Shown here: positions 1-64,000 of the stretch, one piece after another
How positions within the stretch are numbered: position 1 is the stretch's first letter
How the letters are laid out: the number at the start of each line of letters is the position of its first letter
DNA from: Halorubrum depositum
Lineage (GTDB): Archaea; Halobacteriota; Halobacteria; Halobacteriales; Haloferacaceae
Length of the DNA stretch: 64,000 nucleotides
Assembly: GCF_007671725.1 (NCBI RefSeq)
Contig: NZ_VCNM01000001.1
Coordinates: 1,178,001-1,242,000, forward strand
Direction: 5' to 3'
Made by a program: the position numbers and the translations under genes
Notes under the pieces: model-generated
Seen by the model: only the letters and a program-made list of their open reading frames with translations
What the model was told of the DNA's origin: nothing
The model's database searches: none

Positions 1-279
1 GTCGTCGTCGACCCGGACGTCGTACTCGGCGACGGAAAACGAGAGGGAGACCCCGCCGTCCGCGCGGTGCTCGACGAGCGCGTCGAGCGCGTCGAGGTCG
101 ACGTGGTCGTACAGGACGATGTCGGCCTCGTCGGCGAGCCCGTCGGGGGCGACCCCGGCGAGGTCGGCGACCGCCTCGACGACAGCGCGGCTCGCCGGTC
201 GGTCGTCGCAGCCGTGGGCGACCCGGACCGGTCCGGGAAGCGAGGCGGCGTCGGAAGCGCTTGTCGGAACACTGCTCAT
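1..279 (-). CDS. HalOD1 output-domain protein (partial, C-terminus beyond window)
   Basis: The start codon is at 279 and 93 codons are visible before the window edge cuts off the C-terminus. After a short acidic leader, the segment SRAVVEAVADLAGVAPDGL followed by LYDHVDLDALDALV and VSLSFSVAEYDVRV matches the small HalOD1 domain, which haloarchaea carry as a stand-alone protein or fused to sensor modules. The molecular role of the domain is not established; a signalling or output role is only presumed. A TATA box lies 22-29 bases upstream, so a leaderless transcript is likely. Assignment is from remembered family pattern. Confidence 0.75.
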   Translation of the reverse strand, partial: MSSVPTSASDAASLPGPVRVAHGCDDRPASRAVVEAVADLAGVAPDGLADEADIVLYDHVDLDALDALVEHRADGGVSLSFSVAEYDVRVDDD

Positions 280-300
280 ACCCTCTCGTCGCCGAACGAG

Positions 301-308
301 TATATAAA
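301..308 (-). promoter_or_regulatory. TATA box for the HalOD1 gene
   Basis: The near-symmetric sequence TATATAAA lies 22-29 bases before the ATG at 279 on the minus strand, the usual spacing for a leaderless haloarchaeal promoter. Because of its symmetry it could also serve the plus strand. Confidence 0.6.
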
Positions 309-376
309 CTCTCGCCGTCGTTAATCAGAAACGATAATTCAAACGGATCGACGGATCGGCCGACCGGAGCGAAACG

Positions 377-382
377 GTTAAC
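377..382 (+). promoter_or_regulatory. TATA-like element ahead of the pheS leader ORF
   Basis: GTTAAC lies 25-30 bases upstream of the ATG at 407. The placement suits a leaderless transcript starting at or next to that ATG and reading on toward pheS. Confidence 0.4.
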
Positions 383-406
383 GTCTCGCGTGCGTCAGGG
401 GATCGC

Positions 407-481
407 ATGGCACTCGAACGCGCCACGGCGGGTATCGCCCGGAGAGCCGACGGCGACGCGTTCGGGTTCTTTTTTAACTGA
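407..481 (+). CDS. Candidate Phe-rich leader peptide upstream of pheS (24 aa)
   Basis: An ATG at 407 opens a 24-codon frame ending AFGFFFN and a TGA at 479-481. Four of the last six residues are Phe, and the codons TTC-TTT-TTT make a T-rich run at 467-475 of the kind that can end archaeal transcription. A TATA-like box sits at leaderless spacing upstream, and the next gene encodes the Phe-tRNA synthetase alpha chain. The arrangement recalls bacterial pheST attenuation by a Phe-rich leader peptide (PheM). Archaeal attenuation of this type is not established, so function is inference and this could be a chance ORF. Confidence 0.3.
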   Translation: MALERATAGIARRADGDAFGFFFN

Positions 482-589
482 CCGGCGCGCGGCGGACCTG
501 CCCCGCGATCGGGCGGCGAAACCGCGCACGGTTCGGCGGTCGGGACGGTCACGCGGGAGACGAAGCCGCCCCGTGCCGTCCCGCGAGTG

Positions 590-628
590 CGACGTGCCGG
601 AACCGCTGCCGGCGACGTGCCGGAACCG
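590..628. repeat. Two 16-bp direct repeats before pheS
   Basis: CGACGTGCCGGAACCG occurs at 590-605 and again at 613-628, 23 bases apart, about one to two helical turns upstream of pheS. It could be a regulator site or a chance duplication. Confidence 0.45.
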
Positions 629-649
629 TTACCAACCAGCCACACGCGT

Positions 650-2173
650 ATGGATACAACTCGAATGCGACTCCCGGAACGACAGCTCGCGGTCCTCGAG
701 GCCGCGAGCGCGACGGACGAACGGACGATAGACGAGATCGCGGCGGAGGCGGGACTGAAGTCCGAGACGGTCGTCGGCGCCGCCTTCGACCTCCGCGACG
801 AGGGGCTGCTCTCGGTTGCCGAACGCGCCGCCGAGACCTTGGATCTCACCGACGAGGGACGGCACTACGTCGAGGACGAGCTTCCCGAGACGCGGCTCTA
901 CGGGGCCGGGCTCGCGCTCGACGCCGACGAGGCGCCGGTCTCGATGGGACGGGTCATCGGCGAGGCCGACCTCGACGGCCCCGAGGTCGACATCGCGCTC
1001 TCGAACTTCGCGCGGAAGGGGTTCGGCTCGATCGACTCGGGGGAACTCCGGGTCGACCCCGACGCCGACCCCGACGCCGACCCGGAAGCGGCCGCGCTCG
1101 CGGCTCTCGCCGGCGGCGACGACCCCGCGGTCGACGAGGCGGTGCTCGACCAGCTGGACTCCCGCGGGCTCGTCGAGCGCGGCGAGTCGGTGACTCGGTC
1201 CGTGACGCTCACCGAGGAGGGCGTCGACGCGCTGATGACGGGCGTGGAGGCGACCGAGACCGTCTCGGAGCTCACGCCGGAGCTGCTCGCCAGCGGCGAG
1301 TGGCGCGACGTGGAGTTCTCCGAGTACAACGTGGAGGCTGACGCCCCGACGACGCGAGGCGGGCGGAAACACGTGCTCCGCCGGACCGCCGACCGCGTGA
1401 AGGACGTCCTCGTCGGCATGGGGTTCCAGGAGATGGAGGGCCCCCACGCCGACAGCGACTTCTGGATCAACGACTGCCTGTTCATGCCCCAGGACCACCC
1501 CGCGCGGACCCACTGGGACCGGTTCGCGCTGGACGTCGACCCGATGGACGAGATTCCGGAGGAGCTGATCCGGCGGGTCGAGTCGGCCCACCGGGAGGGG
1601 TGGGGCGAGGACGGCGACGGCTACCACTCGCCGTGGTCCGAGGAGTTCGCCCACGAGGTCGCCCTCCGGGGCCACACCACCTCGCTGTCGATGCGGTACC
1701 TCTCGGGGATCGCCGGCGCGGAGCTCGAGCCCCCGCAGCGCTACTTCTCCGTGGAGAAGGTGTACCGCAACGACACGCTCGACCCGACGCACCTCCTCGA
1801 GTTCTTCCAGATCGAGGGGTGGGTGATGGCCGAGGACCTCTCGGTGCGCGACCTGATGGGCACCTTCGAGGAGTTCTACCGGCAGTTCGGAATCACTGAC
1901 ATCCGGTTCAAACCCCACTATAACCCGTATACGGAACCCTCCTTCGAGCTGTTCGGCGAACATCCCGAAACCGGCGAGGAGATCGAGATCGGGAACTCCG
2001 GCGTCTTCCGCGAGGAGGTCACCGGCCCGCTCGGCGTCGACTGCGACGTGATGGCGTGGGGGCTCGCCCTCGAACGGCTCGCGATGTTGACGACGGGCGC
2101 GGAGGACATCCGCGACCTCCACGGCACGCTGGCCGACATCGAGTTCCTGCGGGACGCGGAGGTGAGCTACTGA
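650..2173 (+). CDS. pheS: Phenylalanine--tRNA ligase alpha subunit
   Basis: Catalytic subunit of the alpha2-beta2 enzyme that charges tRNA-Phe in the cytoplasm. At 507 aa it has the archaeal/eukaryotic-type length, with an N-terminal winged-helix region (about residues 5-180, LEAAS...IDEIAAEAG) that binds tRNA. The class II core carries HWD near residue 285, motif 2 around LLEFFQIEGW and motif 3 as GLALERLAML. The ATG at 650 is used; the ATG at 665 (MRLPERQ...) is closer to the usual family start and is a real alternative, whereas the longer open frame from 587 reads through the promoter region. The stop codon overlaps the pheT start (TGATG), so the subunits are translationally coupled. Confidence 0.96.
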   Translation: MDTTRMRLPERQLAVLEAASATDERTIDEIAAEAGLKSETVVGAAFDLRDEGLLSVAERAAETLDLTDEGRHYVEDELPETRLYGAGLALDADEAPVSMGRVIGEADLDGPEVDIALSNFARKGFGSIDSGELRVDPDADPDADPEAAALAALAGGDDPAVDEAVLDQLDSRGLVERGESVTRSVTLTEEGVDALMTGVEATETVSELTPELLASGEWRDVEFSEYNVEADAPTTRGGRKHVLRRTADRVKDVLVGMGFQEMEGPHADSDFWINDCLFMPQDHPARTHWDRFALDVDPMDEIPEELIRRVESAHREGWGEDGDGYHSPWSEEFAHEVALRGHTTSLSMRYLSGIAGAELEPPQRYFSVEKVYRNDTLDPTHLLEFFQIEGWVMAEDLSVRDLMGTFEEFYRQFGITDIRFKPHYNPYTEPSFELFGEHPETGEEIEIGNSGVFREEVTGPLGVDCDVMAWGLALERLAMLTTGAEDIRDLHGTLADIEFLRDAEVSY

Positions 2174-3912
2174 TGCCCGTCGTCGACATCGACACCGACG
2201 AGCTGCGGGGACTCACCGGCCGTACCGACACGACAGACGCGGAGTTCAAGGAGGACCTGTTCGGGCTCGGCTTAGAGTTCGAAGGGGAGACCGACGACGG
2301 CCTCCTCCAGTTCGAGTTCGCGCCCGACCGGCTCGACCGCCTCTCCGTCGAGGGGGTCGCGCGCTCGCTGCGCTACCACTACGGCGACGACCGCGGCGTC
2401 TACGTCCCCGAGACGAACGACCCCGAGTGGACGATCGAGGTCGACGAGTCCGTGCCGGACGAGCGCCCCTACGTGACGGGGGCCGTGATCCGGGGCGTCG
2501 ACCTCGACGAGAGCGCACTCGACTCGCTGATCCAGCTCCAGGAGAAGCTCCACGCGACGATGGGGCGCGGTCGCGCGAAGGGCGCGATCGGGATCCACGA
2601 CCTCGCGATGGTGAAGGGCGCGCCCCTGCAGGAGGGCGCGGAGCCGTCGATCACCTACCGCGGTGTCGAGCCCGAGGGCGACACGTTTGTCCCGCTGGAC
2701 GCGAACGACGAGCTGACCCCCGCCGCGGTGCTCGAGGAGCACGACACGGGGCAGAAGTACGCGGACCTCGTCGAAGGTCTCGACCGCTACCCCGCCATCT
2801 ACGACGAGCTCGGCCTCTTCTCGTTCCCGCCCGTCATCAACGGGAAGCGGACCGAGGTGACGGCGGGCTCGCGCGAGCTGCTCGTCGAGCTCACCGGCAC
2901 CGACCAGTGGACGATCGACCGGATGTGCAACATCGTCTGTTACGCCCTCTCCGCCCGCGGCGCGACGGTCGAGGAGGTCGAAGTGAACTACGCCGACGGC
3001 GCGGCCGCCCCCGACGAGTACGGCGCCGAGCTCGTTCGGCCGAACTTCGACACCGACGAGAAGTCCGTCACCCACGATCGGATCGAGACGCTGCTCGGCG
3101 TCGAGTTCGAGCCGGAGGAGGTCGTCGACTGCTTCGAGCGCGCCGGCCTCGACGCCTCCTACACGCTCGACGGCGACGTCACCTACGAGGTGGAGATCCC
3201 GCCGTACCGCGTCGACGTGCTCCATCCCCTCGACCTGGTCGACGACGTGGGCCGGGCGTACGGCTTCGACGAGCTGGAGCCGCGCTACCCCGACGTGGGG
3301 ACCGTCGGCGGGCGCCACGAGCGCTCCCGGCTGGAGGACGCGGTCCGGACGAGCCTCGTCGGGCTCGGCTTCGAGGACCTGCTCAACTTCCACATGACGA
3401 GCGGCACCGAGAACTACGACCGGATGAACGTGGAGCCGGGGACCGCCGTCCTCGGCGGCGGCGACCCCGTCGAGATCACGGAGCCGTACAGCGAGGAGTA
3501 CACCCAGCTCCGCACCTGGGCGCTCCCCTCGCTCGTCATGCTGTTAGAGCGGAACACCCACAACGCGTACCCGCAGGACGTCGCGGAGGTCGGCTTCGTC
3601 GCCGAGCGCGACGACGCCGAGAACACGAACGTCGCCGAGCGCCGCCGCGTCGCCGGCGCGGTCGCCCGGCGCGACGCCTCCTACGAGGCCGCGAAGGGCC
3701 GCCTGCAGGCGGTGTGCGACGACTTCGGCGCGGAGCTGGCGACGCCCCGCACCGAGCACCCGTCGTTCATCGACGGCCGGACCGCCGCGGTCGAGATCGA
3801 CGGCGAGCGGGTCGGCGTGATCGGCGAGGTGCACCCCGCGGTCCTCGTCGAACACGACCTGGAGGTCCCGGTGGCCGCCTTCGAGTTCGATCTCGACGCT
3901 TTACGGAAATAA
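2173..3912 (+). CDS. pheT: Phenylalanine--tRNA ligase beta subunit
   Basis: 579 aa, the normal archaeal length, shorter than bacterial PheT because the EMAP-like and anticodon-like appendages are absent. It begins MPVVDIDTDELRGL with the ATG overlapping the pheS stop by one base. Family landmarks include the B3/B4 editing region (LIQLQEKLHATMGRGRAKGA, IGIHDL), the B5 domain (YEVEIPPYRVDVLHPLDLV) and the class II-like C-terminal fold (LGFEDLLNFHMTS; EVGFVAERDD; GVIGEVHPAVL). It forms the heterotetramer with PheS and provides tRNA binding and editing of misacylated Tyr-tRNA-Phe. Confidence 0.96.
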   Translation: MPVVDIDTDELRGLTGRTDTTDAEFKEDLFGLGLEFEGETDDGLLQFEFAPDRLDRLSVEGVARSLRYHYGDDRGVYVPETNDPEWTIEVDESVPDERPYVTGAVIRGVDLDESALDSLIQLQEKLHATMGRGRAKGAIGIHDLAMVKGAPLQEGAEPSITYRGVEPEGDTFVPLDANDELTPAAVLEEHDTGQKYADLVEGLDRYPAIYDELGLFSFPPVINGKRTEVTAGSRELLVELTGTDQWTIDRMCNIVCYALSARGATVEEVEVNYADGAAAPDEYGAELVRPNFDTDEKSVTHDRIETLLGVEFEPEEVVDCFERAGLDASYTLDGDVTYEVEIPPYRVDVLHPLDLVDDVGRAYGFDELEPRYPDVGTVGGRHERSRLEDAVRTSLVGLGFEDLLNFHMTSGTENYDRMNVEPGTAVLGGGDPVEITEPYSEEYTQLRTWALPSLVMLLERNTHNAYPQDVAEVGFVAERDDAENTNVAERRRVAGAVARRDASYEAAKGRLQAVCDDFGAELATPRTEHPSFIDGRTAAVEIDGERVGVIGEVHPAVLVEHDLEVPVAAFEFDLDALRK

Positions 3913-3940
3913 GGACTCGATCTCGGGGCTTCCGTCGGGC

Positions 3941-4054
3941 GTTTATACGTCGTTGCAGTCGCTGTAGCGGAGAACACCTCCAAAGCCCCAGCCGCTCGTT
4001 TATAAATGAGTGACGCTGGATCGACAGTGAAGACCTCCAAAGCCCCAGCCGCGA
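3941..4054. repeat. 57-bp tandem duplication within element copy 1
   Basis: Unit one spans 3941-3997 and unit two 3998-4054. The 19-bp word CCTCCAAAGCCCCAGCCGC is identical at 3977-3995 and 4034-4052, and both units start with GTTTATA. The sequence between the two words differs, so the TATA-like start and the core are the conserved parts. Confidence 0.7.
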
Positions 4055-4349
4055 CGACTCGCGCGGCTTGTTGCGCTCCTCGCTCGCGTTGCTCGCTGCG
4101 GTGCTTACTGCGCCGTGCTTCGTCCTCGCGGCTGCCCCTTTGTATCCCCCCACAGCACCGCAACCACACCTCACGCCTCCCCAGCCTCGTCGCCGGCGGC
4201 TTTGCCGCCGGCTGCCAGAGGCGCGAAGCGCCTCGCTGTCGCTCACTTCGTTCGCGACTCCCTCGCACGCGCTGACTCGCGACCGCCGGGGGCGGCCGCT
4301 CGCAGGCGCGCGCCGCCGCACTGCCGCGTTTGTTTAAATACCGGATCGC
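3941..4349. repeat. Dispersed intergenic element, copy 1
   Basis: The interval between pheT and the convergent M29 gene holds no credible gene. It begins with two tandem units, each opening GTTTATA and carrying CCAAAGCCCCAGCC exactly 39 bases later. After these come CACACCTC, a CCCCAGCCTCG box, a long skewed GC-rich stretch of ctcgc-type words, and a tail TTTAAATACCGGATCGC at 4333-4349. The same ordered boxes recur at 61253-61493, so this is a family of non-coding elements rather than ordinary intergenic DNA. Function unknown. Confidence 0.6.
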
Positions 4350-4368
4350 CGCCGGCGGGTTCGATCGC

Positions 4369-5508
4369 TCAGTCCTCGAACCCCTCCTCCCACCGGAATG
4401 TCCCGTCCCGCTGGACGACCTCGCCGTCGACCTCCATCCGAGAGCGCTCGCTCACGTCGCTTATCATGTCGACGTGGACCGCGCTGTCGTTGCCCGACTC
4501 GCCCTCGGGGAGGCAGGCGTCGTAGGCGCGGCCGACCGCCATGTGGACCGTGTCGCCCATCTTCTCGTCGAAGAGGATCGAGTCGGTGAACCGGTCGATC
4601 CCGCGGTTCATCCCGATCCCGAGCTCGCCGAGTCGCCGGGCGCCCGGGTCGGTGTCGAGCACGCCGGCGAGCGCGTCCTCGCCGGCCCCGGCCGAGAAGT
4701 CGACGACCTCGCCCTCCTCGAAGACGAGGTGCACGTCCCGGACGCGGGTCGCGTCGATCGTCATCGGCACGTCGAAGAACGCCTCCCCCTCGGTGTCGTA
4801 CGGGGCGGTGAACACCTCGCCGCTCGGGAGGTTGTGCGAGTCGTACGCCACGGAGGCGGCGGAGTTGACCGCGGTGCGGCCCGCGATCGACATCGTCACG
4901 TCGGTGTCGGGCGCGTCGTCGCGCTCGGTGACGATCCGGACCTCCTCGCCCGCGTCGAGGACGGCCTTCATCTCCGACATCTCGGCGGCGAGCGCCTCCC
5001 AGTCGCGGAGCACGGCGTCGTAGACGAAGTCTTGGTACTCCTCGTACGCCATGCCCGCCTGCTGGGCGAGGCTCCGGGTGGGGTGGACCGTCGAGACCCA
5101 GTCGGTGTCCATCCGGGCCTCCCGGACGCCCTTCCGCGCCTTCGCGTACGCCTGTCGCGTCTCCCTCGCCACGTCGGCGGTCGCGGTGGTGTTGCGGCCG
5201 CCCCCGATCCGGAGGTAGGCGTCGGCGGCCTCGAAGATCGCGCGGTCGACCGCCGGGTCGTCGTCGAAGTCGGGGACCGCGTCGGAGCCGTCGGCTCCCG
5301 CCTCGGCGCCTTTTAAATAGGCCCGTGAGAATTCATCGGAACCGTACAGCGTCGTGACGGTCGCCCCGCGCTCGCCGAGCGCCTCGGCGACGGCGACGCC
5401 CAGTTCGTGGGCGTCCTCGGCGACGCTGACGACGACGTCGTCCCCGGCCTCGACCCGCGCGCTCCAGTCGACGAGCACCGCGGCGTGCTCGCGTACGCGT
5501 TCGTCCAT
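4369..5508 (-). CDS. Aminopeptidase, peptidase family M29
   Basis: 379 aa, close to the family norm for thermophilic-type leucyl aminopeptidases (AmpS/AmpT), which remove N-terminal residues using a two-metal site in the cytoplasm. The signature NLPSGEVFTAP supplies the first Glu ligand (near residue 231), GELGIGMN carries the second Glu, and the C-terminal AVHVD gives His344 and Asp346, matching the spacing of characterised M29 enzymes. The gene stands alone, convergent with the pheST operon and separated from it by the dispersed element. Confidence 0.92.
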   Translation of the reverse strand: MDERVREHAAVLVDWSARVEAGDDVVVSVAEDAHELGVAVAEALGERGATVTTLYGSDEFSRAYLKGAEAGADGSDAVPDFDDDPAVDRAIFEAADAYLRIGGGRNTTATADVARETRQAYAKARKGVREARMDTDWVSTVHPTRSLAQQAGMAYEEYQDFVYDAVLRDWEALAAEMSEMKAVLDAGEEVRIVTERDDAPDTDVTMSIAGRTAVNSAASVAYDSHNLPSGEVFTAPYDTEGEAFFDVPMTIDATRVRDVHLVFEEGEVVDFSAGAGEDALAGVLDTDPGARRLGELGIGMNRGIDRFTDSILFDEKMGDTVHMAVGRAYDACLPEGESGNDSAVHVDMISDVSERSRMEVDGEVVQRDGTFRWEEGFED

Positions 5509-5667
5509 GATTACTCGGTACGTCGCGGGGGAGCGGTAAATCGGTGCCGGGAAGCGGTCATCGGAGCCCAGCGCGGCGAGCGGCTGCGGTCGCTTTCACC
5601 CCCGATCGCTCTCGTCCGAGCCGCGTCCTGGTGAGACTATTAGGGGGTTCGGCCCGTGATCCGAGCT

Positions 5668-6111
5668 ATGGACGGAGCATCGGTACGCCTCCGCCGAGCG
5701 GACGCGGCCGACCTCTCGTACGTCGAGGAGCGACTCGAGGCGAACGGGTTGCCGTCGCGGGACGTGCGGTCGAAGCCCGACTGCTTCTACGTCGGCTACG
5801 ACGGGGACGAGCGCGTCGGCGTCGCGGGCGTCGAGCGCTACGGGAGCGACGGCCTCCTCCGGTCGGTCGTCGTCGAGGAGGACGAACGCGGCCGAGGGTA
5901 CGGAACGGCGCTCTGCGCGGCGGTGGAAGCGAGGGCCGCGTCCGGCGGCGTCGACGCGCTGTATCTGCTGACCACGACCGCGGCCGACTTCTTCGCCGAC
6001 CGGGAGTACGCGGAGATCGACCGGGACGCCGCACCGGAGGCGATCCGGCGAACGACGGAGTTCGACGAGCTTTGCCCCGCCTCGGCCGCCTGTATGACGA
6101 AGTCCCTGTAG
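5668..6111 (+). CDS. arsN2: GNAT N-acetyltransferase, ArsN2-like
   Basis: 147 aa with an acetyl-CoA-binding core VVVEEDERGRGYGTALC (motif A Q/RxxGxG/A form). The C-terminal half YLLTTTAADFFADREYAEIDR...RRTTEFDELCPASAACM is the diagnostic pattern of the arsenic-resistance acetyltransferase subfamily ArsN2. Related ArsN enzymes acetylate organoarsenicals such as arsinothricin. No other ars gene is near, so an arsenical substrate is family inference only. The ATG at 5668 is chosen because the family begins with the VRLRRAD strand directly; an in-frame ATG four codons earlier is possible. Confidence 0.8.
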   Translation: MDGASVRLRRADAADLSYVEERLEANGLPSRDVRSKPDCFYVGYDGDERVGVAGVERYGSDGLLRSVVVEEDERGRGYGTALCAAVEARAASGGVDALYLLTTTAADFFADREYAEIDRDAAPEAIRRTTEFDELCPASAACMTKSL

Positions 6112-6157
6112 CGTCGACCCCGCTCGCCGCGTTCCGCCGTGTCGACCGCGCGGGGAG

Positions 6158-7957
6158 TTACTCCAGGTCGAGCAGCGTCGCGATCTCGTCGAGGTAGTCG
6201 TCGTAGATCCCGACGGCGGCCTCGATCGGGGCCGGCGACGCCATGTCGATGCCGGCGAGTTCGACGACGTTCAAGGGGTAGTCGGAGCCGCCGGCCTCCA
6301 GCATCTCGCGGTAGTCGGCGGCGGCGGGCTCGCCCTCGTCGAGGACGCGCTCGACGATCGCGGCGGCCGCGGAGATGCCGGTCGCGTACTGGTAGACGTA
6401 GAAGTTGTAGTAGAAGTGGGGGATGCGCTCCCACTCGCGCTCGACGCCGCCCGTGAGTTCGGCGGGCGCGTAGTAGTCGCCCTTCAGGTCGGCGTAGATC
6501 TCGTCGAAGGCGTCGGGGGTGAGCGCGTCGCCGGCCTCCACGCGCTCGTGGATCCGCTGCTCGAACGTCGCGAACATGGTCTGCCGGAAGAGGGTGGAGC
6601 GGAAGCGCTCGAGGTACTCGTCGAGCACGTGCGTCCGCAGCTCGTCGTCCTCGACGGTGTCGAGCAGGTGATGGGTGAGCAGCGTCTCGTTGACCGTGGA
6701 GGCGATCTCCGCGACGAAGATCTCGTAGCTCGCGTCGTGCCACGGCTGGGCGTCGCCCGCGAGCTCGGAGTGCATCGAGTGACCGAGCTCGTGGGCCAGC
6801 GTGAACATCGAGGCGATGTCGTCCTGGTAGTTCATCATGATGTACGGCTGGGTGTCGTAGGTCCCGGAGGAGAACGCGCCGGAGCGCTTCCCGCGGTTCT
6901 CGTACACGTCGACCCAGCGCGAGTCGAGCCCCTCGGCCATCCGCTCCTGGTACGCCTCGCCGAGCGGCGCGACCGCCTCGATCACCCACTCGCGGGCCTG
7001 GTCGTACTCGACGTCGGGACCCTGGTCGCCCGTCAGCGACATGTAGAGGTCGTGGCTCTCGAGTTGGTCGACGCCGAGGGCCCGCTGCTTCAGCTCGGCA
7101 TGGAGGTGGAGCACGTCGAGGTTATCGTCGACGGTGTCGACGAGGGTGTCGTACACCTCGACGGGGACGTTCGAGCCGTCGAGCGCGGCCGCGCGGGCGC
7201 TGTCGTAGCCGCGGATCTCGGCGCTCGTCGCGTGCTCGCGGACCGCCTTCTCGAGCGAGGTGCCGACCGTGTTGCGGACGTCCGCCCACTGCTCGTAGAA
7301 CGTCTCGTGGACGCGCCGGCGGAAGTCGCGGTCCGGGTTCGTCTGGAGCTTCGTGAAGTTCGACTGCGTGATCTCCACCTCCTCGCCGTCGGGGTCCTCG
7401 ACGACGCCGTAGGTCATGTCGGCGTTCGTCAGCATCGAGTATATCTCGGCCGGGGCGTCGGTGACCTCCGAGAGGTCGGCGAGCACTTCCTCGACCTCCG
7501 CCGAGCGCGTGTGTTCTTTCATCCGCAACACGTCGTCGAGGTAGTGCTCGTACGTCTCCAGCGCGGGCTCGCGCTCGAGGAACTCCGCGACCGCCGACTG
7601 GCTGAGCGACTGCAGCTCGGGCTCGAGATACGAGACCGCGCTCGACGCCTCGGAGCTGAGCGAGGACGCCCGCGCCGACATCGCCTGGTACTCCTGGTTC
7701 CGCGTGTCCTCGGCGCTGCGGAGCCGGGCGTACGTCGTCACCTGCTGGATCTCCCGGAAGATCTCCTCGCGGAGCTCGAGCAGCTCCAGCAGGGTCGCGG
7801 CGTCCTCGGCGACGCGCCCCTCGTAGTCGCGCAGCTCGTCGATCCGGTCGGCGACCGTCTCGTAGGCCGCCTCCCACGTCTCGTCGTCCTCGTAGACGCC
7901 CTGGAGGTCCCACTTGTACGCCTCGTCGATCTCCGCTCGCTCGGGAACCGAACTCAT
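6158..7957 (-). CDS. pepF: Oligoendopeptidase F-type metallopeptidase (M3B)
   Basis: 599 aa, full length for the PepF family, which cuts short peptides (about 7-17 residues) in the cytoplasm. The zinc motif HELGHSMHS places His389-Glu390-x-x-His393, and the third ligand follows in FVAEIASTVNE. The N-terminal helical part (IDEAYKWDLQGVYEDDETWEAAY) and GGDY-like C-terminal YAPAELTGGVEREWERIPHF are typical. It is monocistronic, convergent with the acetyltransferase gene. Confidence 0.94.
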   Translation of the reverse strand: MSSVPERAEIDEAYKWDLQGVYEDDETWEAAYETVADRIDELRDYEGRVAEDAATLLELLELREEIFREIQQVTTYARLRSAEDTRNQEYQAMSARASSLSSEASSAVSYLEPELQSLSQSAVAEFLEREPALETYEHYLDDVLRMKEHTRSAEVEEVLADLSEVTDAPAEIYSMLTNADMTYGVVEDPDGEEVEITQSNFTKLQTNPDRDFRRRVHETFYEQWADVRNTVGTSLEKAVREHATSAEIRGYDSARAAALDGSNVPVEVYDTLVDTVDDNLDVLHLHAELKQRALGVDQLESHDLYMSLTGDQGPDVEYDQAREWVIEAVAPLGEAYQERMAEGLDSRWVDVYENRGKRSGAFSSGTYDTQPYIMMNYQDDIASMFTLAHELGHSMHSELAGDAQPWHDASYEIFVAEIASTVNETLLTHHLLDTVEDDELRTHVLDEYLERFRSTLFRQTMFATFEQRIHERVEAGDALTPDAFDEIYADLKGDYYAPAELTGGVEREWERIPHFYYNFYVYQYATGISAAAAIVERVLDEGEPAAADYREMLEAGGSDYPLNVVELAGIDMASPAPIEAAVGIYDDYLDEIATLLDLE

Positions 7958-8088
7958 ACCGTACGGTTTGCGCCCCGAGCACTAAGAGTTGTCAAAAGCG
8001 GAACCCCGATCAAAACCGGAGCGGCAGTCAAAAGCGGCCCCTCGCGGCGGAGCGACCGTCACCGAGCGGTCAGTCCGCCGCCGGGCGC

Positions 8089-8562
8089 TCAGTCCGCCGA
8101 CGCCCACTCGGCGAGGTCGACGACGAGCACGATCGCGTCCTCCCCGTCCCGGTAGTAGTTGGTGACGCGACGGACCGGCTCGAACCCCTCGTCCGCGTAC
8201 AGCGACCGGGCGACCGCGTTGCTCTCGCGGACCTCCAGGCGCACGACCGCGACGCCGACGCCACGGAGCCGGGCGAGCGCCGACCGGAGCAGCCCGCGGC
8301 CGATCCCCTCCCCCCGCGCGTCCGGGTGGACCGCGAGGTCCTTGACGTGGCCGATGTCGCGGCCGTGGTTCGGCGTGGCGTCCGCGACGACGTAGCCGAC
8401 GACCCCGCCGGTGCGCTCGGCGACGAGGAACGCGGGCTCGTCGAGCAGCCGCTCGAAGGCGTCGTACGGCCACGGGTCCGAGAAGCACGCCCGCTCGATC
8501 CGCACCACTCCGAGCAGGTCCGCGCGCTCGACCCGGCGGATCGCGGCGTCGACGGGGGTCAC
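8089..8562 (-). CDS. rimI: Ribosomal protein S18-alanine N-acetyltransferase RimI-like
   Basis: 157-aa single GNAT domain. The acetyl-CoA loop is VHPDARGEGIGRGLL, followed by RLEVRESNAVARSLYADEGF, the pattern that separates RimI/Ard1-type protein N-terminal acetyltransferases from other GNATs. Archaeal members acetylate the N-termini of many proteins, so the broader Ard1-like role is more likely than action on S18 alone. It ends in an acidic tail and has its own promoter region, separated from the histidine kinase gene by about 80 bases. Confidence 0.85.
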   Translation of the reverse strand: MTPVDAAIRRVERADLLGVVRIERACFSDPWPYDAFERLLDEPAFLVAERTGGVVGYVVADATPNHGRDIGHVKDLAVHPDARGEGIGRGLLRSALARLRGVGVAVVRLEVRESNAVARSLYADEGFEPVRRVTNYYRDGEDAIVLVVDLAEWASAD

Positions 8563-8643
8563 GGGCGGGGTTAGGAGGCGGGAGGAATAAACGCGACGGG
8601 GCGGCGGTGCGGCGCGGGTGCGCCCCGAACGCTCCGGAGGCGG

Positions 8644-10209
8644 TCAGCCGTCGATCCACGGCTCCGCCGCCGCGACGGCGTCGGGATCGGGCGCCTCGAC
8701 GACGAAGCAGGCGCCGTTCGGCCGCGACACGCGAGGCGGGAGATCGAGCGCGCTCGCGTCCGGGCGGAGCCCGATCGACCAGCCGTGGGACTCGACGACC
8801 TCGCGGACGATGTCGAGGCCGTACCCCGTCCCGTCGGCGCTGGTCGTGAATCCGGGGTCGAAGACGTCCGCGCGGTGGTCGGGGTCGATTCCGGGACCGT
8901 CGTCGGCGACGACGACCCCCTCGTCGGTCGTGCTCACGACGACCGCGAGGTCGGCCTCGGCCTCGCAGGCGTGTTCGACCGCGTTGCGGAAGAGGTTCTC
9001 GAACGCCTGCCGCAGGCGTCCGCGGTCGCCTCGGACCCGGGCGTCGCCGCCGACGACGAGGGTCGCGTCGTCGCTCCCGGCGGTCGCCCACGCCTCGCGG
9101 ACGACCCCCGCGAGGTCGAACTCCGTCGGCTCGTCGATCCCCGACCCCTGCCGGGCGAGCGTCAGCAGCTCGGAGACGAGCTGGTCGATCCGGTCGACCG
9201 CGCGCTCGCCCCGCTCCAGCGGGGCGGTGTCCCCCTTCAGCCGCGCCATCTCCATCGACCCGCGGATCACGGACAGGGGGTTCCGGAGGTCGTGCGAGAC
9301 GATGCCGGCGAACCGGTCGAGCCGCTCGTTGCGGTCGGTGAGCCGGCGCTCGCGCGCCTTGCGCTCGCTCACGTCCCGGGAGTTGATGAGGAGCGTCCCG
9401 ACCGCGGCGTCGTCGGGCAGCGAGCGCGTCCGCGACTCCAGCCAGACCCAGTCGCCGTCGGCGGTGCGGTACCGGTACTCCAGGGTCGGCGCCGCCTCCG
9501 GGTCGTCGAGGGCGCGGTAGAACCGCTCCGTCACGCGCTCGCGGTCGTCCGGGTGGACGTACCCGAGCGGCGACCGGCCGACCGTCGACCCCTGCTCGTA
9601 GCCGAGCACCTCCTCGACGGACGGGCTCTCGTATCGGACCCGCCCGTCCGCGTCGACGACGGTGACGAGGTCGGTGCCGTACTCCAGGAACTGACGGAAC
9701 CGCTCCGGGAAGGCGCGATCGACGTCGACGCGGCGCGCGGTGACGACGCGGCCTCCGAACTCCGGCGCGAGCTCCTCGTCCACGACGGACTCGACCCAGA
9801 CGAAGCCGCCGCTCGCGTGACGGAGCCGGTGGGTGACGGTCCGGTGGGTCGCGACCGCGGAGAGCGCGTCGGAGACGGGATCGCGGTCGTTCGGGTGGAC
9901 GTGCTCCAGCAGGTCGTCGCCGAGGAGGGCCCCGCGCTCGACGCCGAGCACCGCGGGCACCGACGGGCCCGCGAACAGCACCTCGCCGTCGACGGCGACC
10001 GCCGCGACGAAGCGGTCCGAGCCGCGGTCGACCGCGGCCGCGCGATCCGCCGCCTCGGGAGCGACGTCGGCCGTCGAATCGGATTTCGACCCCCCGTCGG
10101 TGGTCGACCGGCGCTCCGCCGGGAGCCGTCGCTCGCCGTCACGAGCGGAGCCGCTCCGCGGGGCGGACGGTCGATCGCTGGGACGGAGGGTCACGATGGT
10201 TCTGTCCAC
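8644..10209 (-). CDS. PAS-domain sensor histidine kinase
   Basis: 521 aa, predicted cytoplasmic (no membrane segment). Order: a disordered charged N-terminus, PAS 1 (about 65-165, with HPNDRDPVSDAL and FVWVESVV), PAS 2 (about 175-285, LEYGTDLVTVVDADGRVRYESPS, YVHPDDRERV), then HisKA with phospho-acceptor His in IVSHDLRNPLSVIRGS and HATPase_c with NLFRNAVEHA, DDGPGIDP and GTGYGLDIV. No receiver or output regulator is adjacent, which is common in haloarchaea. Start is a GTG at 10209; a second in-frame GTG at 10194 fits the TATAAAT at 10226-10232 about as well. Confidence 0.9.
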   Translation of the reverse strand: MDRTIVTLRPSDRPSAPRSGSARDGERRLPAERRSTTDGGSKSDSTADVAPEAADRAAAVDRGSDRFVAAVAVDGEVLFAGPSVPAVLGVERGALLGDDLLEHVHPNDRDPVSDALSAVATHRTVTHRLRHASGGFVWVESVVDEELAPEFGGRVVTARRVDVDRAFPERFRQFLEYGTDLVTVVDADGRVRYESPSVEEVLGYEQGSTVGRSPLGYVHPDDRERVTERFYRALDDPEAAPTLEYRYRTADGDWVWLESRTRSLPDDAAVGTLLINSRDVSERKARERRLTDRNERLDRFAGIVSHDLRNPLSVIRGSMEMARLKGDTAPLERGERAVDRIDQLVSELLTLARQGSGIDEPTEFDLAGVVREAWATAGSDDATLVVGGDARVRGDRGRLRQAFENLFRNAVEHACEAEADLAVVVSTTDEGVVVADDGPGIDPDHRADVFDPGFTTSADGTGYGLDIVREVVESHGWSIGLRPDASALDLPPRVSRPNGACFVVEAPDPDAVAAAEPWIDG

Positions 10210-10397
10210 GCTACGGACGGACGGGTATAAATCTCCACGCTGTGAATATCAACCGAGATAATCGACAGTGGCATCCGGAGACCACGGGGCGGAGACGGTG
10301 TCGGTGCGGACTCGAGGAAGACAGGCTGCCGCAGTCGAGCGATACCGACACCCCGAGTCAGAAGCGTTAAACGCGCGCCGCGGATATCCGGTCGTGA

Positions 10398-10470
10398 GGG
10401 CGCGTAGCTCAGCGGACAGAGCACTTGGTTCCGGACCAAGATGCCGCGGGTTCAAATCCCGTCGCGCCCG
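10398..10470 (+). tRNA. tRNA-Arg (anticodon CCG)
   Basis: A 73-base cloverleaf with acceptor GGGCGCG pairing to CGCGCCC and discriminator G at 10470. The anticodon stem CTTGG/CCAAG encloses loop TTCCGGA, giving anticodon CCG (reads CGG, Arg). The T loop is TTCAAAT. No intron and no encoded CCA. The accessory catabolic island begins just downstream, so this tRNA may have served as an integration site, but I found no second copy of its 3' end in the window. Confidence 0.95.
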
Positions 10471-11226
10471 TCACACAACCTCTTCCCGTGGATACATAGC
10501 AAACCACCAGACAGCGTAGCGATCGGCAGTATTTGGGTTCATTTCGAGGGGTGATTTCGTCACGCTCCGTGACGGCGGTCGCCGCCGTCTGTCGATTTGC
10601 GAAGAACCGAACCGGCATTCACGTTAGTGATTGGAGTCGAGTGGCACTTCGAGAAGAGCATGGGTTCGAAATGGCACTGAACATCAATGGGGTCGAGTAG
10701 CTCCGAGACTAGACGACCTGAAGTAACCCAAAGCCGATTCTACCTGTGGTTTGAGCCCGGTTAGCACGCCCCCATGATTTGAAGTTAGGTAGACCTCAGT
10801 TTCTGATTGAGCCGCCCCGGAGTAGTGTCCGGGACGTTCTCGCACGTGGCACAGAGCCATCTCACAGCGATTCCCCTGCGTCACAGTGAAAACCACGAGA
10901 TCATCAACGGATCCCAATGAGTGATCGCTCACCCCAGCGTTGTCTGATCTAGTGACTCCTCGGCCATACTCATCCGGGAAGAGCGCCGGGCCCACGGTGT
11001 GGCTCGCCGAGGAGTTCCGGCCGGGCATCGGAGCGTGTTCGACCGGTTGAACGAACCCGGGCCGAAAGGGGCGAAGTTCTTCGGGATCAGACCCCGCGTG
11101 ATAAGTATCGAAGGGTCCGAGCAGTGTGGTCTCTACCTCCCTCAGTAAATCGCTCGTCCCGCGGCCGTTTTGGCGGCCACGCCGACCCCGGCTGTCGGGG
11201 TGTACCGCCGTTCTAGTGGAGATCGT
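10471..11226. other. Gene-poor stretch downstream of tRNA-Arg
   Basis: No convincing gene. All frames are broken or lack family resemblance, base composition is more even than in the flanking genes, and the only longer frame (10684-11028, minus) has no recognisable motif. Such stop-riddled DNA behind a tRNA often marks decayed integrated elements; that is inference. A GC-rich inverted repeat (gcggccgttttggcggcc, about 11160-11178) lies near the end of the following minus-strand amidase gene and could form a hairpin. Confidence 0.5.
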
Positions 11227-12516
11227 CTATAGGCTGTCGGCGATATCGTGTGCCCACGCGAGCAGGCTCTCGTCGTCGCCGAACGGCGCGGCACACTGGA
11301 GGCCGAGCGGTAAACCGTCGTCGGTCGTCCCAGCCGGCAGGCCGACGGTCGGCAGTCCGGCGTGCGTCCACGGAAGGTTCATGACGGGGTCGCCTGTGGC
11401 ATCGATTCCCTCAGGGGCCGGGCCGGGAGCCGACGGCGAGATCCAGAGGTCGATCCCTGCATCGTGCATCCGGTCGTGTAGCGCCGCACGGAGTCGGCGG
11501 CGACTCCGACGGGCGGCGGCGACATCGGCGGTCGACACCTCACGTCCCTCTCGGAGGAGTTCGACCGAGGTGTCAGCGTACCCCCCCGGATACTCCCCGT
11601 ACCACTCCTCGTGAGTGAGTGCGAATTCTGCGGCAACGAGGCGATTGTGCCGGGAATTAATGCCGTCGATGTCCTCGAATGCGTCGATCCGCTCAACGTC
11701 GTATCCCGCGCGTTCGAGCCGCGAAACGTGTTCCTCGAAAGATTTCAGTCCGAGATCGCTCGCCTGCCGAAGGTAGGGTCCCTCGGGGACGCCGAGCGTC
11801 GGGCGGTCACGCGGTGCTGGCAGCGGTCGCCACTCGTCACAGAGCAGTGCCGCGCCGACCGCAGCGCCCGCGGTGTCCTGCGTGAAGAACCCGATATGGT
11901 CAACCGAGGGCGTACAGGGAATCACGCCATCGGTGGAAATCCGCCCGAAACTCGGCTTCACCCCGACGATACCACAGAACGCCGCCGGGCGGGTCACCGA
12001 TCCGATAGTCTGCGTGCCGAACGCGAACGGACAGAGCCCGGCTGCGACGGCCGCCGCCGATCCGCTCGACGACCCGCCGGGAGTATGGGCCGGATCGTGC
12101 GGGTTTCGGGTGGGACCGGGTTCGAAGTAAGCGAACTCGGCCGTGACCGTCTTGCCGAGAATCAGCGCTCCCGCCTCGCGGAGGGTCCGCACTGCCGTCG
12201 ACTCCTCGCCGGCCAACGCCTCGGGCGGGACGTCCGACCCCGCCCGAGTCGGCAGTCCGTCGACGTGGAAGATATCCTTCACACCGATGGGAACACCGTA
12301 CAGTGGCGGTCGGGTCGAGGGCTCCGGGAACCGGGATTGGAGGTCTGCTGCAGCCGCCCGGAGTCGACTCCACCGATCCTCCTCAGGGACGAGCGATTCG
12401 ATATTGGGTTCGACCGCGTCGACTCGGGACTCGACGGTATCGAGATACTCGTCGACGCTGACCCGGTCTCGACGCAGGTCGTCTATCGTCGTGGCCAGCG
12501 GTGCGTCGTGAATCAC
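11227..12516 (-). CDS. Amidase-signature family hydrolase
   Basis: 429 aa. The Ser-cisSer-Lys triad is present: Lys80 in IGVKDIF, the Ser149/150 pair in the GGSSSGSAAAVAAG loop, and nucleophile Ser173 in GTQTIGSVTRPAAFCG. The QTIGS form replaces the commoner DTGGS, as in some allophanate-hydrolase-like or other specialised amidases. It hydrolyses a carboxamide to acid and ammonia; the substrate is unknown. Start GTG at 12516 has a weak GGAG upstream. It lies downstream of the creatininase-family gene on the same strand (261-base gap), and both diverge from the peptide-type importer. Confidence 0.9.
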   Translation of the reverse strand: MIHDAPLATTIDDLRRDRVSVDEYLDTVESRVDAVEPNIESLVPEEDRWSRLRAAAADLQSRFPEPSTRPPLYGVPIGVKDIFHVDGLPTRAGSDVPPEALAGEESTAVRTLREAGALILGKTVTAEFAYFEPGPTRNPHDPAHTPGGSSSGSAAAVAAGLCPFAFGTQTIGSVTRPAAFCGIVGVKPSFGRISTDGVIPCTPSVDHIGFFTQDTAGAAVGAALLCDEWRPLPAPRDRPTLGVPEGPYLRQASDLGLKSFEEHVSRLERAGYDVERIDAFEDIDGINSRHNRLVAAEFALTHEEWYGEYPGGYADTSVELLREGREVSTADVAAARRSRRRLRAALHDRMHDAGIDLWISPSAPGPAPEGIDATGDPVMNLPWTHAGLPTVGLPAGTTDDGLPLGLQCAAPFGDDESLLAWAHDIADSL

Positions 12517-12777
12517 TATTCAGCGGTGTTCTCCTTCATTCAATTAATATGTTGTGGCGCCGGCGAAGCGGCGTCTCGGGACCGCTATGACGCCGGAGGA
12601 AGACAGAGAACGTGCTTCGTCGGGTCTCTGACCGTTCTCGTGGTGACATGAGTCGACCCCGACCACGCCTCCTCCCGGATCAGCCGTCAGTCGCGGTCGG
12701 CGTGCCTGTCGCTCGCTTCCGTACCGGCCGGTTGGCACCGGTCGGCAACGCGGTTTCGCGAACGGCCGTCGTCGCCC

Positions 12778-13581
12778 TCACCCCGCCCGCTCGTGGAGCC
12801 GTTCGAGCACGTCGCCGACCTCGTCGACGAACACCTCGAAGAACCGTTCACCCTTTTCGGCGGTCGCCAGCTCCGGCGTGCCGACCGCACCCGTCTCGCT
12901 GTACGCGTCGAAGTCGGCGTAGGCCGAGAGCGGCCCCGGATGCGAGAGGTCGTCTCGGGTCCGGTCGTAGGGCGACTCCCACGGCGTCCCCTCGGCAGCG
13001 TCCAAGTCGACGAGGTCCGGACGGAGGTGAGCGAGCATCGACGTCTCAACCTCGCCCGCGTGGCCGGCGCCGCCGCGGTCGCTGTCCCGTATCTCGCCGA
13101 TTCGGTCGGCGCCCAGATCGAAGTACGTGACCCCCAGTACCTCCGCCGTCCGGTGAGAGGCGCCGATCGCACTCGTCGCGCTCGAAACGAGTGCGCCGTT
13201 GCCGCCGTGCCCGTTGAGGAGCAGGAGTCCGTCGAAGCCCTCGGCGAGCACCGTCTCCGCCACGCGCTCCAGCAGGTCGAGCAGGTCCCCACCGTCGAGG
13301 CTCACCGTGCCGCCGAATGGCGTGTGGTGTGGGGAGTGGCCGGTCCATATCGGCGGCGTGACGAGCACCGGCATCGCGTCGGCGGCGCGTTCGGCGGCTG
13401 TCGTGGCAACCGCGTCCGCAAGGATGGTATCCGTTGCCGTCGGTAGGTGGTGGCCGTGCTGTTCGAGGCTCCCGACTGGAACGACCGCCACCGAGCCGTC
13501 TCGCTCGGCCGCGTCACGGACCGCCGGATACGGCTTCCCCGCCCACGCGACCGGCGACGCACCGATAGTATCGTACACCAT
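12778..13581 (-). CDS. Creatininase-family amidohydrolase
   Basis: 267 aa. Family landmarks are the metal-binding VGSLEQHGHHLPTATD, the PPIWTGHSPHHTPFGG segment and LLNGHGGNGA, then a Glu in AGEVETS. Members open cyclic amides such as creatinine or act on formamidopyrimidine and mycofactocin precursors, so the exact substrate cannot be told. The start at 13581 (MVYDTIGASPVAWAG) agrees with family length; an in-frame ATG at 13650, with a TATATA at 13669-13674, would add 23 residues and may be the real start of transcription and translation. Neighbouring amidase and importer genes suggest uptake and opening of a cyclic amide or ureide. Confidence 0.88.
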   Translation of the reverse strand: MVYDTIGASPVAWAGKPYPAVRDAAERDGSVAVVPVGSLEQHGHHLPTATDTILADAVATTAAERAADAMPVLVTPPIWTGHSPHHTPFGGTVSLDGGDLLDLLERVAETVLAEGFDGLLLLNGHGGNGALVSSATSAIGASHRTAEVLGVTYFDLGADRIGEIRDSDRGGAGHAGEVETSMLAHLRPDLVDLDAAEGTPWESPYDRTRDDLSHPGPLSAYADFDAYSETGAVGTPELATAEKGERFFEVFVDEVGDVLERLHERAG

Positions 13582-13785
13582 GGAGACCGCCACGGCGGCC
13601 GCGAACAAAACGTTCCGGTCCGTGTCGAGGGTCGGTTCCGACGCCCGCATCGCCACTTACAGACCCATCATATATCTGAACTGAGGGCCGGACATCCCAC
13701 CGCCATCGAGTGACTGAAAACCATCCTAATTGATGGGACCGAACTAAGGACAACACTTTTGACCACCCTTCGAATTAGGGCTGGT

Positions 13786-14736
13786 ATGTCAATGCGTGAC
13801 TTGCTCTCGTCTACCAGCTCCGGACTGGTGGACGCACTAACGGACAACCACATCGTCCGCAACTTCGTCGATGGATTGCGGCTGATGCTCAGCGATCGGA
13901 CGACCGCCGCGTACTTCTGGATACTCGTCGGGATCACGATCCTCGGCGTCGTCGGGCCGATGATCGCCCCCTACGGTATCGAGGTGACACACTACAGCCA
14001 GAGCGGCGAGGTGCTGAGCGCCGAGCCGCCCTCGCTGGCGCACCCCCTCGGGACGACATTTGCGGGCTACGACGTGCTCTCGCGGCTTCTGGTCGGCGCC
14101 CGTCCGACCGTGATCACGGGAGTTCTCGGTGGCGGGCTGATCCTCACCATCGGGACCACAATCGGAATCACCGCCGGCTACGTCGGCGGGCGTACCGAAA
14201 CGATCCTGATGCGTTTCACCGACTTCGCGTACGGCGTGCCGCTCATCCCCTTTGGCATCGTGATGATCACATTTCTCGGGGTCGGATTCCTGTCCTCGAT
14301 TCTCGTCATCGGCTTGATCCTGTGGCGGGGCGGGGCTCGGGTGATCCGCGCCCAGACCCTACAGATCAAGCAGTACCCGTTCATCAAGGTCGCCAAGGCG
14401 ACGGGCGCGAGCAGGCGTCGGATCATCATCAAACACATCCTCCCGAACGTGGCACCGATGGCCATCTTCTTCCTGGCGCTTGGCGTCGGCTACGCCATCA
14501 TGCTCCAGGCCAGCCTCACCTTCCTCGGCGTCGCGTCGCCGTTCACCCCGTCGTGGGGGGTCATGATCCGGAACGCGTTCAACTCCGGGTACATGTCCGA
14601 GGCGTGGTGGTGGTCGCTGACACCGGGGCTCCTGATCGGTATCACGGTGCTCTCGACGTTCATGTTCGGACGGGGATACGAGGATCTCATCACGGCCGAC
14701 GGAGAGTCGATCGAGGCCGACACGGTAGCCGCGTAA
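13786..14736 (+). CDS. Dipeptide/oligopeptide/nickel-type ABC importer permease (DppC-like)
   Basis: 316-aa inner-membrane protein with an N-terminal cytoplasmic stretch, an early helix (YFWILVGITILGVVG), and the BPD permease core carrying the EAA loop KATGASRRRIIIKHILPN that docks the ATPases. The segment AHPLGTTFAGYDVLSRLLVGAR is typical of DppC/OppC. First gene of the operon, followed two bases later by the ATPase gene. The ATG at 13786 is preferred to an earlier in-frame start that would run into the divergent promoter. Confidence 0.92.
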   Translation: MSMRDLLSSTSSGLVDALTDNHIVRNFVDGLRLMLSDRTTAAYFWILVGITILGVVGPMIAPYGIEVTHYSQSGEVLSAEPPSLAHPLGTTFAGYDVLSRLLVGARPTVITGVLGGGLILTIGTTIGITAGYVGGRTETILMRFTDFAYGVPLIPFGIVMITFLGVGFLSSILVIGLILWRGGARVIRAQTLQIKQYPFIKVAKATGASRRRIIIKHILPNVAPMAIFFLALGVGYAIMLQASLTFLGVASPFTPSWGVMIRNAFNSGYMSEAWWWSLTPGLLIGITVLSTFMFGRGYEDLITADGESIEADTVAA

Positions 14737-14738
14737 TC

Positions 14739-15776
14739 ATGTCCGACACACTACTCGAGGTCGAGAACCTCACGATCCGGTACGAGACGGACGGCGGCGA
14801 CATCACCGCGGTGTCCGATGCGTCCTTCAGCATCGACGAGGGCGAGTTCTTCGGCCTCGCCGGCGAGTCCGGCTCCGGTAAGAGCACGACCGCCAAGGCG
14901 ATCATCGGCGGGCTCGACGACAACGGCTTCGTCGACGGCGGGACGGTCCGGTATCGCGGCGAGGAGATCCAGGACTTCAGCGACGCACAGCTCAACGAGA
15001 AGCTCCGGTGGAAGGAGATCTCTTGGATCCCTCAGAGCTCGATGAACAGCCTCGATCCGCTTCAGCGGGTGAGCGAACAGGCCTTGGAGATCGGCCAAGT
15101 CCACACCGACCTCTCCAACGAGGAGATCCGCGAGAAGCTCAAGGAGATGTTCGACGTGGTCGGACTCCAGCAGAGCCGGATCGACGATTATCCCCACCAG
15201 TTCTCCGGCGGGATGCAACAGCGTGCGATCATCGCGCTCGCGCTGTTTCTGGAGCCCAGCCTCGTCATCGCCGACGAGCCGACGACGGCGCTAGACGTGA
15301 TCATGCAGGACCAGATCTTCAAATATCTCGATCGGATGAAAGACGACGCCTCGACGAGCCTCCTGCTCATCACCCACGACATCAGCGTCATCTTCGAGTC
15401 GTGCGACAGCGTGGCGATCATGCACGCGAGTCAGATCGCCGAGCGGGGGTCGGCGGAGTCGGTCCACGACAACCCCCGACACCCCTACGCCTTCATGTTC
15501 AAGGAGGCGTTCCCGGACATCCGCGAGCCGGACCGGGAACTGGAGGTGATCGAGGGCTACCCGCCCGAACTGATCGGCGAGGTATCGGCGTGTAGCTTCG
15601 CCGATCGCTGTCCGTGGGCAGTCGAGGAGTGTCGGAAGAGCGCTCCGCCGCTCGAATCCGTCGGCGACGACGACGCCACCCACGCCGCGTCGTGTTTCCG
15701 CTCCGACGAGGCGTACGAACTGTACGAGGAACACGGCACGGCCGATCCGGCGGCGCCGGAACAGGGGGACGACTGA
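14739..15776 (+). CDS. ABC importer ATPase, DppD/OppD-like
   Basis: 345-aa peripheral ATPase. Walker A GESGSGKS, Q-loop around WIPQSSMNSLDP, signature FSGGMQQR, Walker B LVIADEPTTALD and switch His in LITHD are all intact. The C-terminal oligopeptide/dipeptide domain has CSFADRCPWAVEEC...HAASC, the cysteine set common in this subfamily. It pairs with the next ATPase to power the importer. Start codon two bases after the permease stop. Confidence 0.94.
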   Translation: MSDTLLEVENLTIRYETDGGDITAVSDASFSIDEGEFFGLAGESGSGKSTTAKAIIGGLDDNGFVDGGTVRYRGEEIQDFSDAQLNEKLRWKEISWIPQSSMNSLDPLQRVSEQALEIGQVHTDLSNEEIREKLKEMFDVVGLQQSRIDDYPHQFSGGMQQRAIIALALFLEPSLVIADEPTTALDVIMQDQIFKYLDRMKDDASTSLLLITHDISVIFESCDSVAIMHASQIAERGSAESVHDNPRHPYAFMFKEAFPDIREPDRELEVIEGYPPELIGEVSACSFADRCPWAVEECRKSAPPLESVGDDDATHAASCFRSDEAYELYEEHGTADPAAPEQGDD

Positions 15777-15777
15777 G

Positions 15778-17073
15778 ATGACGACCGAACCACCACTGCT
15801 GGAAATCAACCGACTGGAGAAGCACTTCGAGGAGAACACGAACATCTTCGACGTCCTCATGCGACAGGAGCCGTCGAAGATTCAGGCCGTCGACGGCGTC
15901 TCGTTCACGCTTGAACGGAACGACTCCATCGCCGTCATCGGCGAGAGCGGCTGTGGCAAGACGACGCTGCTGTTGACGCTTATCGGTCTCCACGACATCA
16001 CCGGCGGCGACGTGGTGTACAAGGGAACGCCGATGTCGTCGTTCGACAAGAGCGACTGGAAGGAGTACCGGAGCAACGTTCAGGTGATCTTCCAGGATCC
16101 GTTCAACTCGCTGGACCCGAAGATGACCGTCGAAGAGTCGCTGAAGGAGCCGCTGGAGATTCACGGAATCGGTAACCGGGACGAGCGGGTCCGAGAGGTG
16201 CTCGAGGACGTCGAACTCCGACCGCCGGAGAAGTACCTGCGCCGCAAGCCGATGAACCTGAGCGGCGGCGAGAAACAGCGCGTCGCCATCGGCCGTGCGC
16301 TGGTGCTCGAACCCGACATCATCCTCGCGGACGAACCGGTGTCGATGCTCGACGTGTCGACACAGGCGTCAGTCCTGCGGATGCTGAAGGGGCTCATCGA
16401 CGACTACGACGCGTCGATGATCTACATCTCACACGACCTCTCGACGGTGTCGTACATCTCGGAGGTGGTGAACGTGATGTATCTGGGGCGGATCGTCGAG
16501 TCGGCGGCCACCGACAGACTCCTCGGCGATCCCAAACACCCATACACGAAGGCGCTCGTCTCCGCGATTCCGGTGCCAGATCCCCACTACGGCCGGCCGC
16601 GGACGGAGATGTCCGGCGCGCCGCGCGACCCGATCGATCTGGGGGAGGGTTGCCGGTTCCGCGACCGATGTCCGGAAGTGATCCCTCCCGACGGGCTCGA
16701 CATCGATCAGTCGGCGTACCGGGAGGTGATGGCGTTTCGCGAGGCGCTCGAACGAGACGAACTCCCCCTCGACCGCATCCGGGAGAGCCTCGACGACCCG
16801 GGCGATACGGACGCGTTAACCGCCGCTATCGACGACGAGCACTTCTCGGCCGAGCTGTCTGACGAGAACGCGGCGACGGTCGACGCGGCGCTCGACGACA
16901 TCGCGGCCGGCAAGCCGGACGCCGCCATCGACCGCTTACGCGAGCGCTTCGAGAGCGTCTGTGAGCTCACTCCCGACTCCATCGAGGACGAGTCCGGCTG
17001 GCACGTCGCCTGCCACCAGTACTACGACCACGACCAACGGCACACGGAAGATCATGCAATCACGACAGACTGA
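15778..17073 (+). CDS. ABC importer ATPase, DppF/OppF-like, with extended C-terminus
   Basis: 431 aa, about 80-110 longer than typical DppF. The nucleotide-binding domain is complete: GESGCGKT, QVIFQDPFNSLDP, LSGGEKQR, IILADEPVSMLD, YISHDLS. The C-terminal Cys motif begins normally (CRFRDRCPEV near residue 291) but the last cysteines (VCELTP, HVACHQY) appear only from about residue 394 on, separated by an acidic helical insertion. ATG starts one base after the dppD-like stop. A 111-base gap separates it from the second permease. Confidence 0.92.
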   Translation: MTTEPPLLEINRLEKHFEENTNIFDVLMRQEPSKIQAVDGVSFTLERNDSIAVIGESGCGKTTLLLTLIGLHDITGGDVVYKGTPMSSFDKSDWKEYRSNVQVIFQDPFNSLDPKMTVEESLKEPLEIHGIGNRDERVREVLEDVELRPPEKYLRRKPMNLSGGEKQRVAIGRALVLEPDIILADEPVSMLDVSTQASVLRMLKGLIDDYDASMIYISHDLSTVSYISEVVNVMYLGRIVESAATDRLLGDPKHPYTKALVSAIPVPDPHYGRPRTEMSGAPRDPIDLGEGCRFRDRCPEVIPPDGLDIDQSAYREVMAFREALERDELPLDRIRESLDDPGDTDALTAAIDDEHFSAELSDENAATVDAALDDIAAGKPDAAIDRLRERFESVCELTPDSIEDESGWHVACHQYYDHDQRHTEDHAITTD

Positions 17074-17169
17074 CTCCCGACCCCGACACCGGGCGGTCGT
17101 ACTCGACGACCACCGATCACGGAGCGCACGACCCGGCCGAACGACCCACGACGACGCCGGTTCGCGTCC

Positions 17170-17177
17170 GGAGGTGA
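17170..17177 (+). promoter_or_regulatory. Strong Shine-Dalgarno site
   Basis: GGAGGTGA, complementary to the archaeal 16S 3' end, sits 7 bases before the GTG at 17185 and 16 before the ATG at 17194. Spacing favours the GTG start. It is one of the few full SD sequences in this window and lets the permease be translated from within the operon transcript after the 111-base gap. Confidence 0.75.
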
Positions 17178-17184
17178 GCGTCCC

Positions 17185-18168
17185 GTGTCGTCGATGAAAC
17201 GCTACGTCGCCGTCCGCAGCATCCAGACCGTCTTCACGCTGTGGCTGGTGCTCACCGCCCTGTTCGTGATGTTCCGGTCGATGCCCGGCGACTTCACCGC
17301 CCAGATGGCGGTGGCGGGCGCCAACGAGCAGGCGCTCGCGGCGCTGCGTGCCAAGTGGGGACTCGACCAACCCCTCCACGTCCAGTACTGGCGGTACATT
17401 ACCAACCTCGCGCAGGGCGACCTCGGCGAATCGCCGGTCTACCGCATCCCCGTCTGGGAGTTCGTCAAGATGCGGATCTTCAACACGTTCATTCTCGTCG
17501 CGCCCGCGATGACGTTCACCTACATCCTCGGGGCGCTGATCGGGACCATCGCCGGGAGCAAGCGGGGCAGCCGCCTCGAGAAACTCGGTCTCATCCCGGT
17601 CATCGGTGCGGGATCGTTCCCGGCCTTCTTCATCTCCATCGTCCTGATCGTCGTCTTTGCGAGCTGGCTCAACATCTTCCCGACGTCGGGGATGCTGTCG
17701 GCGGGCGGTAGCGACGCGGGGACGTGGTGGGGGCCGTACGTCACACCCGACTTCGGTATCCACTACGTCCTGCCATTCGTGGCCGTCGTCTGCCGGTATC
17801 TGTTCATCCCCTCGCTGATCATGCGGACGAGCGTCGTCGAGGTGATGGAGCAGGACTACACCGAGTACCACCGCCTGACCGGCCTGCCGCTCCGGAAGCG
17901 GCTCGGCCACGTCGCCAAGCACGCCAGCCTCCCGGTGATCACCATCTACCCGGTCTCGCTGGCCAGGGCGCTCGGCGGTCTCGTGCTGATCGAGACCGTC
18001 TTCAACTGGCCGGGGATCGGATTCACGCTCGTCGAAGCGGTGCTCGGCCGCGACTACCCGACAGTCCAGTTCGTGTTCTTCCTCGTCGCGGCCTTCGTCA
18101 TCACCTCGAACTTCCTGATCGACCTGCTGTACGGCGTGATCGATCCGCGCATCCGCGTCGAGGGGTGA
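17185..18168 (+). CDS. Dipeptide/oligopeptide/nickel-type ABC importer permease (DppB-like)
   Basis: 327-aa six-helix permease. It has the DppB N-terminus (RYVAVRSIQTVFTLWLVLTALFVMFRSMPGD), the family box KWGLDQPLHVQYWRYI and the EAA loop LPLRKRLGHVAKHASLP; ETVFNWPGIGFTLVEAVLGRDYP is near invariant in the family. It forms the heterodimeric channel with the 13786 permease. Here it is last, whereas most operons place DppB before DppC. Confidence 0.93.
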   Translation: MSSMKRYVAVRSIQTVFTLWLVLTALFVMFRSMPGDFTAQMAVAGANEQALAALRAKWGLDQPLHVQYWRYITNLAQGDLGESPVYRIPVWEFVKMRIFNTFILVAPAMTFTYILGALIGTIAGSKRGSRLEKLGLIPVIGAGSFPAFFISIVLIVVFASWLNIFPTSGMLSAGGSDAGTWWGPYVTPDFGIHYVLPFVAVVCRYLFIPSLIMRTSVVEVMEQDYTEYHRLTGLPLRKRLGHVAKHASLPVITIYPVSLARALGGLVLIETVFNWPGIGFTLVEAVLGRDYPTVQFVFFLVAAFVITSNFLIDLLYGVIDPRIRVEG

Positions 18169-18185
18169 CGCACCCGCCCACGCTA

Positions 18186-18191
18186 TTTTTT
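18186..18191 (+). terminator. T-run terminator after the importer operon
   Basis: Six consecutive T residues 18 bases after the permease stop, in an otherwise GC-rich context; archaeal polymerase terminates at such runs. It separates the operon from the substrate-binding protein gene, which has its own TATA box. Confidence 0.6.
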
Positions 18192-18253
18192 GGCCGCAGA
18201 ATAAGTATAATATATATCTCATATTAACAACCCCACTCGCATCGGCGATAGAG

Positions 18254-18260
18254 TTATACC
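18254..18260 (+). promoter_or_regulatory. TATA box of the substrate-binding protein gene
   Basis: TTATACC lies 23-29 bases before the ATG at 18283, as expected for a leaderless transcript. Confidence 0.6.
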
Positions 18261-18282
18261 GGTCGCGTTTGCTTGTGAGTGT

Positions 18283-20085
18283 ATGTCATGCGAGAATGAA
18301 TCGAGTGGCAGCGGCGTGGACCGCCGCTCGGTATTGAAGGCGATCGGGGTTGCAGGCGCGACCGGACTCGCCGGCTGTGGAGATCAGTCGGGCAGCGGTG
18401 GCGGCTCCGGTGGCGACCTCGGCGAACGAGTCTCGACGCTGCAGATGGAGTACTGGTCGGACTACGGCGGATTCACGACCACACAGGAGCAGATGGCGCC
18501 GATCATCTCGAGCAGCGTCGAGGAACTCGGCGTCGGGATGGAGGTCGTCCCGGTGAGCATCACGACACAGCTCTCCCAGATGGCCAACGACGAGAACCGT
18601 GACAACAACATCTCTTTTACGTGGTGGGTGCCCGCAGCCGATCGTCTCGACCCGCAGGAGCTCCTGAACAACATGCGCTTGGACTGGGCCGGCGCCAACG
18701 GACAGAGCAACTACTCCAACTACGCCGACTGCGAGTTCACCGAGCTGCTCCTCGAACAGACGACCGCCGAGACACCGGAGGAACGACAAGAGGGGATGCA
18801 CGAGGCCATCGCCCGCCTGTCAGAGGACTGTGCCATCGGCAACCTCGCTCCGGTCGCCAACATCGGCGCCTACCGCACGGACATGGTCGACATGGGTGGC
18901 GTCGGCAACGGCGGTATCGCCCGCTCGAACGCCGAGTGGGCGTTCAAGTCCCAGACCACGGACGGCGATGACATGGTGGTGGCGATCAACCCGATCGCCA
19001 CCGAGACGTCGAACTGGCTGACCCACTCCGCCTCGATGCCGGAGGCGATGTGGCAGCACATGATCCACTCTCCGATCCACAAGTACAACGAGAACTTCGA
19101 GCTCACGGAGCTGCTCGGCTCGGTCGACGTCGTCAACTCTCAGGAGATCGTCGTCGAACTGTTCGACGACGCGACGTTCACCAACGGCGACCCGGTCACA
19201 TCCGAGGACGTGAAGTTCACCTTCGAGCAGATCCAGCGCGGCGGCGAGGCCGGTGCGTACCCGGGGGCGGCACCGGTTCCCTACGACGCTATCGAAACGC
19301 CCGACGAGCAGACGGTCCGTTTCACCTTCACGGAGCCATACATCCCCTTCGCTCGCACGACGCTGATGCGGTGGGGTATCCTCCACAAGCAGTCCTTCGA
19401 GGAGGCGGGTGCGGTCGAGAACCCGGGTGGCGCCCAGTTCGAGATGCCTATCGTCTCTTCGGGACCGCTCGAGGTGACCGAACTCCAGCGCGGGACGCGG
19501 GTAGTCACAGAACCGCACGACGGCCACCCGACCTACGAGGCAAGCCAGCCGATCATCTTCGAGGCCTACCGTAACGAGGAGACGATGATCACCGCCCTCG
19601 AGGCCGGCGAGTGTATGATCACACCGGAGATATCGCCGCCGAACGCGGAGCGCGTCAACAACGAGATCGACAACGCCCAAGCGGAGTTCGCGGCCACGCA
19701 CACGTCTTACAACCTCCAGTACGTCTGTCACACCGCGCCGTGTAAGTTCCCCGAGTTCCGCAAGGCGGTCGACGCCTCGATGAACCGCCAGCAGATGATC
19801 GGCGTGGCGCTGGCCGGCGAGGTCGAACCCGAGATGTACCCGACGTACATCTCGAAGAACCACCCGATGTACCCGCCCGAGGACATGCTGTCCGGGTGGG
19901 CCGAGTCGCCACAGGGCAGCCCGGACGTGGCCCGGCAGATGCTCGAAGACGCCGGCTGGGGCTGGGACGGTAACGACAACCTCCACTACCCGCCGGACGC
20001 CGACCTCGACCCGCTGTGGCCACAAGGCGAGGTGCCTTCGGCCGAGGACTTCCCCTGCATCGAAGAACTGGGTCTCGATCCGTAG
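18283..20085 (+). CDS. Family-5 substrate-binding lipoprotein with permuted lobe order
   Basis: 600 aa. The N-terminus is a Tat lipoprotein signal (DRRSVLKAIG...LAGC, lipid Cys32) followed by a Gly/Ser linker, so it is anchored outside the membrane and feeds the importer encoded upstream. Residues about 53-205 carry features normally found in the C-terminal third of DppA/OppA proteins: RLDPQELL near 121, NYADCEFTELLLEQ near 147, TPEERQEGMHEAIARLSED. Residues about 231-580 carry the usual N-terminal two thirds in order: MVVAINP, FTNGDPVTSEDVKFTFEQI near 299, FRKAVDASMNRQQMI near 492, ARQMLEDAGWGW near 552. The protein stops just where the C-lobe would normally begin. A circular permutation is the simplest reading. 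Confidence 0.9.
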   Translation: MSCENESSGSGVDRRSVLKAIGVAGATGLAGCGDQSGSGGGSGGDLGERVSTLQMEYWSDYGGFTTTQEQMAPIISSSVEELGVGMEVVPVSITTQLSQMANDENRDNNISFTWWVPAADRLDPQELLNNMRLDWAGANGQSNYSNYADCEFTELLLEQTTAETPEERQEGMHEAIARLSEDCAIGNLAPVANIGAYRTDMVDMGGVGNGGIARSNAEWAFKSQTTDGDDMVVAINPIATETSNWLTHSASMPEAMWQHMIHSPIHKYNENFELTELLGSVDVVNSQEIVVELFDDATFTNGDPVTSEDVKFTFEQIQRGGEAGAYPGAAPVPYDAIETPDEQTVRFTFTEPYIPFARTTLMRWGILHKQSFEEAGAVENPGGAQFEMPIVSSGPLEVTELQRGTRVVTEPHDGHPTYEASQPIIFEAYRNEETMITALEAGECMITPEISPPNAERVNNEIDNAQAEFAATHTSYNLQYVCHTAPCKFPEFRKAVDASMNRQQMIGVALAGEVEPEMYPTYISKNHPMYPPEDMLSGWAESPQGSPDVARQMLEDAGWGWDGNDNLHYPPDADLDPLWPQGEVPSAEDFPCIEELGLDP

Positions 20086-20096
20086 GACTCCTCCGG

Positions 20097-20102
20097 TTTT
20101 TT
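20097..20102 (+). terminator. T-run terminator after the substrate-binding protein gene
   Basis: Six T residues 12 bases after the stop codon, preceded by a GC-rich stretch. Consistent with the gene being a single transcription unit. Confidence 0.6.
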
Positions 20103-20214
20103 GACGTGACGCTGGTCCGCCATTATCGGGGACTGCCGTACCGTCCCCTAGCGTGCGACGGGCGGAACGACGGCACACCGGTACTAACTTACAGCGACCC
20201 CTTGAGGCGTAGCT

Positions 20215-21720
20215 ATGCGAAGACTCACCGTGGACGAACTGGTGGCGCTCGGTGACCGCTTCGAGATCGACGTTGACGATGATCGCGCGGCCAGCATCAC
20301 CGAGACGGTCAACGCGATGCTCGCGGATCTCGACGCGCTCGAGGAGATACCCGTCGGCGGCGACGCGCCGGCGCCAACGGGCGCCGATCCCGGCGCGCGA
20401 ACCTGGACGGACCCGGCCGAGAATCCCCACGGTGCGGTCGCGGTCGGCTGCTCGGTACCCCCGTCATCGAAGGGGTCTCTCGACGGCACTCGCGTCGGAG
20501 TGAAAGACGTGATCGCCGTCGCCGGCGTCCCGATGCGCTGTGGCTCGGCGACTATGCGGGGGTTCGTCCCCTCCCGCGACGCGACCGTCGTCGACCGGCT
20601 TCGCGCGGCCGGCGCGTCGATCACCGCCAAGACCGCCTGCGACGAGTTCGCGGGGAGCGCCCGCGGAACGACCGGCCACGGGGCGCCGATCACCAACCCC
20701 CACGACGACGAACGGACGGCCGGCGGCTCCTCCGGGGGGAGCGCGGCGGCGGTCGCGGCCGGTAGCGTCGACGCCGCGCTCGGTACCGACACCGGTGGCT
20801 CCGTGCGCATCCCCGCGTCGTTCTGTGGCGTCGTCGGCTACAAGCCGACCTACGGGCTCGTGCCGCTGACCGGTGTCATCGAGAACACCTACACCCAAGA
20901 CCACGTCGGGACGCTCACCGATACCGTCGCCGACGCGGCGGCACTTCTCGGGGCGATGGCGGGCGCCGACGACACCGACCCGGCGAGCCTGGCTGCGGCC
21001 GGGCGGTCGGGGTACCGCGTCGGGGGCTACCGCGACGCGGTCGCCTCGTCATCCGATCCCTCGGATCTCCGGATCGGCGTTCTCGACGAGGGGACGGGCG
21101 AGGGCGTCGCGGACCGCGTCGAGAGGCGCACCGAGGCCGCCGTCGACGTCCTCGACGACGCGGGCGTGACGGTCCGGTCGGTCTCAGTCGACACCTTCCA
21201 CGACGCCCGTCCGATCAAGAACGCTCTGAGTTTCGTCGAGCTCGCCACCCACTGGCGAGACGGCGCCGCTCCGTACCGCCGCGGCGGCGTCGACGAGACG
21301 CTCCAGACCGGCTTCGCCCGCGCCCGCGCCGCGGCCAGCGGCGAGCTGAGCGATTTCTACACGAGCAAGCTGCTCGCCGGCGCGCGGGTCGTCGAGGCCC
21401 ACGACGGCCGGCCGTACGTCCGCGCCCAGACCGCCAGAGAGCGGCTCCGCGAGGCGTTCGAGGCGGCACTCGACGACGTCGACGCCCTCCTCCTGCCGAC
21501 GATGCCGGACGTGGCGCCGCCGGTCGACGGCGCCGACGACTGGGCATACGATTACGCGCGCAACACGCGGGCGGCGAACGTCACCCGGCTCCCCGCGGTA
21601 ACGGTGCCGAACGGTACCGCCTCGGGGCTGCCGGTCGGCCTCCAATTGGTTGGTCCGGCGTTCCACGACGCCGACCTCCTCGCGACGGCGGCCGCCGTCA
21701 CGTCGGTGCTTCCGGCCTGA
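20215..21720 (+). CDS. Amidase-signature family hydrolase (second copy type)
   Basis: 501 aa with the canonical triad: Lys97 in RVGVKDVI, Ser172/173 in GGSSGGSAAAVAAG and nucleophile Ser196 in LGTDTGGSVRIPASFCG. N-terminal 60 residues are an acidic helical lead-in. It is only distantly similar to the 11227 amidase, whose nucleophile loop is QTIGS, so the two probably take different substrates. Overall shape resembles GatA/AtzF-like amidases, but there is no GatB or GatC partner. It lies between the binding protein and the thioredoxin-like and M20 genes on the same strand, supporting a role in the same amide or ureide route. Confidence 0.92.
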   Translation: MRRLTVDELVALGDRFEIDVDDDRAASITETVNAMLADLDALEEIPVGGDAPAPTGADPGARTWTDPAENPHGAVAVGCSVPPSSKGSLDGTRVGVKDVIAVAGVPMRCGSATMRGFVPSRDATVVDRLRAAGASITAKTACDEFAGSARGTTGHGAPITNPHDDERTAGGSSGGSAAAVAAGSVDAALGTDTGGSVRIPASFCGVVGYKPTYGLVPLTGVIENTYTQDHVGTLTDTVADAAALLGAMAGADDTDPASLAAAGRSGYRVGGYRDAVASSSDPSDLRIGVLDEGTGEGVADRVERRTEAAVDVLDDAGVTVRSVSVDTFHDARPIKNALSFVELATHWRDGAAPYRRGGVDETLQTGFARARAAASGELSDFYTSKLLAGARVVEAHDGRPYVRAQTARERLREAFEAALDDVDALLLPTMPDVAPPVDGADDWAYDYARNTRAANVTRLPAVTVPNGTASGLPVGLQLVGPAFHDADLLATAAAVTSVLPA

Positions 21721-21730
21721 CGGGGGATCC

Positions 21731-21738
21731 TTTATATA
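21731..21738 (+). promoter_or_regulatory. TATA box of the thioredoxin-like gene
   Basis: TTTATATA is centred 25 bases before the ATG at 21760, which decides for that start over the ATG at 21745, only 10 bases from the box. Confidence 0.65.
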
Positions 21739-21759
21739 TTCGAGATGGCAGATAACGGT

Positions 21760-22455
21760 ATGTCTGCGATCGACGCCGTCGACCGACTCATCGAGCGCGA
21801 CGTATTCGAGGCGGCCGGTGATGACGAGTTACGCCCGACCGAATCGTTCCGGGCGGCGGTCGACCGCCACCGGCGGACGCTGACCGACCGCGACGCCGAC
21901 GAGCGGTCCGCGGCCGTCGCGGAGCTGACCGACGACCCCGATGTCGCGGATACGTTCGCGGCGGCGGACGTCTCGGATCTCGACTTCCTCGCGCGGTACG
22001 TCGCGCTCCGAAATCGGGCCGCCGACCTCTCGGCGGCGCAGGCGCTCACGCTCACGGTCGTGATCGGACAGCTCGAAACCGGTATGCCTCGCTCGGACGG
22101 CGCACCGGCGGCCTTCCTCCCCGTCGACGGCGAGGACCTCGTGCGGCTCGTCCGGCTTCACGACCGCTGTGTCGTCTACGCCTGGCGCGAGGACTGCCCG
22201 CCCTGCGAGACGATCAAGGCAGACTTCGACGACCTGTTCGGCGCCGACCCACCGGGCGACCTGCTCTTGCTCGCGGTGTACGGTCCGGACTGCCCTCGAC
22301 TCCTAGACCGGGAGTTCGACGCGAATGCAGCGCCGACGATGCTGTTCACTCTCGACGGGCGCGTCGATTCGCGGTTTGTCGGGACGCCGTCGGCCGAGGG
22401 GCTCGAAAGCGAAATAGAGACGCTCCGCGATCGGACGGTCCCGTCGGCAGAGTGA
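21760..22455 (+). CDS. Thioredoxin-fold protein with CPPC motif
   Basis: 231 aa, predicted cytoplasmic. The N-terminal 105 residues are an acidic helical region with no family I recognise (VDRLIERDVFEAAG...AVDRHRRTL). The C-terminal half is a thioredoxin fold: VVYAWREDCPPCETIKADFDDLF contains the redox pair CPPC in place of CGPC, followed by APTMLFTLDGR, the cis-Pro loop. It probably acts as a dedicated disulfide reductant or redox sensor for this cluster; that is inference from position. Confidence 0.8.
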   Translation: MSAIDAVDRLIERDVFEAAGDDELRPTESFRAAVDRHRRTLTDRDADERSAAVAELTDDPDVADTFAAADVSDLDFLARYVALRNRAADLSAAQALTLTVVIGQLETGMPRSDGAPAAFLPVDGEDLVRLVRLHDRCVVYAWREDCPPCETIKADFDDLFGADPPGDLLLLAVYGPDCPRLLDREFDANAAPTMLFTLDGRVDSRFVGTPSAEGLESEIETLRDRTVPSAE

Positions 22456-22502
22456 CTGCCGTCCACCGGGACGTTTAGTTGCTCGCCGCGCGTGGGTCGG
22501 CC

Positions 22503-23744
22503 ATGCGTATCGACATCGACCGCGATCGACTCGTCGAGACGATGGAAGACCAGGCGGAGATCGGCGGAACGGAGGGCGGCGGGCTCCACCGCCTCGCGCT
22601 CTCCGACACCGACCGCGAGGTGCGTGACTGGTTCGTCGACCGTGCTGCGGACGCCGGGCTGGACGTCCGCGTCGACGCCTTCGGCAACACCTTCGCCCGT
22701 CGGGAAGGTGCCGATCCCGACGCCGAACCGCTGCTCGTGGGTTCGCACCTCGACTCCCAGCCGTACGGCGGTATCTACGACGGTGCACTCGGCGTCGTGG
22801 CGGCCCTGGAGTTCGTCCGCACGCTGAACGACCGGGCGATCGAGACTCGCCGACCGGTCGAGGTGGTCAACTGGACCAACGAGGAGGGGTCCCGGTTCCC
22901 GCCCGCGATGCAGGGCAGCGGCGTCTGGGCAGGCGCTCACGACATCGAGGCCGAGTACGAGAAGACCGACGCCGACGGTACTCGTCTGCTCGACGAACTC
23001 GAACGCATCGGTTACCACGGAGACGAGCCGGCCGAGCCGCGCGAGCCGTACCACGCGTATCTCGAACTCCATCCCGAACAGGGACCGTTTCTGGAGGAAA
23101 CCGGGGCCGACGTGGGGATCGTCACCGGCATCGTCGGCCTCCGGTGGGCGGACATCACGCTCCACGGGCAGGCCAATCACACCGGGACGACGCCGATGAA
23201 CTACCGGGAGGACGCACTCGTTGCGGCCTCCGACATCGTCACTGCGATCCGGCGCCTGCCGGGGACGCTCGGCGACCGAACCGTCGCGACGGTCGGGTCG
23301 CTGACCGTCCAGCCTAACTCGGTCAATACCGTCCCCGAGACGGTGACGCTCACGACCGACATCCGCGACCCGGACGAGGCCGTCCTCGACGAGGGCGTCG
23401 CGCGGATGGAGGCGGAGGTGGCCGCGGCGGCCGACCGCGAGGGCATCGAGTACGAGATCGAGCACACGATGGCCTCGCCCACGGTCGACTTCCCCGACCG
23501 GCCGGTCGAGGCCGTTGCGGACGCCGTCGACCACCTCGGCTACGATGGCCGCCGGATGGTCAGCGGTGCCGGTCACGACGCTACCCACGCCGCCGCCGTC
23601 TGCGGCGCCGCGATGGTTTTCTCGGTCAGTGAGGGCGGCAAGAGCCACACGGAAGACGAGTTCACTAGCTGGCCGGACTGCTACCGATCGTCGAACGTGC
23701 TTGCGAACGCGGCGCTAGACCTGGCCGAGCCGATCGTCGACTGA
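22503..23744 (+). CDS. Zn-dependent N-carbamoyl-L-amino-acid hydrolase / ureidase (M20)
   Basis: 413 aa, the usual length of the HyuC / allantoate amidohydrolase / beta-ureidopropionase group, which releases the carbamoyl group from N-carbamoyl amino acids as CO2 and ammonia. The dinuclear metal ligands are all present: His82 (GSHLDSQ), Asp93 (GGIYDGALG), Glu127/128 (TNEEGSRF), His190 (ELHPEQGP) and His358 (SGAGHDA). The dimerisation insert has ANHTGTTPM with the substrate-contacting His. Which N-carbamoyl compound is used cannot be told from sequence. Confidence 0.92.
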   Translation: MRIDIDRDRLVETMEDQAEIGGTEGGGLHRLALSDTDREVRDWFVDRAADAGLDVRVDAFGNTFARREGADPDAEPLLVGSHLDSQPYGGIYDGALGVVAALEFVRTLNDRAIETRRPVEVVNWTNEEGSRFPPAMQGSGVWAGAHDIEAEYEKTDADGTRLLDELERIGYHGDEPAEPREPYHAYLELHPEQGPFLEETGADVGIVTGIVGLRWADITLHGQANHTGTTPMNYREDALVAASDIVTAIRRLPGTLGDRTVATVGSLTVQPNSVNTVPETVTLTTDIRDPDEAVLDEGVARMEAEVAAAADREGIEYEIEHTMASPTVDFPDRPVEAVADAVDHLGYDGRRMVSGAGHDATHAAAVCGAAMVFSVSEGGKSHTEDEFTSWPDCYRSSNVLANAALDLAEPIVD

Positions 23745-23819
23745 CCGGTTTCCCCGTCGCCGATCGCGTCGACTCGGACTCGAAAAACAAACGCACCCGT
23801 GCTGCCGAGGAGTGTGATC

Positions 23820-24996
23820 TTACCGGAGGGCCGTCCGAAGGTCCTCGCGGAGGTCGTCGGCGTCTTCGAGGCCGACGGACATCCGGACCAACGTCTCGGT
23901 GATCTCCGCTGAAGCCTCGCTGCGACAGAACTCGTCGGGGAGCATCAGCGACGGAACCTCAACGACGCTTTCGGTGCCACCGAGACTGGCCCCGGGCGTG
24001 AACACCTCCAGTCCCTCGACGAACGCCTCGAGTTCGATGAGCGTCCCGTCGAACTCGAAGGATAACATTCCGCTGTACCCCGGCATCTGCTCGCTCGCGA
24101 GATCGTGTTGCGGGTGGCTTTCGAGACCCGGATAGCGAACGCGAGCGACTCGCTCGTGGCGTTCGAGGAACCGCGCGACTGCCATCGCGTCCTTCTCGTG
24201 GTGTTCCATCCGTGCGGGTAGCGTCTTGATGCCCCGCGCAACGAGGTGGTAGTCGAACGGCGAAAGCATGTTCCCGAGTCCGACCCGCTGTGCGAACGCT
24301 AATCGCTCAAACACGTTCTTGTCGTCGGTGATAACGGCACCGCCGATAGAGTCGGAGTGTCCGTTGAGGTTCTTCGTGGTGCTGTGAACGACGACGTCGG
24401 CACCCAGTTCGAGCGGGGATTGATAGTAGGGACTCGCAAAGGTGCTGTCCACGCCGAACGGGGTATCGTGGTCATCGGCGACATCGGCTATCGTTCCGAT
24501 ATCGCACAACCGAATCAAGGGATTCGACGGTGATTCCGCCCAGATCAGGTCGGTGTCCGCGGTGACGGCATCGGCGACGTTCCCGGGGTCACGGGCGTCA
24601 ACGAAATCGGTGTCGACGCCGAGATGTCCGGCCAGGTGGTCCGTGAGCAGCGTTTCGGTTCCGTTATAGACGGTGTCCGAGGAGATGACGTGGCCTCCCG
24701 GAGGGACCAGCGACAGCATCGTCGTCGATGTCGCCGCCATTCCGGAAGCGAACGCCAACCCGTGCTCGCCGCCTTCGGGGCGAGCTAACTACGCTTCGAG
24801 GGTCGCCCGCGTCGGATCGCTCTCGCGCGAATAGTCGTGTTCATTGGCGTCCTCCCCACTGGCCCACTCGAACGTAGTCGAGAGGTGAATCGGCGGGACG
24901 ACGTCGTTCGTCCCGCCTCTGTGAGTGTCCCCGGTTCCAGCTGCACCGACTGCGACGGTTGCGAATCCTCTCCCGTCGGACCGCCCGTCGTGTCAT
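23820..24996 (-). pseudogene. Cystathionine gamma-synthase/lyase-type PLP enzyme, inactivated
   Basis: The region 23820-24788 reads as an intact C-terminal 300-odd residues of a trans-sulfuration enzyme: AFASGMAATSTTMLSL, PLP Lys in VVHSTTKNLNGHSDSIGGA, and the C-terminal SLGGTESVVEVPS. Upstream in the same frame is the expected N-terminus (DVVPPIHLSTTFEWASG, DYSRESDPTRATLEA), but it is cut by an in-frame TAG at 24789-24791 where relatives usually have LEAxLA. A further stop at 24993-24995 and a candidate ATG at 24996 in another frame suggest a frameshift near the start as well. A shorter protein starting at 24758 would lack the N-terminal part of the active site. Confidence 0.8.
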
Positions 24997-25049
24997 CGGA
25001 GACTCACCACGAGACCCGCTCGGACCCGATTGAGTGAAGTGGACATGGG

Positions 25050-25215
25050 AGTGGTCTCAGTCACCAAGGATAGTGAACTTCCCGGCGAGGGAGGCCGGAA
25101 ACACACCACCGACGTGGGTGGGGGTCAGCGAGTTGGCCGTTGCTAACCGGCGTCTGCTCTCTGGGAAGTACGAACAAGTCTGGGAGTGACGTCCTGCCAC
25201 GGCTGAAGCTGTGAG
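25050..25215 (+). mobile_element. Possible remnant of an IS200/IS605-type right end
   Basis: CACGGCTGAAGCTGTG at 25198-25213 folds into a 6-bp stem with a TGAA loop and, with the preceding GGGAGTGACGTCCTGC, resembles the sequence that follows tnpB genes at the right ends of haloarchaeal IS605-group elements. No tnpA or tnpB reading frame is left. The surrounding 24997-25500 interval holds no credible gene. Recognition is from memory and is tentative. Confidence 0.3.
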
Positions 25216-25500
25216 CCTCTCCTCGCGTGTGCGATACGCTCTCAATACTTCACCACCCAACCGATTGCCCTGCCATCGAGCGCGATCGTCACCGCGCCAG
25301 ACGTCACAGACCGCAACCCAGCCGGAGATGCAGGTCGGGGAGAGTATCCGACTCGTCCGTGCAGATGATCGATGTGAGGGTGGCCGCTGTCGGTCCACAA
25401 GAGTGCGAGTCGCAGACGGGCGGGGCATCTGGATGAGTTCCGCGGGCGATCGATCTCCGTAATCCGGCCGATACCCTTTTCGAAGAAAGAGGTGAGGAGC

Positions 25501-26226
25501 CTACAATCCGAGGTACAGCTCCATCAGCTCGTCTTCCTCGGAGAGGTCCTCGGGCGGGCCGTCGAACTGCACTTCCCCCTCCGCAAGGATGTACACGTAG
25601 TCGGCCAACCGGAGCGCGGCCCGCACGTTCTGTTCGATCAACACGACCTGTGCACCCCGGTCGACGAGCCGCTCGATGAGCCCGAACGCGTCGTCGACGA
25701 GCCGCGGTGCGAGCCCGGCCGACGGCTCGTCGAGCAGGAAGGTGTCGGCCCCGGTCATCATCGCGCGACCCAGACTCACCATCATCTGTTGGCCGCCTGA
25801 GAGGTCTCGCGCCTTCTGACCGAGTTTGTCTTCTAACGCCGGGAACACCTCGATCACCTCGTCCATTCGCTCCTCGATCACCGCGTCGTCGTCGACCGTG
25901 AACGCTCCGACCAGCAGGTTCTCTTTCACTGAGAGGCTGCCGAAGATCCCGCCGCCCTGCGGGAGCGTCGCGATTCCGTGCGTGACGATGTCCTCGGGTT
26001 TCGTCTCGGTGAGGTCGACATCGCCGTAGGTGATCGTGCCGTCCCACACCGGAACGATGCCGTTCAGCGTCTTCAGGAACGTCGATTTGCCGGAGCCGTT
26101 CGGCCCGAAGATACACGTCACGCCGTCGCGGCTCTCGAAGGTGATCCCGTGGAGCACCTGATGCCGATCGTAGCCCGCTTCGACGCCAGTGGCCGAGAGC
26201 GTCGGCACGTCGGCCCGGTCGCTCAT
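25501..26226 (-). CDS. livF: Branched-chain amino acid/amide-type ABC importer ATPase (LivF-like)
   Basis: 241 aa. Walker A GPNGSGKS, signature LSGGQQMM, Walker B FLLDEPSAGLAP and the LivF-typical LIEQNVRAALRLADYVYIL (the switch His is replaced by Gln-Asn as is usual for LivF). It is the last gene of a five-gene operon and its ATG overlaps the LivG stop by four bases. The Liv family also serves urea and short-chain amides (Urt and Fmd-type systems), which would fit the neighbouring hydrolases. Confidence 0.92.
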   Translation of the reverse strand: MSDRADVPTLSATGVEAGYDRHQVLHGITFESRDGVTCIFGPNGSGKSTFLKTLNGIVPVWDGTITYGDVDLTETKPEDIVTHGIATLPQGGGIFGSLSVKENLLVGAFTVDDDAVIEERMDEVIEVFPALEDKLGQKARDLSGGQQMMVSLGRAMMTGADTFLLDEPSAGLAPRLVDDAFGLIERLVDRGAQVVLIEQNVRAALRLADYVYILAEGEVQFDGPPEDLSEEDELMELYLGL

Positions 26227-26969
26227 ATCGGCACCTCGTCGTCCTCCGCGGTCGTTCCACCGAGGTACGCCTCTCGGACGGCGTCGTCCTGAGAGACCTC
26301 CTCGAAGTCGCCCTGTGCGATGTGGCTCCCGGAGTCGAACACGGACACCGTGTCCGCGAGCGTCTTCATCACGTGCATGTCGTGTTCGATGACGACGAAC
26401 GTCGTCCCGTCGTCGTTCAGCTCGTGGATGTGATCCATGATGCGTGACTCGAGCGCCGGGTTGACGCCCGCAGCTGGCTCGTCCAGCATCACGAGCTCCG
26501 GGTCGAGCATCAGCACCCGTCCGAGTTCCAGCAGTTTCTGTTGCCCGCCGGACATGCCGCGGGCCTCGTTGTCGGCGATGTGATCGATCTCGAGGAACTC
26601 CATGATCTCCCCGGCGCGGTCGCGTTTCTCCTCGCGCGAGCGGCCGTCGTCGGTCTGGACCGCGAGCATGTTCTGTCGCACGGTCATGTTCTTGAACGGA
26701 GAGACTATCTGGAAGGTACGTCCGAGTCCCCGGCGGGCGAGCCGATGGGGTTCCCAGCCGGTGACCTCCTCGCCGTCGAAGTGGACTCTCCCGCCGTCGG
26801 GCTTGTAAAAGCCCGTGACTGTGTTGAAGAACGTCGTTTTTCCGGAGCCGTTCGGGCCGATGATGCCGCGGATCTCGCCGCGCTCGACCGAGACCGAGAT
26901 CTTATCGTTGGCGGTCAGCGCACCGAATCGCTTCGTCAGGTCGGTCGTTCGGAGTATGTCGTCGGTCAT
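26223..26969 (-). CDS. livG: Branched-chain amino acid/amide-type ABC importer ATPase (LivG-like)
   Basis: 248 aa. Walker A GPNGSGKT, the LivG-specific RRGLGRTFQIVSPFKNMTVRQN, signature MSGGQQKLLELGR, Walker B LVMLDEPAAGVNP and VIEHDMHVM. The ATG at 26969 overlaps the LivM stop by four bases (ATGA), and its own stop overlaps the LivF start the same way, so the ATPases are made in step. A much longer in-frame extension upstream overlaps the permease genes and is not real. Confidence 0.93.
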   Translation of the reverse strand: MTDDILRTTDLTKRFGALTANDKISVSVERGEIRGIIGPNGSGKTTFFNTVTGFYKPDGGRVHFDGEEVTGWEPHRLARRGLGRTFQIVSPFKNMTVRQNMLAVQTDDGRSREEKRDRAGEIMEFLEIDHIADNEARGMSGGQQKLLELGRVLMLDPELVMLDEPAAGVNPALESRIMDHIHELNDDGTTFVVIEHDMHVMKTLADTVSVFDSGSHIAQGDFEEVSQDDAVREAYLGGTTAEDDEVPI

Positions 26970-27997
26970 AGTAGGTCGAACTTCTCCCCGAGTTCTCTCA
27001 CGTTCTTGCGCACGTCGTCGCGGTCGACCTCCCCGCGGAGGATCCCGATGATGCCGCTCGGCGCGAACAGGACGGTGACCATGATCAGCGTGCCGATGAG
27101 CGGTAGGTAGAACGTGGTCGATCCGAGGAACACCGACGAGAGCCGCTCCAACAGGAACACGAGCAGGCCGCCGGCGACCGGCCCGGTGAGCGTGCCCAGT
27201 CCGCCCAGAAGCGCCATGATCACCATCCGATCGGTGATGATCGGCGCGAGGACGTCGTTCGGGTGGATGTAGACGATGTACCACGCGTGAACCGATCCGA
27301 AGACGGCCGCGACGACACACGAGAGCACGTACACCTGCCGTTTCACCCGGGTGGTGTCGATGCCGAGCGACTCGGCGGCGTCCTGGTCGTCCCGCAGCGC
27401 CTTCACCCGGTAGCCGAACTCGTGACGTTCGAACAGGTAGTAGGTGAGCGCCATCGTGGCCAGACACAACAGGAGCATCGCGTAGTAGAAGAACGTCTCG
27501 CCGATCTCGAACGGGACCGCGATCCCAATGAGCGTGTCCGGCGAGCGAGGCAGGCTCAACCCGAATGTCCCGCCGGTGATCCCGGTCACGAGCGCCGCCT
27601 GCTTCATCGACTCGGCGAACGCCCACGTCGCGATCGCGAAGTACGCTCCGGTGAGCCGGAGCGTCGGCACGGCGACGAGGTACGAGATCGCCGCCGAGGC
27701 GACGAGCGCGAGCGCGAAGCCGACGAGGAACGGGAAGCCGAACTGCACCATCGCGATCCCGGCCGCGAAGGCGCCGATCCCGAAGTAGGCCCCGTGGCCG
27801 AAGTCCAGGTAGCCGGCGTAGCCGCCGATCATGTTCCACGACTGCGCGAGGCCGATCCACATCAGCGCACCCACTCCGATCCGGGCCCAAAAGTTCCCGA
27901 ACGCGATCGGCCACACGATCAGCAGGACGCCGAGCGCGACGTACCAGTGGCGGCGAGCTCCGGGGATCCGGTCGAGGAAGGGAACGTCGTCGGTCAT
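26966..27997 (-). CDS. livM: Branched-chain amino acid/amide-type ABC importer permease (LivM-like)
   Basis: 343-aa polytopic membrane protein. The family core GYAGYLDFGHGAYFGIGAFAAG and the cytoplasmic coupling segment GYRVKALRDDQDAAESLGIDTTRVK are clear, as is GGLGTLTGPVAGG near the C-terminus. The ATG at 27997 overlaps the LivH stop by four bases. It forms the translocation pore with LivH. Confidence 0.93.
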   Translation of the reverse strand: MTDDVPFLDRIPGARRHWYVALGVLLIVWPIAFGNFWARIGVGALMWIGLAQSWNMIGGYAGYLDFGHGAYFGIGAFAAGIAMVQFGFPFLVGFALALVASAAISYLVAVPTLRLTGAYFAIATWAFAESMKQAALVTGITGGTFGLSLPRSPDTLIGIAVPFEIGETFFYYAMLLLCLATMALTYYLFERHEFGYRVKALRDDQDAAESLGIDTTRVKRQVYVLSCVVAAVFGSVHAWYIVYIHPNDVLAPIITDRMVIMALLGGLGTLTGPVAGGLLVFLLERLSSVFLGSTTFYLPLIGTLIMVTVLFAPSGIIGILRGEVDRDDVRKNVRELGEKFDLL

Positions 27998-28887
27998 GTG
28001 GCCCACTCTCCCTTACCGAGGATCCCCGCCGGCGAGACCAGCAGGACGAGGTAGATGATCGCGAACAGCACGAGCAACACCAGGTTCCCGCTGATGTACA
28101 CCGCCGTGAACGACTGGGTGAGCCCGAGGACGATTCCGGCGAGGATGACTCCCGGGAGGTAACCCATGCCGGCGAGCACAACCATGAAGAACGCGAACGC
28201 GGTGTACTGTAACCCCATTCCGGGGTTCGCCGTGAACGTCATGCCGATGAACACGCCCGCGCTGCCGGTCAGCGCGGCGTACGCGCCGTAGGCGATCGAC
28301 TGGTAGCGGTTGATGTTGATCCCCATCAGCCGCGCGTTCGTCCGGTCCTCGGCGATCGCGCGGATCGCCATTCCCCCCCGCGTTCGATACAGGTAGTACA
28401 TGAACACGACCAAGGCAGTGACGCCGAACACCGCCGTCACCGTACGGACGACCGGGAACGTGCCGACTCCGGGAACCGCCACCCCGCCGGTTAACAGCGA
28501 AGACGGGACGTCCCGATTGTTCGGGCCGAAGATCGTGAGCACCGACCCGCGGAGGAACGTCGCGAGCCCGAAGGTGAACACGAGCCCCATCAACAGCGGG
28601 TGGGGTCTGTCGCCCGTCGTCACGTGGTGGATCAGCGGCTGGATCAGCGCGCCGAGCGCGAAGAAGACGACGAGCACGATCGGGATGGCGAATATCCCCT
28701 CGGCGCCGAACAGGGGGGCGAGCACCGCCCCCATGAACGCGCCGACCATCACGTACTCGCCGACCGCGAAGTCGACGACTTCGAGGACGCCGAACGCTAA
28801 CGAGAATCCGACGCCGATCGTGACGTAAATCCCCCCGAGCAGGAGGCCGTTGATGACGATCTGTGTGAACAGGCCGATATCGACCAT
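27994..28887 (-). CDS. livH: Branched-chain amino acid/amide-type ABC importer permease (LivH-like)
   Basis: 297-aa polytopic membrane protein, start MVDIGLFTQIVINGLLLGG. Family markers are GVGFSLAFGVLEVVDFAVGE, GGMAIRAIAEDRTNARLMGI (coupling loop) and ALTGSAGVFIGMTFTANPGMG. It begins 11 bases after the binding-protein gene stop on the same strand. Confidence 0.93.
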   Translation of the reverse strand: MVDIGLFTQIVINGLLLGGIYVTIGVGFSLAFGVLEVVDFAVGEYVMVGAFMGAVLAPLFGAEGIFAIPIVLVVFFALGALIQPLIHHVTTGDRPHPLLMGLVFTFGLATFLRGSVLTIFGPNNRDVPSSLLTGGVAVPGVGTFPVVRTVTAVFGVTALVVFMYYLYRTRGGMAIRAIAEDRTNARLMGININRYQSIAYGAYAALTGSAGVFIGMTFTANPGMGLQYTAFAFFMVVLAGMGYLPGVILAGIVLGLTQSFTAVYISGNLVLLVLFAIIYLVLLVSPAGILGKGEWAT

Positions 28888-28898
28888 TTACTCGGTGG

Positions 28899-30173
28899 TT
28901 ACCGCTCGTCCCACGCGGGGACGGGATAGTTGGCCTCGCCGGTCGCGGATTCCTCGGGGCCGACGATCGTCGGCGAGCCGTCCTCGCCGAGCTGGATGAG
29001 GAGGGGCTGAGTGTTGATGTTGTTGTGGTGGTATTCGCCTCCCGTCTCGAAGGCGACGTCACCGTAGAAGGTGTTCACCTCGATCTCCTCGAGGATCCCG
29101 ATCAGCTCGTCCTTGTCGTCCTGGGAGAGCGGCGGCGCCGCGCCGAGCTCCTTGAACGCCTCTTGGAAGACGATCCCTGCGGCCGTCGATCCGGCCTGCG
29201 TGTAGTCCGGTGCGGTGTCGTACGCGGACTGGGAGGCGTCCGCGTACGCCTGCGGGGAGTCGAAGAGGACGCCCCCTTCCCGGTCGACGCCCGGGATCCA
29301 GACGGTCGCGCCGAAGGTGTACGGCGCCTGGGCGCCCGCGCCGTCCTTGTACGAGCCGGTGTTGACGCCGTAATGCATCAGGAACCCGTCGGGGTTGTAG
29401 CCGAGCTGTTCGGCCGCGTTGACGAGGTTGACGTGGCTCCCGATGTGTCCCCCGTGGAGGTGGAGGTCCGGGTCGGCGTTCTGGGCCGCGCTCACGACGT
29501 TGGTGTAGTCGGTGTCGCGCGGGAACTGCTCGTAGTTCTCGACCGTGATTCCGGCCTCCTCGGCGGCGGCCTGCATCGAATCGCCGGTCGCGACCGAGAA
29601 GGGTTCGTTGACGGCCGTGATGTAGACGGAGTCGGGCTGCGGCTCGAGGTTGAGCAGTGCGGAGGCCGCTTCGTTCCCGATGATGCTCACCGTCGGGATC
29701 GTCCCGAAGCTGTACTCGTACCCCTCCTGCCAGATCTGTGGTGACTCGGCGCTCCCGGTGATGTGGGGCATCGAGTTCTGGTCCATGATCGGACAGACGG
29801 CGAGAGTGACGTTGCTCGAGTACGGGCCGAGGATCGCGTCGGCGCCGTCGTTGATCATCTCAGACGCCGCGTCCGCCCCCGTCGAAGGGTTCGACTGCGC
29901 GTCGGCGTACTCTATCTGCACCTCGTACGTCTCTCCACCGATCTCGATGCCGCCTTGTTCCTCGTTTATCGTGTCCGCCCAGAGGTCGTATCCGCGCTGA
30001 GTGACTTCGCCACCGAACCGGAGATCCCCTGAGAGCGAGGTCACCGCGCCGAGTTTGAAGTAGTCACGGCCTGAACCGCCTCCAAGCCCGGCACAGCCTG
30101 CGAGGCCGACTGCGGTCGCCGTACCGCCGACGCTTTTCAGAAACGTCCGCCGATCCTTGTGTTTGCGTGTCAT
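28899..30173 (-). CDS. Type I (Liv/amide) substrate-binding lipoprotein
   Basis: 424 aa, first gene of the Liv operon. A Tat lipoprotein signal (KDRRTFLKSVGG...GLAGC) is followed by a two-lobe periplasmic-binding-protein type I domain: FKLGAVTSLSGDLRFGGEV, GADAILGPYSSN, MPHITGSAESPQIW. It captures substrate outside the cell; specificity (branched-chain amino acid, amide or urea) is unresolved. The ATG at 30173 is used since an earlier in-frame TTG at 30194 would push the twin arginines away from the N-terminus. Confidence 0.9.
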   Translation of the reverse strand: MTRKHKDRRTFLKSVGGTATAVGLAGCAGLGGGSGRDYFKLGAVTSLSGDLRFGGEVTQRGYDLWADTINEEQGGIEIGGETYEVQIEYADAQSNPSTGADAASEMINDGADAILGPYSSNVTLAVCPIMDQNSMPHITGSAESPQIWQEGYEYSFGTIPTVSIIGNEAASALLNLEPQPDSVYITAVNEPFSVATGDSMQAAAEEAGITVENYEQFPRDTDYTNVVSAAQNADPDLHLHGGHIGSHVNLVNAAEQLGYNPDGFLMHYGVNTGSYKDGAGAQAPYTFGATVWIPGVDREGGVLFDSPQAYADASQSAYDTAPDYTQAGSTAAGIVFQEAFKELGAAPPLSQDDKDELIGILEEIEVNTFYGDVAFETGGEYHHNNINTQPLLIQLGEDGSPTIVGPEESATGEANYPVPAWDER

Positions 30174-30341
30174 AGCTACACAAGCTATACTCAAACTTCC
30201 TGTAATAAGTGTTGGGTTCGAGATATTTGATTGCGTTGAACAGGGTCCAAATTAAACCGGATAGGTAGTATTTGGATGGTCTCTCGTGGTTGAACCTGAA
30301 CAGCCATTAATTATTTATTCCCATCACCGAATTCATGTGGC
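30174..30341. promoter_or_regulatory. Divergent promoter region, Liv operon / aminotransferase
   Basis: 168 AT-richer bases between divergent genes. A TATTTAT-type TATA box (30309-30317) is centred about 28 bases before the aminotransferase ATG at 30342; on the other strand CTTATTACA lies about 27-35 bases before 30173. The Lrp/AsnC gene 1.4 kb away is the likely regulator of both; operator position not determined. Confidence 0.5.
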
Positions 30342-31751
30342 ATGGTACCAAGCCCGTCGATCGACGAGATCCACTTCTCGATGGAGCCGGATGTGGAGAC
30401 GGTTCCCGGACCACGAACAGGGCAGTTGATCGAACAGCAACGAGAGATCGATAGCAACGCCGTCGCCTATCCGCGACGCATACCGATCGCGATCGAGGAG
30501 GCCAAAGGCGCGACCATCAGGGACGTCGACGGGAACACCTTCCTCGACTTCTTCGCCGGAATCGGCGTGTTGAACGTCGGTCACTCCAACCCGTACGTGC
30601 TCGAGGGCGTCCACGAGCAGCTCGATAAGGTCGCTCACACGGTGGACTTCCCCACCGAGGCGCGGATCGAGTTCATCGAACGGCTCAACGACATCGCCCC
30701 TGACGGTCTCGGCGGGAACAGTAAGGTCATCTTCGGCGGACCGAGCGGCAGCGACGCGATCGAGGGGTCGATCAAGCTCGCCAAACACAACACCGGCCGC
30801 CACGGCACGCTCGCCTTCGAGGGGTCGTACCACGGGACGACGGCCGGTGCGCTCAGCCTCACCGCCGGCAAGGCGTACAAGCAGGGGTACGGCCCGCTGT
30901 TGGCCGACGCCGTCCACGTCCCGTTCCCCGACCCGAGCGAACCGGGCCCGACCGGTGACGTCGAGTCGTTCTGTCCCGCGGAGAACTGTTGTCAGGCGGG
31001 TACCTGTGCCCGTGCGCTGGACGCGGTCCAACGGAAGTTCGAGGGCCCGTACGGGGGCCACGAGTCGCCCGCCGGGATCTGGGTCGAGCCGATCCAGGGC
31101 GAGGGCGGCGTGGTCGTCCCGCCGGAGGGGTTCCTGAAAGGACTCCGCGACATCGCGGACGACAACGACGCGCTACTCGTGTTCGACGAGATCCAGACCG
31201 GGTTCGGACGCACCGGCGAGTGGTTCGCGGCCGACCACTGGGACGTGACGCCGGACGCGATGACGATGGCGAAGGGGATCGGCGGCTCCGGGCTCCCCAT
31301 CGGCGCGATGATGTATCACGAGGAGTACGACACGTGGGGCCCGGGCGGTCACGTCGGCACCTTCCGCGGGAACGTCCCCGCGTTCGTCGGCGGAACGCGC
31401 GCGATAGAGTACATCGAATCGCACGACCTCCTCGATCACGCGACCGAGGTCGGGGCCTACATCCGGTCGCGATTCCGTGAGCTCGCCGAGGACGTCCCCG
31501 AAATCGTCGACATCCGCGGAAAAGGCCAGTTCACCGGCGTCGAATTTGCAGTGGATGGTGACCCCTCGAAGTCGCTCGTCGAATCGATCCAACGCGAGTG
31601 TTACCACAGGGGCGTTCTCGTGTGGTACGCCGGCCGCCACAAGAGCGTCCTTCGGCTGCTTCCGCCGCTCGTGTTGACGCAACGCCAAGCGGAGATCGGA
31701 CTGGACATCATCACCGAATCGATCCGTGACGTCCTCGCGGACCGCGACTGA
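30342..31751 (+). CDS. Class III PLP aminotransferase
   Basis: 469 aa, of the GABA / diaminobutyrate / ornithine aminotransferase group that moves an omega or alpha amino group to 2-oxoglutarate or pyruvate. Landmarks: [66 protein letters not shown] and PLP Lys in [16 protein letters not shown]. An insertion around residues 211-222 has four cysteines in [12 protein letters not shown], an unusual cluster that could bind metal. It is divergent from the Liv operon and close to an Lrp-type regulator, suggesting use of imported nitrogen compounds. Confidence 0.92.
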
Positions 31752-31770
31752 CGAGCTTCCGCAGCGTCGG

Positions 31771-32292
31771 TCACTCTATGTCGTCGCCGGTCTCGTCGAG
31801 CCCGTGCGAGTTCAGTATGGTCTCCTCGCTGTAGTCGCGTAACATCCCCACGCTCTCGTCGGCTTTGATCGAACTGATCACGAACTTCGAACTCGTCCGT
31901 TGGATACCGTCGATGGCCTCGAACTCCTCGACGAGCGTCTCGATCATGTCGCGAGACGGAAGCCGTGAGATAACGATGAAGTCCGTATCGCCCATCATAA
32001 AGTACACCTCGTTTACCCCCTCGATGGCGGCCAACTCCTTTCCGACCTCCTCCTGATACCCCTCTCCGAACTCGGCGAGGACTTCGGAGATGACCGTGAG
32101 ACCGAGTCCGGCCTTTTCGAAATCGATCTCGAACAGGTCGTTTTTGATCACTCCCCGGTCCTTCATGTTCTTGATCCGGTAGTGGACGGTCGATTTGGGG
32201 ATGTCCGTCTCCTCCTGTATGCGTTCGGGGCTGGTGGAGTCGTTCTCCGCGATCGAGCGGAGAATGCGAACGTCTCGGCCATCTAGTCCCAT
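31771..32292 (-). CDS. Lrp/AsnC-family transcriptional regulator
   Basis: 173 aa. N-terminal winged helix (GLDGRDVRILRSIAENDSTSPERIQEETDIPKSTVHYRIKN split over residues 1-45) and C-terminal RAM ligand-sensing domain (VNEVYFMMGDTDFIVISRLPS). The start at 32292 matches the standard family start and has a GGAG 12-15 bases upstream; the frame stays open for 265 more codons upstream without family resemblance. Convergent with the aminotransferase gene; the usual job is amino-acid-responsive control of neighbours, here probably the Liv operon and aminotransferase. Confidence 0.9.
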   Translation of the reverse strand: MGLDGRDVRILRSIAENDSTSPERIQEETDIPKSTVHYRIKNMKDRGVIKNDLFEIDFEKAGLGLTVISEVLAEFGEGYQEEVGKELAAIEGVNEVYFMMGDTDFIVISRLPSRDMIETLVEEFEAIDGIQRTSSKFVISSIKADESVGMLRDYSEETILNSHGLDETGDDIE

Positions 32293-32587
32293 CCGTGATG
32301 CCCCTCCAAGCGATTCCGATCGTCCGTCGATCGAGGTGTAATCATATCCGTACCGTGTCGGTAGATAGCTAAATATACTTGGCTCCGTGAGAAATTCAGA
32401 AGATTGCGAGTTCGTATAGAACGTAGCTAAATCGGTGTCGGTTCGTCCCGGCATCGAGCGGTATACTGAATCGGACGGGGTTTCCAACCCCTGGTCGGAG
32501 ACCGTCACGAGCGAGCGATCGGTAGGGCCGATTCCGCACCGCCGGGCGAGTCGGTCGTGTCCGTCTGCAGTCTCACTCGGTGGCGAC

Positions 32588-32695
32588 ATGATCGCGGGAT
32601 ACCCCAACCGCGACACCGGCCGCAACGAGATCCTCGCGGGAGCGGTCGCGGGGCTCGTCGCTTTCCTCCCGTACCTCCTCGGCCGGCTCCTCTGA
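32588..32695 (+). CDS. Possible 35-aa single-helix membrane peptide
   Basis: MIAGYPNRDTGRNEIL followed by a hydrophobic run AGAVAGLVAFLPYLLG. The short polar head and one helix look like a genuine small haloarchaeal membrane peptide, but there is no homology evidence and no clear promoter. The rest of the interval 32293-32935 shows no other supportable gene. Confidence 0.3.
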   Translation: MIAGYPNRDTGRNEILAGAVAGLVAFLPYLLGRLL

Positions 32696-32935
32696 TCGGC
32701 GGTGGAAGACCCTGTCATCCCTCGGATCACGGGTGCGAGCGTCACGACCAGTCTCGTCGTCGGTGACGACTCGGCGATCGAACGGGGAATATTTCGCGGG
32801 ACCGTGTTTTGCTGAACGCGAGCGTTCAGATCACCGAGAGGGCGGAGGATCGGTCTCACCGATCCGCTCGCGAGGGCGACGCCGAGCGCTGCGACCACCG
32901 GGTGTAATGACGCGGGCGACCGAAGGGCGACGCGA

Positions 32936-33619
32936 ATGTCGTTCGACCCCGACCGCGTCCGGACGGTGACGTTCGACTCGTACAGCACCCTCGTCGACGT
33001 GGAGGCAGCGGAGGCCGCGCTCGCCGACCGCGTGGCCGACCCCGAGCCGGTGTCGCGGCTCTGGCGGTCGCGGTCGCTGGCGTACACGTTCGTCGCGAAC
33101 GCGATCGACGCCTACCAGCCGTTCTACGAGATGAATCGAGACGCGCTGACGTACGCCCTGGAGGCGCACGGCGTCGACCTCCCGGCGGCCGAGCGCGACG
33201 AGATCCTCGCGGTGTACCACGAGTTAGAGGTGTTCGACGACGTCCGCTCGGGGATCGAGCGCCTCCGCGAGGGCGGCTACGAGCCGTACGTGCTCTCGAA
33301 CGGGAACCCGGCGATGCTCGAGTCGATGGTCGAACACGCCGGGATCGAGGACCTCGTCGCGGACGCGATAAGCGCCGACGAGGTGGAGACGTTCAAGCCG
33401 GCCGCGGCGCTGTACCGCCACGGCGCCGCCCGAACCGGGACGCCGATCGACGAGGTCGTCCACGTCACCGCCGGCTGGTTCGACGTGATGGGCGCCGCTC
33501 ACGCCGGGATGCAGGCGGTCCGCCTCGACCGGAAGGGGACCCCGTGGGAGCCGTTCGGCGGCGCCCCGGACCGCACGGTCGAGTCGATCCACGAACTGGC
33601 GGACGCGCTGGGGGTCTGA
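32936..33619 (+). CDS. HAD-superfamily hydrolase, haloacid dehalogenase type II-like
   Basis: 227 aa. Motif I is VTFDSYSTLVD with nucleophile Asp14 (the second DxD Asp is Ser, as in L-2-haloacid dehalogenases), motif II VLSNGNP, motif III Lys in VETFKPAAALYRH and motif IV VTAGWFDVMGA. These enzymes replace a C-2 halogen by hydroxyl, but phosphatase-like relatives exist, so a true dehalogenase activity is only probable. A 6-base gap to the following SDR suggests a two-gene operon. Confidence 0.87.
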   Translation: MSFDPDRVRTVTFDSYSTLVDVEAAEAALADRVADPEPVSRLWRSRSLAYTFVANAIDAYQPFYEMNRDALTYALEAHGVDLPAAERDEILAVYHELEVFDDVRSGIERLREGGYEPYVLSNGNPAMLESMVEHAGIEDLVADAISADEVETFKPAAALYRHGAARTGTPIDEVVHVTAGWFDVMGAAHAGMQAVRLDRKGTPWEPFGGAPDRTVESIHELADALGV

Positions 33620-33625
33620 ATCTCG

Positions 33626-34435
33626 ATGTCCGAGCGTGACGCGGACCCGGGAGAACGGTCCCACCCACCGACAGACGCGCTCCCGGACCTCTCGGCGAAG
33701 GTCGCCGTCGTCACGGGCGGCGGGCGCGGGATCGGGGAGGCGATCGCGCTCGGACTGGCGACGGCCGGCGCGACGGTCGTCCCCGCGGCGCGGACGGAGG
33801 GAGAGGTCGAGGCGGTCGCCGAGACGATCCGCGAGCGCGGCGGAACGGCGCGGGGGGTCACCGCCGACGTGACGGACGACGCCGACGTCGAGGCGCTTGT
33901 CGCGGAGACCGTCGAGCGCTTCGGCTCGCTGGACGTGCTCGTCAACAACGCGGGGTTCAACCCCGACGACGCGCTCGGCGACCCCGCGGAGATCGACGCC
34001 GACGCGGTCGACGACGTGCTCGACGTGAACCTGCGGGGCGCGTTCCGGACGCTCCGGGCGGCCGGCCCGCACCTGCAGGAGTCGGGCGGAAGCGTCGTCA
34101 ACGTCGCCAGCGTGGCGGGGGAGGTCGGCCTGCCGCGGCAACACTCGTACGTCGCCTCGAAGCACGGGCTCGTCGGGCTCACGAAGAGCGCGGCGATCGA
34201 CTGGGCGCCCGAGGTCCGAGTGAACGCGGTCGCGCCGGGCTACGTCGCGACCGATCTCACCGAAACGCTCCGGGAGAGCGAGCGGCTCCGGGAGTCGATC
34301 CTCGACCGGACCCCGCTGGATCGCTTCGCCGACCCGATGGAGGTCGCCGGACCGGTCGTCTTTCTCGCCAGCGACGCCGCGAGCTTCGTCACCGGCGAGA
34401 CGCTGGCGGCCGACGGCGGCTGGACCGCGCGGTGA
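33626..34435 (+). CDS. Short-chain dehydrogenase/reductase (FabG-like)
   Basis: 269 aa classical SDR using NAD(P)H. Cofactor loop TGGGRGIG, adenine-ring Asp in TADVTDD, NNAG, catalytic Ser in VNVASVAG, and Tyr-x-x-x-Lys in SYVASKHG; C-terminal PLDRFADPMEVAGPVVFLASD and TGETLAADGG are typical of 3-oxoacyl-ACP/CoA reductase-like members. A 25-residue acidic N-terminal extension precedes the fold. Likely cotranscribed with the HAD gene, which hints at linked 2-hydroxy acid chemistry, but substrate is unknown. Confidence 0.9.
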   Translation: MSERDADPGERSHPPTDALPDLSAKVAVVTGGGRGIGEAIALGLATAGATVVPAARTEGEVEAVAETIRERGGTARGVTADVTDDADVEALVAETVERFGSLDVLVNNAGFNPDDALGDPAEIDADAVDDVLDVNLRGAFRTLRAAGPHLQESGGSVVNVASVAGEVGLPRQHSYVASKHGLVGLTKSAAIDWAPEVRVNAVAPGYVATDLTETLRESERLRESILDRTPLDRFADPMEVAGPVVFLASDAASFVTGETLAADGGWTAR

Positions 34436-34515
34436 GGGGATCGGTCGAACGCGGCGTCGCGGCGGCGCATCGTCGCGTCGGCGCGTCGGCGCGTCGTCGC
34501 CGGCCGAGCGAAGTC

Positions 34516-35598
34516 TCACGCCGACGTCGGCCGGCCGTCGAGCGCGACGTCGAGCGGGTCCTCGATCTCGCCGACGACCGCCTCCAGCGCGTCTGTCGCC
34601 GTGATCAGTCCGACGATCGTCCCGTCGTCGACGACGAGCGCGAGCTCCTGGTTAGCGTCCTGAAACCGGTCGACCGCGTCGCTGATGTGCACCTCGGGCC
34701 CGAGCGTCATCGGCGGGGCGGCCACGTCTTCGAAGTCGACCGTCCCGCCGCGGAGCGCGTCGATCCCGTCGACGACGGACGGGACGTAGACGATCCCGCG
34801 GAACTCGTCCGGGTCGGCCGGGTCGTCGCCGATCAGCGGGAACCGGGTGTGCGGGCTGCCGCCGATCCGGTCGAGGTTCTCCGCCACGCTCGCGGTCGTC
34901 GAGAGGAAGACGACCTCCTCGCGGGGCGTCATGACCGTGTCGACCGTGGTCTCGCCGATGGTGAGGGCGTTGAGAACCTCCTCGCGGCGCTCGACGGTGA
35001 GATCGCTGCGGGAGAGGAGCGAGCCGAGCCGGTTGCGCAGGTCCGCGCGCGACTCGACGCGGTCGGTCTCCGTCTCGAGCCACGCCCCGGTCATCTCGAC
35101 GCCGAAGCGCCGGAGCGTCCACTTGGCGACCGCGTCGCCGAGAACGATGACCGGGTACAGCAGTTTCGCGAACCAGTAGAGCGGCGTCGCGCCGTACCGG
35201 GCGACGAACTTCGTGCGCTCGACGCCGAGGTACGTGGGGGTCTGCTCGCCGTGCGTGAGGTGGAGCAAGTTGATGATCACGAACCCGACTACCGCGCCGG
35301 CGCCGACCGACGCGAGCGCCGTGTTCGCGAACAGCGGCTCGACGAGCGACGCGAGCGCCGGCTCCGCGACGATCCCGACCGCGATGCTCGTCGCCGAGAT
35401 CCCCACCTGACAGCTGGTGAGGTAGATCTCGAGATCCTGCGTCATCTCCCACGCCCGCCGGAGTCCCGGCGCGTCGAACTCCGACTCCGGGAACTGGCGC
35501 ACTCGGGTCAGGGCGAACTCGATCGCGACGAAGAACCCGTTCGCGAGAATAAGCAGCATCCCGGCGGTCAGACGGAGGGCGACCTCGAACCCGTACAT
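34516..35598 (-). CDS. CNNM-domain / CBS-pair membrane protein (CorC/HlyC type)
   Basis: 360 aa. N-terminal CNNM (DUF21) domain with helices LTAGMLLILANGFFVAIEFALTRV and VGAGAVVGFVIINLLHLTHGEQTP, then two CBS domains (VDTVMTPREEVVFLSTTASV; PPMTLGPEVHISDAVDRF). Relatives are Mg/Co efflux or transport proteins. The CorC_HlyC C-terminal domain found in longer homologs is absent. The ATG at 35598 is supported by a TATATC about 28 bases upstream. Confidence 0.88.
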   Translation of the reverse strand: MYGFEVALRLTAGMLLILANGFFVAIEFALTRVRQFPESEFDAPGLRRAWEMTQDLEIYLTSCQVGISATSIAVGIVAEPALASLVEPLFANTALASVGAGAVVGFVIINLLHLTHGEQTPTYLGVERTKFVARYGATPLYWFAKLLYPVIVLGDAVAKWTLRRFGVEMTGAWLETETDRVESRADLRNRLGSLLSRSDLTVERREEVLNALTIGETTVDTVMTPREEVVFLSTTASVAENLDRIGGSPHTRFPLIGDDPADPDEFRGIVYVPSVVDGIDALRGGTVDFEDVAAPPMTLGPEVHISDAVDRFQDANQELALVVDDGTIVGLITATDALEAVVGEIEDPLDVALDGRPTSA

Positions 35599-35694
35599 AC
35601 GAAAGGGTGGCCGCGTCGGCGTGATATAGGTGGCTACGATCCCCGCGCGGTCGGAGCGAGAGCCACGTCTCTTAAGTAGAATTTCGGCGCCGGT

Positions 35695-35720
35695 AGTGGG
35701 CTCGGGCGGGTTCGAACCGC
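35695..35720. repeat. Exact copy of the tRNA-Val 3' end (distal att-like repeat)
   Basis: Twenty-six bases are identical to 36685-36710, which cover the acceptor 3' strand and part of the T arm of tRNA-Val, in the same orientation. It has no tRNA body attached. This is the pattern left when an element integrates at a tRNA 3' end and restores it, making this the distal attachment site of the 35.7-36.7 kb insert. Confidence 0.8.
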
Positions 35721-35867
35721 ACGACTGCAGGTAACTCACCCATCACAACCTCGAGACAGAGAAGGTGTAAGATGAGCACATAGAGGTCAAGTTGGGGCAG
35801 AGTAAATAAAAAACCAGTGAACCGACAGAATACGCTTTTAAGTGGCAGAAGACTGCTGTCTTTCAGG

Positions 35868-36416
35868 TTAGCTCGCTTCTACTTCTTTCAAAACTAAATA
35901 GCTCATACGAACCAGAGCGACGAAGAATAGAGAGATACCGAGCGCAAAAGCTCCCGTCGCAAACAGGGGAATCCATTCTTGGTAAATCAGCGCTGTGCTG
36001 ACAGCAGCGTACATCCAGGCAAACACGACTACTAAGATCAATATCCACCAAGCTCTATGATCTGAATCACTACGAAATAAGAGGATGCTCAAGAGGCTCG
36101 TGAGAGCGGCGAGAAAAACCGGAGGCGTACCCCAGGGTGATAGAAGTGGAACCCAATTTATCCAAAGTTGCAAATAAATCAGGTACTGAGCAGCTAATTT
36201 GATTATCAAATGTATTGTGATTGCTATTCCAGACAACGCCATGCAAATGGCTCCAACTGCTAAGATCCGAGCAGGATCGGTCGTTGACACGCCAGAGAAC
36301 ATGCCTCCGCTTGAATCATTGCTTCTGATTGTAGATTGACCGATGTATATCAGTGCAGTAAAAGACAGTACAATCAGCTGTAAAAAAGTCAGTAAAGTGC
36401 CTGTTTCAACCGTCAT
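35868..36416 (-). CDS. Unknown membrane protein on an AT-rich insert
   Basis: 182 aa with four or five hydrophobic helices (LLTFLQLIVLSFTALIYIG; ILAVGAICMALSGIAITIHL; PVFLAALTSLLSILLF; WWILILVVVFAWMYAAVS; LFATGAFALGISLFFVALV). I recognise no family. Codon use is clearly AT-rich against its GC-rich neighbours, and the gene lies alone between copies of the tRNA-Val 3' end, so it is very probably foreign cargo. TTTAAGTAA about 21-29 bases upstream of the ATG is a likely TATA box. Confidence 0.75.
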   Translation of the reverse strand: MTVETGTLLTFLQLIVLSFTALIYIGQSTIRSNDSSGGMFSGVSTTDPARILAVGAICMALSGIAITIHLIIKLAAQYLIYLQLWINWVPLLSPWGTPPVFLAALTSLLSILLFRSDSDHRAWWILILVVVFAWMYAAVSTALIYQEWIPLFATGAFALGISLFFVALVRMSYLVLKEVEAS

Positions 36417-36570
36417 ATCATCTGTCTCGTAGATGAATTACTTAAATCAGGTTGACTCCTCAAAAAGACGGATGAAAAGATCCCGCCGCTGTGCAACCTA
36501 TAAAAGCAAGAAATTTCTTGTCCTCAAACAATCATAACGACGCCGCTCGCGTGATGCCCGCGACAGCGAC

Positions 36571-36596
36571 AGTGGGCTCGGGCGTGTTCGAACCTC
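36571..36596. repeat. Degenerate second copy of the tRNA-Val 3' end
   Basis: Matches 36685-36710 except at 36585 and 36595, and lies exactly 114 bases from it. The identity extends upstream into CGCGACAGCGACAG (36559 and 36673). It may be an older attachment scar or part of a 114-bp tandem duplication next to the tRNA gene. Confidence 0.7.
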
Positions 36597-36686
36597 ACTC
36601 ACTCCGCTCGCTCCGTTCCCTGCTTCGAACCGCGCCCTCAGACACGCACGACGCTGTCGCTCGCGGGGTGCTCGCGACAGCGACAG

Positions 36687-36760
36687 TGGGCTCGGGCGGG
36701 TTCGAACCGCCGATCTCAGCCTTGTAAAGGCCGCGTCATAACCAGCTAGACCACGAGCCC
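36687..36760 (-). tRNA. tRNA-Val (anticodon TAC)
   Basis: A 74-base cloverleaf on the minus strand. Acceptor GGGCTCG pairs with CGAGCCC and discriminator A is at 36687. Anticodon stem CGGCC/GGCTG encloses TTTACAA, giving TAC (reads GTA and related Val codons). T arm GGCGG-TTCGAAC-CCGCC. No intron. Its 3' end is duplicated at 35695-35720 and imperfectly at 36571-36596. Confidence 0.95.
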
Positions 36761-36821
36761 TCACGGGTTGCAACCCGCCCGGAGCGGAAAACGGTTTCTT
36801 TCTCCGACGCGACGATCGACC

Positions 36822-37301
36822 GTGAACCGCCGCCTCGCCGGGGTCGCCGCCGGCCTCGCGCTGATCGTCGCCGTCGCGATCGCCGTCGCCGCGGCGAACC
36901 CGGCCCTCCTGATCACCGGCTACGAGACGACGACCGTGGAAGCCGTCGACGGCGAGACCGGCGAGTCGCTCGCGACCGTCGAGGCCCGCGTCGCCGACGG
37001 TCTCGTGAAACAGTACGTGGGGCTCTCGGCGACCGGGGAACTCAAGGAGGGCGAGGGGATGCTGTTCGTCCACGAGGACGCCGCCGAGCGCGCCTACGTG
37101 ATGCGGGAGATGGCGTTTGCGCTCGACATCGTCTTCGTCGCCCCGGACGGGACGATCACGACGATCCACGAGGCGGAGCCGGAGTCGCGCCCCTACACCC
37201 GACACCGCGGCACGGGGCGGTACGTCCTCGAAGTGCCGCGCGGGTGGAGCGAGCGCCACGGCGTCGAGCCGGGCGATCGGATCGTCGTCGACCGCGAGTG
37301 A
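36822..37301 (+). CDS. DUF192-family protein
   Basis: 159 aa. An N-terminal signal-anchor helix (LAGVAAGLALIVAVAIAVAAA) is followed by the DUF192 beta domain: VADGLVKQYVGLSATGELKEGEGMLF, MREMAFALDIVFVAPDG and YVLEVPRGWSERHGVEPGD. Function of this widespread domain is not known. The GTG at 36822 directly precedes the RRLAG signal region; an upstream in-frame TTG would overlap the tRNA-Val promoter. Confidence 0.85.
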   Translation: MNRRLAGVAAGLALIVAVAIAVAAANPALLITGYETTTVEAVDGETGESLATVEARVADGLVKQYVGLSATGELKEGEGMLFVHEDAAERAYVMREMAFALDIVFVAPDGTITTIHEAEPESRPYTRHRGTGRYVLEVPRGWSERHGVEPGDRIVVDRE

Positions 37302-37370
37302 GAGACGTCGCCGAACGCGTCGGCCGAGCGCGACGAAACCGATTTCCCCCTCGCAGTCGTCGACCAGATC

Positions 37371-37778
37371 ATGACCGGGCTCCCCGCACGGATCGCGTGG
37401 AACCTCCGCCACCGCTGGCGGCGGGTGTTCGCGCTCCTCGTGGTGGGCGGCGGCGTCGCCGCCCCGTTCGTCACCGGGCTCTGGTGGACCCTCCCGCTGG
37501 TCTGGTTCTTCGGGCTGTTCGTCGCGCTCCCCGTGCTCCACACCCTGACGCGGCCCCTACCCGACCGTGACGGCGACGATGAGCGGGACGCCGACCCCGC
37601 GCTCGACGCCCTCCGGGAGCGCTACGCGCGCGGCGAGATCGACGAGCGGGAGTTCGAGCGGAAGCTCGACCGCCTGCTGGAGACCGAGGACGCCGAGACC
37701 GTCGACCGGGCCGGCGACGACGTCGCCGACCGGGTCCGCGAGGGGGTCCGGCGCGAGGTCGAACGGATCCGGGAGTGA
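37371..37778 (+). CDS. SHOCT-domain small membrane protein
   Basis: 135 aa. Two hydrophobic helices (FALLVVGGGVAAPFVTGLWW; LPLVWFFGLFVALPVLHTL) followed by the SHOCT motif ALDALRERYARGEIDEREFERKLDRLLETE and a charged C-terminal helix. SHOCT modules are thought to mediate oligomerisation. Common in haloarchaea, function unknown. Confidence 0.85.
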   Translation: MTGLPARIAWNLRHRWRRVFALLVVGGGVAAPFVTGLWWTLPLVWFFGLFVALPVLHTLTRPLPDRDGDDERDADPALDALRERYARGEIDEREFERKLDRLLETEDAETVDRAGDDVADRVREGVRREVERIRE

Positions 37779-37808
37779 CCGACGCGTGACCAGCCGACCG
37801 CTCCCGTC

Positions 37809-38468
37809 GTGATCCCGAGCGTCCTGACGTATCCGGTCCGCGGATCACCGCGTCTCGACGCCGTCGTTGTCGGCGGCGGGCTCCACCTGCTCGCCGTCTG
37901 GCTCCCCCTGCTGCCGCTCGTCGCGGTCGTCGGCTACCTCGCGCGGGTGCTCGCGGCGACCGCGACGACGGAGCCACACCGCGACCCGGGCCGACCCGGC
38001 TGGCGACCGATCCGCCCCCTGCTCGGCGACGGGCTCCGACTCTGTGCGACCGTCATCGGCTACCTCGCGGTCCCGGTCGTCCTCCTGACCGTGACCCTCG
38101 GAGGGCCGTTAGAGGGGATCGACCCGACCGGCACGACCGACGGGATCTTCTTCATCGTCGGGACCACCGTCTCGACGCTGCTGGCGGCGGCTATCTGCTA
38201 CCCGCTCCCGGCCGCGCTCGTCGCCGTCGCCCGGGAGCGCTCGCTGCGCGCGGCCGCCGACGCGACGCTCGTCGGGGTCGCGACCCGCGACGCCGGCTAC
38301 CTCGTCGCGGTCCTGCTCGCGGCCGGCGGCCTCGGCGTCACGTTCGCGGCGTACGCGACGCTCAACGCCGTCGCTGCGGGATTCTTCGTCGCGTTCTACG
38401 TCGAGGTCGTCGCCGCGGCCGCGGTCGGGACGGCGACCGGCCGGGCGTGGGAGCGACGGGGCGTCTAA
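37809..38468 (+). CDS. DUF4013-type polytopic membrane protein
   Basis: 219 aa with about five membrane helices. The layout VLTYPVRGSPRLDAVVVGGGLHLL..., PVVLLTVTLGG and the C-terminal GFFVAFYVEVVAAAAVGTATGRAW resembles haloarchaeal DUF4013 proteins. GTG start at 37809. It follows the SHOCT gene by 30 bases and may be cotranscribed. No function known. Confidence 0.75.
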   Translation: MIPSVLTYPVRGSPRLDAVVVGGGLHLLAVWLPLLPLVAVVGYLARVLAATATTEPHRDPGRPGWRPIRPLLGDGLRLCATVIGYLAVPVVLLTVTLGGPLEGIDPTGTTDGIFFIVGTTVSTLLAAAICYPLPAALVAVARERSLRAAADATLVGVATRDAGYLVAVLLAAGGLGVTFAAYATLNAVAAGFFVAFYVEVVAAAAVGTATGRAWERRGV

Positions 38469-38476
38469 GAGGCGGT

Positions 38477-39622
38477 TCAGACCCGCGATCGATTCAGATC
38501 GGCGTCTTCGAGCGACCGGCTGTGAACCGCCTCGCCGGACTTCCCGTCGAACACGTGGATCGCGTTCTCGGGGATCGCGATGACGGCTTCGGCCCCGGTG
38601 TCGATCTGGCGGAGCCCGTCGACCGTCGCGACCAGCTCCGGCCCGTCGTCGACCGAGAGGTGGACGACGTTCTCGTCGCCCATCGGCTCCACCACGTCGA
38701 CCACGGCGGCGAAGGCGTGGTCGCCCGCATCGGTCGCGTCGGCGCCAACGTCGACCGCGACGTCCTCGGGGCGAATCCCGAGTGTCACGGTCTCGCTGTC
38801 CGCGACCGTGGCGGCCGCCTCGTCGGCGAGGGGGTACCGGAACGCGCCGTCGACGAGCACGTCGCCCTCGACCGCGCAGCCGACGAAGTTCATCGACGGC
38901 TCGCCGATGAAGCCGGCGACAAACTGGTTCGCGGGACGGTGATACGCCTCCAGCGGCGTCGCCACCTGCTGGAGTTCACCCCCGTCGAGGATGGCGATCC
39001 GGTCGCCCATCGTCATCGCCTCCGTCTGGTCGTGCGTGACGTAGACGGTGGTCGTGTCGAGGTCGGCCTGAAGCTGTTGGAGCTCCGTGCGCATCTGCGA
39101 GCGGAGCTTCGCGTCGAGGTTGCTGAGCGGCTCGTCCATCAGGAACGCCTTCGGCTCGCGCACGATGGCGCGGCCGAGCGCGACGCGCTGCTGTTGCCCG
39201 CCAGAGAGCGCGCCGGGCTTGCGGTCGAGCAGCTCGGTGATGTCGAGCAGCTCCGCCGTCTCCTCGACGCGGCGATCCATCTCGTCGTCGTCGAGACCGG
39301 TCGACTCCTCTAACCCGAAGCGCATGTTCTGTCGGACGGTCATATGCGGGTACAGCGCGTAGCTCTGGAACACCATCGCGATATCCCGCTCGGCGGGACC
39401 CTGCTCGTTCATCCGCTCGCCGTCGAGTCTGATCTCCCCGTCCGTGATCGATTCGAGCCCGGCGACCATCCGCAGGGTCGTGGACTTGCCACAGCCCGAA
39501 GGGCCGACGAGGACGAGGAACTCTCCGTCCGAGATGTCCACGTTCACGTCGTCTACGGCGAGGACGGAGCCGTCCCCCTCGCCGAACCGTTTCGTCACCG
39601 AATCGAGTTCGAGTCGTGCCAT
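38477..39622 (-). CDS. CUT1-type sugar ABC importer ATPase (MalK/UgpC-like)
   Basis: 381 aa. Walker A GPSGCGKST, Q-loop MVFQSYALYPHMTV, signature LSGGQQQRVALGR, Walker B FLMDEPLSNLD, switch THDQTEAM; then the C-terminal TOBE/MalK regulatory domain (TLGIRPEDVAVD). Last gene of the four-gene operon; its ATG abuts the permease stop by a one-base overlap at 39622. Confidence 0.94.
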   Translation of the reverse strand: MARLELDSVTKRFGEGDGSVLAVDDVNVDISDGEFLVLVGPSGCGKSTTLRMVAGLESITDGEIRLDGERMNEQGPAERDIAMVFQSYALYPHMTVRQNMRFGLEESTGLDDDEMDRRVEETAELLDITELLDRKPGALSGGQQQRVALGRAIVREPKAFLMDEPLSNLDAKLRSQMRTELQQLQADLDTTTVYVTHDQTEAMTMGDRIAILDGGELQQVATPLEAYHRPANQFVAGFIGEPSMNFVGCAVEGDVLVDGAFRYPLADEAAATVADSETVTLGIRPEDVAVDVGADATDAGDHAFAAVVDVVEPMGDENVVHLSVDDGPELVATVDGLRQIDTGAEAVIAIPENAIHVFDGKSGEAVHSRSLEDADLNRSRV

Positions 39623-40500
39623 TATGTATCACCTGCGACGCCTTTCGCGAACTGCTCTCCGAAGAGGACGTACACGACGAGCGTCGGCAACGCCGCGACG
39701 AACGCCCCCGCCATCTGGAGGTTGAACTGCTGGACGAACGACCCCTGCAGCTGATTCAACGCGACCGTCACCACTTGGTTGGACGGGTCGCTGACCAGCA
39801 CGATGGCGAACAGGAGGTCGTTCCAGATCTGCGTGAACTGGTAGATGAGCGTCACCGCGAAGATCGGGATCGATAGCGGGAGGATGATACGGCGGTACAC
39901 CGTCGCCGCCGAGGCGCCGTCCAGCCGCGCCGCCTCCAGCATCTCGTCGTCGATCGTCGCGTAGTACGAGCGGAACAGCACCGTACAGATCGGGATCCCG
40001 TACGCGACGTGCGTGATCCCGAGGTTGATCAGCCCCTCGTTGTCGCTGACGATGCCGAGTGGGATCCGCCCGCCGAGGTCGACGAACGACCAGAACTGGG
40101 TCAGCGGCACCAGCACCGCCTGGTACGGGATGAACACGCCGGCGACGAACAGCATCAGGACGCCGACCTGTCCGCGCCAGCTGAGGTTCGTCAGCCCGTA
40201 CGCTGCGAGCGACCCGAACAGCGCCGACAGCACCGTCGCCGGCACCGCCATCGTGGCGCTGTTGAGAAGCCCGGCCGACAGCCGGTTAAACGCCGTTCCC
40301 CACGCCGAGAGGGTGAACTCCCCGAGCGGCGGGAGCGCGAACGGTGTCGTCGACCGGAAGCCGTCGGGCGTCTTGAACGCCGTCATGAAGCCGGACTCCA
40401 GCGGCGCGAGGTAAAAGGCGACCATCGCCAGTAGGACCGCGTACAGCGCGATCCGGGACGCGTCGAGGCCGAACGGCCCGTCGCTCGCGTCGGCGCTCAT
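39622..40500 (-). CDS. CUT1-type sugar ABC importer permease (MalG-like)
   Basis: 292 aa, six helices, with coupling loop EAARLDGASAATVYRRIILPLSIP. The N-terminal helix after DASRIALYAVLLAMVAFYLAP and the KTPDGF segment are usual for the second CUT1 permease. The start overlaps the upstream permease stop by four bases. Confidence 0.92.
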   Translation of the reverse strand: MSADASDGPFGLDASRIALYAVLLAMVAFYLAPLESGFMTAFKTPDGFRSTTPFALPPLGEFTLSAWGTAFNRLSAGLLNSATMAVPATVLSALFGSLAAYGLTNLSWRGQVGVLMLFVAGVFIPYQAVLVPLTQFWSFVDLGGRIPLGIVSDNEGLINLGITHVAYGIPICTVLFRSYYATIDDEMLEAARLDGASAATVYRRIILPLSIPIFAVTLIYQFTQIWNDLLFAIVLVSDPSNQVVTVALNQLQGSFVQQFNLQMAGAFVAALPTLVVYVLFGEQFAKGVAGDT

Positions 40501-41549
40501 AGCTCACCCCGCCGGTACTGGACGAACAGGTACGGCCCGATCACGCCGAGCGCCATGGCGAAAAGCACCATCGCGACGGCGGAGCCGTACGCCCACTGGA
40601 TGCGGTCGAAGGCGACGCGGTACATCATCACCGAGAGGATGTCGGCCGACTGCCCGGGGTTGACGCCGAACAGCACGAACAGGAAGTCGAACGCCTTCAG
40701 CGCGAACACGACGAGGACGACCGTCGCCGACATCGTCGAGGCCCGCAGCTGCGGGATGATCACGCGCCAGTAGAGCCGGAGCGTCGACGCGCCATCGATA
40801 CGCGCCGCCTCGTACTGGGCGTCCGGGATCGCTCGCAGACCGGCGAGGTACACGACCATGCAGTAGCCGGAGAACTGCCACATCAGCGCGAAGATGATCG
40901 CCGCCAGTTTGAACTGTGGATCGGAGAGCCACGCCTGCGTGAGCGAGTCGAGTCCGACCCCACGGAGGACCTCGTTAACGAGGCCGATCCGCGGGTTGTA
41001 CATCCACGACCAGAAGATGGCCGTGACGACGAACGAGAGGCTCATCGGCAGCAGGTAGATCGTCCGGAACGTGTTCTCGAGTCGGATCTTCTGGTCAACG
41101 AGTATCGCGACGAGTAGCCCCACGATCAGAGAGAGGACGGTGAACGCGAGCAGCAACACCAGCGTGTTGCGGAACGCGGCGTGGAACGACGCGTCCGTGA
41201 GCAGCCGCGTGTACATCTCCGTCGACAGCGACGAGTAGTCCGGCGAGCCGAGCCCCTCCCAGCCGGTCAGCGAGATGACGAAGTTCCAGCCGATCGCACC
41301 GTAGACGAAAAACAGCACGAGCAGTCCCGGCGGCCCCCAAAACGGGAGCGATTCGAGGAACCGATTGCGGCGGAACCGGGAGCGGAGCGACGGGGAAGAC
41401 GCGCCCGCGTCTTCCGTCCCGTCAACGGCCGCGCCGCCGTCGGTTCGGGCGGGAGCGGAGCCGGCCTCGCTCGTGGTGGTCACGTCGCTGTCGGCGGAGT
41501 CAGATCCGCCGGTGGCGCGCGTCAGTGCCGCAAAAATTCGTGAGGACAT
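40497..41549 (-). CDS. CUT1-type sugar ABC importer permease (MalF-like)
   Basis: 350 aa. A 55-residue disordered acidic N-terminus precedes helix 1 (PPGLLVLFFVYGAIGWNFVIS); the coupling loop is EAARIDGASTLRLYWRVIIPQLR. It lies 6 bases after the binding-protein gene. Confidence 0.92.
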   Translation of the reverse strand: MSSRIFAALTRATGGSDSADSDVTTTSEAGSAPARTDGGAAVDGTEDAGASSPSLRSRFRRNRFLESLPFWGPPGLLVLFFVYGAIGWNFVISLTGWEGLGSPDYSSLSTEMYTRLLTDASFHAAFRNTLVLLLAFTVLSLIVGLLVAILVDQKIRLENTFRTIYLLPMSLSFVVTAIFWSWMYNPRIGLVNEVLRGVGLDSLTQAWLSDPQFKLAAIIFALMWQFSGYCMVVYLAGLRAIPDAQYEAARIDGASTLRLYWRVIIPQLRASTMSATVVLVVFALKAFDFLFVLFGVNPGQSADILSVMMYRVAFDRIQWAYGSAVAMVLFAMALGVIGPYLFVQYRRGEL

Positions 41550-41555
41550 CGGTGG

Positions 41556-42899
41556 TCAGAACGCGTCGCGGATGCCCTCGTACGCCGCGCCGACGTCGAG
41601 GCTACCGTTGAAGTTGGCGAAGACTTCGGAGAGCGAGGACTGGATGGCCGGCGCGACGGCCGTCCCGTGCGCGATGGCCGGCGGCTGCGTGTTCGAGTTC
41701 TGGAAGTCCTCGAACTGTCGGGTGAGGAAGTCGCCGAACTCGTCCATCGGCACGTCAGTCCGGGGCGGGATCGAACCCTTGATGGGATTGAACCGCTCCT
41801 GTGCGTCGACGGTACCGGCGTAGTTGAGGAACTGCTCGGTCGCCTCCGGAGACGGGTTGTTCGTCGGGAAGACGAACGAGTCGATGACCGACTGGTAGAC
41901 GCCCGAGGTGCCCGGGAACGGCACCATGTCCCAGTCGTCCTCGAACTCGAAGTCCTCGGCGGAGCCGTACTGGCCGGCCGCCCAGTCGCCCTGGTGGAGG
42001 AACGCGGCGTCGCCCTCGATCACTCCGTTGTTCCCCTGGTCCCACGAGATGGATCCGGCGTCCTCGGGATAGTACTCAGCGTACGACGCGAGCGTCTCGA
42101 GCGAGGTGCGCACCTCGTCCTCGAGCGACTCGACGTCGCCGCCGATGAGAGTCTGGTAGTCGTCGACGCCCTGCTGGCCGATGAAGACGCTCTCCCACAG
42201 CTGGAGCGACGACCACGGGGCCTGCGTCTGGTGGGCCATCGGGGTGGCGTCGGTCTCGGCCGCGACGGTCTCCATCGCAGCGAGGAGCCCCTGCGGGTCG
42301 TCGATGTCGGTCGCGTCTACGCCGGCGTCCTCGAGGACGGAGACGTTATAAAACAGGTTGTTCAGTCGGTGGATGTTGATCGGAACGGAGACGAGGTTCC
42401 CTTCGGGCTGGGCGAGGTCGCGGACGCCGTCGAGGTAGGCGTCGCGCATCTCGTCGTCCCAGACGGAGTCGCCGATGTCCTCGAGCAGTCCCTCGTTCGT
42501 GTACGGCGTGAGCGCCTGTCCGGGCCAGATCTGGAACGTGCTCGGCGGGTTTCCGTCGATCACGCGGTTCTGGATCACCGTGTCGATCGCGGAGCCGGCG
42601 CCGCCGGGCGCCGGGTTGTCGACGATCTCGACGTCCGGATGTTCCTCTCGGAAGCCGTCGAGGAGGGCCTGATACGCGTCCTGTTCGCCGCCGGCGGTCC
42701 ACCAGTGGACGATCTCCAGTTCGGCGGAGTCGCCGCCGTCGGACCCGTCAGAGCCGTCACTGCCGTCAGAGCCGTCACTGCCGTCAGAGCCGTCGCCGGA
42801 ACAGCCGGCGATCCCCACGGTCGCGAGGGCCCCGGCGCCGGCCACGTAGTGGCGGCGGGTGAGTCGGTCCTCCGAACTTGCGCTGTTGTCACGTGACAT
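41556..42899 (-). CDS. Extracellular sugar-binding lipoprotein (family 1)
   Basis: 447 aa. Tat lipoprotein signal (RLTRRHYVAGAG...GIAGC), then a GSD-repeat linker and a family 1 solute-binding domain (LEIVHWWTAGGEQDAYQALLDGF, EHPDVEIVDNPAPGG, FLHQGDWAAGQYG). Resembles haloarchaeal glucose/carbohydrate-binding proteins of Tsg/Gts type; the sugar cannot be decided. First gene of the operon, with AT-rich promoter DNA upstream (about 42925-42965). Confidence 0.92.
   Translation of the reverse strand: MSRDNSASSEDRLTRRHYVAGAGALATVGIAGCSGDGSDGSDGSDGSDGSDGSDGGDSAELEIVHWWTAGGEQDAYQALLDGFREEHPDVEIVDNPAPGGAGSAIDTVIQNRVIDGNPPSTFQIWPGQALTPYTNEGLLEDIGDSVWDDEMRDAYLDGVRDLAQPEGNLVSVPINIHRLNNLFYNVSVLEDAGVDATDIDDPQGLLAAMETVAAETDATPMAHQTQAPWSSLQLWESVFIGQQGVDDYQTLIGGDVESLEDEVRTSLETLASYAEYYPEDAGSISWDQGNNGVIEGDAAFLHQGDWAAGQYGSAEDFEFEDDWDMVPFPGTSGVYQSVIDSFVFPTNNPSPEATEQFLNYAGTVDAQERFNPIKGSIPPRTDVPMDEFGDFLTRQFEDFQNSNTQPPAIAHGTAVAPAIQSSLSEVFANFNGSLDVGAAYEGIRDAF
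42747..42794. repeat. 18-bp in-frame tandem repeat in the lipoprotein linker
   Basis: Units at 42747-42764 and 42765-42782 are identical, with a partial third to 42794. They encode Gly-Ser-Asp repeats on the minus strand, making the flexible tether between lipid anchor and binding domain. Copy number changes would vary linker length without a frameshift. Confidence 0.8.
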
Positions 42900-43185
42900 G
42901 TGTCCGCGAGTTCGGATGCACCTTACTTAACGATTGATGTTTATTTACTCAAAATATTATTAAAAAACGGATCGCATAGTAAACAGCCGTAAACGGACTC
43001 TCCGTGGGAAAGAGGAAATGAGCGTCTTCTTCGGAACGTCGTCGCCGGCCCGTTTTTGAACGGTTTAGCCGGGGGTGATCGTAACGAATTGGTGCCGACT
43101 GGGCGTTCGCTCCCCGCCTCGACGACGGGTCGGCTCGGCGCACCGACCGACCGATTCTTGAGCGCCCGGCCCGGACCCACACGGC

Positions 43186-44235
43186 ATGGACGGACCGCTG
43201 TGGATCGACGCGCACGCTCCCGCGCTCGACGAGATCCGACAGGAGGAGGCCCGCGAGCGGCTGGAGCGCGCGGTCGACGAGCCGATGAACCTCGTCGTAC
43301 AGGGGCCGCCGGGGGTCGGGAAGACGGCGGCGACGCGGGCGCTGACCCGGGCCGCCCACGAGAATCCCGAGGGCGACCTGATCGAGATCAACGTCGCCGA
43401 CTTCTTCGGCCGGACGAAAAAGGAGATCCGGACCGACCCCCGCTTCGAGGGGTTCCTGCAGGGGCGGAGCCGGATGGCGAAACGCGACATGATAAATCGA
43501 GTTCTGAAGGAGTCGGCGTCGTACGCGCCGATGTCCGGCGAATACAAGACGATCTTGCTCGACAACGCCGAGTCGATCCGCGAGGACTTCCAGCAGGCGC
43601 TCCGGCGCGTGATGGAGAAGCACCACCGGACCACGCAGTTCGTGATCGCCACCCGCCAGCCGTCGAAGCTCATCGCGCCGATCCGGTCGCGCTGCTTCCC
43701 GGTGCGGATGCGCGCGCCGACCACCGACGAGACGATCGACGTCCTCGAGACGATCTGCGACCGTGAGGGGGTCGAGTACGACGCCGACGGGCTGGAGTTC
43801 GTCGCCAGCGCGGCCGGCGGCGACCTCCGCGAGGCGATCCTCTCCGCGCAGGCGACCGCGGTCGAGGGAGGCGAGGTCACGATGTCGACCGCCTACGAGA
43901 CGCTCGGCGAGGTCGGCGACGACGACGCGATCCGCGGGGCGCTCGGCGACGCCCGCGCCGGCGACCTGAAGGACGCGCGGTCGACCCTCGACGATCTCCT
44001 CGACGACGGGGGGTACGACGGCGGGGAGCTCCTCCGGGAGGTCCTGCGGGTCGCCCGCGCCGGCTCCGAGTACGGCGGCGACGACCTCGCGCGGCTCCAC
44101 GTGCTCGCCGGCGAGGCCGACCTCGACCTCACCGACGGCCTCGACGACCGGACCCACCTCACGCACCTACTCGCGGCGTGGGCGGCCGGCCGCACCGAGC
44201 TCCGACCCGACCTCCGCGACCCGGTGGAGGCGTGA
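43186..44235 (+). CDS. rfcC: Replication factor C small-subunit paralog (AAA+ ATPase)
   Basis: 349 aa. Clamp-loader AAA+ fold: Walker A GPPGVGKT (residues 40-47), the conserved RFC segment INVADFFGRTKKEI, Walker B-like ILLDNAES, sensor 1 TTQFVIATRQPSKLI and SRC motif PIRSRCF. Walker B reads Asp-Asn-Ala-Glu, not the usual Asp-Glu-Ala-Asp, as I recall for the second small subunit of haloarchaea. It loads the PCNA clamp with the RfcA and large-subunit partners, which are not in this window. Two bases separate it from the next gene. Confidence 0.85.
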   Translation: MDGPLWIDAHAPALDEIRQEEARERLERAVDEPMNLVVQGPPGVGKTAATRALTRAAHENPEGDLIEINVADFFGRTKKEIRTDPRFEGFLQGRSRMAKRDMINRVLKESASYAPMSGEYKTILLDNAESIREDFQQALRRVMEKHHRTTQFVIATRQPSKLIAPIRSRCFPVRMRAPTTDETIDVLETICDREGVEYDADGLEFVASAAGGDLREAILSAQATAVEGGEVTMSTAYETLGEVGDDDAIRGALGDARAGDLKDARSTLDDLLDDGGYDGGELLREVLRVARAGSEYGGDDLARLHVLAGEADLDLTDGLDDRTHLTHLLAAWAAGRTELRPDLRDPVEA

Positions 44236-44237
44236 CG

Positions 44238-44870
44238 ATGGCGCGGAGCCCGCCGCTCGCGCGCGTCCTCCCGTTCCCGGTCGTCGACGAGGCGTGGCGG
44301 CTGGCGCTGGTCCCCGCCCTCGTCGGGGCCGCGGCGCTCCCCCTCCTCCCCCCGGTCGGCGCCGCCCTCGTCGCGCTCGCGCTCGGGGTCCTCTGGTTCC
44401 ACCGCGACCCCGACCGAACCCCGCCGGACGCGGAGGGCGTCGTCGTCGCCCCCGCAGACGGCACCGTCTCGGTCGTGCGCGAGGAGGGGACTCGCCTGCG
44501 GGTGGGCGTGTTCATGAACGTCACCGACGTCCACGTGAACCGCGCGCCGATCGCCGGCGAGGTCCGCGAGGTGCGGCACCGCCCCGGCGCGAACCGGCCC
44601 GCGTTCAGCAAGGAGTCCGACCGCAACGAGCAGGTCGCGATCGACTTCGGCGAGTACGAGCTGCTGGTCATCGCCGGCTGGTTCGCCCGCCGGATCCACC
44701 CGTCCGTGGAGCCGGGCGACGCCGTCGACCGCGGCGAGCGCGTCGGCCACGTCTCGTTCGGCTCCCGCGCCGACGTAATCTTCCCCGCCGACGTCGACGA
44801 GGACGACCTCCTCGTGCGCGAGGGCGACGCGGTCCGCGCGGGCGAGACGATCATCGCGGAGCGGGACTGA
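44238..44870 (+). CDS. asd: Archaetidylserine/phosphatidylserine decarboxylase proenzyme
   Basis: 210 aa, short PSD type. Two hydrophobic segments near the N-terminus, then VVVAPADGTVSVV, FMNVTDVHVNRAPIAGEV (catalytic His region) and the self-cleavage site in HVSFGSRADVIFPAD, where Ser of GSR would become the pyruvoyl group. It converts archaetidylserine to archaetidylethanolamine at the membrane. ATG at 44238, two bases after the rfcC-type stop. Confidence 0.87.
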   Translation: MARSPPLARVLPFPVVDEAWRLALVPALVGAAALPLLPPVGAALVALALGVLWFHRDPDRTPPDAEGVVVAPADGTVSVVREEGTRLRVGVFMNVTDVHVNRAPIAGEVREVRHRPGANRPAFSKESDRNEQVAIDFGEYELLVIAGWFARRIHPSVEPGDAVDRGERVGHVSFGSRADVIFPADVDEDDLLVREGDAVRAGETIIAERD

Positions 44871-44959
44871 GGGTCATCGCCGAGCGGGAGAGAGTGATCG
44901 CCGAGCGGGAGTGGGACGACGCTCGGCTTGACGGAGTGAGCCCCTCCGGCTCCGGCGCG

Positions 44960-46951
44960 CTACAGTCCCCAGAAGAACGCGATGCCGGCCGTCGTGACGA
45001 CGGTGAGGATGAGCTGGAGCGGAGCGCCGACGCGCGCGAAGTCCGTGAACTTGTACCCGCCGGGGCCGTACACCATGAGGTTCGTCTGGTAGCCGACCGG
45101 GCTGAGCAGCGGCGTGCTGGCGGCGAACGTCACGGCGAGGGCGAACGCGAAGGCGTTGGCGCCGAGCTGCCCCGCGACCTCGACGGCGATCGGGAGCATC
45201 AGCACGATGCTCGCGTTGTTGCTCACCATCTCCGTGACGATCGCGGTGCCGAGGTAGAACGTCGCGAGCATCGCGATAGGCGGCAGGACGGCGCTCCCGG
45301 CGACGATCCCCGTCGCGATCAGGTCCGCCGTCCCGGACGCCTCGAAGGCGATGCCGAGGGGGATGACCCCCGCCAGCAGGAAGATGACGTCCCAGTCGAC
45401 GGCGTCGTACGCGTCCTCGGGACGGAGGATTCCCGAGAAGAGCATCGCGACGACGCCGGCGAGCGCGCTGACCATGATGGGGAGGTACTCGAGGGCGGCC
45501 AGTCCGACGACGCCGGCGACGATGCCCAGCGCGATGGGGATCTGCCGCCGGTCGAACTCCTCCCAGCGCTCGTCGCTGGAGACGACGACGTTGGCGTCGG
45601 TTCGAATCCGGTCCAGGACGTCCGCGCTCGTCTGCACGAGCAACACGTCTCCGGCCTGCGGGTCGACGTCGCGGAGGCGCTGGCGGATCACCTCGTTTCC
45701 CCGGCGGATCGCGAGGACCGTCGCGTCGAACTCGCGCTCGAAGCCGACGACGCCGTCTCGCCGATTCGACCATGGCCCGGGAAGCAACACGACCTCCGTG
45801 AGCGAGGTCTCCGTCTCGTCGTCGTCCGCCTCGTCGCCCGCTTCGTCGTCTTTCCCTTCGGTCTCATCGGCCGCGGGGGCGGCGTCGGACGCCGGCGACC
45901 GGTTCCACGCGTGGCGCGCCGACACGACCTCCTCGGGCAGGGATGTGCCCTCGTCGACCGCGGCGTCGCGGAGTTCCGGCAGGAGGGCGAGGTGTTCGTC
46001 CTCGATGACCTGTTCGAGCGTCTCCTGGTCCGCTCGCACCGAGAGGACGTCGCCGGCGCGGATCCGCTCGCTCGGGAGGCCGCGGACGATGGTGCGGCCG
46101 TTGCGCACGATCTGGAACACGTCCAGGTCGAGGTCGCGGCGTCGCAGCGCCCGCACCTGCGACCCGACGAGGTCGGACTCCTCGTCCACGACGACGTCGG
46201 TCAGGTAGTCGGACATCCCAAACTGGTCCGTGGGGGATCCCTCGGCGGTGATCCGAGCGGGGGTGAGGTATCGCCCGACGGTCAGCAGGTAGACGCTGCC
46301 GACGGCCAGGACGACGACGCCCAGCTGCGTGAACTCGAACAGCGAGAACGGCTCGCCCGTCGGTCCGATCTGTGTCCAGATGTCGCTCGCGAGCAGGTTC
46401 GTCGACGTCCCGATGACGGTGAGCGTCCCGCCCATCATCGAGGCGAAGGAGAGCGGAATCAGCAGCTTCGACGGCGAGGTCCCCGTCTTCTTGGCGAGGT
46501 TGATGACGGCCGGGATGAGCACCGCGACGATGGGCGTGTTGTTGACGAAGCCCGCGAAGGGTCCGGAGAGCCCGACCGTCGCGAGGAGCTGTCGGAACTC
46601 GCTGTCGCCCGCGAACGACTCCATCTTCCGGGTGAGGATCTGGATGACGCCGGTCTGTCGGACGCCCTCGCTGAGGACGAACATCGACAGCACGGTGAGC
46701 GTCGCGGGGTTCGAAAAGCCCGACACGCCCTCCTCCGGGGAGACGCCCGTCCACGGGCCGAGGAGGATGAGCGCGACCATCAGCGCGATGGCGGTCGTGT
46801 CGATCGAGACCGGCTGGAGGACGAACAGGGCGAGCGCGACGGCGACCACGGCGAGCACGACGAACACGTCGAGCGGGACCGGCAGCGCTACGGGGAGCTG
46901 TCCGAGGAGCGTCGACGGCGGCGGTACGAGACCGTGTACTACCGTAATCAC
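44960..46951 (-). CDS. SLC13-family transporter with RCK_C (TrkA-C) regulatory domains
   Basis: 663 aa. Two blocks of membrane helices (LLGPWTGVSPEEGVSGFSNPATLTVLSMF; FVNNTPIVAVLIPAVINLA; C-terminal VSNNASIVLMLPIAVEVA) typical of the ArsB/NhaD-like DASS superfamily, which moves Na+-coupled di-acids or sulfate. Between them are two RCK_C domains (SDYLTDVVVDEESDLVGSQV; VVLLPGPWSNRRDGVV) that bind ligands and gate transport. An acidic low-complexity linker separates the two. GTG start at 46951. Confidence 0.88.
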   Translation of the reverse strand: MITVVHGLVPPPSTLLGQLPVALPVPLDVFVVLAVVAVALALFVLQPVSIDTTAIALMVALILLGPWTGVSPEEGVSGFSNPATLTVLSMFVLSEGVRQTGVIQILTRKMESFAGDSEFRQLLATVGLSGPFAGFVNNTPIVAVLIPAVINLAKKTGTSPSKLLIPLSFASMMGGTLTVIGTSTNLLASDIWTQIGPTGEPFSLFEFTQLGVVVLAVGSVYLLTVGRYLTPARITAEGSPTDQFGMSDYLTDVVVDEESDLVGSQVRALRRRDLDLDVFQIVRNGRTIVRGLPSERIRAGDVLSVRADQETLEQVIEDEHLALLPELRDAAVDEGTSLPEEVVSARHAWNRSPASDAAPAADETEGKDDEAGDEADDDETETSLTEVVLLPGPWSNRRDGVVGFEREFDATVLAIRRGNEVIRQRLRDVDPQAGDVLLVQTSADVLDRIRTDANVVVSSDERWEEFDRRQIPIALGIVAGVVGLAALEYLPIMVSALAGVVAMLFSGILRPEDAYDAVDWDVIFLLAGVIPLGIAFEASGTADLIATGIVAGSAVLPPIAMLATFYLGTAIVTEMVSNNASIVLMLPIAVEVAGQLGANAFAFALAVTFAASTPLLSPVGYQTNLMVYGPGGYKFTDFARVGAPLQLILTVVTTAGIAFFWGL

Positions 46952-47021
46952 CGAATCAACCGTGTGCGGGTCCTCGCGGAGCCCACATAGTAGTACGGAA
47001 CCGGGCGCTCCGTGATGGCGG

Positions 47022-47090
47022 CCGTCGGCTATCGGCGAATGTTGATAGCGTCCGTCGGCTATCGGCGAAGGTAGGTGGCGGCCGTCGGCC
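47022..47090. repeat. 30-bp-period intergenic direct repeat
   Basis: CCGTCGGCTATCGGCGAA occurs at 47022-47039 and 47052-47069; a third, truncated copy begins at 47082 (CCGTCGGCC). The spacing is exactly 30 bases. The repeat sits between the SLC13 gene promoter and the end of the pirin gene. Confidence 0.7.
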
Positions 47091-47114
47091 GCGTGAGGGA
47101 AGCTCGGAGCGGAT

Positions 47115-47864
47115 TTATAAAACGAACGGCCCCTGCTGCCGGATCGGCTCGCCGTGCGGCCGGCCCGCGACCGCGACGAGCCGGAGGTCGCCGTCGGTCG
47201 CGACCGCGAATTCGCCGCCGGCGCGGGTCGTGAAGACGTCTCCCTCCCCGAACGCGTCGCCCTCGACGGACCCGCTCCCCGCGACGCCGTAGAGGAAGCC
47301 CGCCCACCCGTCCGGCACCGTCCACGTCCACGCGTCGTCGACGCGGACGTCGAGGTACTCCATCGGGGTGTGGAGGTCGATCGGCGACCCCTCTCCGACG
47401 ACGGTCGTGACGGTCGCGCCGTCCGTCTCCCGCGTCGGGAGCTCAGCCGCGCTCGCGTCGACGTAGTCGGGGTCGACCTCCTTCTCGTCCTGCGGGAGGT
47501 TCACCCACAGCTGGAGCCCGTTGCAGGCCTCGCCGTCGGCGGGGAACTCGGAGTGACGGATGCCTTCCCCGGTCGTGATCCGCATCGCCTCGTCCTCGCG
47601 GGCGGTGTGTTCGACGCCGAGCGAGTCGGCGTGGTCCATGCCGCCCTCGATCATGTACGAGACGATCTCGAACCCCTTGTGCGGGTGCATCGGGAATCCC
47701 GTGTCCGGCTCGATGTAGAACCGCTCGAACAGCACGAACGGGTCGAGGTTCGTCGGGTGACTCTCGGTCGGGAACGCGCGGTTCGAGTTCACGCCCGTCC
47801 CGTGGCGAACCGGCTCGCCCGAGACGACTCCGTCGCCGCCGTCGGTCGTCGCGTTAGTCTTCAT
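47115..47864 (-). CDS. Pirin-family cupin protein
   Basis: 249 aa bicupin. The metal site is MHPHKGFEIVSYMIEGGMDHADSLG (His-His...His) with Glu in GEGIRHSEFP; the C-terminal cupin is degenerate. Some pirins have quercetin 2,3-dioxygenase activity, others act in redox sensing; the role here is unknown. Divergent from the superoxide dismutase gene. Confidence 0.9.
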   Translation of the reverse strand: MKTNATTDGGDGVVSGEPVRHGTGVNSNRAFPTESHPTNLDPFVLFERFYIEPDTGFPMHPHKGFEIVSYMIEGGMDHADSLGVEHTAREDEAMRITTGEGIRHSEFPADGEACNGLQLWVNLPQDEKEVDPDYVDASAAELPTRETDGATVTTVVGEGSPIDLHTPMEYLDVRVDDAWTWTVPDGWAGFLYGVAGSGSVEGDAFGEGDVFTTRAGGEFAVATDGDLRLVAVAGRPHGEPIRQQGPFVL

Positions 47865-48066
47865 AGGCGATCTGATTGGTCCGGCACTGATAAGCGTCTC
47901 GTCGGCGGTAGCCGAGAAATAACATAATTCTTATAATAATATCTTCGAAAGCGTTTGAACGGAGTTAAATAGCCCAAATAAACGGAATCACAGTAGTCGA
48001 TCCTCTTACTGGAACGCGTTACAGAGAACGTTCATGTGCCCGGCGAGCATACGACTGGTCGTAGAC

Positions 48067-48666
48067 ATGAGCTACGAACTCGATCCGTTACCGTACGATT
48101 ACGACGCGCTGGAACCGCACATCTCCGAGCAGGTGCTCGAATGGCATCACGACACCCATCATCAGGGGTACGTGAACGGCTGGAACTCGGCCGAGGAGAC
48201 CCTCGAGGCCAACCGCGAGGAGCACGACTTCTCCTCGTCGGCCGGTGCGATCCGGAACGTGACCCACAACTCGTCGGGCCACATCCTCCACGACCTGTTC
48301 TGGCAGAACATGTCCCCCGAGGGCGGCGACGAGCCCTCGGGCGCTCTGGCAGACCGCATCGAAGAGGACTTCGGCTCCTACGAGGCCTGGAAGGGCGAGT
48401 TCGAGGCCGCCGCCTCCGGCGCCTCCGGCTGGGCGCTCTTGGTGTACGACACGTTCTCGAACCAGCTCCGCAACGTCGTGGTCGACAAGCACGACCAGGG
48501 CGCCATCTGGGGCGGTCACCCCATCCTCGCGCTCGACGTCTGGGAACACTCCTACTACCACGACTACGGTCCGGCTCGCGGCGAGTTCGTCGACAACTTC
48601 TTCGAGGTCGTCGACTGGAACGAGCCCGCCGCCCGCTACGAGCAGGCCGTCGAGCTCTTCGAGTAA
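48067..48666 (+). CDS. sod: Superoxide dismutase (Mn/Fe family)
   Basis: 199 aa cytosolic enzyme converting superoxide to peroxide and oxygen. Metal ligands: His27 in EWHHDTHHQGY, His in NSSGHILHDLFW, and Asp and His in LDVWEHSYYHDY. GAIWGGHPILALDVWEHSYY fits haloarchaeal Mn enzymes. ATG at 48067 matches the family start MSYELDPLPYDYDALEPHIS; an earlier in-frame start at 48034 would add 11 unrelated residues. The AT-rich interval 47900-48010 holds the divergent promoters shared with pirin. Confidence 0.95.
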   Translation: MSYELDPLPYDYDALEPHISEQVLEWHHDTHHQGYVNGWNSAEETLEANREEHDFSSSAGAIRNVTHNSSGHILHDLFWQNMSPEGGDEPSGALADRIEEDFGSYEAWKGEFEAAASGASGWALLVYDTFSNQLRNVVVDKHDQGAIWGGHPILALDVWEHSYYHDYGPARGEFVDNFFEVVDWNEPAARYEQAVELFE

Positions 48667-48765
48667 CGCGTCTAGAACGCGCTCCGAGACGCGCGTCGAA
48701 TCCCGCGTCGGAGTCGCGCCCGAAGGCGTCGCGGCCCTCTTCCGGTATTCTACTGCGGTTCCGCC

Positions 48766-49743
48766 TTACTCGACGAGCGTCGTCTCGATCACGGCGCAGG
48801 TCTCGTCGAGCAGGACGCGGAGCTCGTCGCCCGCGCAGGGGAGCGTCAGCCGCACCCGGAGCGGGTCCTCGGAGACGACCGTCGTCAGCCGGTCGCTCAC
48901 GCACCAGTCGAACTGCCAGAACGGCGCGGTGTTCAGGTCGACGCCGCGGTCGGAGTGGAAGACGAGCGTCTCGGCGTGGTCGAGGAGCGTGACGCCGATC
49001 GTCGACCGCAGCCGGTAGCTGCACCGCCGGCAGACGTGTTCGACGGCGACGTCGAGGTCCTCGTCGTCGGGGTCACGCACGAGCGTGGTGTCGATCGAGC
49101 CGGTGCACTCGGGGCAGACGCCGTCGGCGGCCAGGCAGTAGTGGTGGCGGACGTAGTGGTGGAACGCCTGTAACAGCTCGTCTGTGGTCCGGTCGTCGAG
49201 CCCGCCCGAGGGGAACGGGTAGCTCACCTGGACGGTCCCGCAGTCGGCGCAGCCCACGGTGAGCTCGTCGTCGACGTACCAGCCGTGGAGGTCGCCGCCG
49301 CAGTCGTAGCAGGCGCCGTCCGCGGGGAAGAAGCCGAGCTGCGCGCGCTCGGTGAGGCTCCCGGTGAAGATGGCGCTGACGACCTTCCGACCGGGCGAGC
49401 GGAACTCGTACCCCTCGTCGCTCCGCCGGATGAAGTGGCCGGTGAGCTGCCGGAGGTGGTAGCTGAAGTTCGCGCTGTCGTCGACGTCGACGCGGTCGAA
49501 CAGGTCGGTGAAGCTCACCGGCGCCTCGTCGGCGCCGAGCTCCAGGAGGGCCCGGAGGACGGCGACGCGGGTGTCGTTGCCGAGCGTCGCGAACACCTCC
49601 GCGGGGAGGACGCGCGACTCGGTGCGGGGGGTCGCCGGCCCGCCGCGGTCGGCCTCGGGCTCCCCGCCCGTGGCCGACTCGTCGCCGTCGACCTCCCGGT
49701 CGCCGCTCGCGTCCGGTCCGGTGCTCCGATCGAACTGACTCAC
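48766..49743 (-). CDS. Winged-helix (ArsR-like) regulator with zinc-ribbon domain
   Basis: 325 aa. After a 45-residue acidic leader comes an HTH (LPAEVFATLGNDTRVAVLRALLELG; DDSANFSYHLRQLTGHFIRR). Then zinc-ribbon Cys pairs: CYDCGG...CADC, and CPEC...CRRC. The C-terminal part (CVSDRLTTVVSEDPLRVRLTLP) is shared by haloarchaeal HTH proteins of unknown ligand. Convergent with the sod gene; no sign of what it controls. Confidence 0.82.
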   Translation of the reverse strand: MSQFDRSTGPDASGDREVDGDESATGGEPEADRGGPATPRTESRVLPAEVFATLGNDTRVAVLRALLELGADEAPVSFTDLFDRVDVDDSANFSYHLRQLTGHFIRRSDEGYEFRSPGRKVVSAIFTGSLTERAQLGFFPADGACYDCGGDLHGWYVDDELTVGCADCGTVQVSYPFPSGGLDDRTTDELLQAFHHYVRHHYCLAADGVCPECTGSIDTTLVRDPDDEDLDVAVEHVCRRCSYRLRSTIGVTLLDHAETLVFHSDRGVDLNTAPFWQFDWCVSDRLTTVVSEDPLRVRLTLPCAGDELRVLLDETCAVIETTLVE

Positions 49744-49852
49744 GCCTCGGACGTGCGCCGGGGGCGGCTAAAGCGTATCGGGGTCGGCGACGGCGCGGCG
49801 ACGGGGGGTCCGGGCATAGCGTTTTGTGTGCCGCCCCCGAGGTGAAACGCGT

Positions 49853-50530
49853 ATGCCCGAAGAGACGATCCACGAGTCGAAGGGGTCGCGGAGTCGACAG
49901 GCGCTGGCCACCTACTTCCGCCGCATCGCGAAGGCGCTCGGCCGCGGCGAGCCGATCCCGGTCGACGACGCCGGGACGGTGACCGTCGACCCCGCCGCCG
50001 AGTCGGAGGTCGAGATCGAGCTCGAACGCGAGGACGGCACCGTCCACTTCGAGGTGGAGGTCGAGTTCGACGAGGAGGAGGGCGAGGTCGACGTCGACGC
50101 CGCCGCGAGCAGGGGGACGTTCGAGCTGTACGCCGACAACGCCGGCCAGTGGCGCTGGCGGCTCGTCCACGACAACGGGAACATCATCGCCGACGGCGGC
50201 GAGGGGTACGCGGACAAGCGCGACGCGAGGTCGGGGATCGAGAGCGTGCAGCGGAACGCGCCGGGCGCCCACGTGATCGACGCGAGCCGCGGCGAGGAGC
50301 CGCCCGAGGAGGGCGGAAGCGACGCGGTCTTCGAGCTGTTCCGGGACAAGGCCGACGAGCACCGCTGGCGGCTCCGCCACGAGAACGGCAACGTCATCGC
50401 CGACGGCGGTCAGGGGTACGCCTCGAAGCAGAAGGCGAAACAGGGACTCAACAGCGTGAAGTCGAACGCGCCGGGCGCGCCCGTCGAGGAGCTCGACGGC
50501 GACGAGCCGGCCGAGGACGACGAGGAGTAG
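49853..50530 (+). CDS. amphi-Trp domain plus two DUF1508 (HVO_2922-type) repeats
   Basis: 225 aa, highly acidic. The first 77 residues (SRSRQALATYFRRIAKALGRG...VTVDPAAESEVEIELERE) match the amphi-Trp domain. Two DUF1508/YegP-like repeats follow: FELYADNAGQWRWRLVHDNG and FELFRDKADEHRWRLRHENG, each ending in GGEGYADKRDA or GGQGYASKQKA. Function unknown. It precedes a membrane protein gene by 7 bases, so the two may form an operon. Confidence 0.82.
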   Translation: MPEETIHESKGSRSRQALATYFRRIAKALGRGEPIPVDDAGTVTVDPAAESEVEIELEREDGTVHFEVEVEFDEEEGEVDVDAAASRGTFELYADNAGQWRWRLVHDNGNIIADGGEGYADKRDARSGIESVQRNAPGAHVIDASRGEEPPEEGGSDAVFELFRDKADEHRWRLRHENGNVIADGGQGYASKQKAKQGLNSVKSNAPGAPVEELDGDEPAEDDEE

Positions 50531-50537
50531 GTCGGCG

Positions 50538-51062
50538 ATGGTCTCCGACGACTCCTCCACCGGCGACGCGGGAGTAGAGCCCTCCACCGGCGACGCGGGA
50601 GTAGAGCCCTCCACCGGCGACGCGCGGAGCCGAGACGCCGAGGACCGCAGCGTCGCCGCCGATCGATACGATCCGGACGACGACTCGGGCGGGTACCTCT
50701 CGCCCGGCGACGACGCGCCCGCGGATCTGGGCGATATCCTCCTCTACGGCGTGCTGGGCGGGATCGCCGGGTCGGTGCTGTCGTTCGTCCCCTTCGCGAC
50801 CGTCCTGGGCGGCGCGCTCGCCGGCTACCTCTGCGGCGGCACGTCGGCCGACGCGCTCAAGACGGGGGCGGTCGCCGGCCTCGTCATGACGCTCCCGTTC
50901 GTCGCGGTCGTGTTCGTCTTCCTGTTCCTCCTCGGGTTCGCCGGCGCGCCGGCGGAGTTCGGGCTCGTCGTGCTCGTCGCGGTCGGGCTCGGCGCCGCCT
51001 ACACCCTCGGCTCGGGCGTGGTCGGGGGCTACCTCGGGCACTACCTCCGCGGGGAGCTGTAG
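50538..51062 (+). CDS. DUF5518-type membrane protein with repeated N-terminus
   Basis: 174 aa. The N-terminal 65 residues are disordered and acidic, with the octapeptide STGDAGVE in two and a half copies (about 50555-50628). Four hydrophobic helices follow (LLYGVLGGIAGSVLSFVPFA; VLGGALAGYLCGG; VAGLVMTLPFVAVVFVFLFLL; GLVVLVAVGLGAAYTLG), with the Gly-rich layout of haloarchaeal DUF5518 proteins. Function unknown. Confidence 0.75.
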   Translation: MVSDDSSTGDAGVEPSTGDAGVEPSTGDARSRDAEDRSVAADRYDPDDDSGGYLSPGDDAPADLGDILLYGVLGGIAGSVLSFVPFATVLGGALAGYLCGGTSADALKTGAVAGLVMTLPFVAVVFVFLFLLGFAGAPAEFGLVVLVAVGLGAAYTLGSGVVGGYLGHYLRGEL

Positions 51063-51116
51063 CGCGGCCGCGGACCGCACCGCTTATTCGACGCCCGTCG
51101 CTACCTCGGGTCGGAC

Positions 51117-52358
51117 ATGGACGCGCTCGACGCCAAGTACCCGTTCTTCACGGCCGCCCGCGAGGCCGTCGCCGACGCCGCGGTGTCGCTGCCGGAGCTC
51201 GTCGCGGCCGACGCCCCCGCCGTCGAGCGCGGCCGCGAGCGGGTCGAGCGCGCCCTGATGGACGGGACGGTCGAGTCGGAGAGCGGCGAGTTCCCCGGCG
51301 AGTCCGACTACGACGTGCAGGCGGAGCTGCTCTCGTATCCGGTCGCGCGGATCCTCGTTTCGCTTTTAGACTCCGAGCCCGCGATCGAGAAGTACGCCGC
51401 CGCGGAGGCCGCGACCGCGGTCGACCGGATCCGCGAGGACCTCGCGACCGACGACGAGCTGCGGTCGGTGTCGACGCCGACCGTCGAACTCGACGACGTG
51501 CTCGCCGAGTTCGACCTCGCCGACGCGGTCCGCCCGGAGTCGGTCGGGGGGAAAGCGGGGGCCGGCGCCGACTCCCCCGGCCGCGACCCCGCCCACTACC
51601 GGATCGACGTCGGCCCGTACCTCCGGCTCACGTCTCCGTCGTGGGGCGAGTCGTGGCGGCTCGTCAATCGCGCGCTCGCCGGCGGGGCGGTGCGCGTCTC
51701 CCGCGAGGAGCTGCTCGACGCGCTGGAGGCCGCGGTCGAGGAGCGGGTGCGCGAGGGGCTCCCGTTCGAGCTGGCGGCCGGCGAGGGGATCGCCGCCGAA
51801 CTGGAGGAGGGCGTCGCCGACCTCAAGCGCCTGCTCTCCGAGCGGAGCTACGCGGGGCCGGTCGACGTCGTCGCCCCCGAGCTGTTCCCGCCCTGTATGA
51901 CGAACCTGATCGAGAAGGCCGAGCGCGACGCCGACCTCTCGCCGCCGGAGTCGTTCGCGCTGATGGCGTTCCTCGTCGGGATCGGGATGACGCCGGACGA
52001 GGTGGTGGCGTTCTGCGCCGACACGAGCCTCGACGCGGAGGGGATCCGGTATCAGACGGAGTACCTGAAGGACGATCGCGGGACGCAGTACCCCCCGCCG
52101 ACCTGCGAGACGCTGGCGAACTACGGGATCTGCCACAACGAGGAGGACCACATGCAGGTGGCCGCCGACCCCCTCGCGTACTACGAGAAGCGGGTCGCTG
52201 CCGCCGACGAGATCACGGACTGGCGGGACCGCGAGGGCGACAGGAACGGGGAGGAGAGCGATGAGGAAAACGGGGAGGGAAGCGAGGGGGAAACTGAGGA
52301 GGAGAACGGAAAAGCGCGGGCCGCGAGCGAGACCGTAGACTCGGACGGAGCGGAGTAG
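51117..52358 (+). CDS. priL: DNA primase large subunit PriL
   Basis: 413 aa. Together with PriS (not in this window) it makes the RNA/DNA primers for replication. The C-terminal 4Fe-4S ligands are Cys260 (PPCMTNL), Cys300 (FCAD), Cys330 (TCETLANYG) and Cys339 (ICHNEED), all in place. N-terminal helical domain MDALDAKYPFFTAAREAV is typical. The last 45 residues are an acidic Glu-rich tail that looks haloarchaea-specific. Confidence 0.93.
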   Translation: MDALDAKYPFFTAAREAVADAAVSLPELVAADAPAVERGRERVERALMDGTVESESGEFPGESDYDVQAELLSYPVARILVSLLDSEPAIEKYAAAEAATAVDRIREDLATDDELRSVSTPTVELDDVLAEFDLADAVRPESVGGKAGAGADSPGRDPAHYRIDVGPYLRLTSPSWGESWRLVNRALAGGAVRVSREELLDALEAAVEERVREGLPFELAAGEGIAAELEEGVADLKRLLSERSYAGPVDVVAPELFPPCMTNLIEKAERDADLSPPESFALMAFLVGIGMTPDEVVAFCADTSLDAEGIRYQTEYLKDDRGTQYPPPTCETLANYGICHNEEDHMQVAADPLAYYEKRVAAADEITDWRDREGDRNGEESDEENGEGSEGETEEENGKARAASETVDSDGAE

Positions 52359-52371
52359 GGTAGTCGCCGAC

Positions 52372-52587
52372 TTACTCCCCGTCGTTCGCGCGGATGAGGT
52401 ACGCGCCGACGAGCGCCATCAACAGGACGAACCCGGTCAGCAGTCCGATCAGCGCGATCGCGCCGGACTCCGGCAGCCCGGACGACCCGCCGAACGTGAC
52501 CCCGATCCCGACCAGCCCGAGGATGAAGACGGCGGCCGCCAGCAACGAGACCGCGATCTGCCGACGAAGCTCCGCGTCGATTTCCAT
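52372..52587 (-). CDS. Small two-helix membrane protein
   Basis: 71 aa. Polar head MEIDAELRRQI, helix VSLLAAAVFILGLVGIGVTF, short loop, helix IALIGLLTGFVLLMALVGAYLI. A T-rich box (TTTTTTAG) lies 24-31 bases upstream of the ATG, giving a leaderless promoter. It is convergent with priL. Unknown function, probably a conserved haloarchaeal hypothetical. Confidence 0.75.
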   Translation of the reverse strand: MEIDAELRRQIAVSLLAAAVFILGLVGIGVTFGGSSGLPESGAIALIGLLTGFVLLMALVGAYLIRANDGE

Positions 52588-52783
52588 GCCCGCGGGTTTC
52601 CGTCGCCGCTAAAAAAGCACTTCGATGAGGGCGGCCGTGTTCCGGCGGCTCCCGGCGACTGTCCCCTCGATGGCGCCGACAGCCGAACCCCAGATTTCGG
52701 ACGCTCGACATCCTCCGGCGGCGAATTTAACCGTTTTCGGCGCCTATCTCGACCCGAAGCGAGGGCCACCCTCGCGGTCACTC

Positions 52784-53497
52784 ATGACGCATCCCCGAAC
52801 CCCGCCCGCGTCAGCGGCCACCAATCCGGACGCACCGCGAGCCGCGCCGCCGGGGGAGCGATCCCCGGAGCGAGGCGTCTCCGCCGCGGTCGACGACGAC
52901 GATTCCGAGCGCGCTCCGAGCGCCGCCGTCGACGTCGACGACCGGTCGGCGCGCGCCGCCGCGGAGGAGATGACGGTGCGGCCCCTCCGCGACCGGCGGT
53001 ACGTCGTCGAGACGGACGGCGGCACATACGTCGTCGCGCTCGACGCCGGCACCTGCACCTGCCCCGACCACGCGATCCGCGGCTCCCGGTGTAAACACCT
53101 CCGGCGCGTCGCCATGGAGGTGACCGCGGGGTCGGTCCCGGCACCGGACGAGCGCGTGGGCGCCTGCGCGGTCTGCGGGACGGAGACGTTCGTCCCGCTC
53201 GACGACCCGGGGGCGCACCTCTGTTCGCGCCACGCGTTCGAACCGGGCGACGTCGTCCGCGACCGGGAGACCGGCGAGCGGCTCGTCGTCGTCGCGGTCA
53301 CGACCGAGCGCGCCGACGCCTACCGGACCGAGGAGGACCGGACGGTCGACGAGTACGCCACGAACGCCGCGTACGGCGCCCACGAGCCCGTGATCGAGGC
53401 CGTGTACGTCGACGCGGTCCGCCCGGGGCGCGGCCTGTCGGACTGCGAGCGGTACGCCTTCCCAGCCTCGCGGCTCGTTCGCCCGCGCCGGGAGTGA
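52784..53497 (+). CDS. SWIM zinc-finger protein
   Basis: 237 aa. A disordered N-terminal 60 residues, then the SWIM motif CTCPDHAIRGSRCKHLRRV (CxC...CxH) around residues 85-105, then a small zinc-binding part CAVCGTETF...HLCSRH and a C-terminal region ending in FPASRLVRPRRE. SWIM fingers bind DNA or proteins. The ATG at 52784 avoids a long upstream extension with no family resemblance. Confidence 0.83.
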   Translation: MTHPRTPPASAATNPDAPRAAPPGERSPERGVSAAVDDDDSERAPSAAVDVDDRSARAAAEEMTVRPLRDRRYVVETDGGTYVVALDAGTCTCPDHAIRGSRCKHLRRVAMEVTAGSVPAPDERVGACAVCGTETFVPLDDPGAHLCSRHAFEPGDVVRDRETGERLVVVAVTTERADAYRTEEDRTVDEYATNAAYGAHEPVIEAVYVDAVRPGRGLSDCERYAFPASRLVRPRRE

Positions 53498-53525
53498 CCG
53501 CTCGCGGCCCCGCCACGCCGTCGAG

Positions 53526-53717
53526 TCAGCCCGCGAGGTGACTGATGTCGCGCCGCAACGTGTATCCCTTCGGGACGCCGACGGCGCCGAGACACCCCTC
53601 GCACAGCACCCTCTCGTAGTCGCGGTTCGTCTCCTTCTCGAGCAGCGAGACATCTCCGATGGGAAGCACCGACTCGCAGCGGTCGCACTCGACCTTGTCG
53701 CCGTCGACGATCTTCAT
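53526..53717 (-). CDS. Small zinc-ribbon protein
   Basis: 63 aa with two Cys pairs, VECDRCESVLP and VLCEGCLGAVG, spaced like a treble-clef or rubredoxin-like zinc site. Small CxxC proteins of this kind are numerous in haloarchaea and often regulatory; no specific function can be given. Divergent-side neighbour is the L12 terminator region. Confidence 0.75.
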   Translation of the reverse strand: MKIVDGDKVECDRCESVLPIGDVSLLEKETNRDYERVLCEGCLGAVGVPKGYTLRRDISHLAG

Positions 53718-53793
53718 TGAACGGGGACCACTTCCGCCGATCAGTATAAAAAGGCGCGCCCGGCGTTATCACTCCGGATAGCGGCATCGGTAT

Positions 53794-53798
53794 AAAAA
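53794..53798 (-). terminator. T-run terminator of the ribosomal stalk operon
   Basis: Five T residues (read on the minus strand) about 45 bases past the P1 stop, preceded by a GCGAC...GTCGC inverted repeat at 53813-53827. Confidence 0.5.
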
Positions 53799-53840
53799 TG
53801 GGTGCGGTCGGCGCGACGGTCGGTCGCGGTGCGTCCGAGG

Positions 53841-54185
53841 TTAGCCGAAGAGTTCGCCGAGGCCCTCGCCGCCGTCCTCGTCGTCGTCCTCGTCGGCCTC
53901 GTCGGCCGCTTCCTCGGCCTCGTCGTCGCTCTCGTCGGCCTCGTCGGCCGCTTCCTCGGCCTCCGCGGCGTCCGCGGAGCCGCCGGACGCGGCGCCGGCG
54001 GCGGGGGCCGCGGCGGCCGTCTCGATGGCTTCCTCGATGTCGACGTCCTCCAGCGCGGCGACGAGCGCCTTGACGCGGGATTCCTCGACGTCGACGCCGG
54101 CGGCTTCCAGCACGCCGGTGATGTTCTCCTCGTTGATCTCTTCGCCAGTCTCGTTCAGGATGAGCGCAGCGTAAACGTATTCCAT
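53841..54185 (-). CDS. rpl12: 50S ribosomal protein P1 (archaeal L12)
   Basis: 114 aa. N-terminal dimerisation domain [19 protein letters not shown]...[17 protein letters not shown], Ala-rich hinge, and a long Glu/Asp linker ending GEGLGELFG, the tail that contacts translation factors. Several dimers bind the uL10 stalk base. Last gene of the L1-L10-P1 operon. Confidence 0.96.
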
Positions 54186-54203
54186 TGGTGTGTCCTCGTA
54201 GTG

Positions 54204-55250
54204 TTAGCCGAACATCGCGCCGAGACCGTCGCCGCCGTCGTCGCCGTCGTCCTCGTCGGCGTCGGCGTCGCCGTCGGTCGTCTCAGCGTCGTCCGTGTCG
54301 TCGTCTTCCTCCGCCTGTTCCTCCTCGTCGGCGTCGTCCGTCTCCGGAGCCGGGGCCGCCTCGACCCCCTGCAGCTCCTCGGGGAGTGCCTCCTCGTCGT
54401 CGATCTGGGCCGCGAGCGAGCGCAGCTGGGCGTCGGCCTTCCCGATGAGATCGGGCACGACGTCCGGGCTCTCGATCTCCGCGAACAGCCCGACGGACTT
54501 CGCCTCGCCGGAGGCCTTCGCGAGAAGGCTGCCGACCGTGGCGGCCGTCGGGTACTCGGCGTTGATCGAGAGGTTGCGCGCGGCGGCGGCGGCGGACCGG
54601 ATGTCCGCCGCGTACTCGTCGACGTCGATTTCGAGCTCGTCCGGCTCGAACAGGACGCCCTCCGAGTAGACGCCCTTGAGGTCGAGCCCGACTTCCTTCG
54701 GCTCGATGCCGAGCTCGACTAAGACGTTCGCGAGGTCGTCGTCGACGACCTCGCCCTCCTCGAGGACCGTAGAGTCCTCGGTGACCATGATCGAGCCGTC
54801 CTGGATGCGTGCGGCCGCGCCGATCGTCTGGAGCTCGCCCACGAACGGTCCGGGGTCGACGCCGGTGTCACCCTCGGGGATGACGACGTCGTTGGGGGCG
54901 ACCTCGCCCGCGTTGATCGGGGCGGGGGTCTTCGAGGCTTCCAGCTGCTGGAAGAGGCCGAACGGGTTGTCGTTCGTGCCGATGAGCGCGACCTGACCCG
55001 AGACGTACTGGGTCAGCTCCTCGACGCCGTCGTCGACCTCTTCGAGGGCGCGAACGGTGAGCGTGTTCCGGCTCACGCGGACGTCGGCCGAGCCGTGCAG
55101 CTCGCGGCGCATGGCCTGGAGCTGCCGGCTCGGAATGCCGCCGACGCCGACGATCCCGACGGAGTTGAATGAGTCGATGAACTCGACGAGCTCGTCGACC
55201 TCCTCCTGTTTCCACTGCGGGATCGTCTCGGTCTTGCGGACCGAGCTCAT
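54204..55250 (-). CDS. rpl10: 50S ribosomal protein uL10 (P0)
   Basis: 348 aa. rRNA-binding N-terminal domain ([34 protein letters not shown]), the archaeal P0 insertion (VPEGDTG-like [19 protein letters not shown]), helices for P1 dimers, and a C-terminal GLGAMFG tail like that of P1. Its ATG overlaps the uL1 stop by four bases. Confidence 0.96.
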
Positions 55251-55885
55251 ACGGGCACCTCCTTGGCGGGACCCATCGTGGTCTTCACGTAGATCCCGTC
55301 GATGTTGAGCGGGCCCTTCTCGAGGCTCGCTTCGAGCCGCCGGACGATGACGTCGATGTTGTCCGTGATCGCCTCGGCGCCCATGTCCTCGGCGCCGACG
55401 CGAGTGTGGAACGTGCGCCGGTCGCGGGACCGGAGCTGCACCGTGTTCTTCATCCGGTTGACGGTCTCGACGACGTCGTCGTCCGGCTGTAGTGGGGTAG
55501 GCATCTTCCCGCGCGGACCGAGGACGGTACCGAGGTACCGACCGATGTCCTGCATCAGGTTGGCCTCCGCGACGAAGAAGTCGGTTTCGCCGGCCAGGTC
55601 CTTTGCGCGGTCGTCGTCGTCTCCGAGGTCCTCGAGGTCGTCGCTGTCAAGTACTTGGTCAGCGACTTCCTGAGCGCGGACGGCGGTTTCGCCCTCCGCG
55701 AAGACGACGATCTGTGTCTCCTGCCCCGTTCCAGCCGGCAGCACGACGGACTCGTCGATGCGGTTCGACGGATCGTTGAGGTCAAGGTCTCGCAGGTTGA
55801 TCGCGATGTCCACGGTCTCGCGGAAGTTCCGCTCGGGCGCATCGTCGAGTGCGAGAGTTACGGCCTCTTGTATTGTGTCTGCCAT
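55247..55885 (-). CDS. rpl1: 50S ribosomal protein uL1
   Basis: 212 aa. Forms the L1 stalk near the E site. Landmarks: [38 protein letters not shown] and [16 protein letters not shown]. The ATG at 55885 has a strong GGAGGTG six bases away or less upstream (55888-55894). In other archaea uL1 represses its own operon by binding the mRNA; a leader hairpin here is a candidate target. Confidence 0.96.
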
Positions 55886-55887
55886 TT

Positions 55888-55976
55888 TCACCTCCGTAGT
55901 ACGCAGGTCGCTCCTACGGGTCAGTGAAACAGGCGAAGCCTGTCTCACCGGAGAGTGGTCCATCGGAGGTTTAAAA
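55888..55976 (-). promoter_or_regulatory. uL1 operon promoter and structured 5' leader
   Basis: TTTAAAA (55970-55976) is the TATA box; 26 bases on, the transcript should begin near 55947. The first 25 bases of that transcript (55924-55948) form an 11-bp hairpin with a G-U pair and a 3-base loop (GTGAGACAGGC / GCCTGTTTCAC). About 30 bases later comes the GGAGGTG ribosome-binding site. A hairpin starting at the mRNA 5' end is a plausible uL1 autoregulatory site; binding itself is inferred. Confidence 0.6.
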
Positions 55977-56185
55977 GCGTCGAACCGCCCGTCCCCGTGC
56001 GAACCGGCGACAGGGCTCGTGCGGCCGGTCGAGAGCGGCGTCACGGGGGCGTTCCGGAAACGGAATCGACCCGTCGTGGCCCCCCGATTCGACGCGCGTC
56101 GAACTCCGAAACGTCGCGTAGGGGAACCCTTTTGACGCCGCTTACCGACCCACGAGGTAATGACTCAGGGTGGTCCGGCGTGACG

Positions 56186-57730
56186 ATGGACGACCGCATC
56201 GAGGACCTCCGCGAGCGCCGCGAGCGGGCGGCGAAGGGCGGCGGCGAAGACCGGATCGAGTCCCAACACGAGAAGGGGAAGATGACCGCGCGCGAGCGCA
56301 TCGACTACTTCCTCGACGACGGGACGTTCCACGAGTTCGACCGGTTCCGCACCCACCGGACCCACAAGTTCGGGATGGAGGAACAGCAGATCCCGGGCGA
56401 CGGGGTCGTCACCGGCTACGGCGAGGTGAACGGCCGGAAGACGTTCGTCTTCGCGCACGACTTCACCGTCTTCGGCGGCTCGCTCGGCGAGGTGTTCGCC
56501 GAGAAGGTGTGCAAGGTGATGGACAAGGCGATGGACGTGGGCGCGCCCGTCGTCGGCCTCAACGACTCCGCCGGCGCTCGCATTCAGGAGGGCGTCGCCT
56601 CGCTCGGCGGCTTCGCCGAGATATTCCGGCGCAACACGGAGGCGTCCGGCGTCATCCCGCAGATCTCGGCGATCATGGGCCCGTGCGCCGGCGGCGCGGT
56701 GTACTCCCCGGCCATCACGGACTTCACCTTCATGGTGAAAGACACCTCGCACATGTTCATCACCGGCCCGGACGTCATCGAGACGGTGACGGGCGAGGAG
56801 GTGAGCTTCGAGGAGCTCGGCGGCGCCGTCACCCACACGTCGACCTCGGGCGTCGCCCACTTCGCCGAGGAGAGCGAGGAGGACGCGTTGGACGACATCG
56901 CGCGGCTGCTCTCGTATCTCCCCGCCAACAACGTCGAGGACCCGCCCCGCGTCGAGCCGTGGGACGACCCCGAGCGCGCCGACGAGGAGCTGGCCGAGAT
57001 CGTGCCGAACGCCCCGCGGAAGCCGTACGACATGAAGGAGGTGATCGGGAGCGTCGTCGACGAGGGCTCCTTCTTCGAGGTGCAGGAGAACTTCGCGAAG
57101 AACGTCGTCGTCGGCTTCGCCCGGCTCGACGGCCACTCGATCGGGATCGTCGCCAACAACCCGCGCGTGAACGCCGGCACCCTCGACATCGAGTCGAGCC
57201 AGAAGGGCGCCCGGTTCGTCCGGTTCTGCGACGCGTTCAACGTGCCCATCCTCACCTTCGAGGACGTGCCCGGCTTCATGCCCGGCACCGACCAGGAGCA
57301 CAACGGGATCATCCGCCACGGCGCGAAGCTGCTGTACGCCTTCTCCGAGGCGACCGTTCCCCTCCTCACCGTCATCACCCGGAAGGCGTACGGCGGCGCC
57401 TACTGCGTGATGTCGTCGAAGCACATCGGCGGCGACGTCAACTACGCGTGGCCGACCGCCGAGATCGCGGTGATGGGGCCGAAGGGCGCCGTCAACGTCC
57501 TCTACCGCGAGGAGCTGGCGGCGGCCGACGACCCCGACGCGCGCAGGCAGGAGCTCATCGACGAGTACCGCGAGGAGTTCGCGAACCCGTACAGCGCCGC
57601 CGACCGCGGGTTCATCGACGACGTCATCGAGCCGGCGGAGACGCGCGCGCGGCTGATCGACGACCTCCAGATGCTGCGGGGAAAGCGTTCGGACCAGCCG
57701 GAGAAGAAACACGGCAACATCCCGATCTGA
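56186..57730 (+). CDS. pccB: Propionyl-CoA/acyl-CoA carboxylase, carboxyltransferase (beta) subunit
   Basis: 514 aa. Transfers CO2 from carboxybiotin to propionyl- or acetyl-CoA. Family segments: [41 protein letters not shown] (first oxyanion hole), [12 protein letters not shown], and [20 protein letters not shown] plus [14 protein letters not shown] (second). An alternative GTG start lies two codons earlier at 56180. The stop overlaps the start of the small subunit gene by one base. Confidence 0.94.
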
Positions 57731-58065
57731 TGGCGGCCGACTCGCCCGGACCGGACGCGGACTCGACCGAACCGGAACACGATCCGGCCGGCCCGACGGT
57801 CGCCGCCGTCCTCGACGACCTGACGGTCCCCGACGACGCCGACGACGCGGAGGCCGCCGCCATCGCCGCCGCGGTCGCCGCCCACCTCCGCGACGGGGAG
57901 CTGGCCGCGGCCGCCGCGGCCGAGGCGGACGCGGAGACCGGGTGGGAGGGCGAGCGGTGGTCGTTCGCCGGACGGGTCGACCGGCTCACCGGTCGGTCGA
58001 TTCGCGTCCCGGAGAACGCGCCGACCGACCCGTGGACGGCGGCCGGCCGCGCCGATCGCTTCTGA
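57730..58065 (+). CDS. pccX: Acyl-CoA carboxylase small (epsilon-type) subunit
   Basis: 111 aa. An acidic, Ala-rich body ([23 protein letters not shown] split around 48-75) and a conserved C-terminal patch [31 protein letters not shown] recall the third subunit PccX needed for haloarchaeal propionyl-CoA carboxylase (Haloferax). ATG overlaps the pccB stop (TGATG). It probably stabilises the A/B complex. Confidence 0.8.
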
Positions 58066-58259
58066 GGACCGGCTTCCGAAGCGCGGCAGACCCTCGACGG
58101 CGCCGCGGCTCGGTCGTTGTTCCGTTTCCGAACACCCGCCCCGGACGCGAGAGCGTCCGAGCGCGTGCATTCCCCCGGGGAGGCGCCGCGGAGGCCTCTC
58201 CATGCCTACCCTTCGCAGGGTGCGTTCGACGATCCGTTGGATAGCTTATATATCTGTGG

Positions 58260-58478
58260 TCACGCCTCGGGCGGCTCCTCGACGCCCTCCTCCGGCGCGG
58301 CCTCCGCGGGCGACCCGCCGAGGACCCGGTTGAGCACGACGGGGACCACGCCGGCGAGGAGAACGAGGAGCCCGATCCGGACGAGGATCGAGGCGTCCGT
58401 CAGGAGCGTCGCGGCGAGGTACGCGCCCGCCGCGACCAGCGTCGACGGCAACACGTAGGGGTTTCCGGGCGAGAGCAT
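58260..58478 (-). CDS. Small two-helix membrane protein
   Basis: 72 aa. Helices VAAGAYLAATLL and VRIGLLVLLAGVVPVVLNRVL, then an acidic Pro/Glu tail. It sits on the opposite strand between pccX and pccA, so it interrupts what would otherwise be one carboxylase operon. Unknown function. Confidence 0.7.
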   Translation of the reverse strand: MLSPGNPYVLPSTLVAAGAYLAATLLTDASILVRIGLLVLLAGVVPVVLNRVLGGSPAEAAPEEGVEEPPEA

Positions 58479-58619
58479 GTCGAGATCTGGGTGCGGGCAG
58501 CCCCTTAACCGTCCCGGGGAGATCGCGGCGAGCGCCGACGGAGTACGACGATCGTCGTCACCGGTCGTCGTCGCGGACCGATAGAATGAGGTGGCTTATC
58601 GTGGAATGACGGTGTAAGA

Positions 58620-60497
58620 ATGTTCGACAAAGTTCTCGTCGCGAACCGCGGGGAGATCGCGGTCCGGGTGATGCGCGCCTGCGCGGAGCTGGGCGTCGAC
58701 ACCGTCGCCGTGTACAGCGACGCGGACAAACACGGCGGCCACGTCCAGTACGCGGACGAGGCGTACAACGTCGGCCCGGCCCGCGCCGCCGACTCGTACC
58801 TCGACGGCGAGGCGGTCGTCGAGGCCGCGCGCGCGGCCGGCGCCGACGCGATCCACCCGGGCTACGGCTTCCTCGCGGAGAACGCCGACTTCGCGGCGCG
58901 CGTCGAGGCCGCCGACGGGATCACCTGGATCGGCCCCGCCAGCGACGCGATGGAGCGGCTCGGCGAGAAGACCCACGCCCGCCGGGTGATGGACGACGCC
59001 GACGTCCCCATCGTCCCGGGGACGACGGAGCCCGTCACCGAGGTCGAGGCGGTCACCGACTTCGGCGACGAGCACGGCTACCCGGTCGCGATCAAGGCCG
59101 AGGGCGGCGGCGGCGGGCGCGGGATGAAGGTCGTCGAGAGCGCCGAGGAGGCCGCGGAAGCGCTCGAGTCGGCCAAGCGCGAGGGGGAGGCGTACTTCTC
59201 GAACGACTCCGTCTACCTCGAGCGCTACCTCGAGACCCCCCGCCACGTCGAGGTGCAGATCGTCGCGGACGCGGGCGAGGAGGGAGAGGGCCCCGCGGAC
59301 ACGTCGGACGTGGTCCACCTCGGCGAGCGCGACTGCTCGCTCCAGCGCCGCCACCAGAAGGTGATCGAGGAGGGCCCCTCCCCGGCGCTCTCCGACGAGC
59401 TGCGCGAGCGGATCGGCGAGGCCGCTCGCCGGGGCGTCGCCGCCGCCGACTACACCAACGCCGGCACCGTCGAGTTCCTCGTCGAGGAGGACGTCGACCG
59501 CGACCCGGCGGAGCCGCTCGGTCCGGACACCCCGTTCTACTTCCTCGAGGTCAACACGCGCATTCAGGTCGAACACACCGTCACCGAGGAGCTGACCGGG
59601 ATCGACATCGTGAAACAGCAGCTCCGGGTCGCCAGCGGCGAGGGGCTCTCAGTCTCGCAGGACGACGTGGGGCTGGAGGGGCACGCCATCGAGTTCCGGA
59701 TCAACGCCGAGAACGCCGCGAAGGAGTTCCAGCCCGCCAACGAGGGCCGGCTCGACACGTACGACCCGCCGGGCGGGATCGGCGTGCGCGTCGACGACGC
59801 GCTCCGGCAGGGCGACGAGCTCGTCACCGACTACGACTCGATGATCGCGAAGCTCATCGTGTGGGCCGGCGACCGCGAGGAGTGTCTCGCCCGGTCGAAG
59901 CGCGCGCTCGCGGAGTACGACCTGGAGGGCGTCGTCACGATCGTCCCGTTCCACCGGCTCATGCTCGACGACGAGCGGTTCGTCGCGGGCACCCACACCA
60001 CGAAGTACCTCGACGAGGAGCTCGACCGCGAGCTGGTCGCCGAGGCGCAGGAGAAGTGGGGCACCGAGTCGTCGGCGGGCGACGACGGCGACGAGGAGGT
60101 CACCGAGCGCGAGTTCACCGTCGAGGTGAACGGGAAACGCTTCGACGTGGAGCTGGAGGAGCGCGGCGCGCCCGCGATCCCGACCCCCGCGAGCGGCGGG
60201 AGCGGCGCGGGCGGCCGCAAGCAGCGACCGCCGCAGGCGACGAGCGACGACGGGGGCGACGACGGCGTCGACGTCGCCGAGGGCGGCGAGGCGATCGCGG
60301 CGGAGATGCAGGGGACGATCCTCTCGGTGGACGTCGCCGAGGGCGACGAGGTGGCCGCGGGCGACGTCGTCTGCGTCCTCGAGGCGATGAAGATGGAGAA
60401 CGACGTGGTCGCCGAGCGCGGCGGCACCGTCGCGAGCGTCCACGTCGGCGAGGGCGACAGCGTCGACATGGACGACGTGTTGGTCGTGCTGGAGTAA
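58620..60497 (+). CDS. pccA: Acyl-CoA/propionyl-CoA carboxylase biotin carboxylase-BCCP subunit
   Basis: 625 aa. Biotin carboxylase domain (1-450): [22 protein letters not shown]-grasp [40 protein letters not shown] low-complexity linker follows, then the biotinyl domain with EAMKMEND where Lys591 carries biotin. It feeds carboxybiotin to PccB. It has its own promoter region (58479-58619) and is separated from pccBX by a reverse-strand gene. Confidence 0.95.
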
Positions 60498-60657
60498 GAC
60501 CGAGCGTTCTCCGGACGCGGTCGTTTATAAGTGATTGATGGCGCTGCGGCGAGCAGATTCGACGTCTCGGCCGCTTATCTGTAAATCGTTGGCTCGTTTG
60601 AATTTTCAGGAAGTGACATTTCTTGACCAGTCGCGGTCAGTACAAGCTGTTCAGTAG

Positions 60658-61140
60658 TCAAGCCGATCGTATACGCGTCGCCATCCATCTGATGACGGAT
60701 CCCGCAACGTAGCCGGTCGTTCCGACGAGGACCGCAAGCGCCAACCCAAAATTAACACTTGTTTCGAGTCCTCCAAGTAATTCGGCGCGGGCAGACCCGT
60801 ATGCGAACCCCAGCATTCTCGGCGAGGTGTACCGGCCTGCCCCCATCCACTCACCAGAGAGATAGCCGACGAGTGGGGGGAAGGCGTACCCCCAGAGGCT
60901 AATCAGCCACAGTGTACCGACGGTTGGGACTAAGCCCGCACCGAGGATCCCCGCAATGACGGCAGTTCCCGGAACAATCACAAGCCAGCCCCGGAAATCA
61001 TAGAGGCGAACACCCACACCGAGGAGGAACGCGACAGACGCGAGACCCAAGAGACCGACAACAGAACCGATAACGGTCCAACGAGGGAGACGATCTCCGA
61101 AGAGGTGCCTCCGGACCCGACCACCGTCGATGTGTTCCAT
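60658..61140 (-). CDS. Unknown four-helix membrane protein
   Basis: 160 aa. Hydrophobic helices WTVIGSVVGLLGLASVAFLL, WLVIVPGTAVIAGILGAGLV, LWLISLWGYAFPPLVGYL and FGLALAVLVGTTGYVAGSVI. No family recognised. Codon use and flanks (60545-61250) are AT-richer than neighbours, and a copy of the dispersed intergenic element adjoins it, so the gene is probably acquired. Confidence 0.65.
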   Translation of the reverse strand: MEHIDGGRVRRHLFGDRLPRWTVIGSVVGLLGLASVAFLLGVGVRLYDFRGWLVIVPGTAVIAGILGAGLVPTVGTLWLISLWGYAFPPLVGYLSGEWMGAGRYTSPRMLGFAYGSARAELLGGLETSVNFGLALAVLVGTTGYVAGSVIRWMATRIRSA

Positions 61141-61252
61141 ACCTGTTGGTTTTCTACCGTATTATTAGTTGTTCGGCCAAGTAGGTAACTCTCATCGACC
61201 GACTGTTTCAGTCGAAAATACATCTGAAAATAGGATTTCAACGGAAACATTT

Positions 61253-61493
61253 GTTTATACATGGACGCTGGCGGATCGGCGGCGAGCACCGCCAAAGCCC
61301 CAGCCACACCGGACGGCACCACACCTCCCCAGCCTCGCCGCTCGCTCGGGGCTCCCTTTGGTCGCCCACGTCGCTCGCGGCGTCCCTCGCGCGTGCGACT
61401 CGCGCCCTGCCGGGCGCTCATCGGCACGCGCCACCGCGTCGTTTATGTATAAGTAGTCGCCGCTGTCGGTTCTCTATTTAAGTACCGTATCGC
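61253..61493. repeat. Dispersed intergenic element, copy 2
   Basis: GTTTATA at 61253 is followed exactly 39 bases later by CCAAAGCCCCAGCC (61292-61305), then CACACCTCCCCAGCCTCG, a skewed GC-rich stretch, and the tail TTTAAGTACCGTATCGC (61477-61493). Box order and spacing match copy 1 at 3941-4349, but here the head unit is single. No gene in 61141-61520. Confidence 0.6.
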
Positions 61494-61520
61494 TATCGCG
61501 GATCGCGACGCGCACTCCCG

Positions 61521-62363
61521 TTATCGACCGCGCAACCCCAACAGCTCCCGCGTCTCCGCGGGCGTCGCCACCGGCCGTCCCAGTTCCTCAGAGATCCGCG
61601 CCGCGCGCGCCACCAACTGCTCGTTCGTCGCCAGCTCCCCGCGCTCGTAGTACCGGTTGTCCTCTAACCCGACCCGGACGTGGCCCCCGAGCAGCAGCGA
61701 CTGGGTCGTCATCGGGAGCTGGTGGGGGCCGAACCCGATCACGTTGAATTCGACGCTCTCCGGCAGCGCCTCGACTCGGTTCAGCAGGTTCCGGGGGTGC
61801 GGCGGCGACGTGGTCCCGCCGCCGAACAGGAAGTTGAGGTACGGCGGGTCCTCGAACTCGTCGAGGACCGCCAGCGACTCGTTGAGGTGGCCGTCGTTGA
61901 ACACCTCCAGCTCGGGCTTGATACCCCGCTCTCGCATCTCCGCGTGCAGCGACGCCACCAGCTCGCGGGTGTTCTCCGAGGTGAGCCGGTCGTAGCGGTT
62001 GAGCGGGCCCATGTCGAGCGACGCCATCTCCGGCGCGGGGTCGGTCCGGAGCGGCTCGTGTCGGAGGGCGTCGGGGGCCGCGGTCCCGCCGGTCGAGTGC
62101 TGGAGGACGGCGTCGTCGGTGGCCTCGCGGACCGCGTCGGCGACCTCCTGAAACCGCTCGGCCGAGAAGGCGCGCTCGCCGTTGTCGCGGCGCGCGTGCA
62201 GGTGGAGCACGCTCGCGCCCGCCGCCTCGCAGGCGGCCGCGGCCGACGCGATCTCCTCGGGGGTCTCGGGGAGGTCCGGGTGCGCCTCCTTCCCGTGGAC
62301 GCCCCCGGTGAGCGCCGCGGTGATGATCGCGGGTTTCCCGTCGAGGTAGTCGTCGTAGGTCAT
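61521..62363 (-). CDS. BKACE-family (DUF849) beta-keto acid cleavage enzyme
   Basis: 280 aa TIM barrel. Zn-binding HLHAR, PAIITAALTGGVHGKEAHPDLP at the N-terminus, and the C-terminal GGHVRVGLEDNRYYERG place it in the 3-keto-5-aminohexanoate cleavage superfamily, which condenses a beta-keto acid with acetyl-CoA to give acetoacetate plus a CoA ester. The particular keto acid is unknown. Its ATG overlaps the stop of the upstream Cys-rich protein gene by four bases, implying coupling. Confidence 0.88.
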   Translation of the reverse strand: MTYDDYLDGKPAIITAALTGGVHGKEAHPDLPETPEEIASAAAACEAAGASVLHLHARRDNGERAFSAERFQEVADAVREATDDAVLQHSTGGTAAPDALRHEPLRTDPAPEMASLDMGPLNRYDRLTSENTRELVASLHAEMRERGIKPELEVFNDGHLNESLAVLDEFEDPPYLNFLFGGGTTSPPHPRNLLNRVEALPESVEFNVIGFGPHQLPMTTQSLLLGGHVRVGLEDNRYYERGELATNEQLVARAARISEELGRPVATPAETRELLGLRGR

Positions 62364-62581
62364 CGGTCGGCGTCGGTGGCGTCGCTCTCGTCTTCGATCG
62401 ACTCCGGCTCGACGTAGAACTCGCAGTCCGTCGCGGGGTCGAGCCCGTACCGGGCGTTACAGACGTCGGCGCGCATCGGCTGCACGAACGACCCCGTCAC
62501 GGTGCAGAACGCGCGGGCGGTCTCGAACGACTTCCCGTCGCCCTCCTCGCGGTACGCCAGGTGCGGACACGTCTCGGCCAT
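62360..62581 (-). CDS. Small cysteine-containing protein coupled to the BKACE gene
   Basis: 73 aa with Cys in ETCPHLAYRE, RAFCTVTG, ADVCNARYGL and TDCEFYV, a spacing suggesting a metal site or a disulfide-stabilised fold; the C-terminus is acidic. Haloarchaea-type orphan, function unknown. A 4-base overlap with the BKACE start suggests the two proteins act together. Confidence 0.7.
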   Translation of the reverse strand: MAETCPHLAYREEGDGKSFETARAFCTVTGSFVQPMRADVCNARYGLDPATDCEFYVEPESIEDESDATDADR

Positions 62582-62712
62582 GGGGGACGGAGGCGAGCGA
62601 GCGGCTTGAAACCACGCGTCGACGGGGATCGGAGCCGGTCGGCGGCGCCGTCCCCGGGACCGGGGCCCGTCTGACCGACGCTGTTTAACCGAACGCCCGA
62701 GAACGGGGTGCC

Positions 62713-63060
62713 ATGGAGCCGGTCGACGACTGGCGGGCGGCGATCGCGGAGGCCGGGGAGCTCACCGGCCCGATCGCCGCCGCGATCGTCGGCGACCACG
62801 GCGACCGCGGGCAGCGCGCTATCGAGGCGGTCGGCGAGGGGCGCGTGAAGCGATACCGCGATTTCACCGTCGTCGTCGGCCACGACGACGAGTACGTCGT
62901 CGAGGACGGGGAGTGCACCTGCGCGGACGCGACGTACAACCTCGACGCCGAGGACCCGAGCGAGCGGTGCTGGCACGCCATCGCGGTCGACGTCGCCGAC
63001 GCGGTCGACCGCGTCGACCACCACGACATGTGGTACTCGGAAGTCCGCGAGTTCCTGTGA
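62713..63060 (+). CDS. Small SWIM-type zinc-finger protein
   Basis: 115 aa. N-terminal helical half, then YRDFTVVVGHDDEYVVEDGECTCADATYNL...ERCWHAIAV, a CxC...CxH SWIM-like motif. Different from the 52784 SWIM protein in length and context. Function unknown; nucleic-acid or protein binding is the family expectation. Confidence 0.75.
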   Translation: MEPVDDWRAAIAEAGELTGPIAAAIVGDHGDRGQRAIEAVGEGRVKRYRDFTVVVGHDDEYVVEDGECTCADATYNLDAEDPSERCWHAIAVDVADAVDRVDHHDMWYSEVREFL

Positions 63061-63192
63061 GCGGGTCTCGGCCGCGGGCGGAGGCGAGGTTCCGGATCGG
63101 TCGCCGTTTAGCCGGATGAGGCGCCGAGACTCCGGATTTTCCACCCCCGCCAGTCGAAAACGTTTACAACGGCGGCCGGTCTCTCCTACGGT

Positions 63193-63672
63193 ATGGCGGA
63201 CTGTCCACTCGCCGACGAATGCCCCAGTTTCGACGAGCGAATCGAGGGGATGGGGTGTCAACACTACGGCAACAAGGGCGGCGCGGAGTGGTGTAACCAC
63301 TACGACATGCCCATCTACGAGCTGAAACAGCAGCCGGTCCAGCCCGGCGAACAGGTGATAGTCGAGGTCGACGACATCCACGAGAGCGGCGCGGGCGTCG
63401 GCCGCACCGACGACGGCTTCATCATCCTCGTCGACGGGCTACTCCCGCCGGCGCGCGCGGAGGTGCGGATTCACCGGGTGAAATCGAGCCACGCGACCGC
63501 CGAGGAGGTCGTCGAGCGCCTTCCAGAGGATCCGGACGCTGAAGACGAGGACGGCGACGACGCGGCCGACGCCGACGCGGACGGCGAGAGCGAGGACGAC
63601 GAGAGCGACCGGCGCCGCGACCGCCCGGACCGCGAACGGCTCGGGAGCCGCGAGAACTTCTGGGGCAAATAG
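63193..63672 (+). CDS. TRAM-domain protein with N-terminal Cys motif
   Basis: 159 aa. The N-terminus has a Cys/His set (CPLADECPSF, GMGCQHYGNKGGAEWCNHYDMP) that could hold zinc or an Fe-S cluster. The TRAM RNA-binding domain follows (VQPGEQVIVEVDDIHESGAGVGRTDDGFIILVDG), then an acidic tail ending in RENFWGK. Haloarchaeal TRAM proteins are probably RNA chaperones. Confidence 0.85.
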   Translation: MADCPLADECPSFDERIEGMGCQHYGNKGGAEWCNHYDMPIYELKQQPVQPGEQVIVEVDDIHESGAGVGRTDDGFIILVDGLLPPARAEVRIHRVKSSHATAEEVVERLPEDPDAEDEDGDDAADADADGESEDDESDRRRDRPDRERLGSRENFWGK

Positions 63673-63775
63673 GGCAGTGAGTGCGCATTTTGTGCGTACA
63701 ACATTTCTGGCGAGTGAACACACTGGTTAGTTGAGCTACATTTTTAACATCCCTGCGGTCGTACTGTAACCTGTA

Positions 63776-64000
63776 ATGTCTGATAGCGAGGAGTCTTCAG
63801 CGGGTAGCGACAGCACAACTCAAACCACCACAACAAACACCGTTGGAGGACAGGAACGCCCGAATAAGGTGAAACTGAAAGCCTGCGATTTGGAGGTCGA
63901 AGCCCAGAGTACAGAGATGGAAGCGGACGAGTTAGTCGAAGTGTTGTCGCCCGAAATGGAGTCGATTATGAAGCACCATTTAGCGGGCGAATACGAAGTC
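63776..64000 (+). CDS. Unknown protein, N-terminal part only
   Basis: 75 codons without a stop to the window end. Begins with a Ser/Thr/Gln-rich disordered stretch (SSAGSDSTTQTTTTN), then KVKLKACDLEVEAQSTEMEADELVEVLS. TTTTTAACA about 27-36 bases upstream is a TATA box at leaderless spacing. Codon use is less GC-rich than the core genes, suggesting that an accessory region starts here. No family recognised. Confidence 0.6.
   Translation, partial: MSDSEESSAGSDSTTQTTTTNTVGGQERPNKVKLKACDLEVEAQSTEMEADELVEVLSPEMESIMKHHLAGEYEV

Follow-up and report, generated by a model that had tools for sequence, protein, structure and literature searches.

How a family-5 substrate-binding protein can carry, directly behind its lipid anchor, the motifs that normally close the chain, and only afterwards those that normally open it, is the question raised by the gene at 18283–20085 (plus strand) of the window, i.e., the whole 64,000-nucleotide stretch of Halorubrum depositum DNA that was analysed. 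Circular permutation is usually regarded as rare. The open frame comprises 600 amino acids followed by a stop codon, and profile matches and a rotation test (see below) assign it to a circularly permuted family-5 substrate-binding lipoprotein; the motifs quoted in the initial annotation are all found where it had placed them, namely RLDPQELL at residues ~121–128, NYADCEFTELLLEQ at ~146–159, TPEERQEGMHEAIARLSED at ~164–182, VAINP at ~233–237, FTNGDPVTSEDVKFTF at ~299–314, and ARQMLEDAGW at ~550–559. The canonical chain order of the family, I-II-I-III-I, is not the one observed here, the chain being rotated and cut in domain III; since the protein belongs to family 5 by sequence and departs from the canonical layout by order, it is named a permuted variant.

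The features of the chain, all on the plus strand, can be followed from one end to the other. Residues 1–32 (18283–18378) form a Tat signal with a lipobox, as read from the sequence (RR at 14–15, LAGC ending at Cys 32), and the N-terminus thus displays both the twin arginine and the lipobox cysteine of a haloarchaeal Tat lipoprotein; the TAT_signal match to residues 12–31 is weak, the Pfam and TIGR TAT models scoring below their cut-offs, and Cys 32, lipid-anchored by sequence, is kept in 26 of 28 relatives. A Gly/Ser/Asp-rich linker follows (residues 33–47; 18379–18423), as delimited by the alignment of the 28-sequence window family, and leads into residues 48–205 (18424–18897), which correspond to canonical positions ~340–470, i.e., to the usual end of a canonical protein, and form the second part of the C-lobe, or domain III. 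The stretch in which the former C-terminus runs into the former N-terminus (residues ~206–225; 18898–18957), located by the canonical profile, the junction comparison, and the rotation test, is followed by domains I and II, i.e., the N-lobe (residues 226 to ~479; 18958–19719), equivalent to canonical positions 5 to ~262 and therefore to the usual start of the protein, and by the first part of the C-lobe (residues ~480–566; 19720–19980), ending in the helix ARQMLEDAGW with the permutation point next to it. A new conserved tail (residues 567–600, ..NLHYPPDADLDPLWPQGEVPSAEDFPC..; 19981–20082), recognized in the family alignment and showing low dN/dS, completes the chain.

The position of the cut is given by the alignment to E. 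coli DppA, in which residues 270–563 of the query correspond to DppA 35–340 and residues 78–205 to DppA 364–486. Domain III of OppA comprises residues 270–486 (PMC6305025), and these limits put both new ends of the chain within domain III, between DppA 340 and 364; according to the alignments, they separate the helix ARQMLEDAGW from the strand following it, STLQMEYW. Two statements of the initial annotation have to be revised on this account: the protein does not end just before the start of the C-lobe, as residues ~480–566 are the first part of that lobe and residues ~48–205 the rest, and the lobes are not swapped in order, the C-lobe being instead split between both ends of the chain. The lipid anchor is followed here by the C-lobe and not, as in canonical proteins, by the N-lobe.

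The rotated order emerges from several profiles. The Pfam model SBP_bac_5 (PF00496), which is matched by all 28 aligned relatives of the window family, covers residues 288–566 with its positions 18–285 of 368 (E 8e-38; 131 bits, with the cut-off at 32.4), while the SapA profile aligns residues 64–203 to its C-terminal part, positions 389–522 of 547 (E 3e-7). When a reference profile of 487 positions was derived from 97 canonical haloarchaeal family-5 proteins, residues 66–204 matched positions 340–470 (E 9e-15) and residues 223–572 matched positions 5–338 (E 1e-43); the segments of domains I, II, and III are complete, with no gap in content between the two pieces, and this two-piece match is, as judged from the profile, far beyond chance and essentially complete. 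When the window family (28 sequences) was aligned, profile to profile, with the 97 canonical proteins, the native chain yielded two blocks in swapped order, scoring 389 and 105; rotated at residue 226 it gave a single continuous block of 457 columns with a score of 481 (493 without the new tail). Control rotations at 150, 300, 350, 450, and 568 reached best scores of 428, 386, 300, 276, and 388, and a second, out-of-order block always remained. The de-permuted profile is also colinear with 5isu. Because nothing is missing and a single block appears after rotation, the protein is interpreted, with high confidence, as a natural circular permutation of an OppA/DppA-type binding protein; the corresponding proposal of the initial annotation is borne out by the rotation test, by full-length relatives sharing this specific order in haloarchaea down to ~30% identity, and by a sister subfamily in Alphaproteobacteria.

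Compared with the known members of cluster C (PF00496: DppA, OppA, AppA, Lmo0135), the window protein is alike in all sequence blocks, in the importer type, and in export as a lipoprotein; it differs from them in being rotated, with new termini in domain III, and in its extra C-terminal tail carrying one cysteine of a pair. No chain among solved structures was found to align in the permuted order, and no permuted cluster C protein was found described in the open-licence literature, where Tp0684 (MglB-2) of Treponema pallidum and its relatives, named type Ic or cluster Bc (PMC4990184), is the sole natural class of permuted ABC binding proteins found. The authors of that study suggested a link between permutation and tethering to the membrane, the permuted form being kept across the whole subfamily (PMC4990184). 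Both Tp0684 and the window protein are natural, membrane-tethered, and permuted subfamily-wide; however, Tp0684 belongs to the unrelated, sugar-binding cluster B, has N-lobe strands moved to the end, and represents one known class, whereas here cluster C is concerned, with several independent events and different cuts, and every significant match of the window protein is to family 5. It is also known from engineered permuted halves of periplasmic binding proteins and from domain-inserted biosensors that binding-protein folds tolerate new termini (PMC9815098, PMC6335823); unlike the window protein, these constructs are artificial and belong to other fold clusters.

The gene stands beside an importer of the Opp/Dpp type, composed of two BPD_transp_1 permeases (13759–14736 and, with its N-terminal domain, 17185–18168) and two ATPases carrying ABC_tran and oligo_HPY domains (14733–15776, start inferred, and 15778–17073), all on the plus strand and regarded as cognate; such a permease/ATPase cassette lies near the permuted gene in 25 of 26 loci of relatives. 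The importer is flanked by two amidases, a creatininase-family protein, and an M20-family amidohydrolase: 11227–12516 and 12778–13656 on the minus strand, the amidase adjoining the importer at 20215–21720, and the M20 protein at 22503–23744, the last two on the plus strand and serving as clues to the substrate. The window protein is most likely the high-affinity receptor of the adjacent importer, and the genes around it would probably form a cluster for the breakdown of a compound of amide, ureido, or creatinine-like type; given these neighbours, transport of such a small compound appears a better guess than that of a peptide. Between the last two genes lies a thioredoxin-like protein (21745–22455, plus strand; CPPC motif, no Pfam match), frequent in the cassette.

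The most likely route to this arrangement would be an ancient tandem duplication with in-frame gene fusion, after which the outer parts were lost: a short linker (~residues 206–225) would join the old C- and N-termini, new termini would open in a C-lobe loop that connects a helix to the strand after it, and the new chain would run from the second C-lobe part through the whole N-lobe to the first C-lobe part. Tandem binding-protein genes do exist (L023/L033), and in another archaeal lineage a 949-aa frame (L215) consists of two complete canonical family-5 units fused in-frame in tandem; this protein, which is not a direct ancestor of the window protein, would fit the intermediate predicted by permutation via duplication. 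The junctions between the old termini are short and similar, mostly 13–30 aa; in L037, L048, and L059 they are long and Gly/Asp/Thr-rich, like the post-lipobox linker of canonical proteins, and are perhaps a relic of the leader of the second copy. The two lobes, the hinge, and the ligand cleft would be retained; a structure prediction from a shallow alignment of seven rows gave a pLDDT of 34, and a scan of viral contigs for further family rows found none. Haloarchaeal binding proteins carry Tat signals, and the export of folded protein may render permutations harmless.

The new, short tail, probably secured by a disulfide, would hold the split lobe together. Cys150, in the second C-lobe part (18730–18732, plus strand), and Cys592, in the tail (20056–20058, plus strand), occur together in 23 of the 28 window-subfamily proteins and are both missing from the other 5, a co-occurrence on which their predicted pairing rests; the five proteins devoid of the pair form one clade, and the two cysteines may thus have been lost together just once. 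The predicted bond would link the new C-terminal end with the part of the C-lobe that now opens the chain. The idea that the thioredoxin-like gene serves this pair found no support, the gene being present in all 7 loci lacking both cysteines. The cut lies inside a domain and sequence cannot tell intramolecular from intermolecular pairing, and the halves of the C-lobe might accordingly be exchanged between two molecules, with Cys150 and Cys592 linking the chains of a domain-swapped dimer; we consider this improbable, since the short and similar junctions are those expected when neighbouring termini are joined in one chain, and a dimer would have to be accommodated at the importer's one receptor site.

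The permutation of the window protein is one of several within family 5, not a local oddity. A total of 187 family-5 frames were typed by how much sequence precedes and follows the N-lobe block, and fell into canonical proteins, type A (the cut of the window protein), and intermediates, the frames sampled beyond this genome having been partly picked for permuted forms, which limits the type counts. Type B is cut at canonical ~427/429 (L090, L092, L162), type C at ~401/408 (L080, L091, L154), and type D at ~69 (L176), with the first strands shifted to the end; L187 (from genome G029) was permuted independently, with a cut close to that of type B. The end pieces of L187 are too diverged for the profile and L094, L102, and L110 have overlapping ranges, and these four were typed by inspection. 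All 20 loci fetched for a Pfam match ending at 279–288 show the layout of type A. In 80 genomes of non-halobacterial Halobacteriota, nearly all matches span the full canonical Pfam range, L229 being canonical and L230 (G323; a 789-aa frame) a permuted exception, which by inspection starts near canonical ~200 and matches positions 258–393 and then, weakly, 21–123. Starting mid-domain and ending with the N-lobe and a probable PGF-CTERM-type C-terminal anchor, L230 has another cut site and the opposite tether. Among the proteins so typed, L176, L182, L154, and L162 come from incomplete assemblies, and L080, L090, L091, L092, and L184 from single-contig genomes.

In the trees, permuted proteins are scattered at several places among canonical ones. 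One permutation could in principle be ancestral to all of type A, or to all permuted proteins, their canonical tree neighbours being misplaced or reverted; indeed, most type-A proteins, including that of the window, can group, and the large type-A group, which unites the window family with the second subfamily and with the proteins from Alphaproteobacteria (see below), is compatible with one event (branch support 76). AU tests on groups that were named after the trees had been seen, and whose p-values are therefore somewhat optimistic, reject a single clade of all type A (p 8e-12), L095/L098/L170 with L177/L184 as one clade (p 9e-5), the same proteins together with L182 (p 1e-44), and a grouping of types B and C plus L187 (p 1e-69); the rejection is weaker for type B taken by itself (p 0.02). 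A common origin of every permuted protein is rejected by these tests, and the cut sites differ between types; a single ancestral event is thus very unlikely. The events counted are the large type-A group, L182, L095/L098/L170, L177/L184, L090/L092, L162 (weaker), type C, type D, L187, and L230, and permutation would have arisen separately in family 5 about eight times firmly and up to ten times, at no fewer than five cut sites. Within the open-licence literature, such recurrence appears to be unreported.

The window subfamily itself is conserved well beyond this locus. Colinear full-length relatives with 82–73% identity occur in a Haloferacaceae isolate and in Halorubrum species; at E <= 1e-60, relatives ranging from 93 down to ~30% identity are present in 24 of the 293 genomes of the order, spread over 15 of 87 genera, and permuted relatives are also carried by ten haloarchaeal plasmids. 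A second, divergent permuted subfamily is represented by two copies in the same genome, in which 3 of 6 family-5 proteins are permuted, and occurs in 18 of the 197 genomes sampled from the phylum; some of its members join the old termini through long linkers rich in Gly/Asp/Thr, and its members L037 and L038 lie on contig C3, a frame for a PAP2-like membrane protein following L037. A query with the third subfamily returned single-piece, full-length matches in Alphaproteobacteria (Nitratireductor, Microvirga, Maritalea, Neorhizobium, Ketogulonicigenium, and Roseomonas), and the six proteins that were read are permuted at the same site as the window protein; the annotated cases sit in importer operons with permeases and ATPases, some with genes for hydantoinase/oxoprolinase and M20 peptidase. 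L226 of Nitratireductor kimnyeongensis, retrieved by the permuted query, is canonical. Between close relatives dN/dS is ~0.1–0.3 in both halves and in the tail, and the window subfamily is under purifying selection. On scaffold KI543170.1, the permuted protein L007 (8001–9017) breaks off after residue ~348, the frame continuing into other sequence, which points to either an assembly gap or a truncated gene.

Against this background, two further readings can be dismissed. That a canonical binding protein merely acquired an unrelated extra N-terminal domain, as the one stretch (288–566) returned by a single-profile Pfam search might suggest, is scarcely credible and refuted by the canonical profile pieces and the rotation test, the supposed extra (residues 66–204) being exactly the missing part of the canonical C-lobe (positions 340–470) in a protein that ends at canonical ~338, and rotation giving a continuous alignment. 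An assembly error, a frame fusion, or a decaying gene left by two tandem genes, for which both the tandem pair and the in-frame fusion noted above provide precedents, is equally implausible, and artefact and dead gene alike are rejected for the family by the recurrence of this order across numerous independent assemblies, including those of complete genomes and of named isolates, by the low dN/dS in all parts, and by the intact signal, lipobox, and operon.

Recurrent circular permutation has practical and biological consequences for family 5. In databases the permuted proteins are labelled like any other binding protein, and models bound to one order, Pfam among them, detect only part of them; automatic screens need two checks, for diverged end pieces, as in L187, and for canonical proteins retrieved by a permuted query, as in L226. 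More generally, one large family holds many separate permutations beside canonical sisters, near enough for a direct comparison of ancestor-like and permuted forms, and this makes testable how permutations originate (by tandem duplication), which fold and export route tolerate them, and how important the position of the tether is for the importer.

Follow-up and report, generated by a model that had tools for sequence, protein, structure and literature searches.

Integrons comprise an attI site, attC sites and arrays of cassettes, with the IntI integrase encoded next to the array, and their attC sites share the core GTTRRRY / RYYYAAC. CRISPR arrays hold unique foreign spacers and are accompanied by cas genes, and at tyrT of Escherichia coli the rtT repeats stand in tandem behind a tRNA gene, beginning with the 3' end of that tRNA. 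REP and REPIN sequences are short, palindromic, non-coding repeats present in many copies, and MITEs and PATEs have ends related to a host transposon and dispersed insertion sites. Partial tRNA copies, where they are mentioned in the accessible parts of PMC3119063, PMC3623002, PMC12186497, PMC8371274 and PMC11078007, belong to proviruses, islands or other integrated elements. For arrays of the kind reported here we found no description in the literature covered, to which bioRxiv preprints and the bulk of subscription journals did not belong; this is no proof of absence.

Here we report a tRNA-Val(TAC) locus of Halorubrum depositum, the repeats of which belong to a tRNA-tail cassette array that is class-wide in haloarchaea. 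The window, i.e., the whole stretch of 64,000 nucleotides that was analyzed, comes from a genome of 3.18 Mb in 5 contigs (G000), and the tRNA, the array parts and the ORF described here all lie on the minus strand of the window. In the tRNA gene, predicted by ARAGORN at 36686-36760, positions 53-73 form the tail of which copies lie downstream. An identical 25-mer, GTGGGCTCGGGCGGGTTCGAACCGC, is found in the same orientation at 35696-35720 and 36686-36710 with a start spacing of 990, and the exact match reaches 26 bases with the preceding A (35695-35720 versus 36685-36710), which confirms the repeat of the tRNA 3' end about 1 kb away that had been reported in an earlier note on this DNA. The chance expectation for the 25-mer, allowing up to 3 mismatches, was 0.00 in 100 shuffles. 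Both copies given in that note stand, and a third, overlooked there, lies at 36572-36596 with 2 mismatches in 25 (one mismatch in 23 over 36572-36594, the extent assigned to tail copy 2).

Read along the tRNA strand, the tRNA is followed by a hairpin H1 of type D (36653-36681), T' (36624-36637, GGGCGCGGTTCGAA), which is an imperfect reverse complement of the tail, a module H2 of type a (36595-36623) and tail copy 2, the end of unit 1. Next come a degenerate H1 of type D (36542-36571), which scores 0.62 of the type D reference, an AT-rich stretch (35721-36521), the exact tail copy 3 (35696-35720) and, continuous with this copy, 11 bases that begin an H1 of type C (35685-35695), and finally a CNNM/CBS gene. 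The two modules of unit 1 were assigned from sequence and type scoring, and T' and the type C start from sequence. From the tRNA to its old flank, the window contains one normal unit and one unit in which T'-H2 is replaced by the AT-rich stretch and an orphan gene. Most H1 and H2 loops, e.g., that at 36653-36681, share the arrangement GA-RC-loop-GY-GA, a tandem G.A motif, and GCGAAGC, known to form an exceptionally stable DNA mini-hairpin, occurs often in these modules.

The DNA between the repeats had been described as AT-rich, which holds for 35721-36540 (44.1% G+C versus 67.6% in the whole window) but not for 36541-36685, which adjoins the tRNA, has 69.7% G+C and consists of a hairpin unit that brings a tail copy of its own. 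The sole convincing ORF of the AT-rich stretch (35868-36416) encodes a multi-helix membrane protein of 182 amino acids with about five hydrophobic stretches. As the earlier note had stated, it is the single gene between the repeats, and no integrase accompanies it. This ORF has no match in Pfam or PHROG, no relative among 392 genomes of the order except its own, and none in IMG/VR, and among plasmids the stretch has no relative beyond 74 bases of tRNA. Tail-to-tail gaps across 263 loci, a survey biased by the retrieval of many loci via the module, are mostly 80-140 bases long, and the largest, of 856 bases, is reached solely in the window, where the island stands in place of the T'-H2 of unit 2. 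Arrays as general carriers of gene cassettes were rejected on this distribution. The membrane-gene island is thus an exception, and may have been captured as a cassette or inserted later.

Tail copy 3 and its 11 flanking bases are identical at 36 of 36 positions to the tRNA end and immediate flank of two sister species (G035 and G031), which places about 1 kb between the window tRNA and its former flank. With one genome per species in the comparison, units may have been gained here or lost in the sisters. When 35600-35685 of the window is set against the same two species and G044 (L042, L046 and L048), about 1.2 kb that these relatives have between the array and the CNNM gene is absent from the window, directly beyond tail copy 3.

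The tRNA-Val gene was sought in 52 congeners, including the window's own genome, and was found at full length in 50, in all of which the downstream DNA was read. Of these 50, 42 have one or more additional tail copies (22 bases, up to 4 mismatches) behind tRNA-Val and 15 have two or more; the additional copies number one to three and are about 100 bases apart, the first usually lying 85-125 bases behind the tRNA. The comparison of this locus among relatives, which the earlier note had proposed as a check, cut both ways: the tRNA end with the old flank was recovered in G035 and G031, and tail copies proved to be already the usual state. The copies are separated by the hairpin modules H1 and T'-H2, with four H1 types (A-D) and five H2 types (a-e) in tRNA-Val arrays. 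Among the 56 confidently typed of 61 units, 17 of 20 H1 and H2 combinations were seen, the types having been set by eye on the same arrays that were later scored by script. The remaining five units are outside this count and enter the adjacent-pair and first-unit counts with best-guess types. In one congener (L057, G010), the first 360 bases behind tRNA-Val include about 260 AT-rich bases inserted in the H1-A hairpin, with seemingly inverted, MITE-like ends (GAATCACTCAG / CTGAGTGAATC). In the arrays of two others (L054, G009 and L072, G023), stretches resembling a sequencing-library transposase adaptor adjoin N inside the array; these are probably an assembly artefact, and arrays may therefore be mis-assembled in draft genomes.

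Which modules a tRNA-Val array contains does not depend on how closely the species are related. The 76 pairs with similar upstream flanks share the type of their first unit in 5.3% of cases, and the 785 remaining pairs in 5.4%. Neighbouring units agree in type in 3 of 19 pairs, with 1.27 expected at random, and on this count simple tandem duplication was rejected as the main source of the arrays. Where G008 and G019 have a unit, G039 has none in front of the same downstream gene, and the difference runs exactly from tail to tail. The same precision is seen between G028 and G048, the former having two extra tRNA-proximal units before a nearly identical unit.

The H1-A pattern, searched in 12 congeners, gave 8 matches, all of them in tRNA-Val arrays. 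The H2-a pattern gave 11, of which four were in tRNA-Val, six in tRNA-Leu(TAA) and one in tRNA-Arg(CCT) arrays, and modules behind other tRNAs come with that tRNA's own tail. Downstream tail copies accompany 13 of 49 tRNA predictions in the window genome and 17 of 47 in G048, a few predictions being spurious; the single upstream copy in each genome arises because a tRNA-Asp pair shares one array. Over 96 copies, identity to the tRNA (counted from T54) is 0.35 at -3, 0.92 at -2 and at least 0.95 from -1 to +18, and falls to 0.81 at +19 and 0.38 at +22. These sharp borders indicate that the copied segment corresponds to about tRNA positions 53-73.

A complete unit of about 85-130 bases consists of H1, T' (the reverse complement of the tRNA T-loop region), an H2 module from a small conserved set and a copy of positions 53-73. 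T' matches the local tail in reverse complement, and the two covary. In alignment A1, made from 45 references out of 78 (a set that already lacked L231 as well as matches that were cut at an edge, duplicated, long in the loop or contained N), the T'/tail and H2-closing hairpin forms 92.2% standard pairs, versus 22-37% when the partners are slid, and double-change cells number 62 versus 20.6 in shuffles (0 of 500). The outer T'/tail stem was proposed from viewing the sequences and counted afterwards, and RNAalifold alone returned from this alignment the inner H2 stem only, with 10 pairs, one of them with double changes. The core of H2d is invariant across these 45 diverse sequences, an invariance partly imposed by the search pattern. 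The best T' has no more than 2 mismatches in 10 in 174 of 237 units, compared with 6 after shuffling. Folding of the window H1 gave z values of -4.10 as RNA and -3.18 as DNA, and folding of the class-wide T'-H2d-tail gave -4.04 and -4.26, respectively. The window's own T'-H2a-tail folds no better than shuffles (-0.78 as RNA, -0.90 as DNA), which counts against the cassette system proposed below.

A scan with the H2d pattern, using one genome per species, returned at least 120 stretches, and loci were taken for 80. In these listed loci, 71 of 83 matches have a same-strand tRNA less than 1000 bases upstream, representing 25 isoacceptors, and H2d is therefore not dispersed. The last 20 bases of that tRNA follow directly behind the module in 62 of the 71 (up to 4 mismatches). 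Most of the other 12 matches lie near a contig end or have a tail whose tRNA went unrecognised; that at L231 is a chance match. The covariance model R1 (T'-H2d-tail) matches 111 of 116 Halobacteria genomes, between 1 and 30 times each, and 41 of 45 genera. The genomes of the class without a match (G061, G064, G106, G187 and G210) are a possible lead to the enzyme by comparison of gene profiles. In a phylum scan of 196 genomes, 38 had a match, all of them in the window's order; no match was seen in the other genomes, the listed ones of which include 18 from outside the order. The 14 positions listed among the 9 R1 matches in the window genome and 12 in G048 are all 22-237 bases behind a same-strand tRNA. 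In the 12 loci of the best R1 matches, ARAGORN recognised a tRNA in 11; L311, also among them, has tail-like copies without a recognised tRNA. By the earlier note, an identical organisation across distant genera would refute an integrated element; a similar one is seen in the arrays, though not in the AT-rich island.

A canonical T'-H2d-tail also stands behind a tRNA-Val(TAC) on a contig binned as Bacteroidetes (L219:730-812, MAG QS_9_68_14), and is either misbinned haloarchaeal DNA or the result of transfer. Two haloarchaeal plasmids (L315:2501-2530 and L316:2501-2530) carry an H2d-like core upstream of TFB genes, lacking T', tail and any tRNA in the stretch. Membership in the rtT repeats or another known RNA family was rejected, as an Rfam search of 9 loci with E up to 1 gave only tRNA above the gathering score, other families being weak and below their cut-offs. 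Viral origin was likewise rejected: phage records contain no match to the array modules, and the two H2d matches in IMG/VR prove to be a single coding-like sequence that lacks both T' and tail. So was plasmid origin: plasmids have one full copy, which in turn follows a tRNA-Val(CAC), besides the two partial matches upstream of TFB genes. We found neither a recombinase, nor a circle, nor a unit free of a tRNA, which also counts against a cassette system.

Altogether, the arrays appear to be an undescribed recombination system and not an ordinary virus scar. Active, trans-acting cassette recombination at tRNA tails, integron-like in its logic, is the reading that we favour and strikes us as quite possible, if just short of probable. 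Units would be gained or lost exactly tail to tail, adjoining the tRNA, and since a tail closes each unit, no event would leave the tRNA gene incomplete. Exchange at the DNA level is favoured by the exact tail copies, including the unpaired acceptor part, together with the restoration of the tRNA, the mixing of modules and its independence from relatedness. We propose more tentatively that this is a dedicated system new to the literature, which would assemble non-coding hairpin cassettes into integron-like arrays at the T-loop/3' end of haloarchaeal tRNA genes, and in which a putative trans-acting enzyme would read the folded T'-H2-tail hairpin, units would be added next to the tRNA, and genes such as that of the membrane protein here would occasionally be captured. 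The folded hairpin may be the structure recognised by such a recombinase, possibly of the tyrosine type, as in integron arrays. Against this reading, transfer of a unit to a different tRNA would carry along a tail and T' that do not fit, so that spread between tRNAs would need a further step. Template switching that corrects the quasi-palindrome could let T' track the tail.

The main rival, which we regard as unlikely, is that the units are structured tRNA trailers, transcribed with the tRNA and functional at the RNA level (as a terminator, a processing signal or a small RNA), in arrays that change by ordinary recombination between tails. Units always lie on the tRNA strand directly behind the tRNA, T' covaries with the tail, and both H1 and T'-H2d-tail fold stably as RNA, but DNA folds equally well. 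In addition, changes in T' preserve a G-U pair (62 of 825) more often than they give A-C (55 of 1335; p 0.0009, 21 units with more than 3 mismatches left out), which hints at RNA while being confounded by position and shared ancestry. An RNA role accounts for the covariation and the strand, but not for the exact tails, the unpaired acceptor part of which is also copied with an identity of at least 0.95 up to +18, nor for a turnover that ignores relatedness; moreover, most tRNA predictions in the two surveyed genomes lack an array at the threshold used.

Rather less likely still is that the units are neutral or selfish hairpins, REP- or MITE-like, which became established behind tRNA genes and are reshuffled when the host recombines the short tails, without any dedicated enzyme. 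The modules are non-coding and palindromic, and recombination at short repeats is described for haloarchaea in the accessible text of PMC3119063. Against such passive repeats, the H2d core does not vary over the 45 sequences (in part a result of the search pattern) and the looser model still matches 111 of 116 genomes, T' follows each tRNA, and matches stay at tRNAs.

An ordinary integrated mini-element or virus/plasmid scar, running from attL in the tRNA to attR at 35696-35720, is improbable: the exact 26-base repeat, the tRNA end that, as after an insertion at a tRNA 3' end, lies displaced beside its old flank (the far copy with its 11 flanking bases), and the AT-rich orphan cargo fit the integrated-element reading of the earlier note, but tail copies spaced by about 100 bases are the rule at tRNA-Val in the genus and follow many other tRNAs, which leaves it unsupported that they mark one virus- or plasmid-type element, the segment holds an array unit with its own tail, and no related element was found, whether in IMG/VR or PHROG for the island gene or among plasmids for the stretch.

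A structured non-coding element is thus present in nearly all sampled Halobacteria (111/116), where many tRNA genes have it at their tails, and the arrays of the one family studied closely, tRNA-Val, turn over faster than species diverge. A duplicated tRNA tail in haloarchaea is accordingly not proof of a provirus. If a recombination system operates, it would be a new way of building arrays, at a site used by archaeal viruses and plasmids, and could serve as a decoy, a memory or a platform for gene capture; if the units act as RNA, the whole class would have an unstudied layer of tRNA trailers. Both readings are testable in Haloferax and Halorubrum, which are culturable.

Among known systems, integrative elements at tRNA sites, as far as described in the accessible part of PMC8371274, likewise restore the tRNA and leave a direct repeat of its tail around the inserted DNA, which is also seen here. 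The units reported here are, in contrast, about 100 bases long, non-coding and modular, form arrays behind many tRNAs per genome and have no integrase. The small mobile repeats of haloarchaea, REP/REPIN, MITE and PATE sequences are alike in being short, non-coding, palindromic and numerous; no tie to tRNA tails is described in the accessible text of PMC3119063, whereas in the present units the arms vary from one host tRNA to the next around a constant core. The array shares with CRISPR a repeat-spacer layout, and in two cases the differences lie at the tRNA-adjoining end, but the repeat is a tRNA tail and the intervening DNA consists of a few shared, recurring modules instead of foreign spacers. 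The E. coli tyrT/rtT repeats also stand in tandem behind a tRNA and start with its 3' end; they are alike among themselves and confined to one locus, whereas the present arrays stand behind many tRNAs, mix their modules and have a T' arm. Like integrons, the arrays string units together at a recurring site, an imperfect hairpin with an unpaired spacer and a variable loop closing every unit, and hairpin arms that match their target recall attC sites. No IntI is named among the neighbouring genes that were read. The differences are that the arms match the local tRNA tail, that units almost never hold a gene, and that the attC core GTTRRRY / RYYYAAC is absent, the tails reading GTTCRAA. The array and its imperfect hairpins are seen behind tRNAs, at what would be the site of recombination, and the integron analogy is one of logic, not of membership.
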